Both the position numbers and the translations under genes were made by a program. From assembly GCF_024137865.1 (NCBI RefSeq), contig NZ_CP099960.1:124001-188000 (forward strand): 64,000 nucleotides of DNA, written 5' to 3'. Under the pieces are notes generated by a model. That model was not told the origin of the DNA, did not search any database, and saw only the letters and a list, made by a program, of their open reading frames with translations. Source of the stretch: Moraxella sp. FZFQ2102 (lineage in GTDB: Bacteria; Pseudomonadota; Gammaproteobacteria; Pseudomonadales; Moraxellaceae). Numbering within the stretch: the stretch's first letter is position 1; each line of letters starts with the position of its first letter. Below, piece after piece: positions 1-64,000 of this stretch.

Positions 1-536
1 TTTATCATTTGGATATCGAGCAGCAGGATGTCGGTATCGGCAGCCAAGCACAAGATCTATTCGACAGCGCGCTACTTACCCACTATGGCATTCGCACCGC
101 AGGCGGCAGTGTCACAGGAATGCTGATCGGTGCAGGCATTGATGTGGCAACTTTGGGCGCAAGTCTTGGTCTAGGCACTGCCATCGGTGGCGTGCTTGGC
201 GGCATTTTACCAAATACCAACGCCATCAAAGACAAAGCCATGGGTATTCAGACGCTTAGTATTGATGCACCTACTTTGACACTGCTTGCAGCGCGTGCGC
301 AAAATCTACATCACCACCTGCGCCATCGCGGTCATGCCAGTGTCGATATCATCTCGACCAGTGGCGATACTCTACCTTGGCAAAGTGACAAACTGCCAAG
401 TGCGCTTAAAAAAGCCCGAACCCACCCCAATTACTCAAGTCTAGATGGCGCTTATCATGATAAAACAGCACTACGCAGTGAGTTTGCTGATGCTGTGGCG
501 GTGAAATTGATTGAGCATTTGCATTCATTGAACTGA
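1..536 (+). CDS. C-terminal part of a probable DUF3482-type protein (cut by window edge)
   Basis: The reading frame is open to the first base, so this is the 3' end of a longer gene; a TTG at 9 is not a convincing start. The visible ~177 residues contain a Gly/Ala-rich hydrophobic stretch (MLIGAGIDVATLGASLG onward) of the kind found near the C terminus of DUF3482 GTPase-like membrane-associated proteins. A basic tail with many His and Lys residues follows. Family assignment is recognition only; the GTP-binding part, if any, lies outside the window. A terminator follows at once. Confidence 0.5.
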   Translation, partial: YHLDIEQQDVGIGSQAQDLFDSALLTHYGIRTAGGSVTGMLIGAGIDVATLGASLGLGTAIGGVLGGILPNTNAIKDKAMGIQTLSIDAPTLTLLAARAQNLHHHLRHRGHASVDIISTSGDTLPWQSDKLPSALKKARTHPNYSSLDGAYHDKTALRSEFADAVAVKLIEHLHSLN

Positions 537-557
537 AACTTTTTAAATTACAAACAC

Positions 558-595
558 AAAAATCCCAGCCAAATCTATCAGCTGGGATTTGTTAA
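558..595. terminator. Bidirectional Rho-independent terminator
   Basis: A 10-bp perfect stem (AAATCCCAGC pairing with GCTGGGATTT) separates two convergent genes. T-rich sequence on the right and A-rich sequence on the left let it serve both strands. Confidence 0.85.
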
Positions 596-605
596 TTTTT
601 ATAAA

Positions 606-1022
606 TTATTTTTCTAACAAATGATCAATACTGAAACGACCTGCACCATACACAGTTAATAATAAAAAGCCACCCGCTAAGCCGAAATTTTTCATAAAGT
701 TATTGGCATCGTCCGCACCTGCATGAAACAAGATCGCTGACAAGATACAATACACCGCCATAAATACTGCGATCACGCGCGTCTGAAAGCCGAATAAAAT
801 CGCCAAACCGCCGCCCAATTCCAGCAAAATCACCAAAGGCAACAATGATGATGGCAAGCCCACCGTTCCCATGTAAGCAGCGACCGCATCATAATTGACA
901 ACCTTGCCCCAACCAGACACGAAAAACAACCACAACAGCAAAGCGCGGCATAATAAATTGACCAAATGACCTAAGTTAGTGTTTTCAAAGGCATTTTTAA
1001 AGCTTACATTGGGATTAAACAT
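606..1022 (-). CDS. DoxX family membrane protein
   Basis: 138 residues with four predicted membrane segments and the DoxX-type N-terminal pattern RALLLWLFFVSGWGKVVNYDA followed by a GLPSSLLPLVILLELGGG segment. DoxX proteins are small inner-membrane proteins linked to redox or thiol stress in other bacteria; the exact role here is unknown. The start is fixed by AAAGGAG eight bases upstream of ATG. It appears to be a single-gene unit ending at the shared terminator. Confidence 0.85.
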   Translation of the reverse strand: MFNPNVSFKNAFENTNLGHLVNLLCRALLLWLFFVSGWGKVVNYDAVAAYMGTVGLPSSLLPLVILLELGGGLAILFGFQTRVIAVFMAVYCILSAILFHAGADDANNFMKNFGLAGGFLLLTVYGAGRFSIDHLLEK

Positions 1023-1134
1023 GGTGACAACTCCTTTTATTATTTTGCTGTCGATTTGATGTGTTCATTATAGTAATTTTGCGTGATGGTAAACAGCGTG
1101 CATTTGACAAAAACACTTTGCATTTTTGCAAAAT

Positions 1135-2475
1135 TCACTCCTTCACCAAACTCAGCCGCTCGCCTTCGAATAGCTCCATATCAGGTGCTAAAGTCACCAT
1201 AAAGCGATCGAAGTACAGCAGCTGTTTGACCAAGAGCGCAAAGTCTCTGGGGAAATGAATGCCGTGGCGTTTGCCGATTTCTACCATTTCAAGCATCATC
1301 GCATTTAGGCCATCATTGCCTTCTGCGCCGATTTGTACGGGCTTGGGCGGCTGACCGTAGGCATTTGGCGTGATTTTGCCAAGTATTTTTTGTAAATCAT
1401 CAGCCAAGCGATCGATATCTATCTTATCCGCCCGATGCGTCATACCGATGGCGACCATCGCCTGTGCCATGCCGCGATAGTCATTGATTTGCAGGCTCTG
1501 TACCAAGCCAAAACACGCCTGCAAGCTGCTTGGAGCAATCTGCCCCATCAAGCCAAAATCTAAAAAGGCAATGCGCCCATCATTAAGCAGCATCAGATTG
1601 CCCGCGTGCAAATCAGCGTGAAACTCGCCCGTCATCATCAATGATAAAAACCAAGTGTCTAACACATCACTCATGATCTGCTTGCTGTCGCGCCCTGCTG
1701 TACCATCCCAAATCAAACTCTCATCGATCAAAGACTTGCCCATGAGTAGATCCATCACCAGCACTTTTTTGGTCGATAGCGCGTGATGTACCGTCGGTGC
1801 GGTGACTTTGTCATTACCCACTTGCTTTAGATGTGCCAAGAATTTATCAATATGCGCACTTTCGGCAAGAAAATCAGTCTCGGCAAGCATCCGCGCGCGC
1901 ATCTCATCGACGATCGGCGCAAGGCTTGCTGCTTTTAAATTTGGTACAACTTTTTCCAAGGCCCAAAACGCGCCATGCAGCACGCTTAAATCGGTGTGCA
2001 TAATGGTATCAACATCAGGCTTTTGCACCTTGAGCGCGACCTGCCGTCCATCAGCAAGCACCGCCTTATGCACCTGTGCGATACTTGCCGATGCCAAAGG
2101 CACAGGATCAATATAAGAAAAAATATCGCCAAGCCCACGACTGTCAGTCTCAAGCTCATCGATCAGCACCTGACGAATCTTGGCAAAAGGCACAGGCGTG
2201 GTCTGATCTAGGCAGCCTTGGAACGCCAGTACATATTCACGCGGAAAAATCGATGGTGTACTGGCAATAAACTGCCCAAGCTTGATATAAGTCACACCCA
2301 TCTGCTCAAAGGCTTCGCGCAACAGCTGCGCATCCATCTTATCGCCCTTTGCCACGCGTAAGGCGGATAAGCCTGCGACACTGGCGGTTTTTTGTAGGCG
2401 TGATAAGGCATTGACACCGTGACCGAGCTGTTTTTTGGCGAAATTCAGTGGATTTTTGGGCAATAATTTTGGCAT
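1135..2475 (-). CDS. ABC1/UbiB-family atypical kinase-like protein
   Basis: 446 residues carrying the UbiB/ADCK signatures: KLGQ at about 65-68, the Ala/Ser-rich nucleotide loop (ASASIAQVHKA, 128-138) replacing a Gly-rich loop, a lysine in VALKVQKP (149), DLHAGN (288-293) and DFG (306-308). Members support ubiquinone biosynthesis or lipid handling as ATPases. There is no C-terminal transmembrane hairpin as in E. coli UbiB (546 aa), and no ubi genes adjoin, so it is more like a general AarF/ABC1 protein than true ubiB. The ribosome binding site is weak. Confidence 0.8.
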   Translation of the reverse strand: MPKLLPKNPLNFAKKQLGHGVNALSRLQKTASVAGLSALRVAKGDKMDAQLLREAFEQMGVTYIKLGQFIASTPSIFPREYVLAFQGCLDQTTPVPFAKIRQVLIDELETDSRGLGDIFSYIDPVPLASASIAQVHKAVLADGRQVALKVQKPDVDTIMHTDLSVLHGAFWALEKVVPNLKAASLAPIVDEMRARMLAETDFLAESAHIDKFLAHLKQVGNDKVTAPTVHHALSTKKVLVMDLLMGKSLIDESLIWDGTAGRDSKQIMSDVLDTWFLSLMMTGEFHADLHAGNLMLLNDGRIAFLDFGLMGQIAPSSLQACFGLVQSLQINDYRGMAQAMVAIGMTHRADKIDIDRLADDLQKILGKITPNAYGQPPKPVQIGAEGNDGLNAMMLEMVEIGKRHGIHFPRDFALLVKQLLYFDRFMVTLAPDMELFEGERLSLVKE

Positions 2476-2519
2476 AATGGTTTAAAATTTTGATGATTTA
2501 ATTGATATAAATTTATTAA

Positions 2520-3275
2520 TTACTCAGCCGAACACACAGGACAGTTGGCATCTTGGCTAAAGCTTAGCTGTTTTAATGATAAAGTCGCGCCTTGCCACAG
2601 CAGCAATTTACCTGCAATGGGATTGACACCCCTACCAAGAAAATCCAGCGCCACTTGCGCCGCCATCGCGCCAATCACCGCCACCGTACTTGCCAAGACG
2701 CCAGAAGTCGCGCAAGTCATCTCATCACCATCATCATCGCCGAACACACAGCGATAGCAGCCTGTTTGCTCAGTATAAAGCGCGATTTGCCCAACCTGTG
2801 CGATGGCAGAAGTCGATAGCAGCGGCAAGTTTTGGCTTCTTGTGTATCGATTTAATAAATCGCGCACGGCAAAATTATCCGTACAATCAATCACCAAATC
2901 CGCCTTGCCAATCAGCTTACAGATATTGTCCGCGCTGATACGCTCGGTGATGGTAGTGATGGCGGTGTATTCATTGTGATGAGATAGTGCAGACTTTGCA
3001 CAGACGGATTTGGGCTTGCCGATATCAAGGGTTGTGTATAGGCTTTGTCTTTGTAAGTTGCTGATATCGACAGCATCATCATCAATCAATGTCAGCTGCC
3101 CCACACCTGCACGCGCCAAAGTCTGCGCCACAGGACAGCCAAGTCCGCCCATGCCGACGATGATGGCGTGGCTGTTTTTTAGGCAAATTTGCGCATCGAT
3201 ATCCCAGTCATCGAGTAGGATTTGCCGTGAATATCGCATCAGTTCGTCATCGGATAGCGCATCAGCCGTAGTCAT
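2520..3275 (-). CDS. moeB: MoeB/ThiF-type adenylyltransferase
   Basis: 251 residues. The protein activates the C-terminal glycine of a ubiquitin-like sulfur carrier (MoaD for molybdopterin, or ThiS) by adenylation. Visible are the ATP-binding GMGGLG (41-46), the zinc cysteines CYRC (173-176) and CPVC (245-248), and the TCATSGV motif with Cys188. Length matches MoeB. No moa or thi genes are adjacent, so MoeB versus ThiF is not settled by context. CGGAAAA upstream of ATG serves as a modest ribosome binding site. The prmC gene lies just upstream on the same strand. Confidence 0.85.
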   Translation of the reverse strand: MTTADALSDDELMRYSRQILLDDWDIDAQICLKNSHAIIVGMGGLGCPVAQTLARAGVGQLTLIDDDAVDISNLQRQSLYTTLDIGKPKSVCAKSALSHHNEYTAITTITERISADNICKLIGKADLVIDCTDNFAVRDLLNRYTRSQNLPLLSTSAIAQVGQIALYTEQTGCYRCVFGDDDGDEMTCATSGVLASTVAVIGAMAAQVALDFLGRGVNPIAGKLLLWQGATLSLKQLSFSQDANCPVCSAE

Positions 3276-3312
3276 GATTTTTTCCGTTTTTATAATTTAT
3301 TACTTAATTATT

Positions 3313-4188
3313 TTAATAAAAACCCATCGTCATGCGATCATTGCCGCCATAATCTTGAATGGTGGCAACTTGGGTAAAGCCTGCATCTTCAAAAATCTTA
3401 CGCACCGCCGCACCTTGGTCATAGCCATGCTCAATCAATAGCGCGCCGCCTGCGTTCAAATGTGCACCTGCGCCTGTAACGATGGTCATAATATCACCAA
3501 GTCCTGCATCATCGGCGACCAGTGCGCTAATCGGCTCATGGTGAAGATCCGCCAGATGTGCATCAGTTTTATCGATATAAGGTGGATTACTGACGATGAT
3601 GTCAAATCGCTCCGTAACCGCCGTGTACCAATCCGACTGTAGCAGCGTGCAGTTATCAGCGGCAAGTGATTTGGCATTGGCGCGCGCCACTTGTAATGCC
3701 CCATCAGAAAAATCCACCGCCCACACCTGCGATGATGGCAGCTCTTTTGCCAAAGTAATCGCGATACAGCCTGTACCTGTACCAAGGTCTAAAATCTTAG
3801 GCGTGCTTGCCGCCTTGTCATCATGATAAAGCCTTAGCACAGTCTCAATCAAAATCTCAGTATCAGCGCGTGGTATCAGCGTGTGTGCATTGACCGCAAA
3901 ATCACGCCCCCAAAAGCCCTGAAAACCCACCAAATACGCCAATGGCTCGCCTGTCATCATGCGTGCGATGCCATCATTGAGTCGTTTCGCCTGCTCAATG
4001 CTTGGCACAAAATCGCCATCAGTGATCAAAAAACTGGACGGCTGATCAATCACCGCAAGCAGCCAGCCATTGAGCCAATGCAAAGGCAATTTGTCATTAC
4101 TTATCGATGCAAACACCTGCCGAATCTCTGCGATTGACAGGTGTGTCACATCAGGTGCGCTTAAGGTTTGTGGATTTTGCACCGTCAT
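3313..4188 (-). CDS. prmC: Peptide chain release factor N5-glutamine methyltransferase
   Basis: 291 residues; methylates the GGQ glutamine of RF1/RF2 using S-adenosylmethionine. The SAM-binding motif DLGTGTG is at 134-140 and the catalytic NPPY at 201-204, in the PrmC/HemK arrangement with an N-terminal helical domain. The ATG overlaps the stop of the upstream AmpG-like gene as ATGA, so the two are translationally coupled. prmC is usually beside prfA; here it is not. Confidence 0.93.
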   Translation of the reverse strand: MTVQNPQTLSAPDVTHLSIAEIRQVFASISNDKLPLHWLNGWLLAVIDQPSSFLITDGDFVPSIEQAKRLNDGIARMMTGEPLAYLVGFQGFWGRDFAVNAHTLIPRADTEILIETVLRLYHDDKAASTPKILDLGTGTGCIAITLAKELPSSQVWAVDFSDGALQVARANAKSLAADNCTLLQSDWYTAVTERFDIIVSNPPYIDKTDAHLADLHHEPISALVADDAGLGDIMTIVTGAGAHLNAGGALLIEHGYDQGAAVRKIFEDAGFTQVATIQDYGGNDRMTMGFY

Positions 4189-5762
4189 TCACCGATTTTT
4201 GGCTGCTCGATATCGATGTGCTTATTGACCAGATAAATCAATAGCAGCACAGGAATGCCAACCAAGAAAGTAAAACCAAAGAAAAAAGCATAGCTTGTGG
4301 CATCGACGATTGCGCCTGAATAGCCACCGATCAATTTTGGCGCTAAAGTCATCAATGATGAAAACAGCGCGTATTGCACCGCAGTAAAGCGAATCGATGT
4401 CAAGGCAGACAAGAAAGCGATAAACACCGCACTGGCAAGGCCTGCCGCTAAGTTATCCACCACCACTGCCGTGTACATCATCGGCACGGTCGGCGTCATA
4501 AATAGCAGGATAAATAGCAAGTTGGTCGCGCAGGCTAAAATCGCACCCACGGTCATTGCTTTCATGATATTCATCTTCTGAGCAAGCCAGCCACCGATAA
4601 AGCCACCGCCGATACTTGCTACGACACCGACCAGTTTTACTGCATTGGCAATCTGTGTCTTGCTAAAGCCAAGATCTTGGTAGAAGATGTTTGAGATATT
4701 GCCCGCGATGACATCACTGATGCGATACAGCCCGATCAAAGCAAGCAGCAGCATCGCTTTTTTGCCATAGCGTGCAAAAAAGTCCGCCACAGGCTCAACC
4801 CAAGTTTTCATCGCCACCGCTTGAGCGACGATGCCGACTTTTACCAGTAGCCAGCCAACCACTGCAAAGGCAATAATACTGCTGATAAACTGCACACAGC
4901 CGTACAAAAACCCTGCCAGCACGCCCTCAGTCTCAGGCAACATACCACCGACAATGCGATAAGTGAAAATAAAGCCAAGCACAGACAAAATAAAGACAAT
5001 CACCAAGCGAAGATAGTCGGTAGTCTCAGAAGTCATCGGCTTGATGGCGACCTTCGGCTCGCGGATCACAAGCGTCGTCACTACGCCAATCAGCATCACC
5101 GCCGCCATGATCAGATAAGTTTTTTGCCATGCGGCATAATTATACGCATCCATCGCCGAGCCGAAATAATCCGCCAAATACAACGCGCCTGCGCCCGAGA
5201 CGATCATGCCGATGCGATAACCCGCCACATAAGTCGCCGATAGCGCAGGCTGCATATCCGCAGGTGCAGCTTCGATACGATACGCATCGATCACGATGTC
5301 TTGGGATGCAGACGAAAAGCCAAGTAATACCGCGCCTGCCGCCATCACCGACAGCATCGCATCGCTGCCTTGTGGATTGGTCATCGCCATCAATACTAGG
5401 GCTGCGATGATCAAAATCTGCGTGAGTAGCAGCCAGCCGCGACGACGACCCAACCAGCGCGTCAAAACAGGCAACGGCAGCGCATCGACAAGCGGCGCCC
5501 AAATGAATTTGAACGAATAACCAAGCGCTGCCCAGCTAAACATCGTCACAGTCGCGCGATCAATGCCCGCTTCACGCAGCCACAGCCCTAGGCTTGAAAA
5601 CACCAGCAAAATCGGAATACCTGCCGCAAAGCCCAAAAAGGCAAGCGCCAACGCCTGCGGATTAAAATAAGCCTTGCTAAAGGCCTGCCAAGCACTCAGC
5701 TGTGCTGTTTGATCTTGTGTACCGCTCATCTGTGCCCACTTATCTATCAACCGCCAAGCCAT
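4185..5762 (-). CDS. ampG: AmpG-like muropeptide permease (MFS)
   Basis: 525 residues with about 12-14 membrane segments. The opening (FNPQALALAFLGFAAGIPILLVFSSLGLWLREAGID) matches AmpG, which imports GlcNAc-anhydroMurNAc peptides from the periplasm for wall recycling. It is slightly longer than E. coli AmpG (491 aa), mostly through a ~24-residue N-terminal extension; the internal Met at residue 12 could be the true start. It overlaps prmC by four bases. Confidence is high for the family, lower for the substrate. Confidence 0.85.
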   Translation of the reverse strand: MAWRLIDKWAQMSGTQDQTAQLSAWQAFSKAYFNPQALALAFLGFAAGIPILLVFSSLGLWLREAGIDRATVTMFSWAALGYSFKFIWAPLVDALPLPVLTRWLGRRRGWLLLTQILIIAALVLMAMTNPQGSDAMLSVMAAGAVLLGFSSASQDIVIDAYRIEAAPADMQPALSATYVAGYRIGMIVSGAGALYLADYFGSAMDAYNYAAWQKTYLIMAAVMLIGVVTTLVIREPKVAIKPMTSETTDYLRLVIVFILSVLGFIFTYRIVGGMLPETEGVLAGFLYGCVQFISSIIAFAVVGWLLVKVGIVAQAVAMKTWVEPVADFFARYGKKAMLLLALIGLYRISDVIAGNISNIFYQDLGFSKTQIANAVKLVGVVASIGGGFIGGWLAQKMNIMKAMTVGAILACATNLLFILLFMTPTVPMMYTAVVVDNLAAGLASAVFIAFLSALTSIRFTAVQYALFSSLMTLAPKLIGGYSGAIVDATSYAFFFGFTFLVGIPVLLLIYLVNKHIDIEQPKIGE

Positions 5763-5918
5763 AAACTTGCGGTAAAAAATTGATTCAAATTGTTCATTTT
5801 ACCGCATTTTGGCAAAATTTTCATGATTTTCACAATTAATTGATCATCAATCTATCCTTTTTGATAAAAATTGGGTATCATGAGCAAAATTTATTTTCCT
5901 TGTTTTATCAGAGTTTTT

Positions 5919-6866
5919 ATGGCAATCGACATCGTTATTAATCAGCGACATTTACAAATCCAATTAAAACAACTTGAAACTGTCTGGCATACGGTGGTGA
6001 ATGGCTATAATCTTAGCCAAGCTGCCGAGCTATTACACACCAGTCAATCAAGCCTATCTAAGCAAATCGCTGCACTGGAAAATCAGCTTAAGACCGATGT
6101 TTTTACGCGTCAAGGCAAGCGATTGACAGGTTTGACACCGATTGGTAAGGCGTTATTGCCACACATTGAAGCGATTTTTGCTGAGATTCGTACGATTGAG
6201 AACCTAAGCCTTGATTTTAATAATGCACAAGCAGGCACGCTCACGGTCGCAACCACACACACCCAAGCGCGCTATGTACTGCCGCAGATTGTCAAAGAAT
6301 TTCGCCAAAAGTTCGATAAAGTCAATCTAGTGCTACAACAAGCCGATCCTGAGACCATTGCACAGATGGTGATTCGCGGACAGGCGGATATTGGTATCGC
6401 GACCGAATCGCTGCTGAATAACGATGTGCTGCGCTGTCATCGCTATTACGACTGGTCGCATGTGGTGATTGTGCCGCGCGATCATGAATTGGCGGAGTTT
6501 GCCGATCAGATGGATGCGGTGGATTTGCCGACTTTGGCAAGCTATCCGATTGTCACTTATCATGGTGGCTTTACAGGTCGCGGGGCGATTGACCGCACTT
6601 TTGCGCAAGCAGGCTTTGCCCCTGATATTGTGCTTGCCGCGCTTGACTCAGATGTCATCAGCACCTATGTCTCAGCAGGGCTTGGTATCGGCATCATCGC
6701 AGAGATGGCATATCAGCCCAAGCATTATCCCGATTTGGTGGCGATCCCTGTCAGTTATTTTGGCAGATTTACCAGTTGGATCGCAGTGCGTGATGACAGC
6801 GAAATTCGCAAATTTGGACATGAATTTATCAAGCTGTGCCAAGCTCAATTTGACCAAAATTCTTAA
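5919..6866 (+). CDS. CysB-like LysR-family transcription regulator
   Basis: 315 residues from the ATG at 5919 (an in-frame ATG at 5880 and TTG at 5871 are alternatives with no better ribosome binding site). The winged helix-turn-helix includes SQAAELLHTSQSSLSKQIAALENQL, and the CysB-type effector motif TTHTQARYVLPQ follows. CysB proteins activate sulfate assimilation genes in response to N-acetylserine. No cys genes are in the window, so the regulon cannot be read from context. It is divergent from the AmpG-like gene. Confidence 0.82.
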   Translation: MAIDIVINQRHLQIQLKQLETVWHTVVNGYNLSQAAELLHTSQSSLSKQIAALENQLKTDVFTRQGKRLTGLTPIGKALLPHIEAIFAEIRTIENLSLDFNNAQAGTLTVATTHTQARYVLPQIVKEFRQKFDKVNLVLQQADPETIAQMVIRGQADIGIATESLLNNDVLRCHRYYDWSHVVIVPRDHELAEFADQMDAVDLPTLASYPIVTYHGGFTGRGAIDRTFAQAGFAPDIVLAALDSDVISTYVSAGLGIGIIAEMAYQPKHYPDLVAIPVSYFGRFTSWIAVRDDSEIRKFGHEFIKLCQAQFDQNS

Positions 6867-6883
6867 AAATACATTCATAAATT

Positions 6884-6910
6884 TGGGCGTAATCTGCGCC
6901 CTTTTTTTAT
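6884..6910 (+). terminator. Rho-independent terminator after the CysB-like gene
   Basis: GGGCG pairs with CGCCC across a seven-base loop and is followed by a run of seven T. Confidence 0.75.
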
Positions 6911-6926
6911 TGCTTATGATGTATGA

Positions 6927-6957
6927 AAAATCCCCCAAGTATAACTTAGGGGATTTT
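6927..6957 (-). terminator. Rho-independent terminator of the DASS symporter gene
   Basis: A long stem: AAAATCCCC pairs with GGGGATTTT and AAGT pairs with ACTT, around an ATA loop. Read on the minus strand it ends in AT-rich sequence just past the symporter gene. Confidence 0.75.
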
Positions 6958-6984
6958 GGTGATCACGATACTGGATCGTTGAAC

Positions 6985-8427
6985 TTATGCCAAGAACACA
7001 TACGCCCAGATGGTGACGACGACGATGGCAACTAGGTTCAGCCACCAGCCGACCTTCATCATATCGCGCTGCTTGACATGACCTGTACCCATCACGATCG
7101 CGTTCGGCGGTGTCGCCACAGGCATCATAAAGGCACACGATGCACCGATACCGATGACCATGATCAGCACTTCAGGTGGCAGACCAAGCTGCACACCGAT
7201 CGGTGCGAACAATGGCACAAGCAGTGCTGCCGAAGCTGTGTTACTGGTGAACTCGGTCAAGAAGATGATGAATGCAGCAATCACAAAGATAACCAATAGC
7301 GGTGATGCGCCTGACAAAGCCACTGAAATGCTTTGACCCAGTACTTCTGACGCACCAGTGTTTTTCATGATGTCAGACAGTGCGATACCACCACCGAACA
7401 GCATCAATACGCCCCAGTCGGTGTTGTCCGAGACTTGTTTCCAGCTGACCAGACCTAGCAGCAATACAGCCACTGCAGCGAATAATGCGACCACAGTATC
7501 AGGCTGTTTGAACGCGAACATCTCGCCCAATTGCTTACCAAAAATCCAGCTTAGCGCAGTGATAGCAAAAATAACCATTGTAAGGATGCGTGGCAATGTC
7601 CATTCGATTTTCTCTTGCTCAACCATCACAATTTTTTGGTTCAGCTTCGGGCGCAGTACCAGATACATCATGCCTAGCAGCAGCGGCATCATCACGAGCA
7701 TCATCGGCAGACCAAAGCCCATCCACTCGCTAAAGCCAATGTCCAGCTCTTTGGCAGCAATGGCGTTCGGCGGTGAACCAACCATCGTACCCAAGCCACC
7801 GATCGATGCAGAATAAGCGATACCCAATAGCACAAAGATAAAGGTATTGCGATCTTTGGTCTCATCAACAGAAGTTAGGATACCAATGGCAAGTGGCAGC
7901 ATCATCGCGGCAGTCGCGGTGTTACTGATCCACATTGACAGACCTGCAGTCACGGCAAACATCATGATCACCGCACGGCCCAAGTGACCACCTGCAAGGT
8001 TAATCAAGCCAAAAGCAATCTTGCGGTCAAGCTTTTGCACATGCAAAGTCGCCGCAAGCGCAAAGCCACCGAAGAAGACGAAAATGATCGGATCAGCAAA
8101 GCTGGTTAGGGCTTTTTTGGTGTCAAATTCTGGAATGCCGATAAAGATTGCAAGCAGCGGCACCAAGATTGCCGTCGCTGTCACATGAATGGCTTCAGTC
8201 AGCCACAAGATACCGATGAATGTCGCCAATGCCAAACCCTTGTTTGCAAGCGGCTCAAACGGCAATGCGCTCGATAGAAAATAGGCAACAATCGCTGCGA
8301 TGGCAGTGATGACGATGCCTTTGATGGCGTCGTTACGCACTTTGCCTGATGGCGGCGTGCTGTTATCATCATGCTGAAAGTCGGTGCGTAATGTGAAATC
8401 CAACTCTTGTTGAGTTGTCTGTGTCAT
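6985..8427 (-). CDS. DASS/SLC13-family sodium-coupled anion symporter
   Basis: 480 residues with about 11-12 membrane segments and the two DASS signature regions: ISNTATAAMMLPLAIGI early, and TEFTSNTASAALLVPLFAP plus ATPPNAIVMGTGHV late (the SNT and TPPNA motifs that line the Na+ and dicarboxylate sites). Likely substrates are C4-dicarboxylates, but sulfate or citrate cannot be excluded. TAAGGA lies ahead of the ATG. It is a single-gene unit. Confidence 0.88.
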   Translation of the reverse strand: MTQTTQQELDFTLRTDFQHDDNSTPPSGKVRNDAIKGIVITAIAAIVAYFLSSALPFEPLANKGLALATFIGILWLTEAIHVTATAILVPLLAIFIGIPEFDTKKALTSFADPIIFVFFGGFALAATLHVQKLDRKIAFGLINLAGGHLGRAVIMMFAVTAGLSMWISNTATAAMMLPLAIGILTSVDETKDRNTFIFVLLGIAYSASIGGLGTMVGSPPNAIAAKELDIGFSEWMGFGLPMMLVMMPLLLGMMYLVLRPKLNQKIVMVEQEKIEWTLPRILTMVIFAITALSWIFGKQLGEMFAFKQPDTVVALFAAVAVLLLGLVSWKQVSDNTDWGVLMLFGGGIALSDIMKNTGASEVLGQSISVALSGASPLLVIFVIAAFIIFLTEFTSNTASAALLVPLFAPIGVQLGLPPEVLIMVIGIGASCAFMMPVATPPNAIVMGTGHVKQRDMMKVGWWLNLVAIVVVTIWAYVFLA

Positions 8428-8714
8428 AATTCATCCTTAATACAAACCAGCTTACCGCAGCCAAATGCCAAGCAATGCGCATTCTCCACAGCAAGCAAAG
8501 GCGATAAAAAGTTACAGATACGACAAAAACTCATGGCGATCTGTCACCATAAGCCCTTTATCCTAAGTAAATTGTCCATCGCTTTGTCGCTATCATAACA
8601 AATTGTCAAGAATTTGCAACAGTTTTGTAAGCTTATAGATAAAAATCGGCAAACTATCAGCTCAAGCATTCAGCGCAAACATTGACCCAAGTGTTAAAAC
8701 TTATGCCCAAACCC
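8428..8714. other. Intergenic region upstream of the DASS symporter
   Basis: This stretch between two divergent genes is AT-rich and holds no open frame I would support. It must contain the symporter promoter on the minus strand, but I could not pick a clear -35/-10 pair there. Confidence 0.5.
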
Positions 8715-8743
8715 TTAACAAAGCCTGCAAAATTCGCTACAAT
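8715..8743 (+). promoter_or_regulatory. Sigma-70-type promoter of xseB
   Basis: TTAACA at 8715-8720 and TACAAT at 8738-8743 are separated by exactly 17 bp, about 30 bp ahead of the xseB start. Confidence 0.65.
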
Positions 8744-8774
8744 GCACAACAAGTATGTTATTCACGGAATTATC

Positions 8775-8996
8775 ATGAGCACCCCAGAGACTTTCAAAGA
8801 CGCTTATCACATCTTGAAAAAAAACGCCGATCACCTTGAGCGATCGGACGAATTAGACATTGACAACTTAGTCGCCATTGTCGAAGAATCATTGGCGGCA
8901 TATAAGGTTTGTCAAGCGCGCATTGATGCGGTTGAGACCGCCTTACAATCCGCCTTTACTAATGCTGAAGTTGGCGATACCAAAACTGATGCTTGA
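8775..8996 (+). CDS. xseB: Exodeoxyribonuclease VII small subunit
   Basis: 73 residues from the ATG at 8775 (an upstream in-frame start at 8682 would add 31 residues with no homology character). The sequence SLAAYKVCQARIDAVETALQ matches the helical XseB core. Exo VII degrades single-stranded DNA from both ends; several XseB chains wrap each XseA. The large subunit gene is in this window but 46 kb away. It has its own promoter and terminator. Confidence 0.85.
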   Translation: MSTPETFKDAYHILKKNADHLERSDELDIDNLVAIVEESLAAYKVCQARIDAVETALQSAFTNAEVGDTKTDA

Positions 8997-9025
8997 TTGA
9001 TAACTATAAATTTGATTTATCAGCA

Positions 9026-9062
9026 TAAAAAGCAGGGAAGTCATCAAACCGCCCTGCTTTTT
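9026..9062. terminator. Bidirectional terminator between xseB and pncB
   Basis: AAAAGCAGGG pairs with CCCTGCTTTT; flanking A and T runs suit both strands of this convergent pair. Confidence 0.85.
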
Positions 9063-9081
9063 GCTAAATTTTAACCCAAGC

Positions 9082-10320
9082 TCACTCTTTGATTTCAAAG
9101 ACCTGCTTAAGATACGCCAGATAGGTATCATCTTCGATCATCGTCTTACCAGGACTGTCGGATAATTTTGCCACTGGCTGACCATTACACGCCACAAGTT
9201 TTAACACGATATTGAGCGGCGTTACACCCATGTCATTGGTCAGATTCGTGCCGATACCAAAGCCTGTCTTAATCCGCCCTTTGAAATACTGGTGCAGATC
9301 CCACGCTTTTTGTAAGTTCAGACCATCGCTGAAAGTCAGGCCCTTGGTTTTTGGGTCGATTTTTAGCTTATGATAATGATTGATCGCCTTATCACCCCAT
9401 TCATACGGATCGCCGCTGTCGTGTCGCAAGCCGTCAAACAGCTTGGCAAAGTACAAATCAAAATCACGCAAAAACGCATCCATACCGACGACATCCGTCA
9501 GCGCAATGCCAAGATCGCCGCGATATTCACGCACCCAGCACTCCAGCGCCGCTTTTTGGCTGTCGCGCAATCGCACATCAAGCGCCTGAAACGCCTGCAT
9601 GAACTCGTGCGCCATCGTGCCAATCGGCGTGATGCCAAGCTTTTTGGCAAGATAGACATTCGATGTGCCACGCACAATCTCAGGACACGCCTTGGACAAA
9701 GTCTCCACCACATGATAGTGCCACACCTTACTAAATCTGCGACGCGTACCAAAATCAGCAACGACAAATGGCGTGGTCTCGTACGAACCATCTGCCATTT
9801 GTTTGGCTTGATAATCGTGCAATGCCGCGACTTTCTCATCAAGTCGTCGCTGCCCTTCTTCTAGCAATGTCTTGGTATCTAAGCGCGCATAGTACAGCTC
9901 GCTGACGATACACAGCACAAAAATCTCAAAAAACATCGCCTGAATCATCGGGCCTTCGATGTCAATGTTCAGATGCCCTTCATCATCGACCGAAACGGTG
10001 ACAAAGCGGCGTTTTAATGCGAATAATTCTAAATAATCAACAAAATCAGACTTAATAAAACGAAAACTACGCAAATAATCTAATTCATCTTGACTAAAGC
10101 GTAATTGGCATAGATAGTCAAGCTGAATTTCTAAGTCTTGTTTAATTTCACTTAATGGATATACCGTGTCATCATGATTGCGGCAGCGGAAACGATACAC
10201 GCCGTGCGTCTGCGGAAACTGATGCAGCATGGCTTGCAGCATGGTGAATTTGTACAAATCATTATCAAGCAATGAAGTAATAATGGGCTGTGTATTCGCG
10301 GTCGGTGCGGTCATGACCAT
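9082..10320 (-). CDS. pncB: Nicotinate phosphoribosyltransferase
   Basis: 412 residues; converts nicotinate and PRPP to nicotinate mononucleotide in NAD salvage. Recognisable motifs are [20 protein letters not shown] at the N terminus, the GTRRRFS segment, the IGTMAHE motif with the histidine that is phosphorylated in this family, and the C-terminal [11 protein letters not shown] chose the ATG at 10320 because AAAGGA lies just upstream of it; 10326 and 10314 are close alternatives. Confidence 0.95.
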
Positions 10321-10585
10321 AGCCATCCTTTTTTTATAAGAATTAAAACAGACATGATACTATAAAATGCGTCATTTTGCAGGGTTTTATAACTAAATCT
10401 TGACCATTTGTTTGAAAAATGATGAATTTAGCAAGAAAAATCATTGCATAATCGCTGGGATATGCTTATCATAAAGGCAAATTTTTGATGATTGATGCTA
10501 TGGCATTTCTTTGCATTTAACCATTTTATCATCAATCAATATTGATAAAATTATTACATTTTTACTTTATAATAAAGATAACATC

Positions 10586-11329
10586 ATGACAACCATCACC
10601 CCAAGCCAATATACTGATTTACACGCCCTTGACAGCGATACGCTAAAAATTCGCCTGCTCGCTGATGCTGAATACAGCGCCACGCATGATGCGATGCTCA
10701 GCCACACACTCTTGCGCATCGATGATAAAAAACAGGATAAATCACACCCTGACGAGCTGTGGATCGTCGAGCATCAGGATGTCTATACGCTTGGTCAAGC
10801 GGGTAAACCTGAGCACATTTTATACAAGACCGACACACCCATCATCAAAACCGATCGCGGCGGACAGGTGACATGGCATGGCAAGGGACAGCTGGTGGTT
10901 TATTGGCTATTAGATCTGCACAAATTAAGCTTTGGCGTGCGTGACCTAGTGAGCCATGCCGAGCAAGCGATCGAAGATGTGGTGAGCGATTATCTGCCTG
11001 ATAGCCTAATTGCCAAGGCACGCCGCGATGCCCCAGGGGTGTATATTTATAATCATGACGGCGATATGCTGGGCAAAATCGCAAGCTTAGGCTTTAAGAT
11101 CAAGCAAGGCTTTAGCTATCATGGCATCGCGATTAATCTTGTCAATGACTTATCTGCGTTCAACGCCATCAATCCGTGTGGCTATGCGGGTATGCCGATG
11201 GCAAAGCTTGAAAGCTATGGGCTGTTTGACGATAGTAAGATGGGTGAGTTTATCGAAAAATTCATCAAAAATATTGCCGCGCGTCTGTCGGGGACGGTTG
11301 CACTCAGACCACAAGATGCGATAGAATAA
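10586..11329 (+). CDS. lipB: Octanoyltransferase (lipoate biosynthesis)
   Basis: 247 residues from the ATG at 10586. LipB moves octanoyl from acyl carrier protein to lipoyl domains. The RGGQVTWHGKGQ motif, the catalytic lysine region (LGKIASLGFKIKQGFSYHG) and the catalytic cysteine in INPCGYAG are all present. There is no lipA partner next to it in the window. A longer frame beginning at 10511 has no ribosome binding site and adds non-conserved residues. Confidence 0.93.
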   Translation: MTTITPSQYTDLHALDSDTLKIRLLADAEYSATHDAMLSHTLLRIDDKKQDKSHPDELWIVEHQDVYTLGQAGKPEHILYKTDTPIIKTDRGGQVTWHGKGQLVVYWLLDLHKLSFGVRDLVSHAEQAIEDVVSDYLPDSLIAKARRDAPGVYIYNHDGDMLGKIASLGFKIKQGFSYHGIAINLVNDLSAFNAINPCGYAGMPMAKLESYGLFDDSKMGEFIEKFIKNIAARLSGTVALRPQDAIE

Positions 11330-11385
11330 ACAAGTTTTAAGTCATTAAAATCCAACACAACTTTTATCTTTTTTGGAGCAATCCC

Positions 11386-11916
11386 ATGGCAGATTTTAAC
11401 CAAATTCTTGACGCAGGCGATGTCGATGGCGGCGTGATCAATGTCGTGATCGAAATCCCAACTGGCTCAAACCACAAAATCGAGTGGAATCGTAAATTGG
11501 CGTGCTTTGAGCTTGACCGTGTTGAGCCTGTTGCATTTGCTAAGCCTTGCAACTACGGCTTTATTCCACAAACCTTGGACGAAGATGGCGACGAGCTGGA
11601 CGCACTGGTCATCACCGAGCAGCCACTGACCACTGGTATCTTCCTACAAGCCAAAGTCATCGGCGTGATGAAGTTTGTCGATGATGGGGAAGTCGATGAC
11701 AAAATCATCGTCGTACCTGCAGACGATCGCAACAATGGCAATGCTTACAACAGCCTAGAAGACCTGCCAGCACAGCTGATCAAGCAACTAGAGTTTCATT
11801 TCAATCACTACAAAGATCTGAAAAAAGCAGGCACAACCAAAGTTGAAGGTTTCTTCGGTGTCGATGTCGCCAAAGAAGTCATCAAAGAAAGCCAAAAACG
11901 CTGGAAAGAGCTGTAA
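11386..11916 (+). CDS. ppa: Inorganic pyrophosphatase
   Basis: 176 residues, the usual family I length. Hydrolyses pyrophosphate to drive biosynthesis. Shows the KIEWNRKLACFELDR start, the NYGFIPQTL segment and the metal-binding DEDGDELDALVI motif. TTGGAG lies eight bases before the ATG. It has its own terminator. Confidence 0.96.
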   Translation: MADFNQILDAGDVDGGVINVVIEIPTGSNHKIEWNRKLACFELDRVEPVAFAKPCNYGFIPQTLDEDGDELDALVITEQPLTTGIFLQAKVIGVMKFVDDGEVDDKIIVVPADDRNNGNAYNSLEDLPAQLIKQLEFHFNHYKDLKKAGTTKVEGFFGVDVAKEVIKESQKRWKEL

Positions 11917-11939
11917 TTTCTGGTAGCGATGTAATGCTT

Positions 11940-11967
11940 AAGCCCTGAATTTTTTCAGGGCTTTTTG
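11940..11967 (+). terminator. Rho-independent terminator of ppa
   Basis: AAGCCCTGAA pairs with TTCAGGGCTT and is followed by TTT. Confidence 0.85.
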
Positions 11968-12088
11968 CTTGATAAAATTCGCTTAATTTTTATCAGATTT
12001 TGACAATTTTCTGACAAAACATGACGCATGGATGTGCTACAATTTGTCAATTTTTCCATCTTTTGTGCCACGATTTACCATCATAGCT

Positions 12089-13699
12089 ATGTCATCATTT
12101 GCTCGCCTGCTGATTACACCTTGTCTTGCCTTGATTTTGGCAGCTTGTCAAAGCCTGCCTGAGACTGCGCATTTGCCAAAAAGCCAAACGCTCACCATCC
12201 AATCGCAGCTACTAAACCAAGTTGGGCGTGATTTGGCAGAGCCGAGCCTGCTTAATGACAGCCTAGATCAGCAAGCGGCACAATATCCCAAGCTATCAGG
12301 CTATTATCCGATCAGCAAAGGCTCGGACGCGTTCGTGTCGCGCAGCATTTTATCAGATCTAGCCACCCAGACCATCGATATTCAATACTACATTTGGCAC
12401 AATGATGAAGCTGGACAGATGATGCTCAAGGATCTGTGGGAAGCGGCTGAACGCGGTGTGATGGTGCGTCTATTGCTCGATGATATGAACAGCTCAAAAG
12501 AGCTTGATCAGATTTTATTAAGATTTTCTGAACATCCAAACATTGCCGTACGCCTGATGAATCCGATGGCGCACCGCAAAATCCGCAGTGTCAATTTCAT
12601 CACCGAGCCCAAGCGCATCAATGCGCGAATGCACAATAAGAGCATGACTTTTGATAATCGCATCAGCATCATCGGTGGGCGTAATATCGGTAATGAATAT
12701 TTAAATAACGCCAGTGATAATAGCTTTGCCGACTTAGATGTGCTACTGGTCGGCGCGGTGGTACAAGACATCAATGACAGCTTTGAGCAGTATTGGAATT
12801 CTGATTTGGCGTATGATATTGAGACATTGGTCAAAAAAGATGATCGCAAATACAGCGAACTGCTCAATCCGATTATTAAGGATGAATTAACCCGTACTCA
12901 GACCGATGGCGAACACGCACTCCGCAGCTATCGTCTTGCGGTACAAAATTCCACCATTGGTGATGATTTGATCGCGCGTCGTGTGCCTTTTCGTTGGACA
13001 CGCATTGAGCTGTATGCCGATCCTGTAGAAAAGCTTAGCAATGCTAAAGCCACTACCAACACACATTTGGTCGCACAGCTACAGAATCGACTGGGTAAGC
13101 CCAAGTCAGATTTTAGCATCATTTCATCGTATTTCGTCCCAACCAAAGATGGCGTAGAGACGCTCACCAAGCTTGCCAATCAAGGTGTAAAGGTAAGCGT
13201 TTTGACCAATTCATTTGATGCCACCGATGTCGGTGTGGTACATTCAGGCTATGCACATTGGCGCAGTCGCCTATTATCCGCTGGCGTAAAGCTGTACGAA
13301 GTCAAATCCAATGCATCAAGCGAGAAAGACAACCGCTTTTGGCGTAACAAAGTCTACGCCAGCACCACAAGCCTACACGCCAAAGCCTTTGCCGTCGATC
13401 ACTCGCTTGTGTTCATCGGCTCTTATAATGTCGATCCGCGCTCTGCCAATATCAATACTGAACTTGGCGTACTTATCCGCGATCCTTTGCTCGCCAGTCA
13501 AATCCATCACGCACTACAAAATCCGCAGCTACTGCGCGGACAGGCTTATGAACTCAAACTCAACGATCGCGGTCTGCTTGAGTGGCACACGATCAATGAC
13601 GGCACGCCAACTCTGTATCGCAACGAACCAAACACCAACCTAAAAGATCGCATGGGAATTGTACTGCTTGGCTTAATGCCGATTGATTGGTTGTTATAA
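12089..13699 (+). CDS. Phospholipase D-like / cardiolipin-synthase-like lipoprotein
   Basis: 536 residues from the ATG at 12089. A signal sequence ends in a lipobox LAAC (Cys at about 20), so the protein is probably a lipoprotein. Two HKD catalytic motifs are visible: HNKSMTFD near 182 and HAKAFAVD near 430, each followed by the family's IGG/IGS and N residues. This fits the YmdC/ClsC-like branch that makes cardiolipin or hydrolyses phosphodiesters. A lipid anchor is less usual for a cardiolipin synthase, so the substrate is uncertain. Confidence 0.8.
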   Translation: MSSFARLLITPCLALILAACQSLPETAHLPKSQTLTIQSQLLNQVGRDLAEPSLLNDSLDQQAAQYPKLSGYYPISKGSDAFVSRSILSDLATQTIDIQYYIWHNDEAGQMMLKDLWEAAERGVMVRLLLDDMNSSKELDQILLRFSEHPNIAVRLMNPMAHRKIRSVNFITEPKRINARMHNKSMTFDNRISIIGGRNIGNEYLNNASDNSFADLDVLLVGAVVQDINDSFEQYWNSDLAYDIETLVKKDDRKYSELLNPIIKDELTRTQTDGEHALRSYRLAVQNSTIGDDLIARRVPFRWTRIELYADPVEKLSNAKATTNTHLVAQLQNRLGKPKSDFSIISSYFVPTKDGVETLTKLANQGVKVSVLTNSFDATDVGVVHSGYAHWRSRLLSAGVKLYEVKSNASSEKDNRFWRNKVYASTTSLHAKAFAVDHSLVFIGSYNVDPRSANINTELGVLIRDPLLASQIHHALQNPQLLRGQAYELKLNDRGLLEWHTINDGTPTLYRNEPNTNLKDRMGIVLLGLMPIDWLL

Positions 13700-13871
13700 T
13701 ATATCTAAATAGACAACTCATGTATATTTCACATGGCAATCTTGGTAATTTTCATGTAAACTAAGCAACAGCCATTTTGGTGGTATAATTAGTAATCATA
13801 ACTTAACTATTTATCAATATCATCATGGCACTTGTCCTATCATTCATTGACATCATGTAGCTGAGTTTACC

Positions 13872-15188
13872 ATGCCTTATGAACCGATTTTGACGCGCCA
13901 ACACATCACCACCTGTCTGATTGTCAGTTTCGCTGCAGCGGTTGCCGTGTTTGATGCGGCGGTTTTTTGGTATCAGACGGAATTATTAAGCAAAATCTTT
14001 TTTGATGAGCGTCATCTGATGACTTGGCTGTCAAATTGGTACACGCTAATCATGTGTAGCGCACTTGCGATTGGGTTGCCAATTGGTGGTGTATTATTCG
14101 GCTGGTTGGGCGATCGCCTTGGGCGAAAATCCTCATTAATCTACAGCAGTGCCATCGTCAGCATCACCACCATTGGTTTGCTGTGCTTACCGACATCGCA
14201 GCATTTCGGTCATTTACCTGCTGTTATTCTAGGCGTGCTCAGATTCATTCAAGGTATCGGCTGCGGTGCGATTTTGCCCATTGCATTTGTCATCATCGCC
14301 GAGACCCTACCCACCAAGCGCATCGGCATGGGCTCAGGATTGATCCTAGCAAGTGTCGTCGGCGGTCTGATGATTTTGGGAATTTTATTAAATATTATTA
14401 ATAACTCATTTAGCTTATATGAGCTTATCAGCTATGCATGGCGCATTCCCCATGCGATCTCGGCAGCTTTATCCATCATAGGCTTGTGGCTATTATCTAA
14501 GCTGTCAGAGACGCCCGTATTTTTATCAAAAAACTCTGTCGATGCACAGCAAAATGGACAACTGATCAGCCAAATTCACCTTGCTGACAGCCAATCCCTG
14601 CACAAATGTCTACCACCACCCAATCTCATCGCTGCCATCATCTTATCACTGATCGCCGCGGCGTTATTGATCCTAATCCCTGTACTGTTCTTGCCGATGT
14701 ATGAGATCAGCTTTATCAGTTCAGCAAGTGCGGCGCGGTTTGGCGGTTATGTTGGGCTATTATTCATGCTGCTTGGCTGTATTTTTTATGGCGCGATGGC
14801 GGATCTGAATAATGCTGGGCGTGTGCTGATGATGGCGGGGATTTTGTTGCTGATTTTTAGCGCAGGTTTTATTTATCATGTGCAAAATGGCGGCGGTCTG
14901 GTGCTGGTATTTTTCGCCCTACTTGGCTTTGCTACAGGCTTAATCGGTGCTGTACCTGCAGTGATGACACGACTATTTCCCACCAAGCATCGCCTACGCG
15001 GTGTGGCGATCACCCTGACGATGGCTTATGCTTGTATCATCGCTTTGCTGCCTTTTGTCACTGGGCAATTTCTACTTTATACCGCCTACACGCCGCTTTT
15101 GTATGTGATGTTCATTGGTTTGGTGACGGTTTTTATCAGTTTTTATATTTACTACATTCCGCGTACCGCTCAGGATTTGAACCGCTGA
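13872..15188 (+). CDS. MFS transporter, metabolite:H+ symporter type
   Basis: 438 residues with 12 predicted membrane segments. The MFS loop motif GWLGDRLGRKSSLI lies between helices 2 and 3, and the fourth-helix region RFIQGIGCGAILPIAFVIIAETLPTKRIGMGSG resembles the MHS branch (shikimate, proline/betaine, alpha-ketoglutarate). The substrate cannot be told. Its natural terminator just downstream has been split by the IS insertion. Confidence 0.8.
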   Translation: MPYEPILTRQHITTCLIVSFAAAVAVFDAAVFWYQTELLSKIFFDERHLMTWLSNWYTLIMCSALAIGLPIGGVLFGWLGDRLGRKSSLIYSSAIVSITTIGLLCLPTSQHFGHLPAVILGVLRFIQGIGCGAILPIAFVIIAETLPTKRIGMGSGLILASVVGGLMILGILLNIINNSFSLYELISYAWRIPHAISAALSIIGLWLLSKLSETPVFLSKNSVDAQQNGQLISQIHLADSQSLHKCLPPPNLIAAIILSLIAAALLILIPVLFLPMYEISFISSASAARFGGYVGLLFMLLGCIFYGAMADLNNAGRVLMMAGILLLIFSAGFIYHVQNGGGLVLVFFALLGFATGLIGAVPAVMTRLFPTKHRLRGVAITLTMAYACIIALLPFVTGQFLLYTAYTPLLYVMFIGLVTVFISFYIYYIPRTAQDLNR

Positions 15189-15204
15189 TAAATCTTCGCA
15201 CAAC

Positions 15205-15221
15205 AAAAAAGCAGGCACAAT
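15205..15221 (+). terminator. Left half of a terminator split by the IS
   Basis: AAAAAAGCAGG is the left arm of a hairpin whose right arm (CCTGC plus seven T) lies at 16746-16757 beyond the IS. If the IS and one copy of the CAAT duplication are removed, the two arms face each other across an eight-base loop, CACAATCA. Confidence 0.8.
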
Positions 15222-15273
15222 TGAACCGACCCCCAAATCTTAGACAAAGTTAAGATTAAGGACTAGGTTTAAA

Positions 15274-16176
15274 TTAAGTGGTTTGATCAAGGACTAAGCG
15301 CCTGTATTTTACAGGACTTAGTCCTTTTAGTTTACTCTTTATTCTATCATGATTGTAGTAATGGATGTACTCATCAATCGCTTGTTTAAGCTCATCAATG
15401 GAGGTAAATCTTCTTTGATGTTTGTCATGAAAGAAGATTTCTTCTTTTAATGTGCCAAAGAAGCTTTCTATCACCGCATTATCCAAGCAATTACCCTTTC
15501 TTGACATACTTTGAATGATGTTGTTGTCTTTTAAGGTTTGTTGATAATTTTGCATTTGGTAGTGCCAGCCTTGATCTGAATGCAGAATCAATTGTGGTTT
15601 GCTGCTATCGTTGCCAGCATTATCATCTGCTTGCAGTCGCTTTAGTGCCTGATCAAGCATCTTGGCAACCAAGCCATAATTTGGGCTACTGTGCATCTGA
15701 TAGCTAACAATTTCTCCATTAAACAAATCCATGATGGGAGACAAGTAAAGCTTTTTGACATTACCTTGTTTATCCAACACTTTAAACTCAGTGACATCAG
15801 TCGCCCATTTTTGGTTGGGTCGATCTGCTTTAAAATCACGCTTGAGTACATTATCAGCGATTTTACCCACCTTACCCTGATAAGCACTAAATCTGCGTTT
15901 AGAGCGAATCCGTGCTTTCAGTCCCATTTGGCTCATCAGTCGCCACACTTTTTTATGATTGATGACAAAGCCTAACTGTTTTAAGGCAAGGGTGATTCTG
16001 CGATACCCATACCTGCCTTGATGGGTGTGATATATCTTTTTGATTGCATCTTTGATGTCTTGATGTTTATCCTTTTGCTTGAATTGCTTTAAGTGATAAT
16101 AAAAGGTTGCTTTGGCAACACCAAGATAAGTCAGTAATTGTTTTAATGGATAAATCTGCCTTAGCTCGTCAATCAC
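15274..16176 (-). CDS. IS3-family transposase orfB (integrase core)
   Basis: 300 residues. An HTH_21-type region precedes the retroviral-integrase DDE core: D in NQKWATDVTEF, D in LILHSDQGWHYQ and E in NAVIESFFGTLKEE. The ATG overlaps the orfA stop as ATGA and lies in the -1 frame relative to orfA. In this family OrfAB is often made by -1 frameshifting; I see no canonical slippery heptamer at the junction, so translational coupling may dominate. Confidence 0.93.
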   Translation of the reverse strand: MIDELRQIYPLKQLLTYLGVAKATFYYHLKQFKQKDKHQDIKDAIKKIYHTHQGRYGYRRITLALKQLGFVINHKKVWRLMSQMGLKARIRSKRRFSAYQGKVGKIADNVLKRDFKADRPNQKWATDVTEFKVLDKQGNVKKLYLSPIMDLFNGEIVSYQMHSSPNYGLVAKMLDQALKRLQADDNAGNDSSKPQLILHSDQGWHYQMQNYQQTLKDNNIIQSMSRKGNCLDNAVIESFFGTLKEEIFFHDKHQRRFTSIDELKQAIDEYIHYYNHDRIKSKLKGLSPVKYRRLVLDQTT

Positions 16177-16697
16177 TGTGATTTTATTGATGATGATTTG
16201 CTTTTTCTTTGCTGACGCTCCAAGGCTTCTAACTTTTTTAAGATGTCATTCTCCATGCGTAAGTACTGCAGTTCAGCAATCAATTCAGCATGGGTTTTTT
16301 GCTCATCAGGTTTGGATGTTTGCTTTGCTTTGTTGGTTTTAGGCACAGATTTTCTACCTTTGGGTTTGGGAGTCAGTCCCATGATACCATGATTTTGATA
16401 GGCTTTTAACCATTGAAACAGCACACTTGGGTTGCTGATATTTAATTCAATCGCCAAAGTGCGTATGGATTTACCAGCAAGTAGTTGTAATACTGCAGTG
16501 TGTTTGAATTCTGGTGAATAACTAGCTTTGCTCTTTCTGATACGAATACCATCAATACCATGAGTTTGATAGAGTCTCACCCAGTTTTGGACAATAGAGC
16601 GTTTAATACCAAAAGAGTTGGCTGTGTTGTGGTAACTATGTCCTGTTAAATAATGATCAATGACTTCAAGTTTAAAGTCAATTGTGTATTTGGTCAT
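16173..16697 (-). CDS. IS3-family transposase orfA (DNA-binding subunit)
   Basis: 174 residues with two helix-turn-helix units (around HNTANSFGIKRSIVQNWVRLY and LAIELNISNPSVLFQWLKAY) and a C-terminal leucine-rich coil (ELIAELQYLRMENDILKKLEAL), the IS150 InsJ layout. It binds the IS ends and pairs with OrfB. Confidence 0.9.
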   Translation of the reverse strand: MTKYTIDFKLEVIDHYLTGHSYHNTANSFGIKRSIVQNWVRLYQTHGIDGIRIRKSKASYSPEFKHTAVLQLLAGKSIRTLAIELNISNPSVLFQWLKAYQNHGIMGLTPKPKGRKSVPKTNKAKQTSKPDEQKTHAELIAELQYLRMENDILKKLEALERQQRKSKSSSIKSQ

Positions 16698-16743
16698 AAA
16701 AACACCCCAAAGGTTGTCTAACTTTTGGGGTGCGGTTCACAAT

Positions 16744-16757
16744 CACCTGCTTTTTTT
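16744..16757 (+). terminator. Right half of the IS-split terminator
   Basis: CCTGC followed by seven T is the right arm and U-tract of the hairpin begun at 15205. It no longer sits next to its partner. Confidence 0.8.
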
Positions 16758-16779
16758 ATTTAAAATATTTAATGATTTA

Positions 16780-17445
16780 TTAAAAATTCTTGGTTTCTAC
16801 GCCCTGCTCACTTGCCTTTAGCATCACACTTGCCGACTGTGCAGCAAAGATACCATTACACACTACACCGACGATATTATTTAGCTCTGCTTCAAGCTTG
16901 GCAGGATTCGACACATCCAAATCATAAGTGTCCAGAATCAAATTACCGTAATCGGTGACAAAGCCTTCGCGATATACAGGTTCACCCCCAAGCTTGACAA
17001 GCTCACGCGCCACATAAGAACGCGCCTGTGGCAGCACTTCGATGGCAACAGGGAATTTGCCCAATACTTCGACCGTCTTAGAATCATCGACCATACAAAC
17101 AAATCGGCGTGATGCTGCAGCGACAATCTTCTCGCGCGTCAAAGCACCGCCACCACCTTTAATCATATTGCCCGCGCCATCGATCTCATCAGCACCATCA
17201 ATATACAGATCTAGCTCGCCAATACTATTTAGATCAAAAATCTCAATGCCAAGCGCACGCAGCTTATCTTCGGTGACTTGTGAGCTTGCGACCGCGCCTT
17301 TAAGCTTAACTTGCGGCAATAGCTCAATCAAGCAATTAACCGTGCTGCCTGTCCCCACACCAAGCACCATGCCATCGTCAATGTAGCTGAGTGCTGCTTT
17401 GGCAGCGGCTTGTTTTTGGGCAAGTTTTGGATTGATCGTGGTCAT
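16780..17445 (-). CDS. rpiA: Ribose-5-phosphate isomerase A
   Basis: 221 residues from the ATG at 17445, which has AAGG at a good distance; the GTG at 17454 is too close to that site. Interconverts ribose 5-phosphate and ribulose 5-phosphate. Motifs: GVGTGSTV near the N terminus, the DGADEID catalytic loop and [11 protein letters not shown]. It is convergent with the MFS transporter across the IS. Confidence 0.95.
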
Positions 17446-17550
17446 AGCAAGCACCTTAACAGAATCATCATTGTGGCTATTGTACGCCAGTGTTACAATA
17501 TTTTAAATTATAATTACAAAATTTTACAGATAAATTTTAGGCATAAAAAT

Positions 17551-17659
<109 letters not shown>

Positions 17660-17726
17660 AGTATTATACTGATGTCGATTTGCTTTTGCAAGCAAAATTT
17701 GCAGTTTTATATTTATTTAGAACTGC

Positions 17727-18218
17727 TTAAGGCTGCTTCGGTACAAAGCGATCACAGGTATGCCCAAGCCCTTCGGCGATAACTGCTGTTTGCAGTACGC
17801 GACACTCAGCAAGCTCAAAACTTGACGGCAGTAAACCATCCAAATGCGCCACTATATAAGCAACGATCGGCATATGGCAGACAATCGCCACACAAGGCTC
17901 AGCATCATCACCGAACTGCTGACGAATCAGCGTGTCAATACCATCAACACCTACCACAGGATCATCATCAGGCGTGATGTTATCCAGTGTTAAAAATTGT
18001 GGCGTCTGACCTGCTTGATTAAGTTTATCTAATAAAATTTTTGCCGTCTGATCAGCGCGCACATATGGACTGGCGATGATCAAATCCACCTTATGATGAT
18101 CGGTGATATAACGCGCCGTCTCATCAGCTTGCGCCTGACCAAACTGAGTCAAGACACGCCCTGCATCATCAGCACAATACGGTCCCGCTTGCCCATGACG
18201 CACAAAAATCAGTTTCAT
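17727..18218 (-). CDS. sixA: Phosphohistidine phosphatase SixA-like
   Basis: 163 residues of the histidine phosphatase superfamily: the RHG catalytic motif (FVRHGQAG) at residues 6-8 and the second catalytic histidine in AIVCHMPIVAYI. Length and order fit SixA, which dephosphorylates His-phosphorylated signalling proteins. AAGGAA before its ATG lies in the end of gpsA, three bases upstream, so the two form an operon. Confidence 0.82.
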   Translation of the reverse strand: MKLIFVRHGQAGPYCADDAGRVLTQFGQAQADETARYITDHHKVDLIIASPYVRADQTAKILLDKLNQAGQTPQFLTLDNITPDDDPVVGVDGIDTLIRQQFGDDAEPCVAIVCHMPIVAYIVAHLDGLLPSSFELAECRVLQTAVIAEGLGHTCDRFVPKQP

Positions 18219-18221
18219 CTA

Positions 18222-19571
18222 TTATTCCTTCGTCGTCTGCGGTACTTGATCTGCACCATCAGTATCACCAGCTTTTGGTATGGCATCAGCGCTACTTTTT
18301 AGCACTTCGGTAAACTCTTGGCTTAGTCGTGCGTTGCTCTCATCATGTGGCAGTACAAACTCCACATCACTGCGAAAACCTGTTTCCATTAGGTTCAATG
18401 CAACACCAAGCGCAGCCTTATCTTCGTACAATACCGCGTGCAAGGCGTGCGTGATCGGCATATACACACCCAGCTCATGCGCGCGCGTATGCACCTGCGC
18501 TATGGTATTGACCCCTTCGGCAGTTTGCCCAAGTTTTTTCACAGCAGCATCAAGACTGATACCCTGTCCAAGCATATAGCCGACACGATAATTTCGGCTC
18601 AAAGTCGAGCTACAGGTCGCATACAAATCTCCAACGCCTGACAAGCCTAAGAAAGTCAAAGGATCAGCACCAACCGCAACCCCAAAACGGCTCATCTCAG
18701 CCAACGCACGCGTCAAAAGCATTGCCTTGGTGTTCTCACCCACTTCATAAGCTGCCGCCATACCCATTGCGATGGCATAGATATTCTTCAGCGCACCGCC
18801 AAGCTCCACGCCTTTGACATCATCACTGGCAAAGACACGGAAAAACGCACTGTGCAAAGCTTGCTGCACCGCTTTTCTCAGCAGCTCCGAGCTTGATGCG
18901 ATCACGGTCGCCGATGGCATATTATCCATGATCTCAACTGCTAAGTTTGGACCACTCATCACACCAAAATTCACTTCAGGCAGTACTTCTTGGATGATGT
19001 CACTCATCAAAGCATAGGTCTCTTTTTCCATACCTTTGGTCAATGACACCACCGCTTGATGGGTGATAAAAGGCTTGATCTGCGTCAAAATCTCACGAAA
19101 TGCTGAACTTGGCACGGCAACAAAAATCACATCCACTCCCGTGATGGCTTGCTCAAGATCATGGCTGAATTTTAGGCGCGGATCCAGCTTGTGCGTTGGT
19201 AAGTATTTCTTATTAATTCGTGTCTTGTTTAACGCCTTGACTGTGCGTTTATCACGCACCCACAGTGTCGCATTACAGCCATTTTTGGCGGCTAGATTTG
19301 CCATCGCAGTGCCAAAACTACCGCCACCCAAGAATGCAAATTTCAGCGTCCTGGCATCGCCGTGTTCTTCACAAGCTTCTTGCAAGGACTCAGTCAATTG
19401 CGCTGATTTTTTCTTTTTTAGTCCAGTCAGCTCAGCAATGCTATTTAAAATCGGTGCTTGTGTTAAGCTTGATTCTTTAAGCGCGGTCACAGCTTCATCA
19501 ATGCCAGTTGCAGCCGCATCGACGATTTTTTGCACTTTTGGATTTTGGACGCTTGGTTTTTTCAGTTTCAT
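18222..19571 (-). CDS. gpsA: NAD(P)-dependent glycerol-3-phosphate dehydrogenase, N-terminally extended
   Basis: 449 residues from the ATG at 19571, preceded by AAGG. Makes sn-glycerol 3-phosphate for phospholipids. The dinucleotide fold GGGSFGTAMA starts near residue 82, instead of about 8 in E. coli, so there is a ~75-residue extension rich in Ala, Lys and Ser. The catalytic-domain SLTKGMEKE and GVELGGALKNIYAIAMGM motifs are intact. A tail after FTEVLKSS is acidic and probably disordered. Confidence 0.93.
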   Translation of the reverse strand: MKLKKPSVQNPKVQKIVDAAATGIDEAVTALKESSLTQAPILNSIAELTGLKKKKSAQLTESLQEACEEHGDARTLKFAFLGGGSFGTAMANLAAKNGCNATLWVRDKRTVKALNKTRINKKYLPTHKLDPRLKFSHDLEQAITGVDVIFVAVPSSAFREILTQIKPFITHQAVVSLTKGMEKETYALMSDIIQEVLPEVNFGVMSGPNLAVEIMDNMPSATVIASSSELLRKAVQQALHSAFFRVFASDDVKGVELGGALKNIYAIAMGMAAAYEVGENTKAMLLTRALAEMSRFGVAVGADPLTFLGLSGVGDLYATCSSTLSRNYRVGYMLGQGISLDAAVKKLGQTAEGVNTIAQVHTRAHELGVYMPITHALHAVLYEDKAALGVALNLMETGFRSDVEFVLPHDESNARLSQEFTEVLKSSADAIPKAGDTDGADQVPQTTKE

Positions 19572-19673
19572 CACCGAGTACCTTGTTATCGGCTTGCTCA
19601 ATCAGCTTGCCAGAAATTAGCAGTTTGGGTCAGTATAGCATATTTGTACGATAGAAAATGCATTTGTGACAAG

Positions 19674-20258
19674 TTAGGACAAATAAGTCACAAACTCATC
19701 GAGCGCTACCGTATCACGCTCAGGCATCTGAATGTCGCTTGAGCCTGTATAAATCAAGCCGCAGATGGTATTATCAGCACTGATATTGAAATACGATTTG
19801 ACCGCGTCACTATTGCACAATGGACCCGAACGCCACACGCTGTGATAACCCAATGACTCTAAAGCCAACAGCATATTTTGTGCCGCTGCGCCTGCGCTCA
19901 ATAATTGCTCAAATTCAGGCACTTTCTCATGCACTTTATAATTGGTCGCGATGAGAATAATCATCGGTGCACGCAGTGGCATATTTAAGGTTTTTTTCAC
20001 CGTGGCATCATCTAAGATCTCGCCTTTGGCGGTCGCTTCATCTTGCGCAGCTCGCAAAAGAACTTGACCAAACCGCACCAGAGCATCGCCTGATAATACC
20101 CAAAATTGCCACGGCTTAAGCTGCTTATGATCAGGCGCGACCATCGCAGCGTACAGCACAGCATCCAGCTCATCTTGGCTTGGCATCGGTAGGACAAGCT
20201 TACCGATACTGCGTCTTTTATGCATAATATCTAAAATATCATTATGAACTTTTGTCAT
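19674..20258 (-). CDS. Nitroreductase family protein (YdjA-like)
   Basis: 194 residues; an FMN-dependent oxidoreductase fold. It opens with MHKRRSIGKL (the FMN phosphate-binding RRS) and has APDHKQLKPWQFWVLSG and SAGAAAQNMLLALESLGYHSVWRSG, the pattern of the short YdjA/RutE-like branch. The physiological substrate is unknown. AAGGGA precedes the start, and zapE is just upstream on the same strand. Confidence 0.82.
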   Translation of the reverse strand: MTKVHNDILDIMHKRRSIGKLVLPMPSQDELDAVLYAAMVAPDHKQLKPWQFWVLSGDALVRFGQVLLRAAQDEATAKGEILDDATVKKTLNMPLRAPMIILIATNYKVHEKVPEFEQLLSAGAAAQNMLLALESLGYHSVWRSGPLCNSDAVKSYFNISADNTICGLIYTGSSDIQMPERDTVALDEFVTYLS

Positions 20259-20282
20259 CTTATCCCTTATATTTTTCCACCA

Positions 20283-21383
20283 TCAATCCAAGCGATGCTC
20301 AGCTGCCAAATAATCTTCTGACTGCATCTCAAGTAAGCGCGAACGCGTGCGCTCAATCTCAAACGCTAGTTTTTGCCCTTGATACAGCTCAAGAATAGAC
20401 TGCTCAGCGCGCACCAGTAATTTGACACGGCGATCATAAAATTCATCGACCAAATAGATAAACCTGCGTGTCGGATCCATCAAGGTATCATTTAGAAATG
20501 GTACATTATCCACCATTACTGTATTGAACTGATTGGCGATCTCAATAAAGTCAGCAGCAGAACGCGGCTGCATACATAGTGCACGAAAATCAACTAGCAA
20601 CATCGTCTCAGTCCGCTTGATAATCTCAATCTCACGATTGGCAACGACAATCGGTGTCGTGATGACACATTGCCCACCTGCCAACACATCAAATCGTTCA
20701 GACAGCCAGCCATCCGTCTCGCTAGTTAATGGGTATGAATATAGTTTAGCTTGTTTTAATAATCTTAGGCGATAATCAATACCAGCATCGATGTTCATTA
20801 CAGTGGTATTTTTTTCGACTTGGGCGATGGCTGGCAAAAATCTGTCACGGTGAATGCCATTTTTATACAACCCTGATGGCTCAATATTTGATGTGGCAAC
20901 AAGCGTAATCCCACGGTCAAATAGCATGGTGAACAAATCACCCAAAATCATCGCATCTGAGACATTAGACACAAAAAATTCATCAAAACAAATCACCACC
21001 GCTTCACGATGAATAATATCAGCGACCTTTTGTAGCGGGTCGGACTGCCCTTGCAGTGCCACCAGCTCACGCTGAACTCGCTGCATAAAATGATGAAAAT
21101 GCATCCGCATCTTACGCTCAATCGGCAAGCTGTCGTAGAACATATCCATCATCCAAGTCTTACCACGGCCGACACCGCCCCACATATACAGACCCTTTGG
21201 CGTCTGTGGTTTTGACTTAAATAAGCTTGCAAACCAGCCTGATTTTTGCTCGCCATTAGCCGCCAAAATCTCATGGTGCAGATTGTCCATATAAGTCACG
21301 GCAGCCAATTGAATCGCATCTTCGCTAAACTCGCCTGTTGCCAGTGCCGCCTTATAACGCTCAAGTGGCGTCTGTAAACTCAT
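20283..21383 (-). CDS. zapE: Cell division protein ZapE (AFG1-like ATPase)
   Basis: 366 residues, close to E. coli ZapE (375). Walker A is GGVGRGKTWMMDMFY and Walker B VICFDEFFVSNVSDAMIL. ZapE acts on the Z-ring during division under stress. AAGGAAA lies ahead of its ATG. It sits between the hydrolase and nitroreductase genes on the same strand with gaps of about 25 bases, suggesting one transcript. Confidence 0.93.
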   Translation of the reverse strand: MSLQTPLERYKAALATGEFSEDAIQLAAVTYMDNLHHEILAANGEQKSGWFASLFKSKPQTPKGLYMWGGVGRGKTWMMDMFYDSLPIERKMRMHFHHFMQRVQRELVALQGQSDPLQKVADIIHREAVVICFDEFFVSNVSDAMILGDLFTMLFDRGITLVATSNIEPSGLYKNGIHRDRFLPAIAQVEKNTTVMNIDAGIDYRLRLLKQAKLYSYPLTSETDGWLSERFDVLAGGQCVITTPIVVANREIEIIKRTETMLLVDFRALCMQPRSAADFIEIANQFNTVMVDNVPFLNDTLMDPTRRFIYLVDEFYDRRVKLLVRAEQSILELYQGQKLAFEIERTRSRLLEMQSEDYLAAEHRLD

Positions 21384-21407
21384 AAATTTTCCTTAATTAA
21401 TCTATCT

Positions 21408-22052
21408 TTATTTAATGGTCAATTGTTCCAATGCTTGTCGCAATTCTACCAGTTTAGCATGGAAAAAATGCCCCGTATCAATCACTTGGCTTGGCATCTG
21501 ATGCGTCTGCGCAAATTCTGCCAATGCTGATGGCGGTATCAATTCATCATGAGCGCCATAGACCAAAAATGTACGCTCAGTTGGCAAGGTCAGCGCACTG
21601 GTATCATTTCTAACTACAGATGGTGCAATCAAGGCAAGATTATGTAGATTTATTTCACTAAATTCCTCTTGCTTAGCAATCGCATCAGCCACTTGGCACG
21701 CCACAAAACCACCAAATGAAAATCCGCCAAGCCACAGCTTACGAGCCTTGGTTTTGGTCAGTGCAAAACGAAGCACCGTCAGCGCATCGGTCAGCTCGCC
21801 AATGCCATTGCCTGCTACACCAGTCGATTGCCCCACGCCACGAAAATTAAACCGTAATACATCCATGCCACAATCACGACAAAAGCGATACATAGTACTG
21901 ACAACTTTATTATTCATCGTACCACCCGCCATCGGATTGGGATGGCAAATGATTGCCAAGCCATCAGCTGCACCACGTTCGCCTGCTTGCCAAATTGCAT
22001 CAACCTCAAGCTTGCCGTTTGGCGCATCGATAAGCAAAATTTCTTGTTTCAT
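21408..22052 (-). CDS. Alpha/beta hydrolase (COG2945-like)
   Basis: 214 residues with the nucleophile elbow GFSFGG, the early ICHPNPMAGGTMNNKVV motif and FNFRGVGQSTG typical of this small hydrolase family. A conserved His appears in DTGHFFH near the C terminus. The substrate is unknown; probably cytoplasmic. Confidence 0.85.
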   Translation of the reverse strand: MKQEILLIDAPNGKLEVDAIWQAGERGAADGLAIICHPNPMAGGTMNNKVVSTMYRFCRDCGMDVLRFNFRGVGQSTGVAGNGIGELTDALTVLRFALTKTKARKLWLGGFSFGGFVACQVADAIAKQEEFSEINLHNLALIAPSVVRNDTSALTLPTERTFLVYGAHDELIPPSALAEFAQTHQMPSQVIDTGHFFHAKLVELRQALEQLTIK

Positions 22053-22268
22053 ACAAAAACTGGATAAAAATTCAAGCCATTATAGCACAATTTTTACGCA
22101 TTCAACATCTGTGCATGACCGACCATCATACCAGCAACACAGTAGAAAAATTCACAGCAATTCTTCACAAAACCCACACAGCACACACCCATAAAAGTCT
22201 TTTAGCACGCCATACGGTATGCTAACATAGACATTGGTCAATTTTGACACCCAAAAAAAGGAGTTATC

Positions 22269-22628
22269 ATGAAACGATTCGCCCTATTTGGCGCTATCAG
22301 TACAGCCCTGTTATTGAGCGCCTGCGCAACGAGTGGCACTACCGCCCCTGTTATCACTCGCGCTGATGCCAGCCACGAAACCACAGGACTTGGTGCAACC
22401 AAACTCAAAGCTCAAGAATCGGCACTGGCCACCGCCAAAAAACAATGCGGACTCAAAACACCCATCATCATCGAAGACAAAACCACTTATAACGGTGTAC
22501 TTGATGAAAAAACTGGCCGCATCCTTGAACAAGGTGTCGGCATCATCGGTTCAGTATTGGGCAAGGCAACACCTGATTTGAGCCGTGATGATGATTATGA
22601 ATATAATATTAAGTTTAAATGTCAGTAA
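22269..22628 (+). CDS. Small predicted lipoprotein
   Basis: 119 residues. A signal peptide ends in LLSAC (lipobox, Cys at about 18). The mature part has two further cysteines (KKQCGLKTP and KFKCQ at the very end) that could form a disulfide. AAAAGGAG before ATG is a strong ribosome binding site. I do not recognise the family; its terminator follows directly. Confidence 0.7.
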   Translation: MKRFALFGAISTALLLSACATSGTTAPVITRADASHETTGLGATKLKAQESALATAKKQCGLKTPIIIEDKTTYNGVLDEKTGRILEQGVGIIGSVLGKATPDLSRDDDYEYNIKFKCQ

Positions 22629-22635
22629 AATTGAT

Positions 22636-22664
22636 AAAATCAGCCTTGATGGGCTGATTTTTTT
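22636..22664 (+). terminator. Rho-independent terminator after the lipoprotein gene
   Basis: AATCAGCC pairs with GGGCTGATT (one G-bulge) and is followed by a T run. Confidence 0.85.
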
Positions 22665-22692
22665 GACTGCTTATTTGCTTGATAATTGTAGC

Positions 22693-22722
22693 GTTTCAAC
22701 TCACGCCCCCACATGGGTCGCT
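22693..22722. repeat. Orphan degenerate CRISPR-like repeat
   Basis: GTTTCAACTCACG and ACATGGG GTCGC-like pieces align with the array repeat in the same orientation but with several changes. It lies about 1 kb beyond the array, past the peptide/RHH unit. Confidence 0.6.
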
Positions 22723-22729
22723 TAGAAAA
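22716..22729. repeat. Copy 1 of a 14-bp direct repeat
   Basis: GGTCGCTTAGAAAA occurs here and again at 23581-23594. In both places it runs out of a decayed CRISPR-like repeat. The pair flanks the peptide/RHH unit and the IS remnant. Confidence 0.7.
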
Positions 22730-22786
22730 CGTGCGTGAAATCCTTAGTGCAAGATGGGCAAAACACACAGCAATGGTGCTACGACA

Positions 22787-22990
22787 TCAGTCGATGTTTT
22801 GATTCCACACCTTGACCGCTGCCATGATGATATCTGAGCGTGATAAGCCTGTTTTGGCAGATAGCTCGGCAAGCTCGTCGATAAACTCGATCGGGAATTT
22901 GTAGCTTGCCACTTTGACACCACGCTTGGCATCAGAATCGGCTTGGATTTGTGAGCGGGTTTTTGGGGTTTTAACAAGTTTTGGCATCAT
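22787..22990 (-). CDS. Small ribbon-helix-helix protein
   Basis: 67 residues from the first of two adjacent ATGs at 22990, with AAGGA at a good distance; a longer frame to 23008 would begin before that site. The sequence ASYKFPIEFIDELAELSAKTGLSRSDIIMAAVKVW has the beta strand plus two helices of a CopG/Arc-type DNA-binding domain, as in plasmid regulators and antitoxins. The N terminus is basic. It is downstream of, and probably cotranscribed with, the 21-residue peptide gene. Function unknown; autoregulator or antitoxin is the natural guess. Confidence 0.65.
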   Translation of the reverse strand: MMPKLVKTPKTRSQIQADSDAKRGVKVASYKFPIEFIDELAELSAKTGLSRSDIIMAAVKVWNQNID

Positions 22991-23023
22991 ATCATCCTTA
23001 AAAGTCATACCACGCTAGTAGCG

Positions 23024-23050
23024 GACTACCCCGATACCGCTGGGGTAGTC
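23024..23050. promoter_or_regulatory. Hairpin between the peptide and RHH genes
   Basis: GACTACCCC pairs perfectly with GGGGTAGTC, lying between the peptide stop and the RHH start. No T run follows on the minus strand, so it is more likely an RNA-processing or translation-control hairpin than a terminator. Confidence 0.6.
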
Positions 23051-23070
23051 GCTTGTGCTATTTACTTGAC

Positions 23071-23136
23071 TTAACTGCTAGATTTAAGTAGAATACATAG
23101 CACAAGGATAATTGCGATTTGGATAATTCGTTTCAT
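23071..23136 (-). CDS. 21-residue hydrophobic peptide, candidate toxin or small membrane protein
   Basis: The frame begins MKRIIQIAIILVLC and ends LLKSSS: a single hydrophobic segment with basic residues at the N side, the shape of type I toxins and other small membrane peptides. GAGGAG stands eight bases before the ATG, and a near-consensus promoter lies about 100 bp upstream with two hairpins in the leader. No larger gene covers it. I do not recognise a named family; function is inferred from shape only. Confidence 0.6.
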   Translation of the reverse strand: MKRIIQIAIILVLCILLKSSS

Positions 23137-23191
23137 CGCAGTTACTCCTCTACTGGGTGGGTTTAAGTAAGGTTGTCAGCCTTACCACCTA

Positions 23192-23224
23192 AACAAGGCA
23201 GGTATTGCGAGTACTTGCCTTGTT
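23192..23224. promoter_or_regulatory. Hairpin at the 5' end of the peptide transcript
   Basis: AACAAGGCA pairs with TGCCTTGTT. On the minus strand it would form at or within a few bases of the predicted transcription start, protecting the 5' end. A second, smaller hairpin (TAAGG / CCTTA) follows at about 23167-23186. Confidence 0.6.
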
Positions 23225-23230
23225 GTATTT

Positions 23231-23259
23231 ATTATAGTAAATACTACACTAAAAGTCAA
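23231..23259 (-). promoter_or_regulatory. Near-consensus sigma-70 promoter for the peptide/RHH unit
   Basis: On the minus strand TTGACT (23259-23254) and TATAAT (23236-23231) are exactly 17 bp apart. The start would fall near 23224, giving a leader of about 90 nt before the peptide. Confidence 0.8.
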
Positions 23260-23300
23260 GTGACTTATGCGTTTTTGCCTAAATTATTTGACTTTTAGTG
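23247..23300. repeat. 13-bp perfect inverted repeat over the promoter -35
   Basis: CACTAAAAGTCAA (23247-23259) is matched by TTGACTTTTAGTG (23288-23300), 28 bases apart. The left arm contains the -35 hexamer. It is a good candidate operator, for example for the RHH protein. Confidence 0.7.
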
Positions 23301-23327
23301 CATACAAAAAAACAACCGCTTAAAATC

Positions 23328-23406
23328 TAAACCGCGCCCCAAAAGTTAGACAGCCTTTGGGGTGTTTTCGTGACCAAATATACAAACGACTTTAAACCGT
23401 CCGTCA
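23328..23406 (+). mobile_element. Remnant of an IS3-family element end
   Basis: About 80 bp match the orfA-side end of the intact IS at 15222-16739 (ACCGC, CCCCAAAAGTTAGACA, CTTTGGGGTGTTTT, then the first codons of orfA) with scattered changes, after which similarity stops. No other end is visible nearby. Confidence 0.75.
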
Positions 23407-23525
23407 TTCTGAGCGCTTTGGCTATCGCTTTTGCCGTGTTCAACAGCAAAACGCACACAGGCGACCATGAGCTTGGCTATCACACAGACAGTGATTACAT
23501 CCATATCGCCCCGTGTGGCAGGTAG
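23370..23525 (+). pseudogene. Chimeric ORF starting in the IS remnant
   Basis: A GTG at the position of the orfA start opens a 51-residue frame: the first ~9 residues follow orfA (TKYTNDFK), then a hydrophobic stretch (VILSALAIAFAVF) and a polar tail. It is probably debris from an IS end joined to other DNA. There is no clear ribosome binding site, so expression is doubtful. Confidence 0.35.
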
Positions 23526-23570
23526 TGGCTAAGAGGTGCAGCCTGATAGCACTAGCTTTGGTGCATTTCA

Positions 23571-23638
23571 TGACCGCATAGGTCGCTTAGAAAATCAAGG
23601 CGGGCGATAACTTTCTTCACGACCGCATAGGGAGCGAC
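23571..23638. repeat. Decayed CRISPR repeats beyond the array end
   Basis: Two imperfect units: one around 23571-23587 (TTTCATGACCGCATAGGTCGC-like) and one at 23611-23638 ending GCATAGGGAGCGAC. The second starts 64 bp before the terminal array repeat, matching the array period of about 67 bp. The 14-bp repeat copy 2 is at 23581-23594. Confidence 0.6.
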
Positions 23639-23674
23639 ACACCTGGAATATCCGCTTGAGTACGATATTTGGCT

Positions 23675-26600
23675 GTTTCAACACACACCCTCTCGCGTGG
23701 AGGGTGACAGTGGCTTGTGGTGGCGAACCTGAAACCAAAACTGTTTCAACACACGCTCCCGCATGGGGAGCGACAGGCTTTTTTGACATTAATTCGCCGT
23801 CGCGTGTGATGTTTCAACACACGCTCCCGCATGGGGAGCGACGGTAATCATGTTAGAGCACTATTTGTTATCCATGGCGTTTCAACACACGCTCCCGCAT
23901 GGGGAGCGACTTCTTCTTTAATATCGAAGTTATTAAACCCTCTAGTTTCAACACACGCTCCCGCATGGGGAGCGACTAGGGGGGGGTACTGGTAGATTTA
24001 CTAGGGGGTTGCGGTTTCAACACACGCTCCCGCATGGGGAGCGACGCGACTTGGCTGGCACACCACGGGGCTTGTGTATGTTTCAACACACGCTCCCGCA
24101 TGGGGAGCAACTAATCATAATATTAGATTCATAAGAACCAGTTACAGGTTTCAACACACGCTCCCGCATGGGGAGCGACTAAAGGTGGTAACGACACCCA
24201 AGGCAGGTTAGGTGGTTTCAACACACGCTCCCGCATGGGGAGCGACCCAATGATGACACGCACTTTGCCGTCTTTATTGGGTTTCAACACACGCTCCCGC
24301 ATGGGGAGCGACTTGAATCGGTCAGCTGCATCAGCTTGACCACTCGCGTTTCAACACACGCTCCCGCATGGGGAGCGACCTGATGCCGATTTCGACATTG
24401 AGATGCTTTGCCATGTTTCAACACACGCTCCCGCATGGGGAGCGACCTTGCCAAGTGATAGCACCGTCATTGTGGCCATGGTTTCAACACACGCTCCCGC
24501 ATGGGGAGCGACCACAAGCTACACAACAAAACCCGTCCCCATTTCGTGTTTCAACACACGCTCCCGCATGGGGAGCGACCCACCGCAACAAGTCCTTGCC
24601 ACGCCGCACTAAAGTTTCAACACACGCTCCCGCATGGGGAGCGACTTCGGCAAACTGGCTAAAACATCATCGCAAAGCATGTTTCAACACACGCTCCCGC
24701 ATGGGGAGCGACCGTTAGCTTCCGTATTATCTAAATTTAAAATACGGTTTCAACACACGCTCCCGCATGGGGAGCGACTGTCTAGTTTCAAAACAATTGA
24801 ATACTAGTCTCTTAGTTTCAACACACGCTCCCGCATGGGGAGCGACCGTAGCGTAAATAGAGACCTTTGCATTACGGATTATGTTTCAACACACGCTCCC
24901 GCATGGGGAGCGACTTCAGATAGCTATAAAGAAAGAGAAGTATTAGTTAGTTTCAACACACGCTCCCGCATGGGGAGCGACATACCTTGGGTTAGTACTT
25001 TTTTGCCATGCTCTGAGTTTCAACACACGCTCCCGCATGGGGAGCGACCTTGGTAATCTTCAGGTCGCATATTCATGCGATTTAGTTTCAACACACGCTC
25101 CCGCATGGGGAGCGACAGTACCGCCCAGCTGATCCATCAAATTACCTTTGTTTCAACACACGCTCCCGCATGGGGAGCGACTCCTGAGGATGACGGCTTT
25201 GAAGTCATCAACAACGTTTCAACACACGCTCCCGCATGGGGAGCGACGTAGTAATGGCAGGGTTATTATCCGTATCAAACGTTTCAACACACGCTCCCGC
25301 ATGGGGAGCGACCTTTTGCGGTCTTGGCAGTGGCAATGTGGTCGCCGTTTCAACACACGCTCCCGCATGGGGAGCGACCGTCATCCAGCCGTTTTGTAGC
25401 GCGGATGTATAGTTTCAACACACGCTCCCGCATGGGGAGCGACCACCACCAACGGAGTTTGTACTGTGTGCCAATATGTTTCAACACACGCTCCCGCATG
25501 GGGAGCGACGGTTGCCGATGTTTTTAGTGAGTAGGAATTGTAAGTTTCAACACACGCTCCCGCATGGGGAGCGACACGGCAGTGCGTACTTGTTTAGTTG
25601 ATTCAAAGTTGTTTCAACACACGCTCCCGCATGGGGAGCGACTTACGGTAGTAAAGCCGTTGTTTTTGGTGATAAAGTTTCAACACACGCTCCCGCATGG
25701 GGAGCGACTTTATCACAAGGCAAAATTAAGGTAACTGTAAAATGTTTCAACACACGCTCCCGCATGGGGAGCGACACAGTAGTCCTGAACAAAGAGTAGA
25801 GATTGAACAAAGTTTCAACACACGCTCCCGCATGGGGAGCGACCGGGAGCAAAGCTAAAAGTTATCCACACTCTAGCAGTTTCAACACACGCTCCCGCAT
25901 GGGGAGCGACTTCCGTCAATGGTTTCTATGGAGAGCGTATTAGGAGTTTCAACACACGCTCCCGCATGGGGAGCGACAGCTCTTGCTTCTTGGCTTAGGT
26001 GCTGTTCTTGGTTTCAACACACGCTCCCGCATGGGGAGCGACTACGCCAAGATTACGCCAAGATTACGCCAAAAATGTTTCAACACACGCTCCCGCATGG
26101 GGAGCGACACATCTCTGTTGTAAAGCCTAGCTGTCGTGCTTTTGTTTCAACACACGCTCCCGCATGGGGAGCGACTTGATGTTAAGCGTATTGCACGCAT
26201 GAACCGCAAATTTGTTTCAACACACGCTCCCGCATGGGGAGCGACAAAATACCCTGCCATCATGCCTTTTAGACCACCAAGTTTCAACACACGCTCCCGC
26301 ATGGGGAGCGACGCCAAAGCATCACCAAACCCCATTGGTGCTACAGTTTCAACACACGCTCCCGCATGGGGAGCGACGGGTTGTGGATCACTTCCATCAA
26401 CTGTTGAAAAATGTTTCAACACACGCTCCCGCATGGGGAGCGACATGCGGTGTTGTACCGCGGATTTTATGGCGAAGATGTTTCAACACACGCTCCCGCA
26501 TGGGGAGCGACTCGCTCATCTTTAAACATTTAGAGTCGTGAAGTGGTTTCAACACACGCTCCCGCATGGGGAGCGACATGCAGAGAGATTTAAAACAATG

Positions 26601-26776
26601 CAACAAACCTTTGTTTCAACACACGCTCCCGCATGGGGAGCGACTATGGGTTACGGTTGGGATTGGGCCGAATTGATGTTTCAACACACGCTCCCGCATG
26701 GGGAGCGACGTAAAGATAAGAAAAGCGATGCTTTATTTATTAAAGTTTCAACACACGCTCCCGCATGGGGAGCGAC
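23675..26776 (-). CRISPR. Type I-C CRISPR array, 47 repeats, 46 spacers
   Basis: A 32-bp repeat (plus strand begins GTTTCAACACACGCTCCC and ends GGGGAGCGAC) recurs every ~67 bp with spacers of 33-38 bp. Read on the minus strand it begins GTCGCTCCCC and ends TTGAAAC, the type I-C form, so the leader is on the high-coordinate side by cas2. All repeats are identical except that at 24080 (one G to A near the end) and the oldest, at 23675-23708 (34 bp, several changes that still keep a stem). No spacer is obviously duplicated. Spacer 26043-26076 contains an internal 11-bp tandem repeat. Confidence 0.98.
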
Positions 26777-26953
26777 TGCCATCATTGCAATGGCAGTATT
26801 TTCAAGGCTTAGCAATGGCAAAATCGCTAAAGCCAAGCCTTAAAAACATCTTTATTGTAGATGATTTTATTTTTGTTTTCAATTGTTAAATAATTCAAAG
26901 GCTTAGCTCATCGCCAACCCTCCAGCAAATCCATGACAACCACCCGTTAGCGA
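26777..26953 (-). promoter_or_regulatory. CRISPR leader
   Basis: 177 bp between cas2 and the newest repeat. It contains TGCCAT/ATGGCA inverted arms at 26777-26795, right beside the first repeat, and AAGGCTTAGC twice (near 26805 and 26898), features that could bind IHF or the adaptation complex. No open frame. Confidence 0.75.
26854..26882 (-). promoter_or_regulatory. Pre-crRNA promoter in the leader
   Basis: On the minus strand TTGAAA (26882-26877) and TACAAT (26859-26854) are 17 bp apart, placing the start about 70 nt before the first repeat. Confidence 0.7.
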
Positions 26954-27247
26954 TTAGACAATTAGCACATCTTGAAAGACATCCACCGCAGGCTTTGCTC
27001 CATGATGCTCCACCTTGCGTCGCCATTTACTTCCTAGATGATAAAAACGCAAACTATCCACCTTTGGGTCATAAGTTTTTAGCAATTTATCCTTTAGAAC
27101 CACCCACTGGTCGGGCGTTACATCACACTCAAATACCGAGTACTGCGCTCTCACGCCATAATCTAGACAATGCTTAGCGATTTGGCGAAGTCGTTTCGCT
27201 CCCGCTTTATCGTCTAGCGATATATCATAAGTAATTAACATCATCAT
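26954..27247 (-). CDS. cas2: CRISPR-associated endoribonuclease Cas2
   Basis: 97 residues with the N-terminal MLITYDISLDD strand carrying the metal-binding Asp at position 8, and C-terminal VDVFQDVLIV. Cas2 bridges two Cas1 dimers in the spacer-integration complex. It starts four bases after cas1. The leader begins at its stop codon. Confidence 0.96.
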   Translation of the reverse strand: MMMLITYDISLDDKAGAKRLRQIAKHCLDYGVRAQYSVFECDVTPDQWVVLKDKLLKTYDPKVDSLRFYHLGSKWRRKVEHHGAKPAVDVFQDVLIV

Positions 27248-27251
27248 AAGA

Positions 27252-28265
27252 CTATCTCATCAAAAATGGTGGATAATGTGCCAAATCACCCCGCAAATGC
27301 CTTGCTAGTAGCATGGCTTGAATATGGGGCAATAAGCCGATTTCCACTTCTTCTTTTAGATATGGATGAATGATTTTTTCTTGTTTTTTGACTTGCAAGG
27401 CTTGAAATACCAACTTTCTGGCATCTGGCTTGAGATTGACCGCGCCGCTAGCTTCGGTAGTAAAGTCATCAAGCTTAAGCTGTCCACGATTAACCAAAGT
27501 CAGCGCCAATCTATCCACCCACCATGCACGAAACTCTTCTAAAATATCCTGTGCCAAACTATCCCGCCCCGGTCTATCAGCGTGCAAAAATCCCACTTGC
27601 GGATCAAGCCCAACCCCTTGCAATGCCCCGCTAATATCCTTACCTACAATACTATAAAGTAATGATAATAAAGCATTTATTTCATCTTTTGGTGGTCTGC
27701 GATTACGTCCATGAAACACAAACCCTGTATCTTTGCCAATCAAATGATGAAATATCGCAAAATAATTTGCCGCCGCTTCACCCTCAATACCCCGAATTCC
27801 ATCAAGGCTTTGAGTATTTTGCAATCTTAACAGTCCATTATTCAGACATTGAATTGCCTGACCAATTTCAGCAATCTCGCCATGATTTCTTTGTCTGCGT
27901 TGTAGCACTCGTTTGGACGCTTGAATTTTGGCGGCGATAATATGCCGTGCAATTGGTACGGGGTTTTGTTCGGACAATCGATATTGCGCCCGCCGTAGCA
28001 GCACATTACCACTTTGTCGCCCCTGCAAACGCCCCAAAAATCGCCCATTTTCGGTAAAAAATGCCAAATTAACATTATTCTCACCACAAAATCCCATCAA
28101 AAACGGCGATACCAACACATTGCCAAAACAAAAGATATGCCCGATGGAATGTACTGGCAACTGCGCCATCTTTTTGCGTTCATGCTCCACCACCAGCGTT
28201 TCCCGCTCCTTATGCAGATAACTGCCCTGCGTGGTGATATACAGTGTATTTTGCAGCTTGCGCAT
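27252..28265 (-). CDS. cas1: CRISPR-associated integrase Cas1 (type I-C)
   Basis: 337 residues. Catalytic residues of the integrase are visible: Glu161 in GIEGEAAANYF, His228 in QVGFLHADRPGR and acidic residues in DILEEFR (240-245). Together with Cas2 and Cas4 it inserts spacers. AGGGAG stands 11 bases ahead of the ATG. It is separated from cas4 by the OLD-like gene and by a 165-bp spacer with a Neisseriaceae uptake sequence. Confidence 0.96.
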   Translation of the reverse strand: MRKLQNTLYITTQGSYLHKERETLVVEHERKKMAQLPVHSIGHIFCFGNVLVSPFLMGFCGENNVNLAFFTENGRFLGRLQGRQSGNVLLRRAQYRLSEQNPVPIARHIIAAKIQASKRVLQRRQRNHGEIAEIGQAIQCLNNGLLRLQNTQSLDGIRGIEGEAAANYFAIFHHLIGKDTGFVFHGRNRRPPKDEINALLSLLYSIVGKDISGALQGVGLDPQVGFLHADRPGRDSLAQDILEEFRAWWVDRLALTLVNRGQLKLDDFTTEASGAVNLKPDARKLVFQALQVKKQEKIIHPYLKEEVEIGLLPHIQAMLLARHLRGDLAHYPPFLMR

Positions 28266-28302
28266 GGTTAAAAAAACTCCCTTGATTTTGACCTCACCTT
28301 AA

Positions 28303-28314
28303 AGGCCGTCTGAA
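28303..28314 (+). repeat. Neisseriaceae DNA uptake sequence, AG-DUS form
   Basis: AGGCCGTCTGAA, an exact 12-mer of the AG-DUS variant, in the gap upstream of cas1. Confidence 0.85.
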
Positions 28315-28327
28315 AAATATGTCAGAT

Positions 28328-28395
28328 GTAGGACGGGTGTAAACCCACCGATTAGCCAGTCGCCCGATTTAAAAATTTTGTCGGATTACACCTAC
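28328..28395. repeat. Intergenic inverted-repeat element next to the DUS
   Basis: GTAGG and GTGTAA on the left are mirrored by TTACAC and CCTAC on the right, with a nested GGGT/ACCC hairpin. Short hairpins of this kind are common between Neisseria genes; I cannot name the element. Confidence 0.45.
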
Positions 28396-28430
28396 TTGAA
28401 AAGTTTTTATAATAACACCTATATTTACTA

Positions 28431-29813
28431 TCACTTTTCAAAATATTCATTTAAGCTATCAAATATTTTACTCATATCATCACGATAATGTTCTTGAAGG
28501 ACTTTGTCCTTATTTAATAAACCTTGTTTTTCAGCAACCGCATCGCGTGCGGGTTTTGTTCTAATATCATCAGCAGGAATAATTTCAAAACCATACTTGG
28601 GAAACTGTTCTTTCAAACTCTCAAAATTTTCTCTCTTATCTCCATCTAAAATGGCAGCTACTTTATCAAACCCTAAATCTTTTGCAATTTTGCATAAATA
28701 TTGAATATTTCCAGCACCACCCACTCCCCATCCAAAAAAACTTCCTTGCAATTTTTTATTTAACTGCTCAGCAATTTTAGGATATAAGATTACATCTTCT
28801 TGCCCCTCTACAAGAATGATTCCATCCTCTTGAAAAAAGAATTCACGAGCATCCAATCCCCATGTATGTGGATTATACAAATTACCCTCTGCCAGTTTTG
28901 GAATTAAAGCTGTTGAAGTTGAAGATAGCTGATAAATTTTTGTCCCCTCATCACTAGAGATAACTCTTGCCAAAGCCGCTCCCATAGATAAGGCATTAAT
29001 ATCAACAAAATAAGGAGAATGCGTTGATATGACAATCTGTCTATCTCTTGCATACTCAACAAAAAGTTTACTCAACCTCTTTTGCAGTGATGGATGTAAA
29101 GATAGTTCAGGTTCATCTATGACAATAATGTCACCTTGTTGTGAGTCATACAGGGCATCAACAATGACAAAAATACTGACAATACCCTCCCCCATTCCAT
29201 TACTAGAATAACTATTCCGACCAGATGTGAATTTTAAAAAATACTGCCCCATTTCATTTTGATCAATAGCCCACTCGGGTCTAAAACCTAAGACTTTCTC
29301 CAAAATATCATCAAATTCCTTTTTTGTCCCATCATCTTTTTCTATTGAAAACAATCTATATGAAAACTGATCTAATAATGAGCTTCTTTTAGCTTGAAAT
29401 GCAGTATTTAGGATATAGGTTTCTCTATTTACTTCGGATTTGTGAAAATATGGTTCAAAAGCCCTCCTAGATGGGACAACAAAAATCTTCTTCTCGCACT
29501 TTTCTCCCTCAAATTTTGTCTCGCTAGAACCTTTGTGCACCGACATCAAAATTTCCTGGCGTTCATCAAATAGATACTCAATCTCAACTTTGTCAATCAA
29601 ATTATTTCTGACTCCATTTGGAAAGCTGGGTGGGTTATACCCTTCTCTCGCTCTCAAACATTCAATAATTGAAGATTTTCCAGAATTGTTAGAGCCAGTA
29701 ATAATCGTAAGCCCACTACCTTCAATACCATCTTGTTTTGGAGTAGCAAAACTAATTTTTTGTTCTTGCTGAAAACCTCTATACCCCACTATTTTCATAG
29801 TTCTTAAAAACAT
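28431..29813 (-). CDS. OLD-like ATPase with TOPRIM nuclease domain, inside the cas operon
   Basis: 460 residues. An ABC/SMC-like ATPase comes first: Walker A GSNNSGKSS (40-48), signature-like SNGMGEG (204-210), Walker B IIVIDE (229-234) and His loop STHS (263-266). A TOPRIM domain follows: LVEGQED with Glu336, and LDGD with Asp390/Asp392, the metal-binding acidic residues. This is the OLD-family layout shared by P2 Old and Gabija GajA. No partner helicase or reverse transcriptase is adjacent. It starts 24 bases after cas4, same strand, and the DNA is visibly more AT-rich than the cas genes. The in-frame Met at residue 6 is an alternative start. Confidence 0.9.
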   Translation of the reverse strand: MFLRTMKIVGYRGFQQEQKISFATPKQDGIEGSGLTIITGSNNSGKSSIIECLRAREGYNPPSFPNGVRNNLIDKVEIEYLFDERQEILMSVHKGSSETKFEGEKCEKKIFVVPSRRAFEPYFHKSEVNRETYILNTAFQAKRSSLLDQFSYRLFSIEKDDGTKKEFDDILEKVLGFRPEWAIDQNEMGQYFLKFTSGRNSYSSNGMGEGIVSIFVIVDALYDSQQGDIIVIDEPELSLHPSLQKRLSKLFVEYARDRQIVISTHSPYFVDINALSMGAALARVISSDEGTKIYQLSSTSTALIPKLAEGNLYNPHTWGLDAREFFFQEDGIILVEGQEDVILYPKIAEQLNKKLQGSFFGWGVGGAGNIQYLCKIAKDLGFDKVAAILDGDKRENFESLKEQFPKYGFEIIPADDIRTKPARDAVAEKQGLLNKDKVLQEHYRDDMSKIFDSLNEYFEK

Positions 29814-29837
29814 TTTCTTATATCCCCATAGTGAAAT

Positions 29838-30509
29838 TTACTTATCATCAAACAACCCCGCCACATACCCCACCGACCTATCCTTCTCCAACAGCTTTGG
29901 TTGACATAACTCTATGAGCGAGCACGCCTTACAGCGTTTGTCATAGTTAGGTGAAGGTGTTTGCCCACTTGCCAGTAGAATCCTGACCTGATGAATGATG
30001 GTAAGCGTCTGCTCTCTTAGCGCATCGGTAAACGCCACAGATACGCGATGACGGGTCTGCATATACCATAGCGCGCCCTCGCTGATGGTTTGTTCAGTCA
30101 TCTCTTCCAAACACAGCGCCTGCGCACAAAGCTGGATTTCATCGAACGGCTCGGGTTTGGGCTTACCGCGTTTGTATTCCACAGGATACAGTTGCCCTGT
30201 GGAGAGTTCACACTCCACCATATCAATGACACCGCTTAGCCCCAGTCTTTCGGCAGAGACGTGTACACTACGCTCGAAGCGCACGCCTTTGCGCGTTTCT
30301 GGCTCACCGCTATCCACTCGCCTATGCAAGGCTTGACCTTGTGCAGTCAGATAATTTTCTGCCCACGCTTGTTCGTTGTGAATCAATGCACATTGGCGTG
30401 GGCAGAAGGCGTAGTGTTGCAGGGAGGAGAGAGAAACGGTGGGTAGATCCCGTTCCCCCGCGCCTGCAAGCAGTGGGTTTTGCATAGAATTTTGCAAATT
30501 TTCTGCCAT
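29838..30509 (-). CDS. cas4: CRISPR-associated exonuclease Cas4
   Basis: 223 residues of the RecB-like nuclease family. An N-terminal cysteine lies in HYAFCPRQCALIHNE, and the C-terminal group in RCKACSLIELCQP completes the iron-sulfur cluster. VEYKRGKPKP contains the catalytic lysine motif. Cas4 trims prespacers and selects the PAM. Its ATG overlaps the cas7 stop by one base (TAATG). Confidence 0.95.
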   Translation of the reverse strand: MAENLQNSMQNPLLAGAGERDLPTVSLSSLQHYAFCPRQCALIHNEQAWAENYLTAQGQALHRRVDSGEPETRKGVRFERSVHVSAERLGLSGVIDMVECELSTGQLYPVEYKRGKPKPEPFDEIQLCAQALCLEEMTEQTISEGALWYMQTRHRVSVAFTDALREQTLTIIHQVRILLASGQTPSPNYDKRCKACSLIELCQPKLLEKDRSVGYVAGLFDDK

Positions 30510-31411
30510 TAGAAGCCGTCAATCTCAGTAGGAACCAAGCCATCGAGATTATTCAATTCATAGCTGCCGTCTGCATTGACTTTCAGGCTGCCGTGAACTT
30601 TGGCAGATGAATACTGTCCTGCTTTGCAATTGTGTTCCCACCAAATCAGTTTCAACACCTGCATGCTACCTTCAGGGCGGGCGGATGAGGCGTCGCCTTC
30701 AAACAGTTTGGTTAAAACGGCTTTGATAGTTTCAGCATCGGCGTCGGAAAAGCCGGTGCGTTCGGCAAGTTGCGGCGACATGGCACCGAAGGCAACATAG
30801 ATGCCGCTATCCACGCGGTGCTTCATGCCCAAGGTGTCGGAACTTTTTTTCACATCACTATCACCATCACCATTCACGCTTTTGGTAATTTGAGTACTGG
30901 TAATATTGATGGGCTCAATACTGAATGCCGAATGAACGGTAACAGGACCGCGTACAGCAATAGATACACCATCTTCACCTTTACCGCTGAATGCTAAAAC
31001 TTGCCCAAAGCTACGCACATCCAACCATTTTTGGCAAGCCCTTTTGGCGATCTCATCCTTTTTCAAATCTTCCTGGGTGGATTTCTTCTTGTTTTTTTTA
31101 CCTATTTCGCCCCCCAATAAATCCGTTTCATCTGCATTCTGTTGGTTCTCCTTTAATTGTTTAATGAAAGCATCGTAGCGGTCTTTTAAGCTTACCATGC
31201 CATCATCTTTTCGCTCATTTGCTTGGACAAATATTGATTGTTTTTCATCCTGCAGGCGGTCGCGGATTTTGCGCTTCAAACAAACATCGGTCATTTCGCC
31301 GAAGCCTTGGAAGTCAGCGCGTGGACGGTTGCCGTTTAAAGGATCGCCATTGGGGTTGGCGTTGGTAACTTTAAGAATCAGGGCGAAGTCGATTTTTTTG
31401 GTTAAGCTCAT
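30509..31411 (-). CDS. cas7: Type I-C Cascade backbone protein Cas7 (Csd2)
   Basis: 300 residues beginning DFALILKVTNANPNGDPLNGNRPR, the Csd2 RAMP signature. It forms the helical filament along the crRNA spacer. A Lys-rich insert (KKNKKKSTQEDLKKDE) lies near residues 108-124. It starts 25 bases after cas8c, with AAGGAAA upstream of its ATG. Confidence 0.95.
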   Translation of the reverse strand: MSLTKKIDFALILKVTNANPNGDPLNGNRPRADFQGFGEMTDVCLKRKIRDRLQDEKQSIFVQANERKDDGMVSLKDRYDAFIKQLKENQQNADETDLLGGEIGKKNKKKSTQEDLKKDEIAKRACQKWLDVRSFGQVLAFSGKGEDGVSIAVRGPVTVHSAFSIEPINITSTQITKSVNGDGDSDVKKSSDTLGMKHRVDSGIYVAFGAMSPQLAERTGFSDADAETIKAVLTKLFEGDASSARPEGSMQVLKLIWWEHNCKAGQYSSAKVHGSLKVNADGSYELNNLDGLVPTEIDGF

Positions 31412-31436
31412 GTTGTTTTCCTTTCAATGTTTGGGG

Positions 31437-31838
31437 TTATTCAGCGGTTTTGGTTTTCTTTTGCTTGGCAGCTTTGCGCTCGGCAATTTGGCGGTTGATT
31501 TCCATTTTTTGGCAATGATAACCAAGAAGAAACTCACCGCTTAATTTGTCGTCGCAAATAAAATCATTGCGTTGGAACAGCTCCATAATTTCTCCAATGG
31601 CTTGCGTGCCCGTATCTTTGCCGCGGCTGCGAAGGCGGTCTTGATAGGGTTTCAATGCCAATTCGATATTGCGCCAAGTCGCGAACGGGTGTTCTGCAAA
31701 GCGCTGCATATAACGCTCGGCTGTGGTGGCACGCTTTTCCTCCGCCAGATAAAGCGCGTAGGACTCGATGTTCTCAGCTATTGCCAGCAGTCTGCCGAAT
31801 AAATAATCGCGGGAGCGGTTTTCAGTATCCAAGCTCAT
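31437..31838 (-). CDS. cas11c: Predicted internal Cas11c small subunit (within cas8c)
   Basis: An in-frame ATG at 31838 (cas8c codon 567) is preceded by CGGAGA ten bases upstream and would give a 133-residue product starting MSLDTENRSRDY. In type I-C systems, including that of Neisseria lactamica, Cas11 is known to be made from an internal start in the cas8c 3' end. Start position here is inferred from the ribosome binding site and the expected size. Confidence 0.6.
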   Translation of the reverse strand: MSLDTENRSRDYLFGRLLAIAENIESYALYLAEEKRATTAERYMQRFAEHPFATWRNIELALKPYQDRLRSRGKDTGTQAIGEIMELFQRNDFICDDKLSGEFLLGYHCQKMEINRQIAERKAAKQKKTKTAE

Positions 31839-33536
31839 AAGGTAAGTTCTCCGTTGTGATAAATCATGATGACGGGCGCGCCAGCCTTTGTATAAGGCAC
31901 AAGCGACGCCAATATTGCGTTGCCAATTAGCTTTACGAATTTTTTCCCCACCTTCTGGGCGGTGGTTTGCATAAGGATTGCAGGCTACTTGAAAACTTTT
32001 TTGCACCAAATAGTAAGGAATCGGCACGTTTTTGCCACCGGCAATCACGGGTAACAGGCGGGCGTAGAGTTGTTTTTTCAGGGTATCGCTTAAAGCCTGC
32101 CCATAAACGGCATAACCGATAGCAGCCGGCGACGGCGGCACGAACACCCAAAGGGTTTGTTTGTCGGATTTTTTGCCGTTTGGCTTTTCGATGCTGTGGC
32201 GTTGATACCAAGAAAAATCGTCTATCCAAGCGTCCAGATTGGCGAAATAATCAGCTGGCAGAAATTCTTGGTAATAGGTTAATGCCATGCGTCCATCTGT
32301 TGATTTATCTAACACAAGCAAAGAAATTTGCTCATGATTTTCCAAATTAACTCTATATCCATGCAGTTTTTTCTTAATAATCTCGGCTGCTTTTTGACCT
32401 ACCGAACTTGACCAATCTTTACCTGAAATGTTTGTTTCAGACGGCATTTCTTCTTCATTTTCAACCGTACTGGTATCTAAGTTATCCCAATCAATCATGC
32501 CAAAAGAATCTTTCATCGGCGATGGAACTTCTTTACCGCTAATTGCCCAAACAACCGTTTTTTGATCACCGTTACAGATTCCCTGACGCTTTATCAACCA
32601 TTTCAACATATTAAATGCTTTTTGAGAAACACCCCTTCCCAAGATTACAGCCTGACTGCCTAATTCAGATTTGGCACCATTGTCTCTATCCCCATAGAAC
32701 CGCCCCCGAAAAGTAAATCCAGTATAATCATTGGCAGAAACCACTTTCGCATTACCGTCAATTTTCGGGTATGCCTCTACCGGATAATCTTCTTCTCCCG
32801 TTATGTAGCATAACTCTTTGCTTTTATTACCTTGTTCAGATTGGCTTTCTTGATATTTAATCCATTGGCTCTTAATATTGCTTTTGCTCCATAAGTCGGA
32901 ATGAGGGTCACTTGGCATATCCACAGCCCACACAATTGTCAAACCAAACGGATCGTCCTTACCTGACATCAGGATATTATCTTCAAAAGAAAAATATTTT
33001 TTCTCGATCAAGTCATCAATCAGCGAACCTTTTTGGACATAGCGCAAGACAATGTTTATTTCTTGCAAACCACTAAACTCAGCCCAATCGGATAGCTGCT
33101 TCCCATAACATTCAAAATAACTTTGATATTTTGCCTTTTCCGCATCGGCAAAATTTTGTTTTTCCTCATCAGAGCCAGCAAGAAAATCTTGCCATTTTTT
33201 CCCACCTTTTCCCTTAGCCCTTTTGGGGGCAATTTGAGACAAATATTCAATTGTTAAGTAATCTTTCGCTGTTTTAGCAATATATTGCAAACCATCGTGC
33301 AACGCATATGCTGCAATCGTCGAACCAGAACGTTTTGATGATTTTTCGGTTACTTGAATAGGGACCTGCTTTTTGCCTTCAAACCGTTCTGCCCGTACCA
33401 GTTCTGCCTTGTCGTTTAGAACGACTTTCAAATGAACCGCTTTGGACAGATGAAACGGCAATGCTAATTCTTCATCATCCAACCCTTGGTTTTGGACAAA
33501 CTCATACGTCCGATACAATTTCTGCATCCAACTCAT
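31437..33536 (-). CDS. cas8c: Type I-C Cascade large subunit Cas8c (Csd1)
   Basis: 699 residues, longer than the usual ~570-620 of Csd1. It opens MSWMQKLYRTYEFV and has the C-terminal SLDTENRSRDYLFGRLLAIAE block typical of Csd1. It recognises the PAM and helps recruit Cas3. The ATG overlaps the cas5c stop by four bases (ATGA). An exact Neisseria uptake sequence lies inside at 32436-32447. The tail is very Lys-rich (RKAAKQKKTKTAE). Confidence 0.95.
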   Translation of the reverse strand: MSWMQKLYRTYEFVQNQGLDDEELALPFHLSKAVHLKVVLNDKAELVRAERFEGKKQVPIQVTEKSSKRSGSTIAAYALHDGLQYIAKTAKDYLTIEYLSQIAPKRAKGKGGKKWQDFLAGSDEEKQNFADAEKAKYQSYFECYGKQLSDWAEFSGLQEINIVLRYVQKGSLIDDLIEKKYFSFEDNILMSGKDDPFGLTIVWAVDMPSDPHSDLWSKSNIKSQWIKYQESQSEQGNKSKELCYITGEEDYPVEAYPKIDGNAKVVSANDYTGFTFRGRFYGDRDNGAKSELGSQAVILGRGVSQKAFNMLKWLIKRQGICNGDQKTVVWAISGKEVPSPMKDSFGMIDWDNLDTSTVENEEEMPSETNISGKDWSSSVGQKAAEIIKKKLHGYRVNLENHEQISLLVLDKSTDGRMALTYYQEFLPADYFANLDAWIDDFSWYQRHSIEKPNGKKSDKQTLWVFVPPSPAAIGYAVYGQALSDTLKKQLYARLLPVIAGGKNVPIPYYLVQKSFQVACNPYANHRPEGGEKIRKANWQRNIGVACALYKGWRARHHDLSQRRTYLMSLDTENRSRDYLFGRLLAIAENIESYALYLAEEKRATTAERYMQRFAEHPFATWRNIELALKPYQDRLRSRGKDTGTQAIGEIMELFQRNDFICDDKLSGEFLLGYHCQKMEINRQIAERKAAKQKKTKTAE
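32436..32447 (-). repeat. Neisseria DNA uptake sequence, exact 12-mer (in cas8c)
   Basis: ATGCCGTCTGAA on the minus strand, the canonical AT-DUS of Neisseria. Confidence 0.9.
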
Positions 33537-34294
33537 AATCCCAACTCCTTGGCTTCATCTTCCACCGGCTTCACGTTTTCGCCGCGTTTAAACGGTTTTT
33601 CAGGCTGCATCTCGCGGATAAAGCGGGTTTTAAGGCAGCCTGTATCATCGTTTACATTTGGGAATTCAATCACGCCGTATTGCATATTGGCCTGCCAAAA
33701 ACGGCTAACCAGCTCGTGTTTGCCCGTTTCTTCGGGATAGCCGAAGCTGTGGAACATTAGTCCGAAATCGAGATTGTCGATTTCATTGTAAAAGCCTGCT
33801 TTGCCGTCCCGACTTGGGCTGCCGAATTCGCACGGCTCCACATAGCCCTGACAATCGCGCGTGCCCAAGAAAATATCCTGTCGTCCGCCGCGCTCCAGCA
33901 TCCGCTTGGCAATTGCCATATGCTTGCCCAGATTGCGGTCGTCTTTGAGTTCTTCCCAGTATTCGTTCCAAGTAAAATGTGCTTGTACTTGGTATTCCAC
34001 ATCTTGCAGAAAGGTGTAAATCGCCAGCGTATTGCCGCCGTTCCAATCCAAGGGTTTGGTGGATTTGCTTTGGGTGCGAATCGGCTTCATCACACGGATT
34101 TTGTCGATGTGCCAAATCAGTGTGGGTTTCCAGTAGATGCTTTTCAAAATACCTTTTATCGCTTCATACGTCGGCACTTGGTAGCTGAATTTTTCGCCGC
34201 CGATTTTGGTAACGGGGTCGGTAAACAACGCCTGCCGCCCCCATACTCGAAAGCTAAATAATTCGCTCCGAAATGTTTTTTCATTTTCCATCAT
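33533..34294 (-). CDS. cas5c: Type I-C Cas5c, pre-crRNA endoribonuclease and Cascade subunit
   Basis: 253 residues with the Cas5 RAMP opening (FSFRVWGRQALFTDPVTKIGGEKFSYQVPTYEAIKGILKSIYWKP). There is no cas6 in the locus, and in type I-C Cas5 cuts the repeat hairpin itself and holds the 5' handle. GGAG precedes the ATG. Two Kingella-type uptake-sequence variants lie near its 3' end (33599-33610 and 33633-33644). Confidence 0.95.
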   Translation of the reverse strand: MMENEKTFRSELFSFRVWGRQALFTDPVTKIGGEKFSYQVPTYEAIKGILKSIYWKPTLIWHIDKIRVMKPIRTQSKSTKPLDWNGGNTLAIYTFLQDVEYQVQAHFTWNEYWEELKDDRNLGKHMAIAKRMLERGGRQDIFLGTRDCQGYVEPCEFGSPSRDGKAGFYNEIDNLDFGLMFHSFGYPEETGKHELVSRFWQANMQYGVIEFPNVNDDTGCLKTRFIREMQPEKPFKRGENVKPVEDEAKELGL

Positions 34295-34300
34295 TACTCC

Positions 34301-36754
34301 TTACTCACAAAGAAACGGCATTTCACCTACTTCATCAACAGACAATCCAAATTTATCACTATAATAACTTATGCCACAATAATCAATATAATAGACTCCA
34401 GTATTTTCAATCTGCTTTAACACACCTTTTTCCTCTAAAGTTTTCCATACATTTGGAAATATATTCACACTAAAAAGTTGTGCTTTTTTCAAATTTTCAT
34501 AACGCTCTTTCATATCTATGCCACCACATAATTTAGCAATAATCTCCTTACCATCTGCATAAGGGACAATTGCTGCACGGGTCGGCGCTTCGATCACTTG
34601 AAATTCCTGCCCCGCACTTTTAAATGATTGCATGAGTAGCGGAAATAGCTTTGTTCTTCTATCATTTTTTGGTGCATAAACATTTAAACGATTATCTGAA
34701 AGCCAGTCTAATAAAGAACCGGATGAACTACTTTTAATGTTATATGCCATCTCCTGACTACGGTTATAAAAATAATATTTAAAAAATTGCTCAATAGCTT
34801 GGGGACGCAAAATATCTTGGTCGATAAATTCACGTAATACACGTTCGGCCTGAATTTGCCCTTGATGAATATCAGGTAAAACTTGCTCTAAACTCGGCTC
34901 TTGCAGATTCAATACATACACCTGCCCTTTACCATCTTTTTCACCGTGCCGGTTGCAGCGTCCTGCTGCTTGGGCAATGGAATCCAATCCCCCCAAAGCG
35001 CGGATCACGCAAGCCATCGAAATATCCACGCCGGCTTCAATTAACTGGGTACTGATGCAGATCACCGGCTGTTTGTTTTTCAGACGGCCTTTGATCTCGT
35101 CAAAAATGGCTTTGCGGTGCGCCGAACATTGATTGGTACTCAGATGAAACAGGGCTTCGGGCGGCACGTTTTGCTGTTGGCAGTATTGGTATAAATCACG
35201 CGCCCATTGCTTGGTATTGACGATAAACAGGCAACTTGAGGCCGTTTGAAACTGCGTCAATAAAAGTTCACCTGCTTCAGCCAGTGACCATCCGCCTGCT
35301 TTGGGTTGATAGTGGATTTCCACACGCGATAAGTCATCGAACAGCTTGTTTAACTGATCGTTTTTGCCCATGATTTCGGCATTTTCCGCCAATTTTAATT
35401 CGCCGAATTCCGATTTGGACAGCTTATCGAGCAGTGGCTGGGTAGCGGTACACAATATCGCGCTGGATTTGCCGAATTGAGTTAACCAATTCAATGTGTT
35501 GCAAAATAAATGCACGCATTTCACTGGCAGGGTTTGGATTTCATCAAAAATCAGCACGCTCTTGGTCATCGGGTGGATATGCCGTGCACCACGTGTGCCG
35601 CCGCCAAACCAGGCATCGAGAAACTGCACCATGGTGGTAAACACAATCGGCTTATCCCAGTTTTCGGCAAGCAGCTTGTCTTGCCAGTTTTGTTTTTCGG
35701 GGTCAAGATTGGAGTGATGTTCCAGAACCCAATCTTCGCCAAGAATTTTGCGTACCGCCTCGGCATTTTGGTCAATGATGGATGTGTAGGGAATAATGTA
35801 GATAATACGGTCAAGATTGTGCTTGTGCGCATGATGCAAGGCATAGCGCAGGCTTGCCAAGGTTTTTCCGCCACCGGTCGGCACGGTCAACGTATAAATA
35901 CCTTGCGCATCGGCAGCGCGTTTCAGACAGACATCGGATATCTCGCGGCGGATTTTGTCAATCGGGTAGCGGATTTCGAAACCAGCCAAATGGTTTTCAA
36001 GCTTATCAATCGCTTCTTGCCAGTTTGGCTTTTGCATCAAACGGCACAAATCCTTTTGTATTTCGCGTTCAAAATCTGCGCTGTTGATGCGGTCGGCATC
36101 AATCAGGCAGCTGAACAGAAAGCGGGTTAGACAACCAAGATAAAATTCTTTGATTTTATCGTTGCTATCTGGTTGCTTCAGAATGGTCACCAGCGGTTTT
36201 AACAGCAATTTAACCAAATCTTCATTAGCCAAACCTTCCGCCTGCCGCTTGACCGCTTCATCAACATTTTGCTCGCACTCTGCCAAATGCGTCAGCACAT
36301 CGTCTTTTGAAAAGCGTGTCCGCCATACCGCATCACCTTCGGGATTCAGGCAGTCGATCAACCCCGCCCCATGGTGCGAAGCAATACACAATCCCAGTAT
36401 CTGCCCAACCAATTCGCCGATGCCGTTTTCACCAAAATTTTTCAGACGGCTATACACCCATTGTGCACCCGCCGTGGAATGGTCTGGCTTGTCGCCCAAA
36501 CCTCCATCATCGTCCGTACCAGCATCTTCATCGCAGTCATAAAACTCCAAACCGTTATTCTCATAAATTCTTTTTTGAAATTTCTTGGAATATTTGCCAA
36601 AGTCGTGCATCAAGCCCAGCAACTCGCCTGCTGCAGGCAAATCCAGCTTGGCTGCCAATTCTCTGGCAATCGCGGCGGTTTCGGTTAAATGGGTGGCAAC
36701 AGATTGTTCCGATTTATCCGCTTGGCGGACATGCGCAATATAGTTTACTGCCAT
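34301..36754 (-). CDS. cas3: Cas3 helicase-nuclease (type I-C)
   Basis: 817 residues from the ATG at 36754, chosen for GAGGA upstream; a TTG at 36775 is less likely. An N-terminal HD nuclease (LLGLMHDFGKYSKKF, His50-Asp51; ASHHGAG) is followed by a superfamily 2 helicase: PTGGGKTLASLRYALHHA, the DEIQ box (LIFDEIQTLP), CTATQP and a C-terminal QAAGRCNRHG. It unwinds and degrades DNA marked by Cascade. It is the first cas gene; cas5c starts six bases after it. Confidence 0.96.
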   Translation of the reverse strand: MAVNYIAHVRQADKSEQSVATHLTETAAIARELAAKLDLPAAGELLGLMHDFGKYSKKFQKRIYENNGLEFYDCDEDAGTDDDGGLGDKPDHSTAGAQWVYSRLKNFGENGIGELVGQILGLCIASHHGAGLIDCLNPEGDAVWRTRFSKDDVLTHLAECEQNVDEAVKRQAEGLANEDLVKLLLKPLVTILKQPDSNDKIKEFYLGCLTRFLFSCLIDADRINSADFEREIQKDLCRLMQKPNWQEAIDKLENHLAGFEIRYPIDKIRREISDVCLKRAADAQGIYTLTVPTGGGKTLASLRYALHHAHKHNLDRIIYIIPYTSIIDQNAEAVRKILGEDWVLEHHSNLDPEKQNWQDKLLAENWDKPIVFTTMVQFLDAWFGGGTRGARHIHPMTKSVLIFDEIQTLPVKCVHLFCNTLNWLTQFGKSSAILCTATQPLLDKLSKSEFGELKLAENAEIMGKNDQLNKLFDDLSRVEIHYQPKAGGWSLAEAGELLLTQFQTASSCLFIVNTKQWARDLYQYCQQQNVPPEALFHLSTNQCSAHRKAIFDEIKGRLKNKQPVICISTQLIEAGVDISMACVIRALGGLDSIAQAAGRCNRHGEKDGKGQVYVLNLQEPSLEQVLPDIHQGQIQAERVLREFIDQDILRPQAIEQFFKYYFYNRSQEMAYNIKSSSSGSLLDWLSDNRLNVYAPKNDRRTKLFPLLMQSFKSAGQEFQVIEAPTRAAIVPYADGKEIIAKLCGGIDMKERYENLKKAQLFSVNIFPNVWKTLEEKGVLKQIENTGVYYIDYCGISYYSDKFGLSVDEVGEMPFLCE
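35079..35090 (-). repeat. Neisseriaceae DNA uptake sequence, AG-DUS (in cas3)
   Basis: AGGCCGTCTGAA on the minus strand, exact. A one-mismatch copy (AGGCCGTTTGAA) is at 35239-35250 on the plus strand. Confidence 0.88.
36441..36452 (-). repeat. DNA uptake sequence core (in cas3)
   Basis: The 10-base core GCCGTCTGAA is exact on the minus strand; the two leading bases are TA. Confidence 0.82.
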
Positions 36755-36790
36755 ATCAATCCTCGCATTCCACAAAATGACTTATAGCCC

Positions 36791-36819
36791 AAAATACAAT
36801 AAGTAGTTTCAAAAGTCAA
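36791..36819 (-). promoter_or_regulatory. Candidate promoter of the cas operon
   Basis: On the minus strand TTGACT (36819-36814) and TATTTT (36796-36791) are 17 bp apart, about 40 bp ahead of cas3. The -10 is imperfect. Confidence 0.45.
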
Positions 36820-36995
36820 TGTTGCGCAATTTTCATCCGCTCAAGCCTGCTTTGCTGCTCATCATACGCCTGCTTATCCCGCTGATAAATCTCATACACA
36901 CAAAAATCCCCACATTCACTCCCACAACATTCCCAGTCTTCAGGATAGTCAGGCTTGGGTAATAATACTTCATTAAATACTTGAGTTTCGCTCAT
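36816..36995 (-). CDS. Oxidoreductase-like small cysteine-rich protein
   Basis: 59 residues from the ATG at 36995, preceded by AAAGGAGT; the longer frame to 37076 is not needed. The core LPKPDYPEDWECCGSECGDFCVYEIYQRD matches the short Pfam 'oxidoreductase-like' domain (CC..GC..CV.EIY), with four cysteines likely binding a metal. Function is unknown. It lies between ilvE and the cas operon and marks the edge of the native chromosome. Confidence 0.75.
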   Translation of the reverse strand: MSETQVFNEVLLPKPDYPEDWECCGSECGDFCVYEIYQRDKQAYDEQQSRLERMKIAQH

Positions 36996-37094
36996 GGTTG
37001 ACTCCTTTTTTTGTTTCATTATAACAAAATTTTCCATAAAAAACGCCCAAACCCGCATGGATTTGAGCGCTCGCAAGCCAAATGACTTTGCGGA

Positions 37095-38027
37095 TTATTC
37101 ATCCACAAAGGTAAGCCAGTGCTTGTACTGCTCATTACGACCTTGCACCACATCGAAATATAGCGTTTGTAGTTTTTCGGTGATTGGGCCACGACCGCCG
37201 TTACCGATGGTGCGATCATCATATTCACGGATTGGCGTTACTTCTGCCGCTGTACCAGTCATAAAGATTTCATCCGCCAAATAGAACTCATCACGAGTGA
37301 TGCGGCGCTCAACCACCTTGATGCCCAGATCTTGAGCAAACTGGATGATCGTGCGACGAGTGATGCCGTCAAGTGCACCACCTGCCAAGTCAGGCGTGTG
37401 TAGCTCGCCATTTTTTACCAAGAATAGGTTTTCGCCCGAACCTTGGCAGACATAACCTTGTGGATCCATCAAGATTGCTTCATCATAGCCATTACGGGTC
37501 ACTTCTTGGTTAGCTAGGATAGACACAGGATAGTTGCTGGCCGCTTTGGCTTTACACATGGTGACGTTTGGATGATGGTGCGTGTAGCTTGAAGTCTTCA
37601 CACGGATACCATTTTTAATGCCTTCTTCGCCCAGATACGCGCCCCAATGCCATGCGGCCACTGCGGCATGAATGGTGTTGTCTTTAGCAGCGATGCCCAA
37701 TTTTTCTGAACCAACCCAAATCAATGGGCGGATATACGCAGCTGCCAAACCATTTTCACGCACGACATCTTTTTGTGCTTGGCAAAGCTCATCGAAACTA
37801 TAAGTGCAGTTTAGCTGAAAAATTTTCGCAGAATTTAGCAGACGCTCGGTATGCTCTTGTAGGCGGAAAATTGCTGTGCGGCCATCTGGTGTCTGATACG
37901 CGCGCACGCCTTCAAATACCGCCAAGCCATAATGCAAGCTATGCGTCAATACATGAACTTTCGCTTCTGGTTGCTCAACGAGTGCGCCATCTAGCCATAG
38001 TTTACCTTGTTGGGTAGCCAAACTCAT
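37095..38027 (-). CDS. ilvE: Branched-chain amino acid aminotransferase
   Basis: 310 residues. PLP-dependent transamination of valine, leucine and isoleucine. Motifs: FEGVRAYQTPDGRTAIFRLQEHTERL, the PLP lysine in MCKAKAASNYP and EIFMTGTAAEVTPI. AAGGAAA before ATG. Length matches E. coli IlvE (309). Confidence 0.96.
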   Translation of the reverse strand: MSLATQQGKLWLDGALVEQPEAKVHVLTHSLHYGLAVFEGVRAYQTPDGRTAIFRLQEHTERLLNSAKIFQLNCTYSFDELCQAQKDVVRENGLAAAYIRPLIWVGSEKLGIAAKDNTIHAAVAAWHWGAYLGEEGIKNGIRVKTSSYTHHHPNVTMCKAKAASNYPVSILANQEVTRNGYDEAILMDPQGYVCQGSGENLFLVKNGELHTPDLAGGALDGITRRTIIQFAQDLGIKVVERRITRDEFYLADEIFMTGTAAEVTPIREYDDRTIGNGGRGPITEKLQTLYFDVVQGRNEQYKHWLTFVDE

Positions 38028-38235
38028 AGTGGTTTCCTTATTTTGATAACTGTTTATTAAACTTTGACACGGCTTTGTTTCCCAAAAGTTTGCATCAAAA
38101 CTTAACGACCATCTAAATGTTATGGATTATAAGCATTGTTGGCGGTATTTGCAAATGATTTTTTCATATCAAATCACAACTTAATCCCATCAAATACCGC
38201 CAAAGATTTTAAGAAAATTTCTTTCAAAATTATCC

Positions 38236-41049
38236 CTACTTACCCAAAACTTCTTGCCATACTTCACGGACAAACTGCCGCAGCTCATGCCACTCTTCAT
38301 CATCAACGATCGTCGTCTGCTCAGATAGGGCAAGCTCATGGGTTTTTTTGCGCAGATCGAGATAGGCTTGGGTTAGGCGTTCGCAGCGGTAAATGTCCCA
38401 AATTTTCGCCCTGCCCACTTCTTTAAAAATCCGCACATTATCTGGCCAAATCGCAAGCGTCGGATACTCGTGCGCTAGGCTTAAAACCATATATTGCGCC
38501 AAAAATTCAATATCGACAAGCCCGCCAAAGTCTTGCTTTAGGTGGAATTGCTCACTATCGCCATCGCGACTGTTTGGCTTAGTGCCAAGATGCGTTTGCA
38601 TTTTTTGGCGCATTTCGATGACATCAGATCGCACCTGCTCAGGCTCGCGTTTTTTGGTCAAGACATCCTTGCGAATACGGTCAAATTCTGCCAAAACCTT
38701 ATCATCACCGATCAAACCACGCGCTCGTACCAAGGCTTGATGCTCCCACGCCCACGCTTTTTCTGATTGGTACATTTCAAAGGCATGGGTAGAAATCACA
38801 GGCACGCCTGCATTGCCCGATGGACGCAGCCGCGTGTCAATCTCATAAGCACGGCCATCGCGCGTCTGTGTCGCCAGATAAGTCATCAGCTTTTGGATCA
38901 AGCGCGAAGCGAACTTCATGCCGCTGATTGGCTTTTCGCCATTGGTTTCGCCTTTTTCGTCAATGCGGTGCAAAAACACCAAATCCAAATCCGACGCATA
39001 GCTCATCTCAAGTCCGCCAAGCTTACCGTAGCCCACGATGGCAAAACCACAATCATCAACATCGGCACGATCGCCATTTTGAAGCAATGGAAAACCATGT
39101 TTTTGCGTTAGCTCATCAAAAGCACGATACAGCGCAGACTCTAGCACCACTTCAGCGATGAAAGTTAGACTGTCTGATACTTTCATGATATGGCGAAGAC
39201 CAAGCACATCTGCGGTCGCCACGGCAAGCACTTGTGTCTTTTTAAACAAGCGAATCGCCGATAGATAGCTTTCGTCATCAAACGGCTCAACACGCAGCAA
39301 ACTTTGGCGTAAAATGTCAGTCAGCTCAACTTTATCAGGCAGGTGCAGATAGCGTTTTTGTAAGAAAGTATCAAGCAGTACTGGATAATGCGCAAGCTCA
39401 CGCGCAATCCACGGACTTGCTGACAGCATCGGAATCAGACGCACCGTCGCATCTGGGTTCTCGGTGAGCATTACAAGATAAATCGAACGGCGACAAATCG
39501 CTTCAAGCAGACTGATCAGTCGTGGCAATGCTGCCATCGCGGACGCCACGCCATCAAGCTGCGCATGGGTCAAAAGCGCGTGCAAAATGATCGGATAAGC
39601 TTGATTGAGTCGCTCTTTGGACACATCATCGAGCGTCGCTACCAGACGCGACTGCTTAAACCGCTCAAGACTTGCCATCGCATCATCGCCAAGGCTTTCG
39701 TGCAGTGAGCTTGTGATTTCACTGGCGTTTAAACTCTCTTGCTTAGGCGATTGACGATCAGTGACCATGCGCCCAAACGGACGGCTTACATTTTGACGAT
39801 GCGCATCCAGCACCGAGCGGAACGATGTCACCGACTCAAAGCCCAAGGTCTGTGCCACTGCTAACAACTCATTGGCATCGCTCGGCAGTCGCTGCGTCTG
39901 ATGATCGTGGCGCGCTTGAATGGCGTGCTCAAGTCGGCGCAAAAAGCGATACGCCGCGCCCAACTGCCGTCCTTCTTCTTTATCAATATAACCAAGCTCA
40001 ATCAGCACCGCCAAGCACTCAAGGCAGGCAGGATGCTCAGCGATACGCACATGATGACCGCCATAAATCAGCGCAAACGCCTGCACAATGAACTCAATAT
40101 CACGGATACCCCCGACGCCAAGCTTGACATTATCAAGGTCTTGACGCTGTGTTTGCTGATTGATAATCATCGCTTTCATCTCGCGAAGTGCGCTGAATGC
40201 ACTGTAGTCGATGTAGTAACGATGAACGAAGTTTTTAGTAATTTGGTGTAATTGTGTGGCGAACTCATCGCTGATGTCATTGACCACACGCGATTTTAGC
40301 CATGCAAACCGCTCCCAAGTGCGCCCATGCTGATTGAAATATTTCTCAAGCGCTTGTAAATGTAGCACCAATGGTGAACCATCGCCCCACGGACGCAGAC
40401 GCATATCGACACGAAACACAAAACCATGCTCGGTGTTTTCGTCCAAAAGCTTAATTACCCCACGCCCAAGATCACGCATGAATTTATGGCTGTCGATGCA
40501 CTTTTTGCCGTCGGTATCGCCATTGTCAATATGCACAAAAATCAAATCAATGTCGCTCGATAAATTCAGCTCTCTTGCGCCAAGCTTACCCATGGCAATG
40601 ATGGCAAGCTCATCTTTGAGCGTCTTCATCTTGCGGCGAATGATCGGATCGCCATAGCGTATTGATAATTTATGATAAACAAAATCTTTGGAAAAGCTGA
40701 TACAGCTATCAGCAAAATCCGACAGCTCGCGGGTCAAATCTTCAAGTCTGATCACCGACAGCGCATCTTGCCAAATCCATTTAAGCATCAAAAACTTGCG
40801 CAAATCACGCAAGCCTTGCATCACCATTGCTTCATTGATCGCATCCAGATAATAAGTCGTACCAAGCCCAACAAAGCGGCGCACCAGCATATCAAAACCA
40901 GCACGATCAATCGGCACGCCAAAACCAAACTCACCCAAAAAAGCCTGCGCCTGTGCGGTGTGCTTTTGGTAAATTTGACTGGCAAATGGACTTGCCAATG
41001 CCAAAATATTTAGCTGCTCTTCATTGGGTATAAAGTCAAATGAACTCAT
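38236..41049 (-). CDS. glnE: Bifunctional glutamine synthetase adenylyltransferase/deadenylase
   Basis: 937 residues from the ATG at 41049 (E. coli GlnE is 946). Two nucleotidyltransferase domains: LGARELNLSSDIDLIFVHID in the N half and GGLEMSYASDLDLVFLH in the C half, each followed by its helical domain. It adds or removes AMP on glutamine synthetase under PII control. The upstream extension to 41115 has no support. It is monocistronic as far as can be seen. Confidence 0.95.
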   Translation of the reverse strand: MSSFDFIPNEEQLNILALASPFASQIYQKHTAQAQAFLGEFGFGVPIDRAGFDMLVRRFVGLGTTYYLDAINEAMVMQGLRDLRKFLMLKWIWQDALSVIRLEDLTRELSDFADSCISFSKDFVYHKLSIRYGDPIIRRKMKTLKDELAIIAMGKLGARELNLSSDIDLIFVHIDNGDTDGKKCIDSHKFMRDLGRGVIKLLDENTEHGFVFRVDMRLRPWGDGSPLVLHLQALEKYFNQHGRTWERFAWLKSRVVNDISDEFATQLHQITKNFVHRYYIDYSAFSALREMKAMIINQQTQRQDLDNVKLGVGGIRDIEFIVQAFALIYGGHHVRIAEHPACLECLAVLIELGYIDKEEGRQLGAAYRFLRRLEHAIQARHDHQTQRLPSDANELLAVAQTLGFESVTSFRSVLDAHRQNVSRPFGRMVTDRQSPKQESLNASEITSSLHESLGDDAMASLERFKQSRLVATLDDVSKERLNQAYPIILHALLTHAQLDGVASAMAALPRLISLLEAICRRSIYLVMLTENPDATVRLIPMLSASPWIARELAHYPVLLDTFLQKRYLHLPDKVELTDILRQSLLRVEPFDDESYLSAIRLFKKTQVLAVATADVLGLRHIMKVSDSLTFIAEVVLESALYRAFDELTQKHGFPLLQNGDRADVDDCGFAIVGYGKLGGLEMSYASDLDLVFLHRIDEKGETNGEKPISGMKFASRLIQKLMTYLATQTRDGRAYEIDTRLRPSGNAGVPVISTHAFEMYQSEKAWAWEHQALVRARGLIGDDKVLAEFDRIRKDVLTKKREPEQVRSDVIEMRQKMQTHLGTKPNSRDGDSEQFHLKQDFGGLVDIEFLAQYMVLSLAHEYPTLAIWPDNVRIFKEVGRAKIWDIYRCERLTQAYLDLRKKTHELALSEQTTIVDDEEWHELRQFVREVWQEVLGK

Positions 41050-41231
41050 TGTCGCATTCCATTCCTTATCTTTGCGCCGCCATCTGTGCTGTGAATGCCG
41101 ATAAAGCACCACCAAAGCACAAAATCAACCGATGATTTATCAATACGCCCTTATTTTACAACAAAATTTGCGTTATAATACAGCCAATCTGACAAATTTA
41201 TCTTAAAAAACCCATTATATCATAAAATCTT

Positions 41232-41621
41232 ATGACTTCATCAAAAACACTAATCCTAATCACCACAAGTCCGCACAGCCACAAGGCAAAGCTTGCACTA
41301 CAAGACGCCCAAAGCCGCTTAGCAAAGGGCGAGCATATCGCGGTATTCTTCTATGGTGACGGTGCATATACTGCCAATCGCCTGATGTGGCAAACCGCCG
41401 ATGTGCCAAGCATTGCTACTGAATGGGTGAATCTTGCCCAAAGCCACAATCTGTCACTGCCTGTCTGTGTCAGCACAGCTCTAGCGCGCGGCATCACCGA
41501 TGCTGAGAATGCCAAACGCCACAGTCTAGATGGTGATAATTTGCTTGTACCATTTACGCTAGTGGGTCTATCTGAGCTTGCGCTCTTGATCGATGATGAA
41601 ACTGCCGTGGTGCAATATTAA
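41232..41621 (+). CDS. tusD: Sulfur relay protein TusD/DsrE
   Basis: 129 residues with LILITTSPHSHKAKLALQDAQ at the N terminus and the active cysteine in SLPVCVSTALARGI. TusD takes persulfide sulfur from TusA and hands it to TusE for 2-thiolation of tRNA wobble uridine. First gene of a three-gene run with gaps under 25 bases. Confidence 0.9.
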   Translation: MTSSKTLILITTSPHSHKAKLALQDAQSRLAKGEHIAVFFYGDGAYTANRLMWQTADVPSIATEWVNLAQSHNLSLPVCVSTALARGITDAENAKRHSLDGDNLLVPFTLVGLSELALLIDDETAVVQY

Positions 41622-41630
41622 GGAGTGATG

Positions 41631-41936
41631 ATGAAATTTTTAATTAATATTGGCAGTGATAGTGAGCTGATTTGTTATGAAGCCCTTGCCCTTGCGATGA
41701 CTTTGGCGACTTTCGATCATCAAGTACAGCTTAATTTTATGAATGATAGCTTAATAGTATTACAAGATGAAAATAGCCGATTATTTGGTATGGTGCAGTC
41801 GCTTGAATTGTACGATATGCCACTTGCCTATCATCAGTTTAGCAATGCAGTTGATACACTTGATAAAAAAATCCAAGCAGTGCTGACAGCAGATACCGCC
41901 ATCATCTCAGACTATGATACCGTGCTGAATTTTTAA
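41631..41936 (+). CDS. tusC: Sulfur relay protein TusC/DsrF-like
   Basis: 101 residues from the ATG at 41631, with AAGGAG five bases ahead and inside the tusD stop region. The DsrE/F-type fold is suggested by ALALAMTLATFDHQVQLNFMNDSL and its place between tusD and tusE. No DsrH/TusB follows it, although TusBCD form a complex in E. coli. Confidence 0.8.
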   Translation: MKFLINIGSDSELICYEALALAMTLATFDHQVQLNFMNDSLIVLQDENSRLFGMVQSLELYDMPLAYHQFSNAVDTLDKKIQAVLTADTAIISDYDTVLNF

Positions 41937-41960
41937 ATTTTGATTAATGAAGGAAAAATA

Positions 41961-42272
41961 ATGCTAAAGCTTGATGATGATGGACATCTAGTGAATCATG
42001 AAGACTGGACGGCGGATGTCGCCCAGACGCTTGCCGATACGCTAGAAGTGCAGCTGACCGATGAGCATCATCAGATTTTGCTTGCGGTGCGGGATTTTTT
42101 TGAGACTTATCATCACAGCCCTGCCACGCGCCCCTTGATTAAGCATCTGATGATCGCCTTGCCCGAGCTTGAGATTAGCAATCAAAAACTACAAACACTG
42201 TTTAACACAGGCTTGGTTGCGCGTCATGTCAATCGCATTGCAGGCTTGCCAAAACCGCCGAATTGCTTGTGA
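41961..42272 (+). CDS. tusE: Sulfur relay protein TusE/DsrC
   Basis: 103 residues from the ATG at 41961, preceded by GAAGGA. Contains LAVRDFFETYHHSPATRPLIKHL and the C-terminal GLPKPPNCL, where the penultimate cysteine is the sulfur-accepting residue. It passes sulfur to MnmA. Confidence 0.92.
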   Translation: MLKLDDDGHLVNHEDWTADVAQTLADTLEVQLTDEHHQILLAVRDFFETYHHSPATRPLIKHLMIALPELEISNQKLQTLFNTGLVARHVNRIAGLPKPPNCL

Positions 42273-42317
42273 TAATCAATCATCACAAACACAATAGTAG
42301 CAAGCCTTTTAAAGCAA

Positions 42318-42665
42318 TCAACCTTTCAAATACCCCATCAAATCCACCACTTCCACACCGTATTGCATGGTTGGGTTTTTGGCAGCAAGGGTTGATTTGA
42401 GTGCGGTCATCACGCGCTCAGCAAGATCTGCTTTAATCTCATCGCTACGCCCTGGCATGATGGCGACTTTGACATAGGCGAACGCCTGATCGCCCCGTCC
42501 ATCACCGACCAAATTCCAATTTTGGTACTCTGGCTTATATAGGCGTGATTTGATGTCATGCAGGTGAAACACCCCGCTCTCGCCAAGCGCGCAATTGACC
42601 GAGTGTAGCACTTGAGCTTCAACGCAATCCACCGCGGTTGATAATTCAATGATCACTTGTGGCAT
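42318..42665 (-). CDS. 5-carboxymethyl-2-hydroxymuconate isomerase-like tautomerase
   Basis: 115 residues starting MPQVIIELSTAVD, so removal of Met would expose the catalytic Pro1 of the tautomerase superfamily; DIKSRLYKPE fits the CHMI branch. In HPA-degrading bacteria this step follows ring cleavage, but no such genes are near, so the substrate here is unknown. AAGGAAA lies before the ATG. Confidence 0.75.
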   Translation of the reverse strand: MPQVIIELSTAVDCVEAQVLHSVNCALGESGVFHLHDIKSRLYKPEYQNWNLVGDGRGDQAFAYVKVAIMPGRSDEIKADLAERVMTALKSTLAAKNPTMQYGVEVVDLMGYLKG

Positions 42666-42692
42666 GGTTTTTTTCCTTATAAATTCAATAAG

Positions 42693-43247
42693 TTATCTTG
42701 ATGTCGGCTTATGATAGCCGACGCTTTCACCCACATCACCAACAAAGCCAAGCTGCCGCCAAACTTCATACAGACAAATCGACACGCTATTGGCAAGATT
42801 TAGGCTGCGCGACTGTGGCAACATCGGCAATCTCAGCCAATTCTCCGCGCCGATATCAGTACGCACATCATCAGGCAAGCCGTCGGTCTCCGAACCGAAC
42901 ACCACAGCGATACCGCGCGCGTCACTTTGATCATTCAGCCCAAAATCATACTCATAAAATGGGCGGCTGAATTTGGTCGTCATCGCCACAAATCGACTCA
43001 CGCCCTGCGCCCGTAGTGTAGATTTTGCCGCCGCCCAATCGCCATGCACCTGCAGATTGGCATATTCATGATAATCAAGCCCAGCGCGCTTAAGCTTGGT
43101 ATCATCAAGCTCAAAACCAAGCGGCTCAACCAAATGCAAGCTTGCACCTGTATTGGCGCACAAGCGGATGATATTGCCCGTGTTATTGGGAATCTTTGGC
43201 GAAAATAAAACGATATGAATCAATGGGTTATCGACAGAATTTGACAT
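42693..43247 (-). CDS. trmL: tRNA (cytidine/uridine-34-2'-O)-methyltransferase
   Basis: 184 residues from the ATG at 43247. SPOUT (SpoU) class: IVLFSPKIPNNTGNIIRLCANTG, then VVFGSETDGLPDD and the knotted C terminus LPMLPQSRSLNLANSVSICLYEVWRQ. It methylates the wobble base of tRNA-Leu. A frame to 43301 adds residues without a ribosome binding site. Confidence 0.92.
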   Translation of the reverse strand: MSNSVDNPLIHIVLFSPKIPNNTGNIIRLCANTGASLHLVEPLGFELDDTKLKRAGLDYHEYANLQVHGDWAAAKSTLRAQGVSRFVAMTTKFSRPFYEYDFGLNDQSDARGIAVVFGSETDGLPDDVRTDIGAENWLRLPMLPQSRSLNLANSVSICLYEVWRQLGFVGDVGESVGYHKPTSR

Positions 43248-43451
43248 AAATGCTCTGTAGGCGATTTTTATTGAAAGTATTTCGGTTATTATAATCAACA
43301 AAATCTTGCTTGATTATTTCAATTGTAATTTAATGTAAAATAAACGATGAATGACTGGTCAAAAGCCAAAAACTTCGTTAAGATAAAAGCGTGAATGCCA
43401 CTGCCGTCATCTGCAGTGCATTTGCCAAAACACATTAACCATAAGGATACT

Positions 43452-43595
43452 ATGATGAAAAAGTTACTGATTACTTCTTTGGCAACATTGGTCGTATTGA
43501 CTGGCTGTAACACCGTCAAGGGATTTGGCAAAGATGTGTCAAAAACTGGTGAAGCTGTTTCGAATACCGCTGAAAAAGTTGAAAACAAGCTGTAA
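43452..43595 (+). CDS. Entericidin-like small lipoprotein
   Basis: 47 residues starting MMKKLLITSLATLVVLTGC: a lipobox with cysteine at about 19, then NTVKGFGKDVSKTGEAVSNTAEKVENKL, the amphipathic helix of the entericidin EcnA/EcnB family. AAGGA lies just upstream. A second entericidin gene is not seen beside it. A terminator follows. Confidence 0.85.
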   Translation: MMKKLLITSLATLVVLTGCNTVKGFGKDVSKTGEAVSNTAEKVENKL

Positions 43596-43630
43596 TTTAC
43601 GATTATAAATTACACTTAATTTCAGCACCC

Positions 43631-43666
43631 AAACTTGCTTTGAAATATCATCAAGGCAAGTTTTTT
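43631..43666 (+). terminator. Terminator of the entericidin-like gene
   Basis: AAACTTGC and TTGA on the left pair with TCAA and GCAAGTTT on the right, followed by T. Confidence 0.8.
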
Positions 43667-43700
43667 ATTTGTTTAACACCAGTATATTATTAAGCGCATT

Positions 43701-44879
43701 TTATAAAAACTGACTCACCAAATGATTGACATAGAGAAAGCCCAATGCCGTCGGCGCTAAAATCAGCGGATCAAACACCATCAAACCCTGATGCTGTAGT
43801 GGCATCAACTCATTATCAATGGTACTGACAAACAGCCCTGTGCGCTCTTCGAACAGCTGTGTCGATACGCCATTTCGCAAGCGCAAGGCATTCATCATAA
43901 ATTCAAAGGGTAGATTCTCCGCTGCCACAGGCTCGAAGTTCACCATCTTAGGTGCATCGGTATAATTAAGATAATCTTTAGGCAGGCGTGATTTTTGGAA
44001 ACGATACACGCCATCACTCAGCCCATCATGCCCATGCAGCGTTACTTTACCATGCGCCCCTGCGCCGATGGCAAGGTAGTCGCCAAATTGCCAATAGTTC
44101 AGATTGTGCCGACACGGCGTATCATTTTGCCCCGCCCATGCACTGACTTCATAATTATCAAATCCGTGCTTGGTCAGTACATCTCGCCCAGCGGTTTCGA
44201 TGGCATCCATCATCTCTTCATCAGGCAGATCAGGCGGTGCGCGATAAAAGGCAGTATTTGGCTCGATGGTCAGCTGATACCAAGAGATGTGCGTTGCGCC
44301 AGCATGAATCGCGGTCGTGATGTCATGTACTGCCTTATCTGCCGTCTGCTGCGGCAGTCCATGCATCAGATCGCAGTTCACACGGCGAAAACCTGCCGCG
44401 CGAGCAGCCTGAATGGCATGAATGGCTTGATCGGGATTATGAATACGCCCAAGTACGCTCAGTGCATCAGCATCAAAGCTCTGCACGCCGATGGATAAGC
44501 GATTGATACCAATATTGAGGTATTCTTCAAAAGGTGCGTGCTCAAGCGTACCAGGATTGGCTTCTAGAGTGATTTCACAATCATCTGCAAATGGCAAAAT
44601 CTTACGAAGACCTGCGAATAATCGCGCCATCTCATCGATAAGCAATAGCGATGGCGTGCCACCACCGATGAATACTGTGCTGATTTGACGATTTGCCAGA
44701 TATTGCGCTTGACTTACCGCATCTGCTAGCAGTGCATCAACATACTCAGCAAATGGCGCATCCTGCCCTGCTGCGTGCGAATTAAAATCACAATAGGGGC
44801 ATTTTTTCACACACCACGGCACATGAATGTACAGCGACAGCGGAATGCGCGATGGCAGCAGCTCAAGCTCAGGAATCAT
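43701..44879 (-). CDS. hemW: HemW-like radical SAM protein (heme chaperone)
   Basis: 392 residues. The radical SAM cluster motif is CVKKCPYCDF (CxxxCxxC) near residue 22, followed by VFIGGGTPSLL and the HemW-type VNCDLMHGLPQQT. The extra N-terminal cysteine of true HemN is absent, so the heme-chaperone HemW assignment is preferred. It starts three bases after the rhlB stop, same strand. Confidence 0.88.
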   Translation of the reverse strand: MIPELELLPSRIPLSLYIHVPWCVKKCPYCDFNSHAAGQDAPFAEYVDALLADAVSQAQYLANRQISTVFIGGGTPSLLLIDEMARLFAGLRKILPFADDCEITLEANPGTLEHAPFEEYLNIGINRLSIGVQSFDADALSVLGRIHNPDQAIHAIQAARAAGFRRVNCDLMHGLPQQTADKAVHDITTAIHAGATHISWYQLTIEPNTAFYRAPPDLPDEEMMDAIETAGRDVLTKHGFDNYEVSAWAGQNDTPCRHNLNYWQFGDYLAIGAGAHGKVTLHGHDGLSDGVYRFQKSRLPKDYLNYTDAPKMVNFEPVAAENLPFEFMMNALRLRNGVSTQLFEERTGLFVSTIDNELMPLQHQGLMVFDPLILAPTALGFLYVNHLVSQFL

Positions 44880-44882
44880 GGA

Positions 44883-46133
44883 TTAAGCTTCGTCACTGCT
44901 GTTGTCAAATTCAAATTGATTGAGTTTAAACTTCATATCAATATGCGACTCAAGTGCAGGTAAGTTGAACGCATCATTTTCACTGACAAAGCTGATCGAC
45001 ACGCCCTTATGCCCTGCACGCCCCGTGCGTCCGATACGATGCACATAGTCATCAGGCATATCAGGCAAGGTGAAATTAATCACATGGCTAACATCATCAA
45101 CATGGATGCCGCGACCAGCAACATCGGTCGCAACCAAGATATTAACTTCACCATCTTTGAATCGCTGCAGATAGCGTTCGCGTTTTTGTTGCGCAACATC
45201 ACCTGAGAGCATGGTCACTTCATGATAACGGCGCAGATTATCGTACAGTCGCTTAACCTGATCTTTGCGATTGGCAAAAATGATCGCCTTGGTGACATCA
45301 GGATTGGCAAGAATCTGACGCAGCGCGCTCATTTTTTCTTTTTCGGTCAATAGATAAAACTGCTGATCAATCGCGGTATTGGTCTTCGACTCGGGCGCAA
45401 TCTCGACAAAGGCAGGATGATACAGCCAGCGATAAGCCAAATTCATCACATCTTGGTTAAAAGTCGCCGAAAACAGCAGGCTTTGACGGTCGGTATTGGC
45501 AGGCATATGGCGGACAATGCGCTTAATATCAGGGATGAAGCCCATATCCAGCATACGATCCGCTTCATCAAGCACAAACACTTCCACGCGATCAAGGAAC
45601 AGCACGCCCTTATTCACCCAGTCAATAATCCGCCCCGGTGTGCCGATTAGGATATCCAGCGGTCGCTTATTGATCTGCTCAGCTTGCTTATCAAAATCCG
45701 CACCGCCTGTGATGCACAGATTATACAGCTCGCTAAATCGCGTCAGCTCACGACAATCTGCCAAAATCTGCTGCGCAAGCTCACGCGTCGGTGCCAAAAT
45801 CAAGGCGCGCGGCTCGCCCAAATAACGCTTTTCATCTTTGGCAAATGGTCGCTTGAGCAGTGCCTCAATGATGGTAATCAAAAAAGTCGCCGTCTTGCCC
45901 GTACCTGTCTGCGCCTGCCCGATGGCATCTTGATTTGCCAAAGTATGCGGCAAAATCTGCGACTGAATCGGCGTTAAGCGATCAAAATTCAGTGCTTTGA
46001 CGGCTTTTAGCGTCGATGCTGACAGGGGTAGATCTTCAAACTGCACAAAGGCGCTTGGCTCGATGCCCTGTTCGATGTTTGGCTCAGGAGCGTTTGCAAA
46101 ATCAGTGGTGGCGTTCATTGAATCTTTCGACAT
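44883..46133 (-). CDS. rhlB: DEAD-box RNA helicase, RhlB-like
   Basis: 416 residues from the ATG at 46133 (46118 is also possible; the TTG at 46154 is unlikely). Motifs: LTPIQSQILPH, AQTGTGKTATF, PTRELAQQI, LDEADRMLDMGF, SATF, TDVAGRGIHVDD and HRIGRTGRAG. RhlB works with RNase E in RNA decay. hemW is cotranscribed. Confidence 0.88.
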   Translation of the reverse strand: MSKDSMNATTDFANAPEPNIEQGIEPSAFVQFEDLPLSASTLKAVKALNFDRLTPIQSQILPHTLANQDAIGQAQTGTGKTATFLITIIEALLKRPFAKDEKRYLGEPRALILAPTRELAQQILADCRELTRFSELYNLCITGGADFDKQAEQINKRPLDILIGTPGRIIDWVNKGVLFLDRVEVFVLDEADRMLDMGFIPDIKRIVRHMPANTDRQSLLFSATFNQDVMNLAYRWLYHPAFVEIAPESKTNTAIDQQFYLLTEKEKMSALRQILANPDVTKAIIFANRKDQVKRLYDNLRRYHEVTMLSGDVAQQKRERYLQRFKDGEVNILVATDVAGRGIHVDDVSHVINFTLPDMPDDYVHRIGRTGRAGHKGVSISFVSENDAFNLPALESHIDMKFKLNQFEFDNSSDEA

Positions 46134-46205
46134 GGAAACTGGCTGCGTGGTCAAAATTAGTCTTATAACAATAAAGATGGGCTGCCCAGTGGACAGCCGC
46201 TTGGA

Positions 46206-46634
46206 TTAGTTGGCCGATCCGCCTTTTTTCAGATCAGAGATGCAAGTACCCATGCTTTGTTGATAAACCGCTTGCACAAAGCCGCTCTTATCTGCATCGG
46301 TATCATACACTTTGGTTTCCCACATACCATCGATGTTCATTTTCCAAAAATCGCCCAATTGCTTGGCAACTTCTTTATCTTCAGTGCTGTTATTGATGGC
46401 GTTGATCACAGTATCAAGCTCTTTGGTCGCGTCCGCTTTGCTCAGACCGCGTTGGCGCATATCGGCAAGTAGCACCAGACCAAATGATGATGAGTCGCAA
46501 AATTGCAACATTGAAATCTCTTCTGGCGTAAATGGTGGCTTACTGTCTTTTTTGGCTGGCTTATCTGCTGCCATCGCCAAAGTGCTACTTGCAAGCAGTG
46601 CCGCTGTCGCCAATAATTTTACCGCAGTTTTCAT
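46206..46634 (-). CDS. Secreted hypothetical protein
   Basis: 142 residues. A clear signal peptide (MKTAVKLLATAALLASSTLAMAA) with cleavage after AMA. The mature chain has two cysteines (LQFCDSSS and MGTCISDL) likely paired in the periplasm, and a helical acidic middle. AAAGG lies before the ATG. I do not recognise the family. Confidence 0.7.
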   Translation of the reverse strand: MKTAVKLLATAALLASSTLAMAADKPAKKDSKPPFTPEEISMLQFCDSSSFGLVLLADMRQRGLSKADATKELDTVINAINNSTEDKEVAKQLGDFWKMNIDGMWETKVYDTDADKSGFVQAVYQQSMGTCISDLKKGGSAN

Positions 46635-46786
46635 TGTTATCTACCTTTGTATGATTTTTGCGATCTTATTTTGATCGCTTCATCGGGTGAATTTCGCCAC
46701 CCAAACAAAGGTGACACTCATTCACATTATCGCACATTGCCCCGCCCTTTGCCAAGTCACAATTGCAATGATTGCTTAACAAAACA

Positions 46787-46816
46787 AAAACTCGCCTTGA
46801 AATTAAGACGAGTTTT
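46787..46816 (-). terminator. Terminator of the cold-shock gene
   Basis: AAAACTCG pairs with CGAGTTTT, with CTT/AAG inner pairs; a T run follows on the minus strand. Confidence 0.8.
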
Positions 46817-46861
46817 GCACGGTAAAAATACCAAATTTACAGCAAAATGCTCAGCTTTTGA

Positions 46862-47068
46862 TTATAGCTTGACCACTTCTTCAGCTTGCAGACCTTTATC
46901 GCCTTCGGTGACGACAAATTCAACCGCTTGACCTTCTTTTAAAGAGCGATAACCTTCACTTTGGATCGCACGAAAATGCACAAACACATCTTCACCGGTT
47001 GCGCGCTGAATAAAGCCAAAACCCTTGGCATCATTGAACCATTTAACGGTACCTTGTTCTTTAGACAT
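46862..47068 (-). CDS. Cold-shock protein (CspA family)
   Basis: 68 residues, one OB-fold. Both RNA-binding motifs are present: KGFGFIQ and VFVHFRAI. It begins [16 protein letters not shown]. Cold-shock proteins melt RNA structure. AAGGAA precedes the ATG. The long leader (about 170 nt, see promoter at 47248) is typical of cold-regulated csp genes. Confidence 0.93.
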
Positions 47069-47223
47069 GATAATTTCCTTATGTAGCCATCACGAAAATC
47101 CTGTGAATGATGGACGGTATGAGCGATGGCAACTTAGCAAATGTTCACAGCCATTATACTTGCTCGGATCCCTAGCAAAAAAATTCCCTTACAACCCTAA
47201 CAACAAAGTGCCACTGATATAAC

Positions 47224-47252
47224 TTAACAGCAAAAGCCATTATGCGTATAAT
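47224..47252 (+). promoter_or_regulatory. Promoter for aroQ
   Basis: TTAACA (47224-47229) and TATAAT (47247-47252) are 17 bp apart. The start near 47259 would leave a leader of about 160 nt. Confidence 0.65.
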
Positions 47253-47276
47253 ACATGGTTTACAAAACCAATACAA
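47248..47276 (-). promoter_or_regulatory. Promoter for the cold-shock gene
   Basis: On the minus strand TTGTAT (47276-47271) and TATTAT (47253-47248) are 17 bp apart. The two divergent -10 boxes overlap, so the aroQ and csp promoters may compete. The rest of 47069-47420 holds no gene. Confidence 0.55.
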
Positions 47277-47420
47277 GTTTTACGATAAAAAATAATCATC
47301 ATTTACTTTTTGAAAAACTTATTTTATGCTTTTCGATAGTATTGATAAAATATTTTAATGCAAAGTTGTACAAAATCCACTACAATAAATTCACCGATTG
47401 CAACTGTTAAAGAGAAACCC

Positions 47421-47891
47421 ATGAACCGACTACCCAAAAAAATCACTCTAATCAATGGTCCAAATCTGCACCTACTTGGCAAGCGCGAACCTGAGATTTA
47501 TGGTTATACCACATTGCAGGATATTGAAGATAGGCTTATCAAAAAAGCGCAGGCAGATGGCATTGAGCTGATTTGTTTTCAGTCCAATCACGAAGGCGCG
47601 ATCGTTGATTTCATCGGTGAAGTTGGGCTGTTATCCGCCGAGCCGATTGATGGCGTGATCATCAATCCTGCTGCTTTTACACACACATCGGTTGCTATCC
47701 GAGATGCTTTAGCAGCATTGAATAAACCATTTATCGAAGTGCATCTGTCCAATGTCCATGCACGCGAGCCGTTTCGCACACATTCTTATTTTTCAGATAA
47801 AGCAGTTGGTGTGATTTGCGGCTTGGGTGATTTGGGCTATGAGATGGCTTTGGATTGGTTTGTGCAATATTTTAAAAATCAGTCATTTTAA
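47421..47891 (+). CDS. aroQ: Type II 3-dehydroquinate dehydratase
   Basis: 156 residues from the ATG at 47421. Shikimate pathway, third step. Motifs: [18 protein letters not shown] with the catalytic Tyr/Arg loop, [30 protein letters not shown] with the catalytic His, and [14 protein letters not shown]. It is followed after four bases by a TfoX-like gene. Confidence 0.95.
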
Positions 47892-47895
47892 ACCA

Positions 47896-48186
47896 ATGCA
47901 TGATTTTGTAGAGTATCTGTGCGATAGCTTGGGCCCCTTGGGGAAAATCTCATCTCGCAAAATGTTCGGCGAGCATTGCCTATTTTTAAACGGGCAAATG
48001 TTCGCCATTATTGATAAAGACCATCAAATATTTATCAAAACTTCACAAATCAGCGGTATCGACACGCCATTTACCTATCAAAGACAAGGCAAATCTGTTG
48101 CCATGAACTATGTTAAAATCGATGATGGCTTGATCGATGATAGTGATGAGCTGATGGCGGTGATTGCAGCCAAGCTTAAGTTTTAA
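47896..48186 (+). CDS. TfoX/Sxy N-terminal domain protein
   Basis: 96 residues from the ATG at 47896. The sequence ISSRKMFGEHCLFLNGQMFAIIDKDHQIFIK matches the TfoX N-terminal domain; the C-terminal DNA-binding half of Sxy is absent. Such short proteins are common and of unknown role; a link to competence is only suggested. It is coupled to aroQ. Confidence 0.8.
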   Translation: MHDFVEYLCDSLGPLGKISSRKMFGEHCLFLNGQMFAIIDKDHQIFIKTSQISGIDTPFTYQRQGKSVAMNYVKIDDGLIDDSDELMAVIAAKLKF

Positions 48187-48210
48187 ACGGTTAAATATTT
48201 TAAGCAAAAT

Positions 48211-48240
48211 AAAAAGCTAGGTTTTGATACCTAGCTTTTT
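48211..48240. terminator. Bidirectional terminator
   Basis: AAAAAGCTAGG pairs perfectly with CCTAGCTTTTT over an eight-base loop, between convergent genes. Confidence 0.9.
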
Positions 48241-48255
48241 AATGTGCAAAATAAA

Positions 48256-49350
48256 TTACAACAACGGATTAATCACAGGGATTTTATTGTCTTTTTTGTC
48301 GTCTTCTTTGGCAAATTTTGGGTTAAAAGTCTGCACCAGCGGATTAGTTGGCAAGCCCATTTGATTAAGCTTATCACTCACACCCACTTGGATATTATCA
48401 CCTTCAAACAGTCGCTCATCATCCGTGCGTGCCAATTGCAGATTTTCAAAATCAAACAAATTACGATCAGCTAGCTGACTTGGCGCAACATTTTGCAAGG
48501 CTTTAAACATACTTGCCAAGCGTTTTGGATGTGTATTATCCCATTCACGCAGCATCTCATTAATCATCGCGCGCTGCAGATTTTCTTGTGAGCCGCACAG
48601 ATTACACGGAATGATTGGGAATTTTTTATAATTAGCGTATTTGATGATGTCTTTTTCGGCGACATAGGCAAGCGGACGAATCAAGACATTTTGTTTATCA
48701 TCGCTTAATAGCTTTGGCGGCATGGCTTTTAGGCTGCCCCCATGGAACAGATTTAGGAAAAATGTCGCCAAAATATCATCACGATGATGACCTAGCGCCA
48801 CTTTGGTTGCGCCAATTTGTTTAGCAAAACCATATAATGAGCCACGACGCAAGCGAGAGCACGCCGAGCAGTAGGTCTTGCCTTCGGGGACGACAGATTT
48901 GACGATACTATAAGTATCCTTTTCTAGGATATAGTAAGGAATGCCTTGCTCTGATAGGTATTTTGGCAGCACATCTTCAGGGAAACCAGGTTGCTTTTGG
49001 TCAAGATTTACCGCCACGACATCAAAGTGAATCGGCGCAATACGCTTTAGGAATAATAAAATATCAAGTAGTGTAAAACTGTCCTTACCGCCTGAGATAC
49101 AGACCATCACCACATCGCCATCTTCAATCATCTTAAAGTCGCGAATCGCCCAAGACACTTCCTTGCGGATTTTCTTTTGTAGCTTTTTAAAGCGTGCAGA
49201 TTTGATGCCATCATCGAATTCATGGCGAGCATCGTCCGCATGATCATCAAGCTCTTCTTCATGATCACCAAGGCTAATATCCGCACCCGATAGCACGCTT
49301 TGCAAGGTTTGTTGTTCTTGATTGTCGATTTCTTCGATATGAGTGGTCAT
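48256..49350 (-). CDS. ttcA: tRNA 2-thiocytidine biosynthesis protein
   Basis: 364 residues. PP-loop [11 protein letters not shown] and the two CxxC pairs ([11 protein letters not shown] and PCNLCGSQ) that hold the iron-sulfur cluster. It thiolates C32 of certain tRNAs. About 50 acidic extra residues precede the usual start, and the C-terminal ~50 residues are also longer than in E. coli (311). AGG lies ahead of the ATG. Confidence 0.93.
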
Positions 49351-49374
49351 GGCTTACCTATATATACAATAAAT

Positions 49375-52170
49375 TTATTTTTTAGATTTAATTTGATAGC
49401 GCGAAGTGGTGCTTGTATCATTTTTGGTGTCAATCTTATCTTGCAGATTTTTGGCAAGCGTGTCTGCGCCTGCAAGTTTTGGATTGACATACACACGCTT
49501 GGCACCTGTCGTATCCAATGCACGCTTATGTTTTTGCACAGTTTTTGGATGAGTGTCGGCTGATTTTTTATTCAATGATTTGTTATCAAACGGCTTTTTG
49601 TTTGCTGGTTTTTTATCAAATCTTGGTTTGTCAGCTGATTTTTTGGTAAATTTATCATCACGCTTAGCAAAGCTTTTGCCTTGATTCGGCTTGTCAGTTT
49701 TATCAAAGCGCGATTTATCCGTGCGTTTGCCATCGCCATCTTTGCCAAAGCTGCGTGATTTTTCGCCTGTATAATCCGCTGATTTATCCAATTGTTTATC
49801 AAATTTATCTTTAAAATCACCACTTATATGGCTTGGCTCATTATCAGCTACCAAGGCAGATTTGATGGCGTTTTTGTGGCGGATTTCAAAGCTTTGATGA
49901 ATCGGTTTTTTGATATCAAAATCAAAGCCGATGGTCTTGTGCGTGATGTCCGTCACTTCATAGCGATTGGTCAGGCTCTCGTCAATCTCAAAGCGCGTGT
50001 AGTTATTACTAAAATACAGCACGCCACCCGCAGATAGGCGATTCATCGCGCGATTGATCAGCGCCACATGATCACGCTGCACATCAAAGGTGCCTTTAAA
50101 TTTCTTAGAATTTGAAAAAGTCGGCGGATCGATAAAGATGACATCGTACTGCTCGGTGTTATTCTTAATCCATTCAAAGGTATCTTCTGCGATGAACTGA
50201 TATTTTAACCCATCTTCAATTTGAGCATCAAGTACCAAGCCATTGAGGGCGAAATTTTGCTTGCCCCAATCCAAATAATTACCCGACAAATCGACACTAG
50301 TTACGCTCTTCGCCCCTGCCATTGCAGCGTGGACACTGGCTGAGCAGGTATAAGAAAACAGATTTAGCACGCGTTTGCCACGACTTGCCGCCTTGACAAG
50401 TCCGCGCATATTGCGATGGTCGATGAACAGGCCAGTGTCAAGATATTCTGTAAAATTGACATAAAAATACGCACCATTTTCGGCGGCGACATACAGCTTG
50501 TGGCGTTTGCTGTTTTCATTCTTGGTGTATTGCTCATTGCCCAATTGGCGCGCGCGTGTCTTGATAAAAATCGATTCACGCGATACACCAAAGACTTCGC
50601 GCACCGCGTGCAGCACCAGATTAAAGCGCGCTTTGGCGACATCAGTAGGGATTTGCTTAGGCGGTGCGTATTCTTGCACATGGATTTTATCGCCATAGAC
50701 ATCGATGGCGACATTGAAATTGGGCAAATCCGCATCATAGACGCGCAGGTTGGTTACGCCTGTTTTGGCAGCTTGTTTTTTAAGATTGACTACATTTTTT
50801 TGCAGGCGATTGATGAATTCTTGTGCATCATCAATCAGCACTTCACGACGCTCGTAATCACGGATAATGCTTGGCAAGGCTACCAAATTCAGCTGACCAT
50901 AGCGAAAATACACCGTCAGTGCACCGTTGTGACAGCGTAAAGTTTTCGGCTCGGCGATTGGCAGAGTATCGACGTGCTCGACATGGCTTGCCAGTACCGC
51001 CATATAGGCATGATCCACACCTGCTGCGCGCAAGCCATCGACGCATTTTAGCCCCAAGCCTTGATACAAGGGCTTGATAAAATCACTGTCGCCCAGTCGC
51101 TCGCCATAAGGCGGATTACTGATGATCAATGCTGATTTGGCGATGATATCGCTCAGCACATCACCCAATGTCGCCACCGCACGCTGCTCAAGGCGCACCT
51201 TAGATAAAATCGGTGATAAGCCTGACGCCATCAAGTTCTTATGACACGCTTGCACCGCATAGGCATCGGCATCACAGGCAATGATGGTCAGCTGCTCATT
51301 TTGTAGTTTTTCTAAATTATCATGAAAATCTTGCGTGGCTTTGGCGACCATCTGATCCCACAAATCTTCATCATGATGCTGCCAGCAATAAAAGCCAAAT
51401 TCATCCGCTGCTTTATCCAGTCCCACAGGGTAGTTGGCGCGCATCAGAAGGCTTTCGGTGATAAAAGTACCCGAACCACACATCGGATCGATGATGGCAT
51501 CAAACTCACCCTTGTGCCAGCCGCATTCGTACAGCAGGGCTGATGCCAAGTTTTCTTTCAAAGGCGCAGCAGTATTGGCGATGCGATAGCCGCGGCGGTG
51601 TAAGCTTGTACCTGATAAATCAAGGAACAGTTCGGCAAATTTATTATTGGCAGCGGCAAAAATCTGAAAATCAGGGGCTTTGGCATCGACATCAGGACGC
51701 GCGCCAAACGCACGGTTGAAAGTATCGGCAATTGCATCTTTGATACGCAAGGTAGCAAACTGCTGATTGACCGTCAGTCGCTTATCGGTGCTTAGGCGAA
51801 TGGCGAAGCGGTGATCTAAGCCAAACAGCGCCATCCAATCGATACGGCTAGCAAACTGATACAGTGCTTCAGGCACATCTTCGTTCAGAACTTCGTTGCC
51901 ATTATCAAGTTTTTGTTTAAAATAATACTCGCCAAGTGGCAAAAGCACGCGACTTGCCACACGACTATAAAGGCACAAACGATACAAACCTGTCAAATCC
52001 GTCTGCACCAGCACACGCCCTGCGCGCAAGATCTCACCTGTCATGCCAAAGCTATCAAGCTCGATCAGCAGCGCAGGCTCAAGCCCATCAGCGCAAGTGA
52101 TGACAAGGTGAAATGCGCTTGGGTCAAAGGTGCGCAGATTGGCAAAATAAGTGGTGGCAGACGCAGTCAT
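49375..52170 (-). CDS. rlmL: Bifunctional 23S rRNA methyltransferase RlmKL with long basic tail
   Basis: 931 residues, against ~702 in E. coli. Order: THUMP domain; first methyltransferase (ICDPMCGSGTF-like IIDPMCGSGTFITESLL, SNPPYGERLGD) for G2445 N2 methylation; second methyltransferase (VLNLFSYTCSASVHAAMAGAKSVTSVDLS, FIDPPTFSNSK) for G2069 N7 methylation. After about residue 770 comes a ~160-residue tail with repeated Lys/Asp/Phe (KSRFDKTDK, KPRFDKK, KKPFDNK) and predicted disorder. A basic unfolded tail could grip rRNA. Confidence 0.93.
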   Translation of the reverse strand: MTASATTYFANLRTFDPSAFHLVITCADGLEPALLIELDSFGMTGEILRAGRVLVQTDLTGLYRLCLYSRVASRVLLPLGEYYFKQKLDNGNEVLNEDVPEALYQFASRIDWMALFGLDHRFAIRLSTDKRLTVNQQFATLRIKDAIADTFNRAFGARPDVDAKAPDFQIFAAANNKFAELFLDLSGTSLHRRGYRIANTAAPLKENLASALLYECGWHKGEFDAIIDPMCGSGTFITESLLMRANYPVGLDKAADEFGFYCWQHHDEDLWDQMVAKATQDFHDNLEKLQNEQLTIIACDADAYAVQACHKNLMASGLSPILSKVRLEQRAVATLGDVLSDIIAKSALIISNPPYGERLGDSDFIKPLYQGLGLKCVDGLRAAGVDHAYMAVLASHVEHVDTLPIAEPKTLRCHNGALTVYFRYGQLNLVALPSIIRDYERREVLIDDAQEFINRLQKNVVNLKKQAAKTGVTNLRVYDADLPNFNVAIDVYGDKIHVQEYAPPKQIPTDVAKARFNLVLHAVREVFGVSRESIFIKTRARQLGNEQYTKNENSKRHKLYVAAENGAYFYVNFTEYLDTGLFIDHRNMRGLVKAASRGKRVLNLFSYTCSASVHAAMAGAKSVTSVDLSGNYLDWGKQNFALNGLVLDAQIEDGLKYQFIAEDTFEWIKNNTEQYDVIFIDPPTFSNSKKFKGTFDVQRDHVALINRAMNRLSAGGVLYFSNNYTRFEIDESLTNRYEVTDITHKTIGFDFDIKKPIHQSFEIRHKNAIKSALVADNEPSHISGDFKDKFDKQLDKSADYTGEKSRSFGKDGDGKRTDKSRFDKTDKPNQGKSFAKRDDKFTKKSADKPRFDKKPANKKPFDNKSLNKKSADTHPKTVQKHKRALDTTGAKRVYVNPKLAGADTLAKNLQDKIDTKNDTSTTSRYQIKSKK

Positions 52171-52235
52171 AACGATCCAAATTTTCAGTCGAAGTCAAAC
52201 AAACCATTATAGCACAGCTTTGTGATTTCGACGAT

Positions 52236-52263
52236 AAAAAACCACCAAGTGAATCGGTGGTTT
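52236..52263 (-). terminator. Terminator of the small MscS gene
   Basis: AAACCACC pairs with GGTGGTTT; on the minus strand a TTTTTT run follows. Confidence 0.85.
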
Positions 52264-52269
52264 GGCTGC

Positions 52270-53433
52270 TTAATTTTTATCCATCAACTCATCGGTGTGT
52301 AGCAGCTTATCTTTGGTTTCATCACTCATCACAAGCTTCATATATGGATACGGTACTTCGACGCCTGCGTCATCAAGGGCGCGTTTGATTTTTTCGTTGA
52401 TATTTTCTTTAATCACAGGGATGCGCGCAACCGATAATGGCGCAACCCAAAAACGCACAATCAGATTAATCCCCGATTCACCAATGCTATCAACCGTGGC
52501 AAGTGGCGCAGGATGCTTAAGCACCACTTCATCTTTTTGTAAAGTTTTAATAATCGCACTGCGCGCAGCGGTGATGTCCGCGTGTAGCCCGATGCGCGTT
52601 TTGACATCGAAGCGGATCATTTTTTTGGAAGTCAAATTCACCACTTCAGACGATGCCACTGCTGAGTTTGGAATGATGATGATAATGTTGTCGCGATCTA
52701 GGATTTGCGTGGCGCGCAGCGAGATTTTCACCACGCGACCTTCTTTATCACCCAAGCGAATCCAGTCGCCAACTTGGAAAAATTGCTCCACCAAAATCAC
52801 AATCCCTGCGATGAAATTGGCAAGGGTGCTTTGGGACGCCCAACCTACCGCAAGACCTGCGATACCAAGACCTGCAACGATTGAGAAAATATCAAAGCCG
52901 AATTTTGCCATCACGGTGGCAAAGGCAAGCACCAAGATAAGTACTAATAATAAGTTTTTTAAAAGTTGCTCAATCGATGCGTTCAGATCATAATGCTTCA
53001 GCACACTGCTGACCATCTGTCCACTGGCAGCCCACAGTGCATAATAAAAACCCGCCCAAGTTGCCGCCGATGCCCCTGCTTTAATAGTGTCCGCCCGCAC
53101 GCCAATCTGCGACAGCACCGCCAAAATACTGGTAACAAACCACAAATAGCGTAAAGTCACGCGAGCAATGCGCGCATAGCGATGCGGTAAGCCAAACGCC
53201 TTTCGCACTGTCTTGATGGCATAGACAAGCAGCCAATAAATAAAGCCAATCAACACAAGCAAAATGATGATTTTAATGCCTGTGGCCAGTATCGACAAGC
53301 CGAGCTTTGCCCAGTTGAGCGTCTTATCATCGAGCGAACCACCAAGCAACCAATAGATATTTTGGTATAATTCCCTTAATATTTTTTCAAAAAATTGTGC
53401 AATATTCGACGCATTCATAGCGGGCACATCCAT
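52270..53433 (-). CDS. MscS-family mechanosensitive ion channel
   Basis: 387 residues from the ATG at 53433. Several N-terminal membrane segments lead to the pore-lining helix GLGIAGLAVGWASQSTLANFIAG and the beta domain FQVGDWIRLGDKEGRVVKI and IPNSAVASSEVVNLT. It opens under membrane tension to release solutes. It is longer at the N side than E. coli MscS (286). The start codon choice is weakly supported. Confidence 0.88.
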   Translation of the reverse strand: MDVPAMNASNIAQFFEKILRELYQNIYWLLGGSLDDKTLNWAKLGLSILATGIKIIILLVLIGFIYWLLVYAIKTVRKAFGLPHRYARIARVTLRYLWFVTSILAVLSQIGVRADTIKAGASAATWAGFYYALWAASGQMVSSVLKHYDLNASIEQLLKNLLLVLILVLAFATVMAKFGFDIFSIVAGLGIAGLAVGWASQSTLANFIAGIVILVEQFFQVGDWIRLGDKEGRVVKISLRATQILDRDNIIIIIPNSAVASSEVVNLTSKKMIRFDVKTRIGLHADITAARSAIIKTLQKDEVVLKHPAPLATVDSIGESGINLIVRFWVAPLSVARIPVIKENINEKIKRALDDAGVEVPYPYMKLVMSDETKDKLLHTDELMDKN

Positions 53434-53559
53434 CGACAAAAATCAACTACAGCAATTGGTGTTAAGACTTGATATTTTAACAAAAAAATTGACACTAAGC
53501 CATTGATAAATACGAGTTATTTTTTAATAAATGTTATATAAATTCAGCTTGCACAAATT

Positions 53560-53568
53560 TTATCCACA
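53560..53568 (+). promoter_or_regulatory. DnaA box 1
   Basis: TTATCCACA, exact consensus, in the mscS-lysO divergent gap. Confidence 0.6.
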
Positions 53569-53659
53569 CACCATCATAACGAACGCTGTTTATGCATATT
53601 TTCAGCCCAAAACAAGGATAACTTTCACAAATACAGAAACAGTGTTACAATAGCGAAAT

Positions 53660-53668
53660 TTATCCACA
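53660..53668 (+). promoter_or_regulatory. DnaA box 2
   Basis: TTATCCACA again, same orientation, exactly 100 bp from box 1 and 11 bp before the lysO start. It would overlap transcription or translation initiation of lysO. Confidence 0.6.
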
Positions 53669-53679
53669 CAGGTACCGCT

Positions 53680-54591
53680 ATGTCAGGTCTGATCACGCTT
53701 GTACTTATCCTAAGCCCGATGTTTATTGGCTTTTTATTACCCAGTCGTCCAGAGTGGGTGAAAATGAGCGAAACCGCTTTGGGCTATTTGGTATTTTTAC
53801 TGTTGATCGTCATCGGCATTGAGCTTGGGCTTGTGCAGGATTTGGCGGAGAAAATCGGCGCGATCGCCATGTATCTTGGCGTGCTAATGCTACTTACTCT
53901 AAGCTCAGGCGTCGTTGCATTATGGGCGTTTGATCGCTTTTCACCACAGCACACCACGCGCACAGACACGCAAGGCAGTAAGCCAAAAGTTAGCCTACGC
54001 GGCAGCCTTGTGCAGCTGATTTGTCTTGCCATCGGATTTAGCTTAGCTCAGATTTTACCTGCTGCCCTGCTACCCCCTGAGAGGACCACCACCGTGCTAC
54101 TCATGGCACTGCTGTTCTTGGTCGGAATCTCATTAAAAGGCTCTGGCGTAAGCCTTCGTGAAGCCATGCTAAATAAACGCGGCTGTCAAATCAGTGTGAT
54201 TTTTATGGCGGTCACTTTATTAAGCGGTGTCATTTATGCGCTGATTTTCTCAGAAGTGTCATTTGCAAAAGCCTTGGCATTGGCATCTGGCTTTGGTTGG
54301 TATTCGCTGTCTGGCACGATCATGACCGATGCCTATGGCGCGGTTTGGGGCAGTGTCGCCCTGCTCAATGACTTGGGTCGTGAGATCGTTGCTTTGATCG
54401 TCATTCCGATGCTGATGCGCCATTCGACATCGGCAGGCATTGGCTTGGGCGGTGTTACCAGTCTTGATTTTACCTTGCCAACCATTTTACAATCAGGCGG
54501 TACACAGATCATGCCTGTGGTGATTAGCTTTGGTTTTATCACCAATGTGGTTTCGCCAATTTTAATGGTATTATTTAGTCAATTGGGATAA
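53680..54591 (+). CDS. lysO: Lysine exporter LysO (YbjE-like, DUF340)
   Basis: 303 residues with about eight membrane segments. FGWYSLSGTIMTDAYGAVWGSVALLNDLGRE is the conserved LysO core. E. coli LysO exports lysine and thialysine. No lysine riboswitch is seen upstream. The ribosome binding site is weak (AGG). Confidence 0.85.
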   Translation: MSGLITLVLILSPMFIGFLLPSRPEWVKMSETALGYLVFLLLIVIGIELGLVQDLAEKIGAIAMYLGVLMLLTLSSGVVALWAFDRFSPQHTTRTDTQGSKPKVSLRGSLVQLICLAIGFSLAQILPAALLPPERTTTVLLMALLFLVGISLKGSGVSLREAMLNKRGCQISVIFMAVTLLSGVIYALIFSEVSFAKALALASGFGWYSLSGTIMTDAYGAVWGSVALLNDLGREIVALIVIPMLMRHSTSAGIGLGGVTSLDFTLPTILQSGGTQIMPVVISFGFITNVVSPILMVLFSQLG

Positions 54592-54621
54592 TCTTAGCAT
54601 TATATCAGTACAAAGCACACA

Positions 54622-54650
54622 TTGTCTTAAGACCCTTGCTTTGTTACAAT
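54622..54650 (+). promoter_or_regulatory. Promoter of xseA
   Basis: TTGTCT (54622-54627) and TACAAT (54645-54650) are 17 bp apart, 32 bp ahead of the start codon. Confidence 0.6.
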
Positions 54651-54682
54651 AACCCATTCACCGCTTTATTTTGGTTATTATT

Positions 54683-56212
54683 ATGTCAAACTCCATCGTC
54701 GAACAAGCACTGCGCGCCGCCCGAGCTGATCAGGTAAATAGCCATCAAGACATCCTTGCCAAACACCAAAAAATCGCCGAAGAATTTGAAGAATCATTAA
54801 AAAATCAGCAAGCATTACAAGACATTCATCTATCCCTATCAGACTATTTGGCTGCGGTCAAATTGGTCATTGATGACAGCTTCGATCATGAAGTATGGGT
54901 GCGCGCCGAAATCCGCTCACTGCACAGCAAAGGCGGCCATTATTATTTTGAACTTGCCGAAAAAGACGATGATGACAACATCACTGCCAGTTGCCGCGCG
55001 ACCTTATGGCGGTATCGTGCCAATACAGTTCTTGCCAAATTCACCGCTACCACAGGGCAAAAACTTGCCGCAGGCGCAAGCATCCTGATCGAATGCTCAG
55101 CAAGTTTTCATGCGCAATACGGCTTTAGCCTAAATATCTCAGACATCGATCCGAACTACACACTCGGCGAGATCGCAGCCGCTTATCAAGCGATGAAAAA
55201 ACGCTTGATCGATGAAGGATTGATCAATTTAAATAAACAATTGCCCACACCATTTGACATCGAAAATGTCATCGTCATCGCACCAGAGCAAGCGGCGGGA
55301 TTGGGAGATTTTCGCGCTGAAGCCGATCGCTTGATGCGTGCAGGTGCGTGCCAATTTCACTATCATCATGCCACTTTTCAAGGCAATCATGCACCCAGTG
55401 AGATTCGCGCCGCTATTACTACAAGCTTGACAGAGTTTGTAGAAAATCATCAAAAACTACCCGACATCTTAGTGATTATTCGCGGTGGCGGCGCGGTCGG
55501 CGATTTGGCATATTTGAACGATTATGAATTGGCAGCACTGATCGCAGAATGCCCTGTGCCTGTTTGGGTTGGCGTCGGTCATGAGCGCGATCAGGTGATT
55601 TTGGATTTGGTGGCACATACAAGCTTTGACACACCGTCAAAAGTCGTGCTCGGTATAGAATCGCATTTGGCACAAATTACAAGCCAAGCCAAATCCACCA
55701 TGGAATACCTGCACAAAAAAGCACTGGATCAGCTATACCTTGCCAAAAATAACAGCCAGCGGCATTTTGAGAAAGTACGCCTAAAAAGCCTAGCTGCCAT
55801 CGCCTTGGCAAAAAAAGACACCGCACATGAACTCAAGCAATTTAGCCAAACGATCAAACACCAGCATTCTAAAGAAAAATTAAAAACTTATGCCTTGATG
55901 AAATCAATTCATCAACACAGCATTACGCAGCTTACCCATGCCAAGCACCAAAGTACACATCAGCTACACCGCCATCACAGTGTGAAATCTCGCCTGCAAG
56001 TCATGCGCGATCGCTGCGCACAGCTACAACGCCTAATCCTGACTCAACACCCCAAACACACCCTACAAAAAGGCTATGCCATCATCTATAATGATGTCAA
56101 TCAGCCGATCAAAAGTGCGAGTATGCTCAAGGCTGATGATCGCGTACGCATTCAGTGGCAGGATGGTAGCGTCAGTGCGCGCATCGAATCAGTGCATTCA
56201 GAGTTATTTTAA
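54683..56212 (+). CDS. xseA: Exodeoxyribonuclease VII large subunit
   Basis: 509 residues from the ATG at 54683. An N-terminal OB fold (SDYLAAVKLVIDDSFDHEVWVRAEIRSL) is followed by the nuclease core with IIRGGGAVGDLAYLNDYELA and VWVGVGHERDQVILDLVAHTSFDTPSK. A long helical, His- and Lys-rich region near 330-440 binds XseB. LQKGYAII is at the C terminus. Its partner xseB is at 8.8 kb. Confidence 0.94.
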   Translation: MSNSIVEQALRAARADQVNSHQDILAKHQKIAEEFEESLKNQQALQDIHLSLSDYLAAVKLVIDDSFDHEVWVRAEIRSLHSKGGHYYFELAEKDDDDNITASCRATLWRYRANTVLAKFTATTGQKLAAGASILIECSASFHAQYGFSLNISDIDPNYTLGEIAAAYQAMKKRLIDEGLINLNKQLPTPFDIENVIVIAPEQAAGLGDFRAEADRLMRAGACQFHYHHATFQGNHAPSEIRAAITTSLTEFVENHQKLPDILVIIRGGGAVGDLAYLNDYELAALIAECPVPVWVGVGHERDQVILDLVAHTSFDTPSKVVLGIESHLAQITSQAKSTMEYLHKKALDQLYLAKNNSQRHFEKVRLKSLAAIALAKKDTAHELKQFSQTIKHQHSKEKLKTYALMKSIHQHSITQLTHAKHQSTHQLHRHHSVKSRLQVMRDRCAQLQRLILTQHPKHTLQKGYAIIYNDVNQPIKSASMLKADDRVRIQWQDGSVSARIESVHSELF

Positions 56213-56247
56213 CGCTATAATTTTCGAAAAACTTTTAAGGTAAATTT

Positions 56248-56904
56248 ATGAATACAGCACTACAATTGGCACAGACACGATACACTTGCAAAGCCTATGA
56301 TGCTGCGCAAAAAATCGATGAAGACACTTTTAATACCCTGCTTGAAATGCTGCGCCTTGCACCATCATCGATCAATATTCAGCCGTGGCAATTTTTGGTG
56401 GTGAATAGCGATGACAAAAAATCCCTACTGACACAGTCGATGACCGATGGCGATGCACACAATGTGCCTAAGGTAATGAACGCATCTCATATCTTGGTAC
56501 TGTGTACCAAAACCAGCCTTGATGGCGCGCATCTTGACAAGGTGCTACAAGCCGAACAAGCTGCGGGACGCTTTGCTACCGATGAAATCATGCAGTCACG
56601 AAAGGCACTGTGTAGCTACTATATCGAGCAGTTCGCCCAAGACCCCCAAAAGCTCATCACTTGGGCGGAGAATCAAACCTTCATCGCACTAGGACATCTG
56701 CTGCTATCAGCTGCGATGCTTGGCATTGATGCCACACCGATCGGCGGCTATGATGCGCAAGTGCTGGATGATTTGCTAGATCTACCTGCACAGAATTTAA
56801 AAAGCTCGGTGCTTGTAAGCCTAGGGTATGCAAGTAGTGCCGATGGCAATAAAACCTTGCCAAAAGCCCGCCTAGCGATGGATGATGTTGTTAAGTTTTT
56901 ATAA
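56248..56904 (+). CDS. nfsB: Oxygen-insensitive NAD(P)H nitroreductase (NfsB-like)
   Basis: 218 residues, the NfsB length. TRYTCKAYD at the N terminus gives the FMN phosphate site; APSSINIQPWQFLVVN and the C-terminal KARLAMDDVVKFL fit the family. It reduces nitroaromatics and quinones. AAGG before the ATG. It is distinct from the shorter nitroreductase at 19.7 kb. Confidence 0.88.
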   Translation: MNTALQLAQTRYTCKAYDAAQKIDEDTFNTLLEMLRLAPSSINIQPWQFLVVNSDDKKSLLTQSMTDGDAHNVPKVMNASHILVLCTKTSLDGAHLDKVLQAEQAAGRFATDEIMQSRKALCSYYIEQFAQDPQKLITWAENQTFIALGHLLLSAAMLGIDATPIGGYDAQVLDDLLDLPAQNLKSSVLVSLGYASSADGNKTLPKARLAMDDVVKFL

Positions 56905-56938
56905 AAATTATCAAGCAAAATAAGCTTGTGAAAATACC

Positions 56939-56963
56939 AAAACCCATCATCGCGATGGGTTTT
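56939..56963. terminator. Bidirectional terminator between nfsB and dusB
   Basis: AAAACCCATC pairs with GATGGGTTTT. Confidence 0.85.
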
Positions 56964-56989
56964 GTTTTGGTTTAACTTGACAAATATAT

Positions 56990-58006
56990 TTAGTCAATCC
57001 GCCCCAAAAACTCATCAACAGCACGGTACTGCTCAGCCGTCGTCTCGCAGGCATACATCGCATCACGAAAGGCATTGGAATTGGGCAAGCCGCCTGTGTA
57101 CCAAGCAATGTGCTTACGCGCAATGCGGCAACCTGAATATTCACCATAGAATTGATATAGCTCTTGTAAGTGAGTCAGGACAATGTCTCGCAGTTCGGTA
57201 ACGCTTGGCGCATCCAAAAGCTCGCCCATCTTAGCATAATGCACGATGTCGCGAAATAGCCACGGTCGCCCTTGTGCTGCGCGCCCAATCATCACTGCAT
57301 CTGCGCCAGTGGCTTGTTGTACCGCGACTGCCTTTTCAGGGCTATCGATATCACCATTAACAATCACAGGAATACTGATGGATTGTTTAACCTGTCTAAT
57401 CAAATCATAGCGCGCCTGCCCTGTGTAGAAATCTTCGCGTGTGCGTCCATGAATGGCAATGGCGGCGATGCCTGCTTCTTCGGCGATCCTGGCGACTTGT
57501 AGGATATTTTCTTGTCCATTGGCAAAACCAAGTCGTGTCTTTAGGGTGACAGGCACATCGACGGCATCGACCGCGGTTTCTAATAATTGCTTGACCAGAC
57601 CAACATCTTGTAAGAGTGCTGAGCCCGCCAGTTTTTTACAAACCTTTTTGGCAGGACAACCCATATTAATATCAACGATTTGTGCGCCATTTGCCACCTG
57701 AAATCGCGCAGCTTCGGCAAGCTTATCAGGCTCTGCACCAGCGATTTGCGCGGAGATGGGGGCAATCTCCCCATCGAAATTGGCGCGGTATAAGGATTTT
57801 TTACGCGCGTATAGAGCGGTATCAGCAATGATCATCTCACTGACTGCATGACCTGCGCCAAACGACTTGCACAATCGGCGAAAAGGATTATCCGTCACAC
57901 CCGCCATCGGTGCCACCCATAATCTATTCTTAATCTCTAAGCCCTTGATATACAAAGGCTGTAGTAAAATATGTTGATTTTCAAGGGGTTTTTGGGGATT
58001 TTGCAT
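56990..58006 (-). CDS. dusB: tRNA-dihydrouridine synthase B
   Basis: 338 residues from the ATG at 58006 (58033 is possible; neither has a strong ribosome binding site). FMN-dependent: APMAGVTDNPFRRLC, the catalytic Cys in NMGCPAKKVCKKLAGSALL, and IHGRTREDFYTG. It makes dihydrouridine in the D-loop. In many gammaproteobacteria dusB is followed by fis; here the gene after it is unrelated. The upstream region has a short tandem copy (TATTGTTGCATATTTT twice, 58019-58060). Confidence 0.92.
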   Translation of the reverse strand: MQNPQKPLENQHILLQPLYIKGLEIKNRLWVAPMAGVTDNPFRRLCKSFGAGHAVSEMIIADTALYARKKSLYRANFDGEIAPISAQIAGAEPDKLAEAARFQVANGAQIVDINMGCPAKKVCKKLAGSALLQDVGLVKQLLETAVDAVDVPVTLKTRLGFANGQENILQVARIAEEAGIAAIAIHGRTREDFYTGQARYDLIRQVKQSISIPVIVNGDIDSPEKAVAVQQATGADAVMIGRAAQGRPWLFRDIVHYAKMGELLDAPSVTELRDIVLTHLQELYQFYGEYSGCRIARKHIAWYTGGLPNSNAFRDAMYACETTAEQYRAVDEFLGRID

Positions 58007-58111
58007 TGTGTATATTTTCGTATATTGTTGCATATTTTAGCGTATTGTTGCATATTTTGCTTTATTCTGCATCATATTGACATCATTTCTCAGTCGTAAC
58101 GCAGAACCAAA

Positions 58112-58915
58112 TCATGCAATCACCGTCTTATACTGATTGACAAGTCGCACAAAATTCTCGCTGCTAATCCGCCCAATCTCTTCGCTGCTCATGCCATAAA
58201 CCTTGGCAAGTGCCTGTGCCACATACGGCACATAGGTCGGTTCATTATCACGGCCACGCTTGGGCACAGGTGCTAGATACGGACTATCAGTCTCAATCAA
58301 TAGGCGGTCTAGGGGCAACTGCTTGGCAACTTCTCGCAATGCTTCAGATTTATTAAAGCTGACAATCCCTGATAGCGAAATGTACAGCCCCATATCCAGT
58401 GCACGCTTGGCAAAGGCATAATCTTCGGTAAAACAGTGGATGATACCATGCTCACAGCGCTCGCTTTGTAGCACATCCAACGTGTCATGATAAGCACTGC
58501 GAGTATGCACAATGATGGGTTTTTTGGCGATTTTACTGGCACTGATATGGGTGGCAAAGCTATGCTTTTGGGCAGATTTTTTATTGTCATCCCAATAATA
58601 ATCCAGCCCCGTTTCGCCAAATGCCCACACCTTATCCGTATCCAAAGCCAACAAATCCTCAACTTGCACGCTCTTTAGCATCGCCTCATCTTGACAAGGG
58701 TGAATTCCCACACTCATGCCGATATCAGGCAGGCTATCATCACTCATCGCCAAATCCACCCACGCACGGATGGCATCATTTTCCTCAAACTTGCACATAA
58801 TCGCCATCGCTCGGCTGACATCAGCATCACGCATGGCGGTCAGTAGATGGTGTGGCGACTGCTCACAATTGTCAAGTTTTAGATAAGTTAAGTGGCAATG
58901 GGAATCGGTGTACAT
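58112..58915 (-). CDS. TatD-family metal-dependent hydrolase/DNase
   Basis: 267 residues from the ATG at 58915. Metal ligands visible: DSHCHL at the N terminus, GETGLDYYW, VHTRSAYHDTL, IIHCFTE and IETDSPYLAP. TIM-barrel amidohydrolase fold with 3'-5' DNase activity in E. coli TatD. Which of TatD, YcfH or YjjV it corresponds to cannot be settled; it is not beside tatABC or holB. Confidence 0.88.
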   Translation of the reverse strand: MYTDSHCHLTYLKLDNCEQSPHHLLTAMRDADVSRAMAIMCKFEENDAIRAWVDLAMSDDSLPDIGMSVGIHPCQDEAMLKSVQVEDLLALDTDKVWAFGETGLDYYWDDNKKSAQKHSFATHISASKIAKKPIIVHTRSAYHDTLDVLQSERCEHGIIHCFTEDYAFAKRALDMGLYISLSGIVSFNKSEALREVAKQLPLDRLLIETDSPYLAPVPKRGRDNEPTYVPYVAQALAKVYGMSSEEIGRISSENFVRLVNQYKTVIA

Positions 58916-58949
58916 AGTCGTTCTCAATCAATACAAACGCCGTATTTTA

Positions 58950-60623
58950 TCATGAATCTGGCTGATTTAGGCGGTTTTTGTCGTCCAGCACCACCGTCTG
59001 GCTAGGCAAGGCGTGCTCAACCTGATAATTTTCTAAGAATTTAAGTACCGCAAGCGCAAGCTGGGTCTGCTTGGCATAAAACTCCTGCGCCCCTGACGCT
59101 GGAATATACGCACGCATCTCGATGACATAGCAGTCTTGGCGCAGCTCTTTGATCCACACCTGATTCCACTCATCATTGGTCAAGGTATGTGATGCCAAAA
59201 AGCCTTGTAAATCAGCAATCATCCGCTCTACTTCTGCCAAATCCGCTGTGCGTTTGATAAATAGATTATGCAGAAAATAAAACATATCTCTTGCGGTAAA
59301 GTTCTCAATCTGCAAGGCAGAAAACTCACCATTTGGCACGGTAACAATGGTGCGATTGAGCGTGCGGATACGCGTCGAACGGATACCGATATCAATGACC
59401 GTACCTTCATAAGTGCCAAATTTACAATAATCCCCCACATGCACTGGACGATCAGCGACGACAACTACTGAGCCGATGAGATTTTCGATGGATTTTTGGG
59501 CACCAAAAGCCAGTGCCAAACCACCCACACCCAGTGCAGCAATCCCCGTGGTCAAATCAAAACCTAAGTTGCCAAAGATGATGATAATTGCCAAAATCAA
59601 CATAAACACTTTAGCAAGCTTACGCAATAAACCTAGGATAGATACCTGCTCAGGGCGATTGCGTTTGAGTGAATTGGCTTCGGCACGGCGAAACACACCA
59701 TCAATCAAGCGAAACGCAAGCCATGTAGTCGCAATCCATGCCACTGCCTCCTTGAGTCGCCCAACTGGTGTGCGGATGGTCACAGGCACGCCTGCTCGTA
59801 GCATGATTTCGGACAGTAGCATGGCGACGATGATGATCGCAACAGGCATGATGACATTGGCATTGATGGCAAAGCGTCTGCCAGTCAATCTAGGAAACAG
59901 CCACCGGCTAATGACAAACAACGTCCAAACCAATACATACACCACCGCAAGACTGATCAGCACCATCACCGCCAGTGCGATAATCTTTGACAGCTCAAAG
60001 TCAAATAGCTTAACGCCCTTTAACTGCTCAATCTCAAAATAACTTGCCCAAGTCCGTCCTGTCGTATGCACATCAGGCAAATTTGCCAAAGTCTCATCTG
60101 CAAACTGCCAATAGCGGTTGCCATCTTTATCGACCTTACGCACCAACAAGACATCCACGGATTTGTCAGCAATGCGAATACTACCAACTTTTTCTTGGTC
60201 ATTTGGCAACAAATCCCCGACATCCCCTTCTTTGGCATCAGACAGTTGCAACAGTGGCTCAAGTCGACCGCCTGTGTCAAGCGCCTGCTTAAACTGTGCC
60301 ACAACATCAGCATCCGACATCTTTGATTTGCTTAAAAATGTCGCATCCAAATAGCGACTGGCAAGCTGTGTATCTTCGCTTGACAACGCCGACATAAAGC
60401 CCTCAACTGTGCTACGCGGCGTATCTCGCCCATAGCTATCCGACCACACTTCGGCAGGCTCTTCGGTTTGGGTGGTTTTTAGCCCCAGCTTGGCAGTGGT
60501 GGCATGACTTGGCGATGCCAATAGTAGACAGCTACACAGCATCATCACACACCACAAACCAGCCCTTGGCATTCGCTGATACCACTTAGCAAGCATACTA
60601 TACAGGGATGATGGATCAAGCAT
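58950..60623 (-). CDS. Large MscS-family mechanosensitive channel with signal peptide
   Basis: 557 residues from the ATG at 60623, preceded by GAGGA. A signal peptide (LWCVMMLCSCLLLASPSHA) leads to a ~170-residue periplasmic domain, then four to five membrane segments, the pore helix GIAALGVGGLALAFGAQKSIENLIGS and the beta domain VHVGDYCKFGTYEGTVIDIGIRSTRI. It is a second, different MscS paralogue from the one at 52.3 kb, resembling YbdG/YnaI-like larger channels in the core. Confidence 0.88.
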   Translation of the reverse strand: MLDPSSLYSMLAKWYQRMPRAGLWCVMMLCSCLLLASPSHATTAKLGLKTTQTEEPAEVWSDSYGRDTPRSTVEGFMSALSSEDTQLASRYLDATFLSKSKMSDADVVAQFKQALDTGGRLEPLLQLSDAKEGDVGDLLPNDQEKVGSIRIADKSVDVLLVRKVDKDGNRYWQFADETLANLPDVHTTGRTWASYFEIEQLKGVKLFDFELSKIIALAVMVLISLAVVYVLVWTLFVISRWLFPRLTGRRFAINANVIMPVAIIIVAMLLSEIMLRAGVPVTIRTPVGRLKEAVAWIATTWLAFRLIDGVFRRAEANSLKRNRPEQVSILGLLRKLAKVFMLILAIIIIFGNLGFDLTTGIAALGVGGLALAFGAQKSIENLIGSVVVVADRPVHVGDYCKFGTYEGTVIDIGIRSTRIRTLNRTIVTVPNGEFSALQIENFTARDMFYFLHNLFIKRTADLAEVERMIADLQGFLASHTLTNDEWNQVWIKELRQDCYVIEMRAYIPASGAQEFYAKQTQLALAVLKFLENYQVEHALPSQTVVLDDKNRLNQPDS

Positions 60624-60859
60624 GGCAATCCTCAATCAATTCTACAAACACCTCATTGTATATCCGATACTCAGCACTTGCAACTGTCAGCACAGTATGC
60701 CAGCATCTATTGTGATCAAGAATGGTAAGTCTCATTGAACAAATTTCATGCCAAGCTTAGAATTTTTCATCTAATTGAAAGTTGTTAAAAATTTTTTCAT
60801 GTTATAATAAGACAGTTAATTTTACAAAACCCAACCCATTAGCAATATTAAGGTTAGTT

Positions 60860-62752
60860 ATGTCATCGACCACTCTACGCCGTGCTATTTTGTTAGCATT
60901 AGCCCCAACGAGTCTTATCACCGCCGCCCATGCCGAGAGTGTACCAACCGTGATGCTTGATCCTGAAGTCATCACCGTCAGCCGCAGCGCCACACCACTG
61001 AGCGACACCCCTGCTGCCGTGAGCGTCATCTCACGCGCCGAAATCGAGAAAAACCCTGCGCGCAATCTGTCAGATGTCATCCAATCAGATGCGGGTATCT
61101 ATATCAAACAAAATGGCGGTATTGGTCAAGGGACTAATTTAAGCATTCGAGGCACAAACCCAAGCCACACACTATTGCTCAAAGATGGTGTGCGCCTAAA
61201 TACACCAAATACCCTTACGCCAATTTATCCAGAGAACTTAGATCTAACCAATGTTGATCGTATTGAGATCGTCAAAGGTCCTGCATCGGTACAATATGGC
61301 TCAGATGCCATCGGTGGCGTAGTGCAAATGGTCAGCAAAAAACCTACACGCACTGGTGCAGAGCTCACTGGTATTTTTGGTGAGAACAACACTTATAAAG
61401 CTATCGCACGCGGTGATGTGGTGCATAATGGCTTTTATGCCAGTCTATCAGGTCAGCGTCTAGAAACTGACGGCACGCGCATTTTTAACACCCAAGCGCG
61501 CAACGATCAAGCAGGCTATGAACAAAAAGGCTTTGGCGCAAAAGTCGGCTACAATAATGACAAGGTCGATGTCGGCGTTTCATTTGATGAAAACAAAGGC
61601 ACAAATGAATACAGCACCAATAGCGGTACAAGCATTGATGCAGCGCGTGAATTTAAAAATACCCAAGCCAAAGTTTTTGCCAGTATTAAAGCGACTGACA
61701 GCATCAAGCTATCAGCACATTATGCACAAGCCAAAGATGAACAATCTTATGTAGAACCTTGGTCAACCAATGAGTACAATACCCGTTATCATGAAACCGA
61801 TGTAAATGCTCGCTGGAACATCACACCACAGCAAAACATTCTATTTGGCATTACCGACAATACGACCAAATATGCTGACGCTTATGCTTACAAGGGTGAG
61901 AAAAAAGTTGGTAGTACAGGTTATTATCTACAGCATCAATATAATAATGATAAATTTAATACGCAAGCCGGTATCCGCGTTGAAGACCATGATACTTTTG
62001 GTGTGCACACCGTTGGTCAAGCAGCAGCGCGTTATCACTTCAGCCCAAGCACCAGTGTTTATGCTAATATTGGTTCGGCTTTCCGCGCACCAAGTCTGAA
62101 TGAACTGTATTATGATTCAAAATCAACTTGGGATGCGACAACTTACCTAACCAAAGGAAATGAAAATCTTGATCCAGAAAAAAGTATCAGCTACGGACTT
62201 GGTCTTGATCACCAAATCAATGACAATCTAAGTATCTCATTATCAGGTTTTGCCACCGAAGTCAAAGATTTGATAGCTCTTGATAGCAATTTTGATGTTG
62301 ACACAAGCACAAGCATCTCCACCTATCAAAATATCAATAAAGCCAAATTTACTGGTGGTGAATTGGGTGCAAAATATGTACGCGGTGACTACTACGCCCA
62401 AGCCAACTATAGCTATGTTGACGCCGAAAATAAAGCCACAGGTCTTGAAATCGCCTATCGCCCAAAACATACAGGCACTTTAACCATCGGTTATGACGAT
62501 GGTGTGGTCGGTGTGAGCAGCTCATTGGTTGCGCGCACGGGTGCAAAAACCAGCAATAATACAACCGCCAAAGATGTGCCAGGTTTTGCAACCATTGATT
62601 TTGATGCACATTGGAATATTAATCCTTATGTTAAGGTATTTACAAATATCCAAAATATTACAAATAGTGATAATAAATTAGTAGACAATTTTGGCAACTG
62701 GTACATCAACGGCGGTCGCCAAGCCAATCTTGGTCTGACTTTCAAATACTGA
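60860..62752 (+). CDS. TonB-dependent outer-membrane receptor, BtuB-like
   Basis: 630 residues from the ATG at 60860, preceded by AAGG. A signal peptide ends at AHA; a TonB-box-like PEVITVSRS follows, then the plug (NLSDVIQSDAGIYIKQNGGIGQGTNLSIRGTNPSHTLLLKDGVRLN) and a 22-strand barrel ending in LGLTFKY with terminal aromatic. Size and plug are most like the vitamin B12 receptor BtuB. No cobalamin riboswitch or btu genes are seen, so the ligand is not certain. Confidence 0.85.
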   Translation: MSSTTLRRAILLALAPTSLITAAHAESVPTVMLDPEVITVSRSATPLSDTPAAVSVISRAEIEKNPARNLSDVIQSDAGIYIKQNGGIGQGTNLSIRGTNPSHTLLLKDGVRLNTPNTLTPIYPENLDLTNVDRIEIVKGPASVQYGSDAIGGVVQMVSKKPTRTGAELTGIFGENNTYKAIARGDVVHNGFYASLSGQRLETDGTRIFNTQARNDQAGYEQKGFGAKVGYNNDKVDVGVSFDENKGTNEYSTNSGTSIDAAREFKNTQAKVFASIKATDSIKLSAHYAQAKDEQSYVEPWSTNEYNTRYHETDVNARWNITPQQNILFGITDNTTKYADAYAYKGEKKVGSTGYYLQHQYNNDKFNTQAGIRVEDHDTFGVHTVGQAAARYHFSPSTSVYANIGSAFRAPSLNELYYDSKSTWDATTYLTKGNENLDPEKSISYGLGLDHQINDNLSISLSGFATEVKDLIALDSNFDVDTSTSISTYQNINKAKFTGGELGAKYVRGDYYAQANYSYVDAENKATGLEIAYRPKHTGTLTIGYDDGVVGVSSSLVARTGAKTSNNTTAKDVPGFATIDFDAHWNINPYVKVFTNIQNITNSDNKLVDNFGNWYINGGRQANLGLTFKY

Positions 62753-62767
62753 TCGGATGCACTTTGA

Positions 62768-62799
62768 CAAAATGGCTCGCTTTGGCGGGTCATTTTTTA
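62768..62799 (+). terminator. Terminator after the BtuB-like gene
   Basis: AAATGGCTCGC and GGCGGGTCATTT pair with some G-U pairs, followed by T. Confidence 0.65.
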
Positions 62800-62822
62800 T
62801 GGAAAAAGCGGATGAAATTTGT

Positions 62823-62828
62823 TATAAT
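62823..62828 (+). promoter_or_regulatory. -10 box upstream of the SAH riboswitch
   Basis: TATAAT, perfect; the -35 at about 62800 (TGGAAA) is poor. The start would be near 62835, just before the riboswitch. Confidence 0.55.
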
Positions 62829-62842
62829 TATCCGTTTGCAAG

Positions 62843-62925
62843 AGATGTTGCAACCGCTTTTTTAAACGGTCAGGCTTGCTTTTTAGATTTGCGGCTGCGA
62901 TTTAAAATAATCAACGACATCTGCG
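62843..62925 (+). promoter_or_regulatory. Probable S-adenosylhomocysteine riboswitch
   Basis: AGATGT at 62843-62848 pairs with ACATCT at 62917-62922. Inside are TGCAAC, then TCAGGCTTG and AACG before the closing strand, the conserved blocks of the SAH riboswitch (UGCRAC, CCAGGCUCG and AACGG in the consensus). It lies 62 bases before ahcY, the gene these riboswitches usually turn on when SAH accumulates. Confidence 0.75.
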
Positions 62926-62986
62926 TTTTCTTTTTTATGATGATTATCCATCATCTCATCGTTAATTTTTAAAAGGAGTGGACGCA

Positions 62987-64000
62987 GTGTCTACATTTAC
63001 CGATTATAAAGTAGCTGACATCAGCCTTGCCGACTTCGGTCGTAAAGAAATCCGCCTCGCCGAAACCGAAATGCCTGCTCTAATGGGTCTGCGTAAGCGT
63101 TATGCTGCCGCTCAGCCACTGGCTGGTGCCAAAATCGTCGGCTGTATCCATATGACCATTCAGACAGCCGTTTTGATTGAGACTTTGGTGGCATTGGGCG
63201 CTGAAGTTCGCTGGACTTCTTGCAACATCTTCTCAACCCAAGACCACGCCGCCGCTGCCATCGCCGCTGCTGGTATTCCTGTATTTGCTTGGAAAGGCGA
63301 AACCGAAGAAGAATACGAGTGGTGTCTAGAACAACAAATCCACCAAGACGGCAAACTGTGGGATGCCAACATCATCCTAGATGACGGTGGTGATTTGACC
63401 GCATTGATTCACGACAAATACCCACAAATGCTCGATAAAATCCACGGTATCTCTGAAGAGACCACCACAGGCGTACACCGCCTAATCGAGATGCTGGGCA
63501 ATGGCACACTCAAAGTCCCTGCCATCAATGTCAATGATGCTGTCACCAAATCAAAAAATGACAACAAATACGGCTGCCGCCACTCACTAAACGACGCCAT
63601 CAAGCGTGGTACAGATATGCTTCTATCAGGTCGTCGTGCACTGGTCATCGGCTACGGTGATGTGGGCAAAGGCTCAGCACAGTCGCTACGCCAAGAAGGT
63701 ATGATCGTGCGTGTGTCTGAGATTGACCCAATCTGTGCGATGCAGGCGTGCATGGATGGCTATGAAGTCGTCTCGCCATTCGTCGGCGGCGACCAAGCCC
63801 AAGGCGTGAACACCGCCCTACTTCAAGACACCGATTTGATCGTGACCACCACGGGTAACTATCATGTGTGCAATAGCGAGATGCTAAAAGCCCTAAAATC
63901 AACCGCTGTCGTGTGTAACATCGGTCACTTTGATACCGAGATTGACACTCAGTTCATGCGTGACAACTGGAAATGGGTGGAAGTCAAGCCGCAAGTGCAT
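62987..64000 (+). CDS. ahcY: S-adenosylhomocysteinase (cut by window edge)
   Basis: The first 338 codons from a GTG start with AAGGAG eight bases ahead; the frame runs off the window without a stop. It splits S-adenosylhomocysteine into adenosine and homocysteine. [45 protein letters not shown] and the NAD-binding [11 protein letters not shown] are present. The family is ~430-470 residues, so about a quarter is missing. Confidence 0.97.

Follow-up and report, generated by a model that had tools for sequence, protein, structure and literature searches.

A probable slot for interchangeable defence genes at the cas4-cas1 junction of type I-C CRISPR operons, with an OLD-like nuclease gene as one of its cargoes

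Introduction

The closest described counterparts of the arrangement reported here are the P2/P4 hotspots, small (about 1-5 kb) loci of high turnover that lie between two conserved genes and hold diverse defence systems, among them PARIS and a reverse transcriptase with a SLATT protein (PMC9122126, in part). For Pseudomonas aeruginosa, conserved sites at which many kinds of defence system accumulate have been described as core defence hotspots (PMC10250203, in part). As to the type of nuclease considered below, class 1 OLD proteins are encoded by a standalone gene that is not paired with a GajB helicase or a retron reverse transcriptase (PMC10568477, in part), and the acidic metal ligands of the Thermus scotoductus enzyme (TsOLD), with their spacing, have been described (PMC7049728, in part). 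The 2025 CRISPR classification mentions the acquisition of ancillary genes in general, and the available portion of its main text contains neither 'toprim' nor 'old family' (PMC12669027). The words 'between cas4 and cas1' refer to protein distances in the available part of PMC5704561, and this wording is also present in PMC6519985 (in part). No report of a defence slot between these genes was found among the papers listed by the searches, which mainly covered open-access literature.

The DNA analysed here, called the window below, is a stretch of 64,000 nucleotides from Moraxella sp. FZFQ2102 (NZ_CP099960.1, positions 124,001 to 188,000), in which a gene for an OLD-like protein lies in a type I-C cas operon (Table 1). 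The type I-C operons of Moraxella, the Neisseriaceae and a family presumed to be the Pasteurellaceae are likely to have a slot for interchangeable defence cassettes where cas4 meets cas1, with the OLD-like gene as one of its cargoes.

The OLD-like gene and its locus

The OLD-like gene is intact, occurs once in the Moraxella genome and lies between cas4 and cas1 of a complete operon, which confirms the original prediction of an OLD-type ATPase-nuclease placed there on the cas strand. By source name, the relatives of a hydrolase encoded in the flank are first from Moraxella (at 64% or less) and then from Psychrobacter. Walker A (K46), Walker B and signature motifs of an ABC ATPase were all found in the protein, and its TOPRIM metal ligands E336, D340, D390 and D392 (E..D and DxD) have the spacing of E377, D381, D431 and D433 in TsOLD; D415/D416 are a candidate for the other metal-B pair (S478/E480 in TsOLD). 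The best whole-chain structural match is the class 1 OLD of T. scotoductus (6p74), with which the whole-chain fold is shared. PADLOC ranks AriA (2e-25) and NsnB (4e-22) before Old (7e-20, third) and GajA (3e-18), with the ATPase half dominating the scores; the AriA models cover the ATPase part, and the fused AriAB model scores 2e-13. The ATPase-Toprim_I-B and ATPase_I-A models (7e-15) come below AriA, Old and several GajA models.

The gene stands alone with cas4 and cas1 as its neighbours, as expected of a class 1 OLD; no UvrD-like GajB, the partner in Gabija (class 2), is adjacent, and no reverse transcriptase, as in the retron OLD proteins of class 3, is found among the neighbouring genes. 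PARIS (class 4) was rejected, as the protein is a single chain with an OLD-like_TOPRIM domain and not the DUF4435-type TOPRIM found with AriA/AriB, separate or fused. Judged from its family, the protein has a fairly good chance of working like P2 Old or Thermus OLD, in which case its ABC ATPase would gate a two-metal TOPRIM nuclease that would attack phage DNA or kill the infected cell.

In the original prediction, an own promoter and terminator, together with homologues that have no preference for cas, would mean chance insertion. Promoter matches were at chance level (22 against 19.2 expected), which speaks neither for nor against an own promoter; on the minus strand they fall at 30382-30354, within cas4, and at 28343-28314, ahead of cas1. 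The terminator scan listed no terminator on this strand. The RNA fold of the spacer between the OLD-like gene and cas1 had a z value of -0.31.

Table 1 Features of the source locus (positions in the window) and of the fragment arrays in Neisseriaceae
Feature	Position	Strand	Remark
OLD-like ATPase-TOPRIM nuclease (460 aa)	28431..29813	-	cargo of the cas4-cas1 slot
cas4-cas1 slot	28266..29837	-	1572 bp, GC 0.35 vs 0.45 around
cas1 leader AAGGTGAGGTCAAAATCAAGGGAGTTTTTTTAACC	28266..28300	-	right edge of slot; resembles AAAGTGCGGTCAAAAYCAAGGGAGTTTTTCAACC of many loaded loci
DUS GCCGTCTGAA	28305..28314	+	Neisseria-type, adjoins leader
Further DUS	32436-32445, 35079-35088, 36441-36450	(-)	
cas2	26954..27247	-	
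cas1c	27252..28265	-	right anchor gene
cas4c	29838..30509	-	left anchor gene
cas7c	30509..31411	-	
cas8c	31437..33536	-	
cas5c	33533..34294	-	
cas3	34301..36775	-	
CRISPR array	23677..26850		repeat GTTTCAACACACGCTCCCGCATGGGGAGCGAC, ends approximate
cas1'-cas4' arrays	L150 943-4090; L151 5904-7857; L152 4684-5675		coordinates with cas1 on +

Neisseria-type uptake sequences had been noted at the locus, and four are present (Table 1). The 10-mer, which we take to be the Neisseria-type DUS (the identity of the DUS and USS motifs and of their taxa being presumed throughout), occurs 18 times in the source genome, with 4 of these copies within 8.1 kb at the cas locus. A wider pattern of DUS dialects gave 54 matches in G000 versus 6-10 in three family-mates. 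From these counts, all or most of the operon was probably acquired from bacteria that carry DUS, with the motif assigned as above. DUS-rich stretches of about 8 kb were also seen in two genomes of different families (G000:C1:812703-820064, L087, and G499:C28:25055-33132, L088); L088 contains a gene product that by eye resembles a metal-transporting P-type ATPase.

The cas4-cas1 junction in related operons

The survey set comprised 80 loci besides the window: 3 from Moraxella, 26 from Neisseriaceae and 51 from family f170, presumed from its uptake-motif density to be the Pasteurellaceae. Family names were thus inferred from uptake motifs, and the Neisseriaceae were picked by DUS counts (883+872 matches in G704, for example). 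Cas1c was carried by 4 of 22 genomes of the genus, 30/83 Neisseriaceae and 54/140 members of f170. Junction gaps were taken from tblastn matches extended to the ends of the open reading frames, so that single values are approximate. Left out from the Neisseriaceae were L137 (G1038) and L140 (G1021), which have no cas4 match upstream, and L150 (G1004) and L152 (G1013); L150-L152 are fragment arrays and were excluded from the gap counts, with L151 and L152 kept in the cargo counts. L225 was excluded as no junction was measured. In f170, 52 of 59 places were fetched (leaving out G1122, two on G1112 C40, two on G1187, G1195 and G1188) and 51 were measured.

A gap of at least 300 bp between cas4 and cas1 was present in 64 of the 80 loci (25/29 in Moraxella and Neisseriaceae together, 39/51 in f170), the gap being shorter in the other 16. 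No such gap was found between cas5 and cas8 or between cas8 and cas7 (each 0/76, with 0/27 in Moraxella and Neisseriaceae and 0/49 in f170). Between cas7 and cas4 it occurred in 6/78 loci (5/28 and 1/50), between cas1 and cas2 in 0/28 and 2/52, and between cas3 and cas5 in 7/20 and 5/31. Extra genes elsewhere in the operon were noticed between cas3 and cas5 in L129 and L147, and between cas7 and cas4 in L124, L130, L131 and L152.

As a class-wide control, Cas1 was matched in 28 of 229 genomes (window included), which gave 28 other loci, 23 of them with a separate cas4; the five not counted are L256, which has no cas4 match, and L259-L262, in which cas4 and cas1 seem to be fused. In 19 of the 23, cas4 lies less than 300 bp from cas1, and the gap reaches 300 bp in 4 (L236, L248, L252 and L255). 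The difference between 64/80 and 4/23 has a Fisher p of 6e-8, which is descriptive only because loci share ancestry, and the control loci are more distant. Of these four inserts, the one that was inspected, upstream of cas1 in L252, holds by eye a nucleotidyltransferase/HEPN-like pair; as it lies outside the three families, such a slot may also be present, though less often, in other groups. Cas1c was found on 26 plasmid records; in 12 of these the listed cas4 and cas1 matches overlap, and in the four inspected among the other 14 cas4 lies within 10 bp.

Within the genus, cas4 and cas1 are 6 bp apart in G010 (L086), which is the empty counterpart of the slot. G020, at the same place beside ilvE (named by eye), has a 541-aa ATPase at the junction with fused AriAB as its best PADLOC match (1.4e-35), and G001, at another genomic place, a CBASS-type pair of an SMODS+AGS_C cyclase with a SLATT_4 protein. 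Between G020 and the window, Cas1 is 98%, Cas2 100% and Cas4 83% identical, and Cas3, 5, 8 and 7 are 26-33% identical over the aligned parts; effector and cargo vary around a common adaptation module. Moraxella thus harbours two diverged I-C effector lineages (window 31437-36775 vs L084 7883-13902) with nearly identical adaptation modules, and both lineages are present in Neisseriaceae too.

Cargo of the slots

Counting open reading frames of at least 100 aa as cargo, and excluding Cas1 with an upstream start (L185, L199) and a frame antisense to cas1 (L124), we obtained 82 cargo frames from 62 loci, a number in which the window, L151 and L152 are counted. They form 55 protein groups, 15 of which are common to Neisseriaceae and f170 with identities of up to 93%, and 78 of the 82 have the orientation of the cas genes. 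The usual cargo consists of one or two genes in a gap of 0.3-2.7 kb; five loaded slots (L132, L133, L184, L220, L221) have no frame of this length. Slot GC is 0.27-0.37 in 25 of 26 loaded Moraxella and Neisseriaceae loci (0.43 in L130) against 0.43-0.55 around.

Profile scans identified DarTG (L123, L150), HNH_5 (L125, L202) and PIN_12 (L129) proteins, restriction-modification systems of AlwI type (L127) and BsuBI/PstI type (L135), a CAAX protease with a 349-aa partner (L130), Nmad2 (L134), Old (L136, 1e-60), an AbiP2 reverse transcriptase (L138, 2e-199), Shedu (L144, 2e-152), CBASS-type (L085, L145), AriAB-like (L084) and GmrSD_N (L216) proteins, as well as NYN/LOTUS (L187), RhuM (L194), HATPase_c (L213), DUF1643 (L228) and metallo-beta-lactamase-fold (L191) proteins and a weak LmuB match (L139, 3e-8). 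By blastp grouping, DarTG was further assigned in L215, HNH in L147 and L185, PIN in L201, Nmad2 in L141 and L205, Old in L183 and L229, AbiP2 in L148, L151, L193 and L230, and CBASS in L196. Two types of OLD protein are present among the cargoes. Of 43 proteins scanned, a set that leaves out most f170-only cargo, 11 had no Pfam match at E 0.01 (L126, the L130 partner, the 219-aa protein of L131, L142, L146, the 207-aa protein of L152, the small frames of L124 and L136, L203, L208 and L212), and five more matched only below the curated cut-off. Many cargoes, not necessarily all, are of defence type. The cas4-cas1 space in these bacteria reads as a catalogue of defence-type genes, in which one odd gene becomes a rule, and their position in the slot makes the 11 proteins candidates for new antiviral systems.

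Relatives of the OLD-like protein

The OLD-like gene was found in the source genome only, that is in 1/22 genomes of the genus and 1/249 sampled genomes of the family at E 1e-20, and in 1/369 genomes of the class at E 1e-60. In a protein search 7998 candidates were scored, 2039 of them at E 1e-3 or better; among the best 120 of the 2039, which were listed, there are at least 14 full-length relatives at 68-89% identity, with source names that include Neisseria animaloris, N. sicca and Aggregatibacter, followed by a broad group at 53-58%. Seven relatives at 45-58% are encoded on viral contigs (contig ends cut L008 and L010). According to PHROGs, baseplate, portal, terminase or spanin proteins lie beside them in L003, L006, L007 and L010 and a phage methyltransferase near them in L004 and L010, and by gene order we read these contigs as P2-like. 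A scan of the viral contigs with Cas1 gave no match. With the OLD-like protein, no relative was found among phages at 1e-20, one (43%) among plasmids at 1e-30, and one weak match (31%, residues 217-265) in a scan of genome contigs.

Within the slots, none of the other 61 of the 62 cargo-bearing loci has a relative that matches over half the protein, and the best match in a set of 26 loci is 31% over 124 aa. A 483-aa protein in the cas3-cas5 insert of L147 aligns in part with the OLD of the window. A specific tie of OLD-type genes to type I-C operons was not supported, and an ancillary type I-C Cas protein was rejected as an identity: the gene is absent from the other 61 loci and its relatives are in phage contigs without cas. 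As far as sequence comparison goes, the OLD-like gene has no preference for cas and is not a component of type I-C.

Turnover, leader and fragment arrays

Slot cargo turns over faster than Cas1. Only 3 of 70 pairs of loaded loci with Cas1 at least 97% identical have cargo in common; L131 (Neisseriaceae) and L207 (f170) carry different cargoes at a Cas1 identity of 99.4%, and identical kinds of cargo recur across families. Cargo switching at near-identical Cas1, together with recurrence across families, is what would be expected from recombination in the flanks, by a route that we infer. The slots show no enrichment in DUS (9 in 38.8 kb vs 164 in 282.9 kb). A cassette flanked by DUS was rejected on these counts, which argue against a simple uptake-sequence cassette.

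In many loaded loci, cas1 is immediately preceded by a leader of about 35 nt, which presumably contains a Pasteurellaceae-type uptake core. In f170, the leader score reached at least 14 in 25/39 loaded loci and in 6/12 empty ones; of the six, only L190 has the AAAGTGCGGT core, the five others having a different AT-rich leader. In Neisseriaceae and Moraxella the leader was judged by eye. As a universal mark of the slot it holds only in part, given the high scores of half of the empty f170 loci.

Fragments of the anchor genes also occur. Four such cases, two in G1004 and one each in G1013 and G1038, consist of the first part of cas1 (nt 1-347) joined to cas4 sequence that begins at nt 175, the junctions having the same 9-nt overlap and adjoining different cargoes. 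The arrays of G1038 and G1013 adjoin genes that by eye resemble rpoD and dnaG, and the G1004 contig with the fragments measures 4.3 kb. G1038 has intact cas1-cas2 on another contig than the fragment array. In G1038 (L137, L151) and G1021 (L140), cas1-cas2 was seen without cas4 in the fetched upstream stretch, and G1038 has a cas5-cas8-cas7-cas4 module on another contig. These arrays may be no more than debris, or they may form a reservoir. Antigenic variation draws on silent pilin cassettes, and by analogy one may tentatively imagine, as a possibility we would not bet on, that in competent mucosal bacteria the type I-C operon works as a platform for cassette exchange, in which cas4 and cas1 would serve as homology arms, the operon would drive the docked module, and silent cas4'-cargo-cas1' cassettes at other places in some genomes would be a reservoir for switching innate defences.

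Possible explanations

The cargo follows the cas4 stop, and in many loaded loci the conserved cas1 leader (about 35 nt) bounds it on the other side. If the junction is a slot for defence cassettes, cargo would probably be read from upstream within the cas operon. Cassettes would move from locus to locus and from genus to genus; the most likely route is uptake of DNA followed by homologous recombination in the cas genes on either side, and Moraxella, Neisseriaceae and Pasteurellaceae are naturally competent groups. The survey bears directly on the view that a passenger nuclease gene, unlinked to the site, was inserted by chance. Low slot GC and the sporadic occurrence of the OLD-like gene in genus, family and class agree with this view, but it is contradicted by the loading of the same junction in 64/80 related loci, and we regard it as very unlikely. 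The original prediction had counted homologues without preference for cas towards chance insertion; the lack of preference was indeed found, whereas chance is at odds with varied genes in so many slots. A role of the OLD nuclease as a helper that prepares prespacers for Cas4-Cas1-Cas2 is suggested by its nuclease family and by the cas4 and cas1 genes at its flanks. It is nonetheless extremely improbable, as the gene is absent from every other measured locus, including G020 with its nearly identical Cas1 and Cas2 and the empty locus of G010.

More serious, though still unlikely, is a functional coupling, in which the position would be favoured by selection because the genes act together, beyond its use as a landing site. 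Slot genes would then stand in as guards or back-ups against a block of CRISPR immunity, or would use DNA intermediates in common with Cas3 or Cas1. The cas5-cas8-cas7 block is free of inserts, and DarTG, CBASS, AbiP2, PARIS-like and OLD cargoes resemble abortive-type systems. The strand bias of the cargo points the same way, but is also predicted by tolerance of operon insertions. Moreover, the cargo is mechanistically very diverse and includes plain restriction-modification systems (L127, L135), a spread more in keeping with general usefulness than with any single coupling, and members of this OLD family are also found where cas is lacking, in phage contigs. With a slot for interchangeable cassettes, a physical and regulatory coupling of adaptive and innate defences becomes testable, and so does the way in which bacteria of different families trade immunity.

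Comparison with known systems

The OLD-like protein resembles the class 1 OLD proteins P2 Old and T. scotoductus OLD (6p74) in being the product of a single gene that combines an ABC ATPase with a TOPRIM domain, and differs from them in its length (460 aa vs 528 for the 6p74 chain) and in being embedded in a cas operon. By name, the PADLOC ATPase-Toprim_I-B and ATPase_I-A models represent ATPase(-TOPRIM) proteins near type I-B and I-A cas genes, which are other subtypes than I-C. For the core hotspots of P. aeruginosa, the title and abstract describe no slot within an operon (PMC10250203). The P2/P4 hotspots, in the part of the report available, come closest, with diverse and fast-changing defence-type cargo at a fixed site between two conserved genes; their anchors, however, are phage or satellite genes, whereas here they are cas4 and cas1, two genes of an operon with a defence role of its own. 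The slot thus follows a known hotspot principle, and is new in that it lies within another defence operon.
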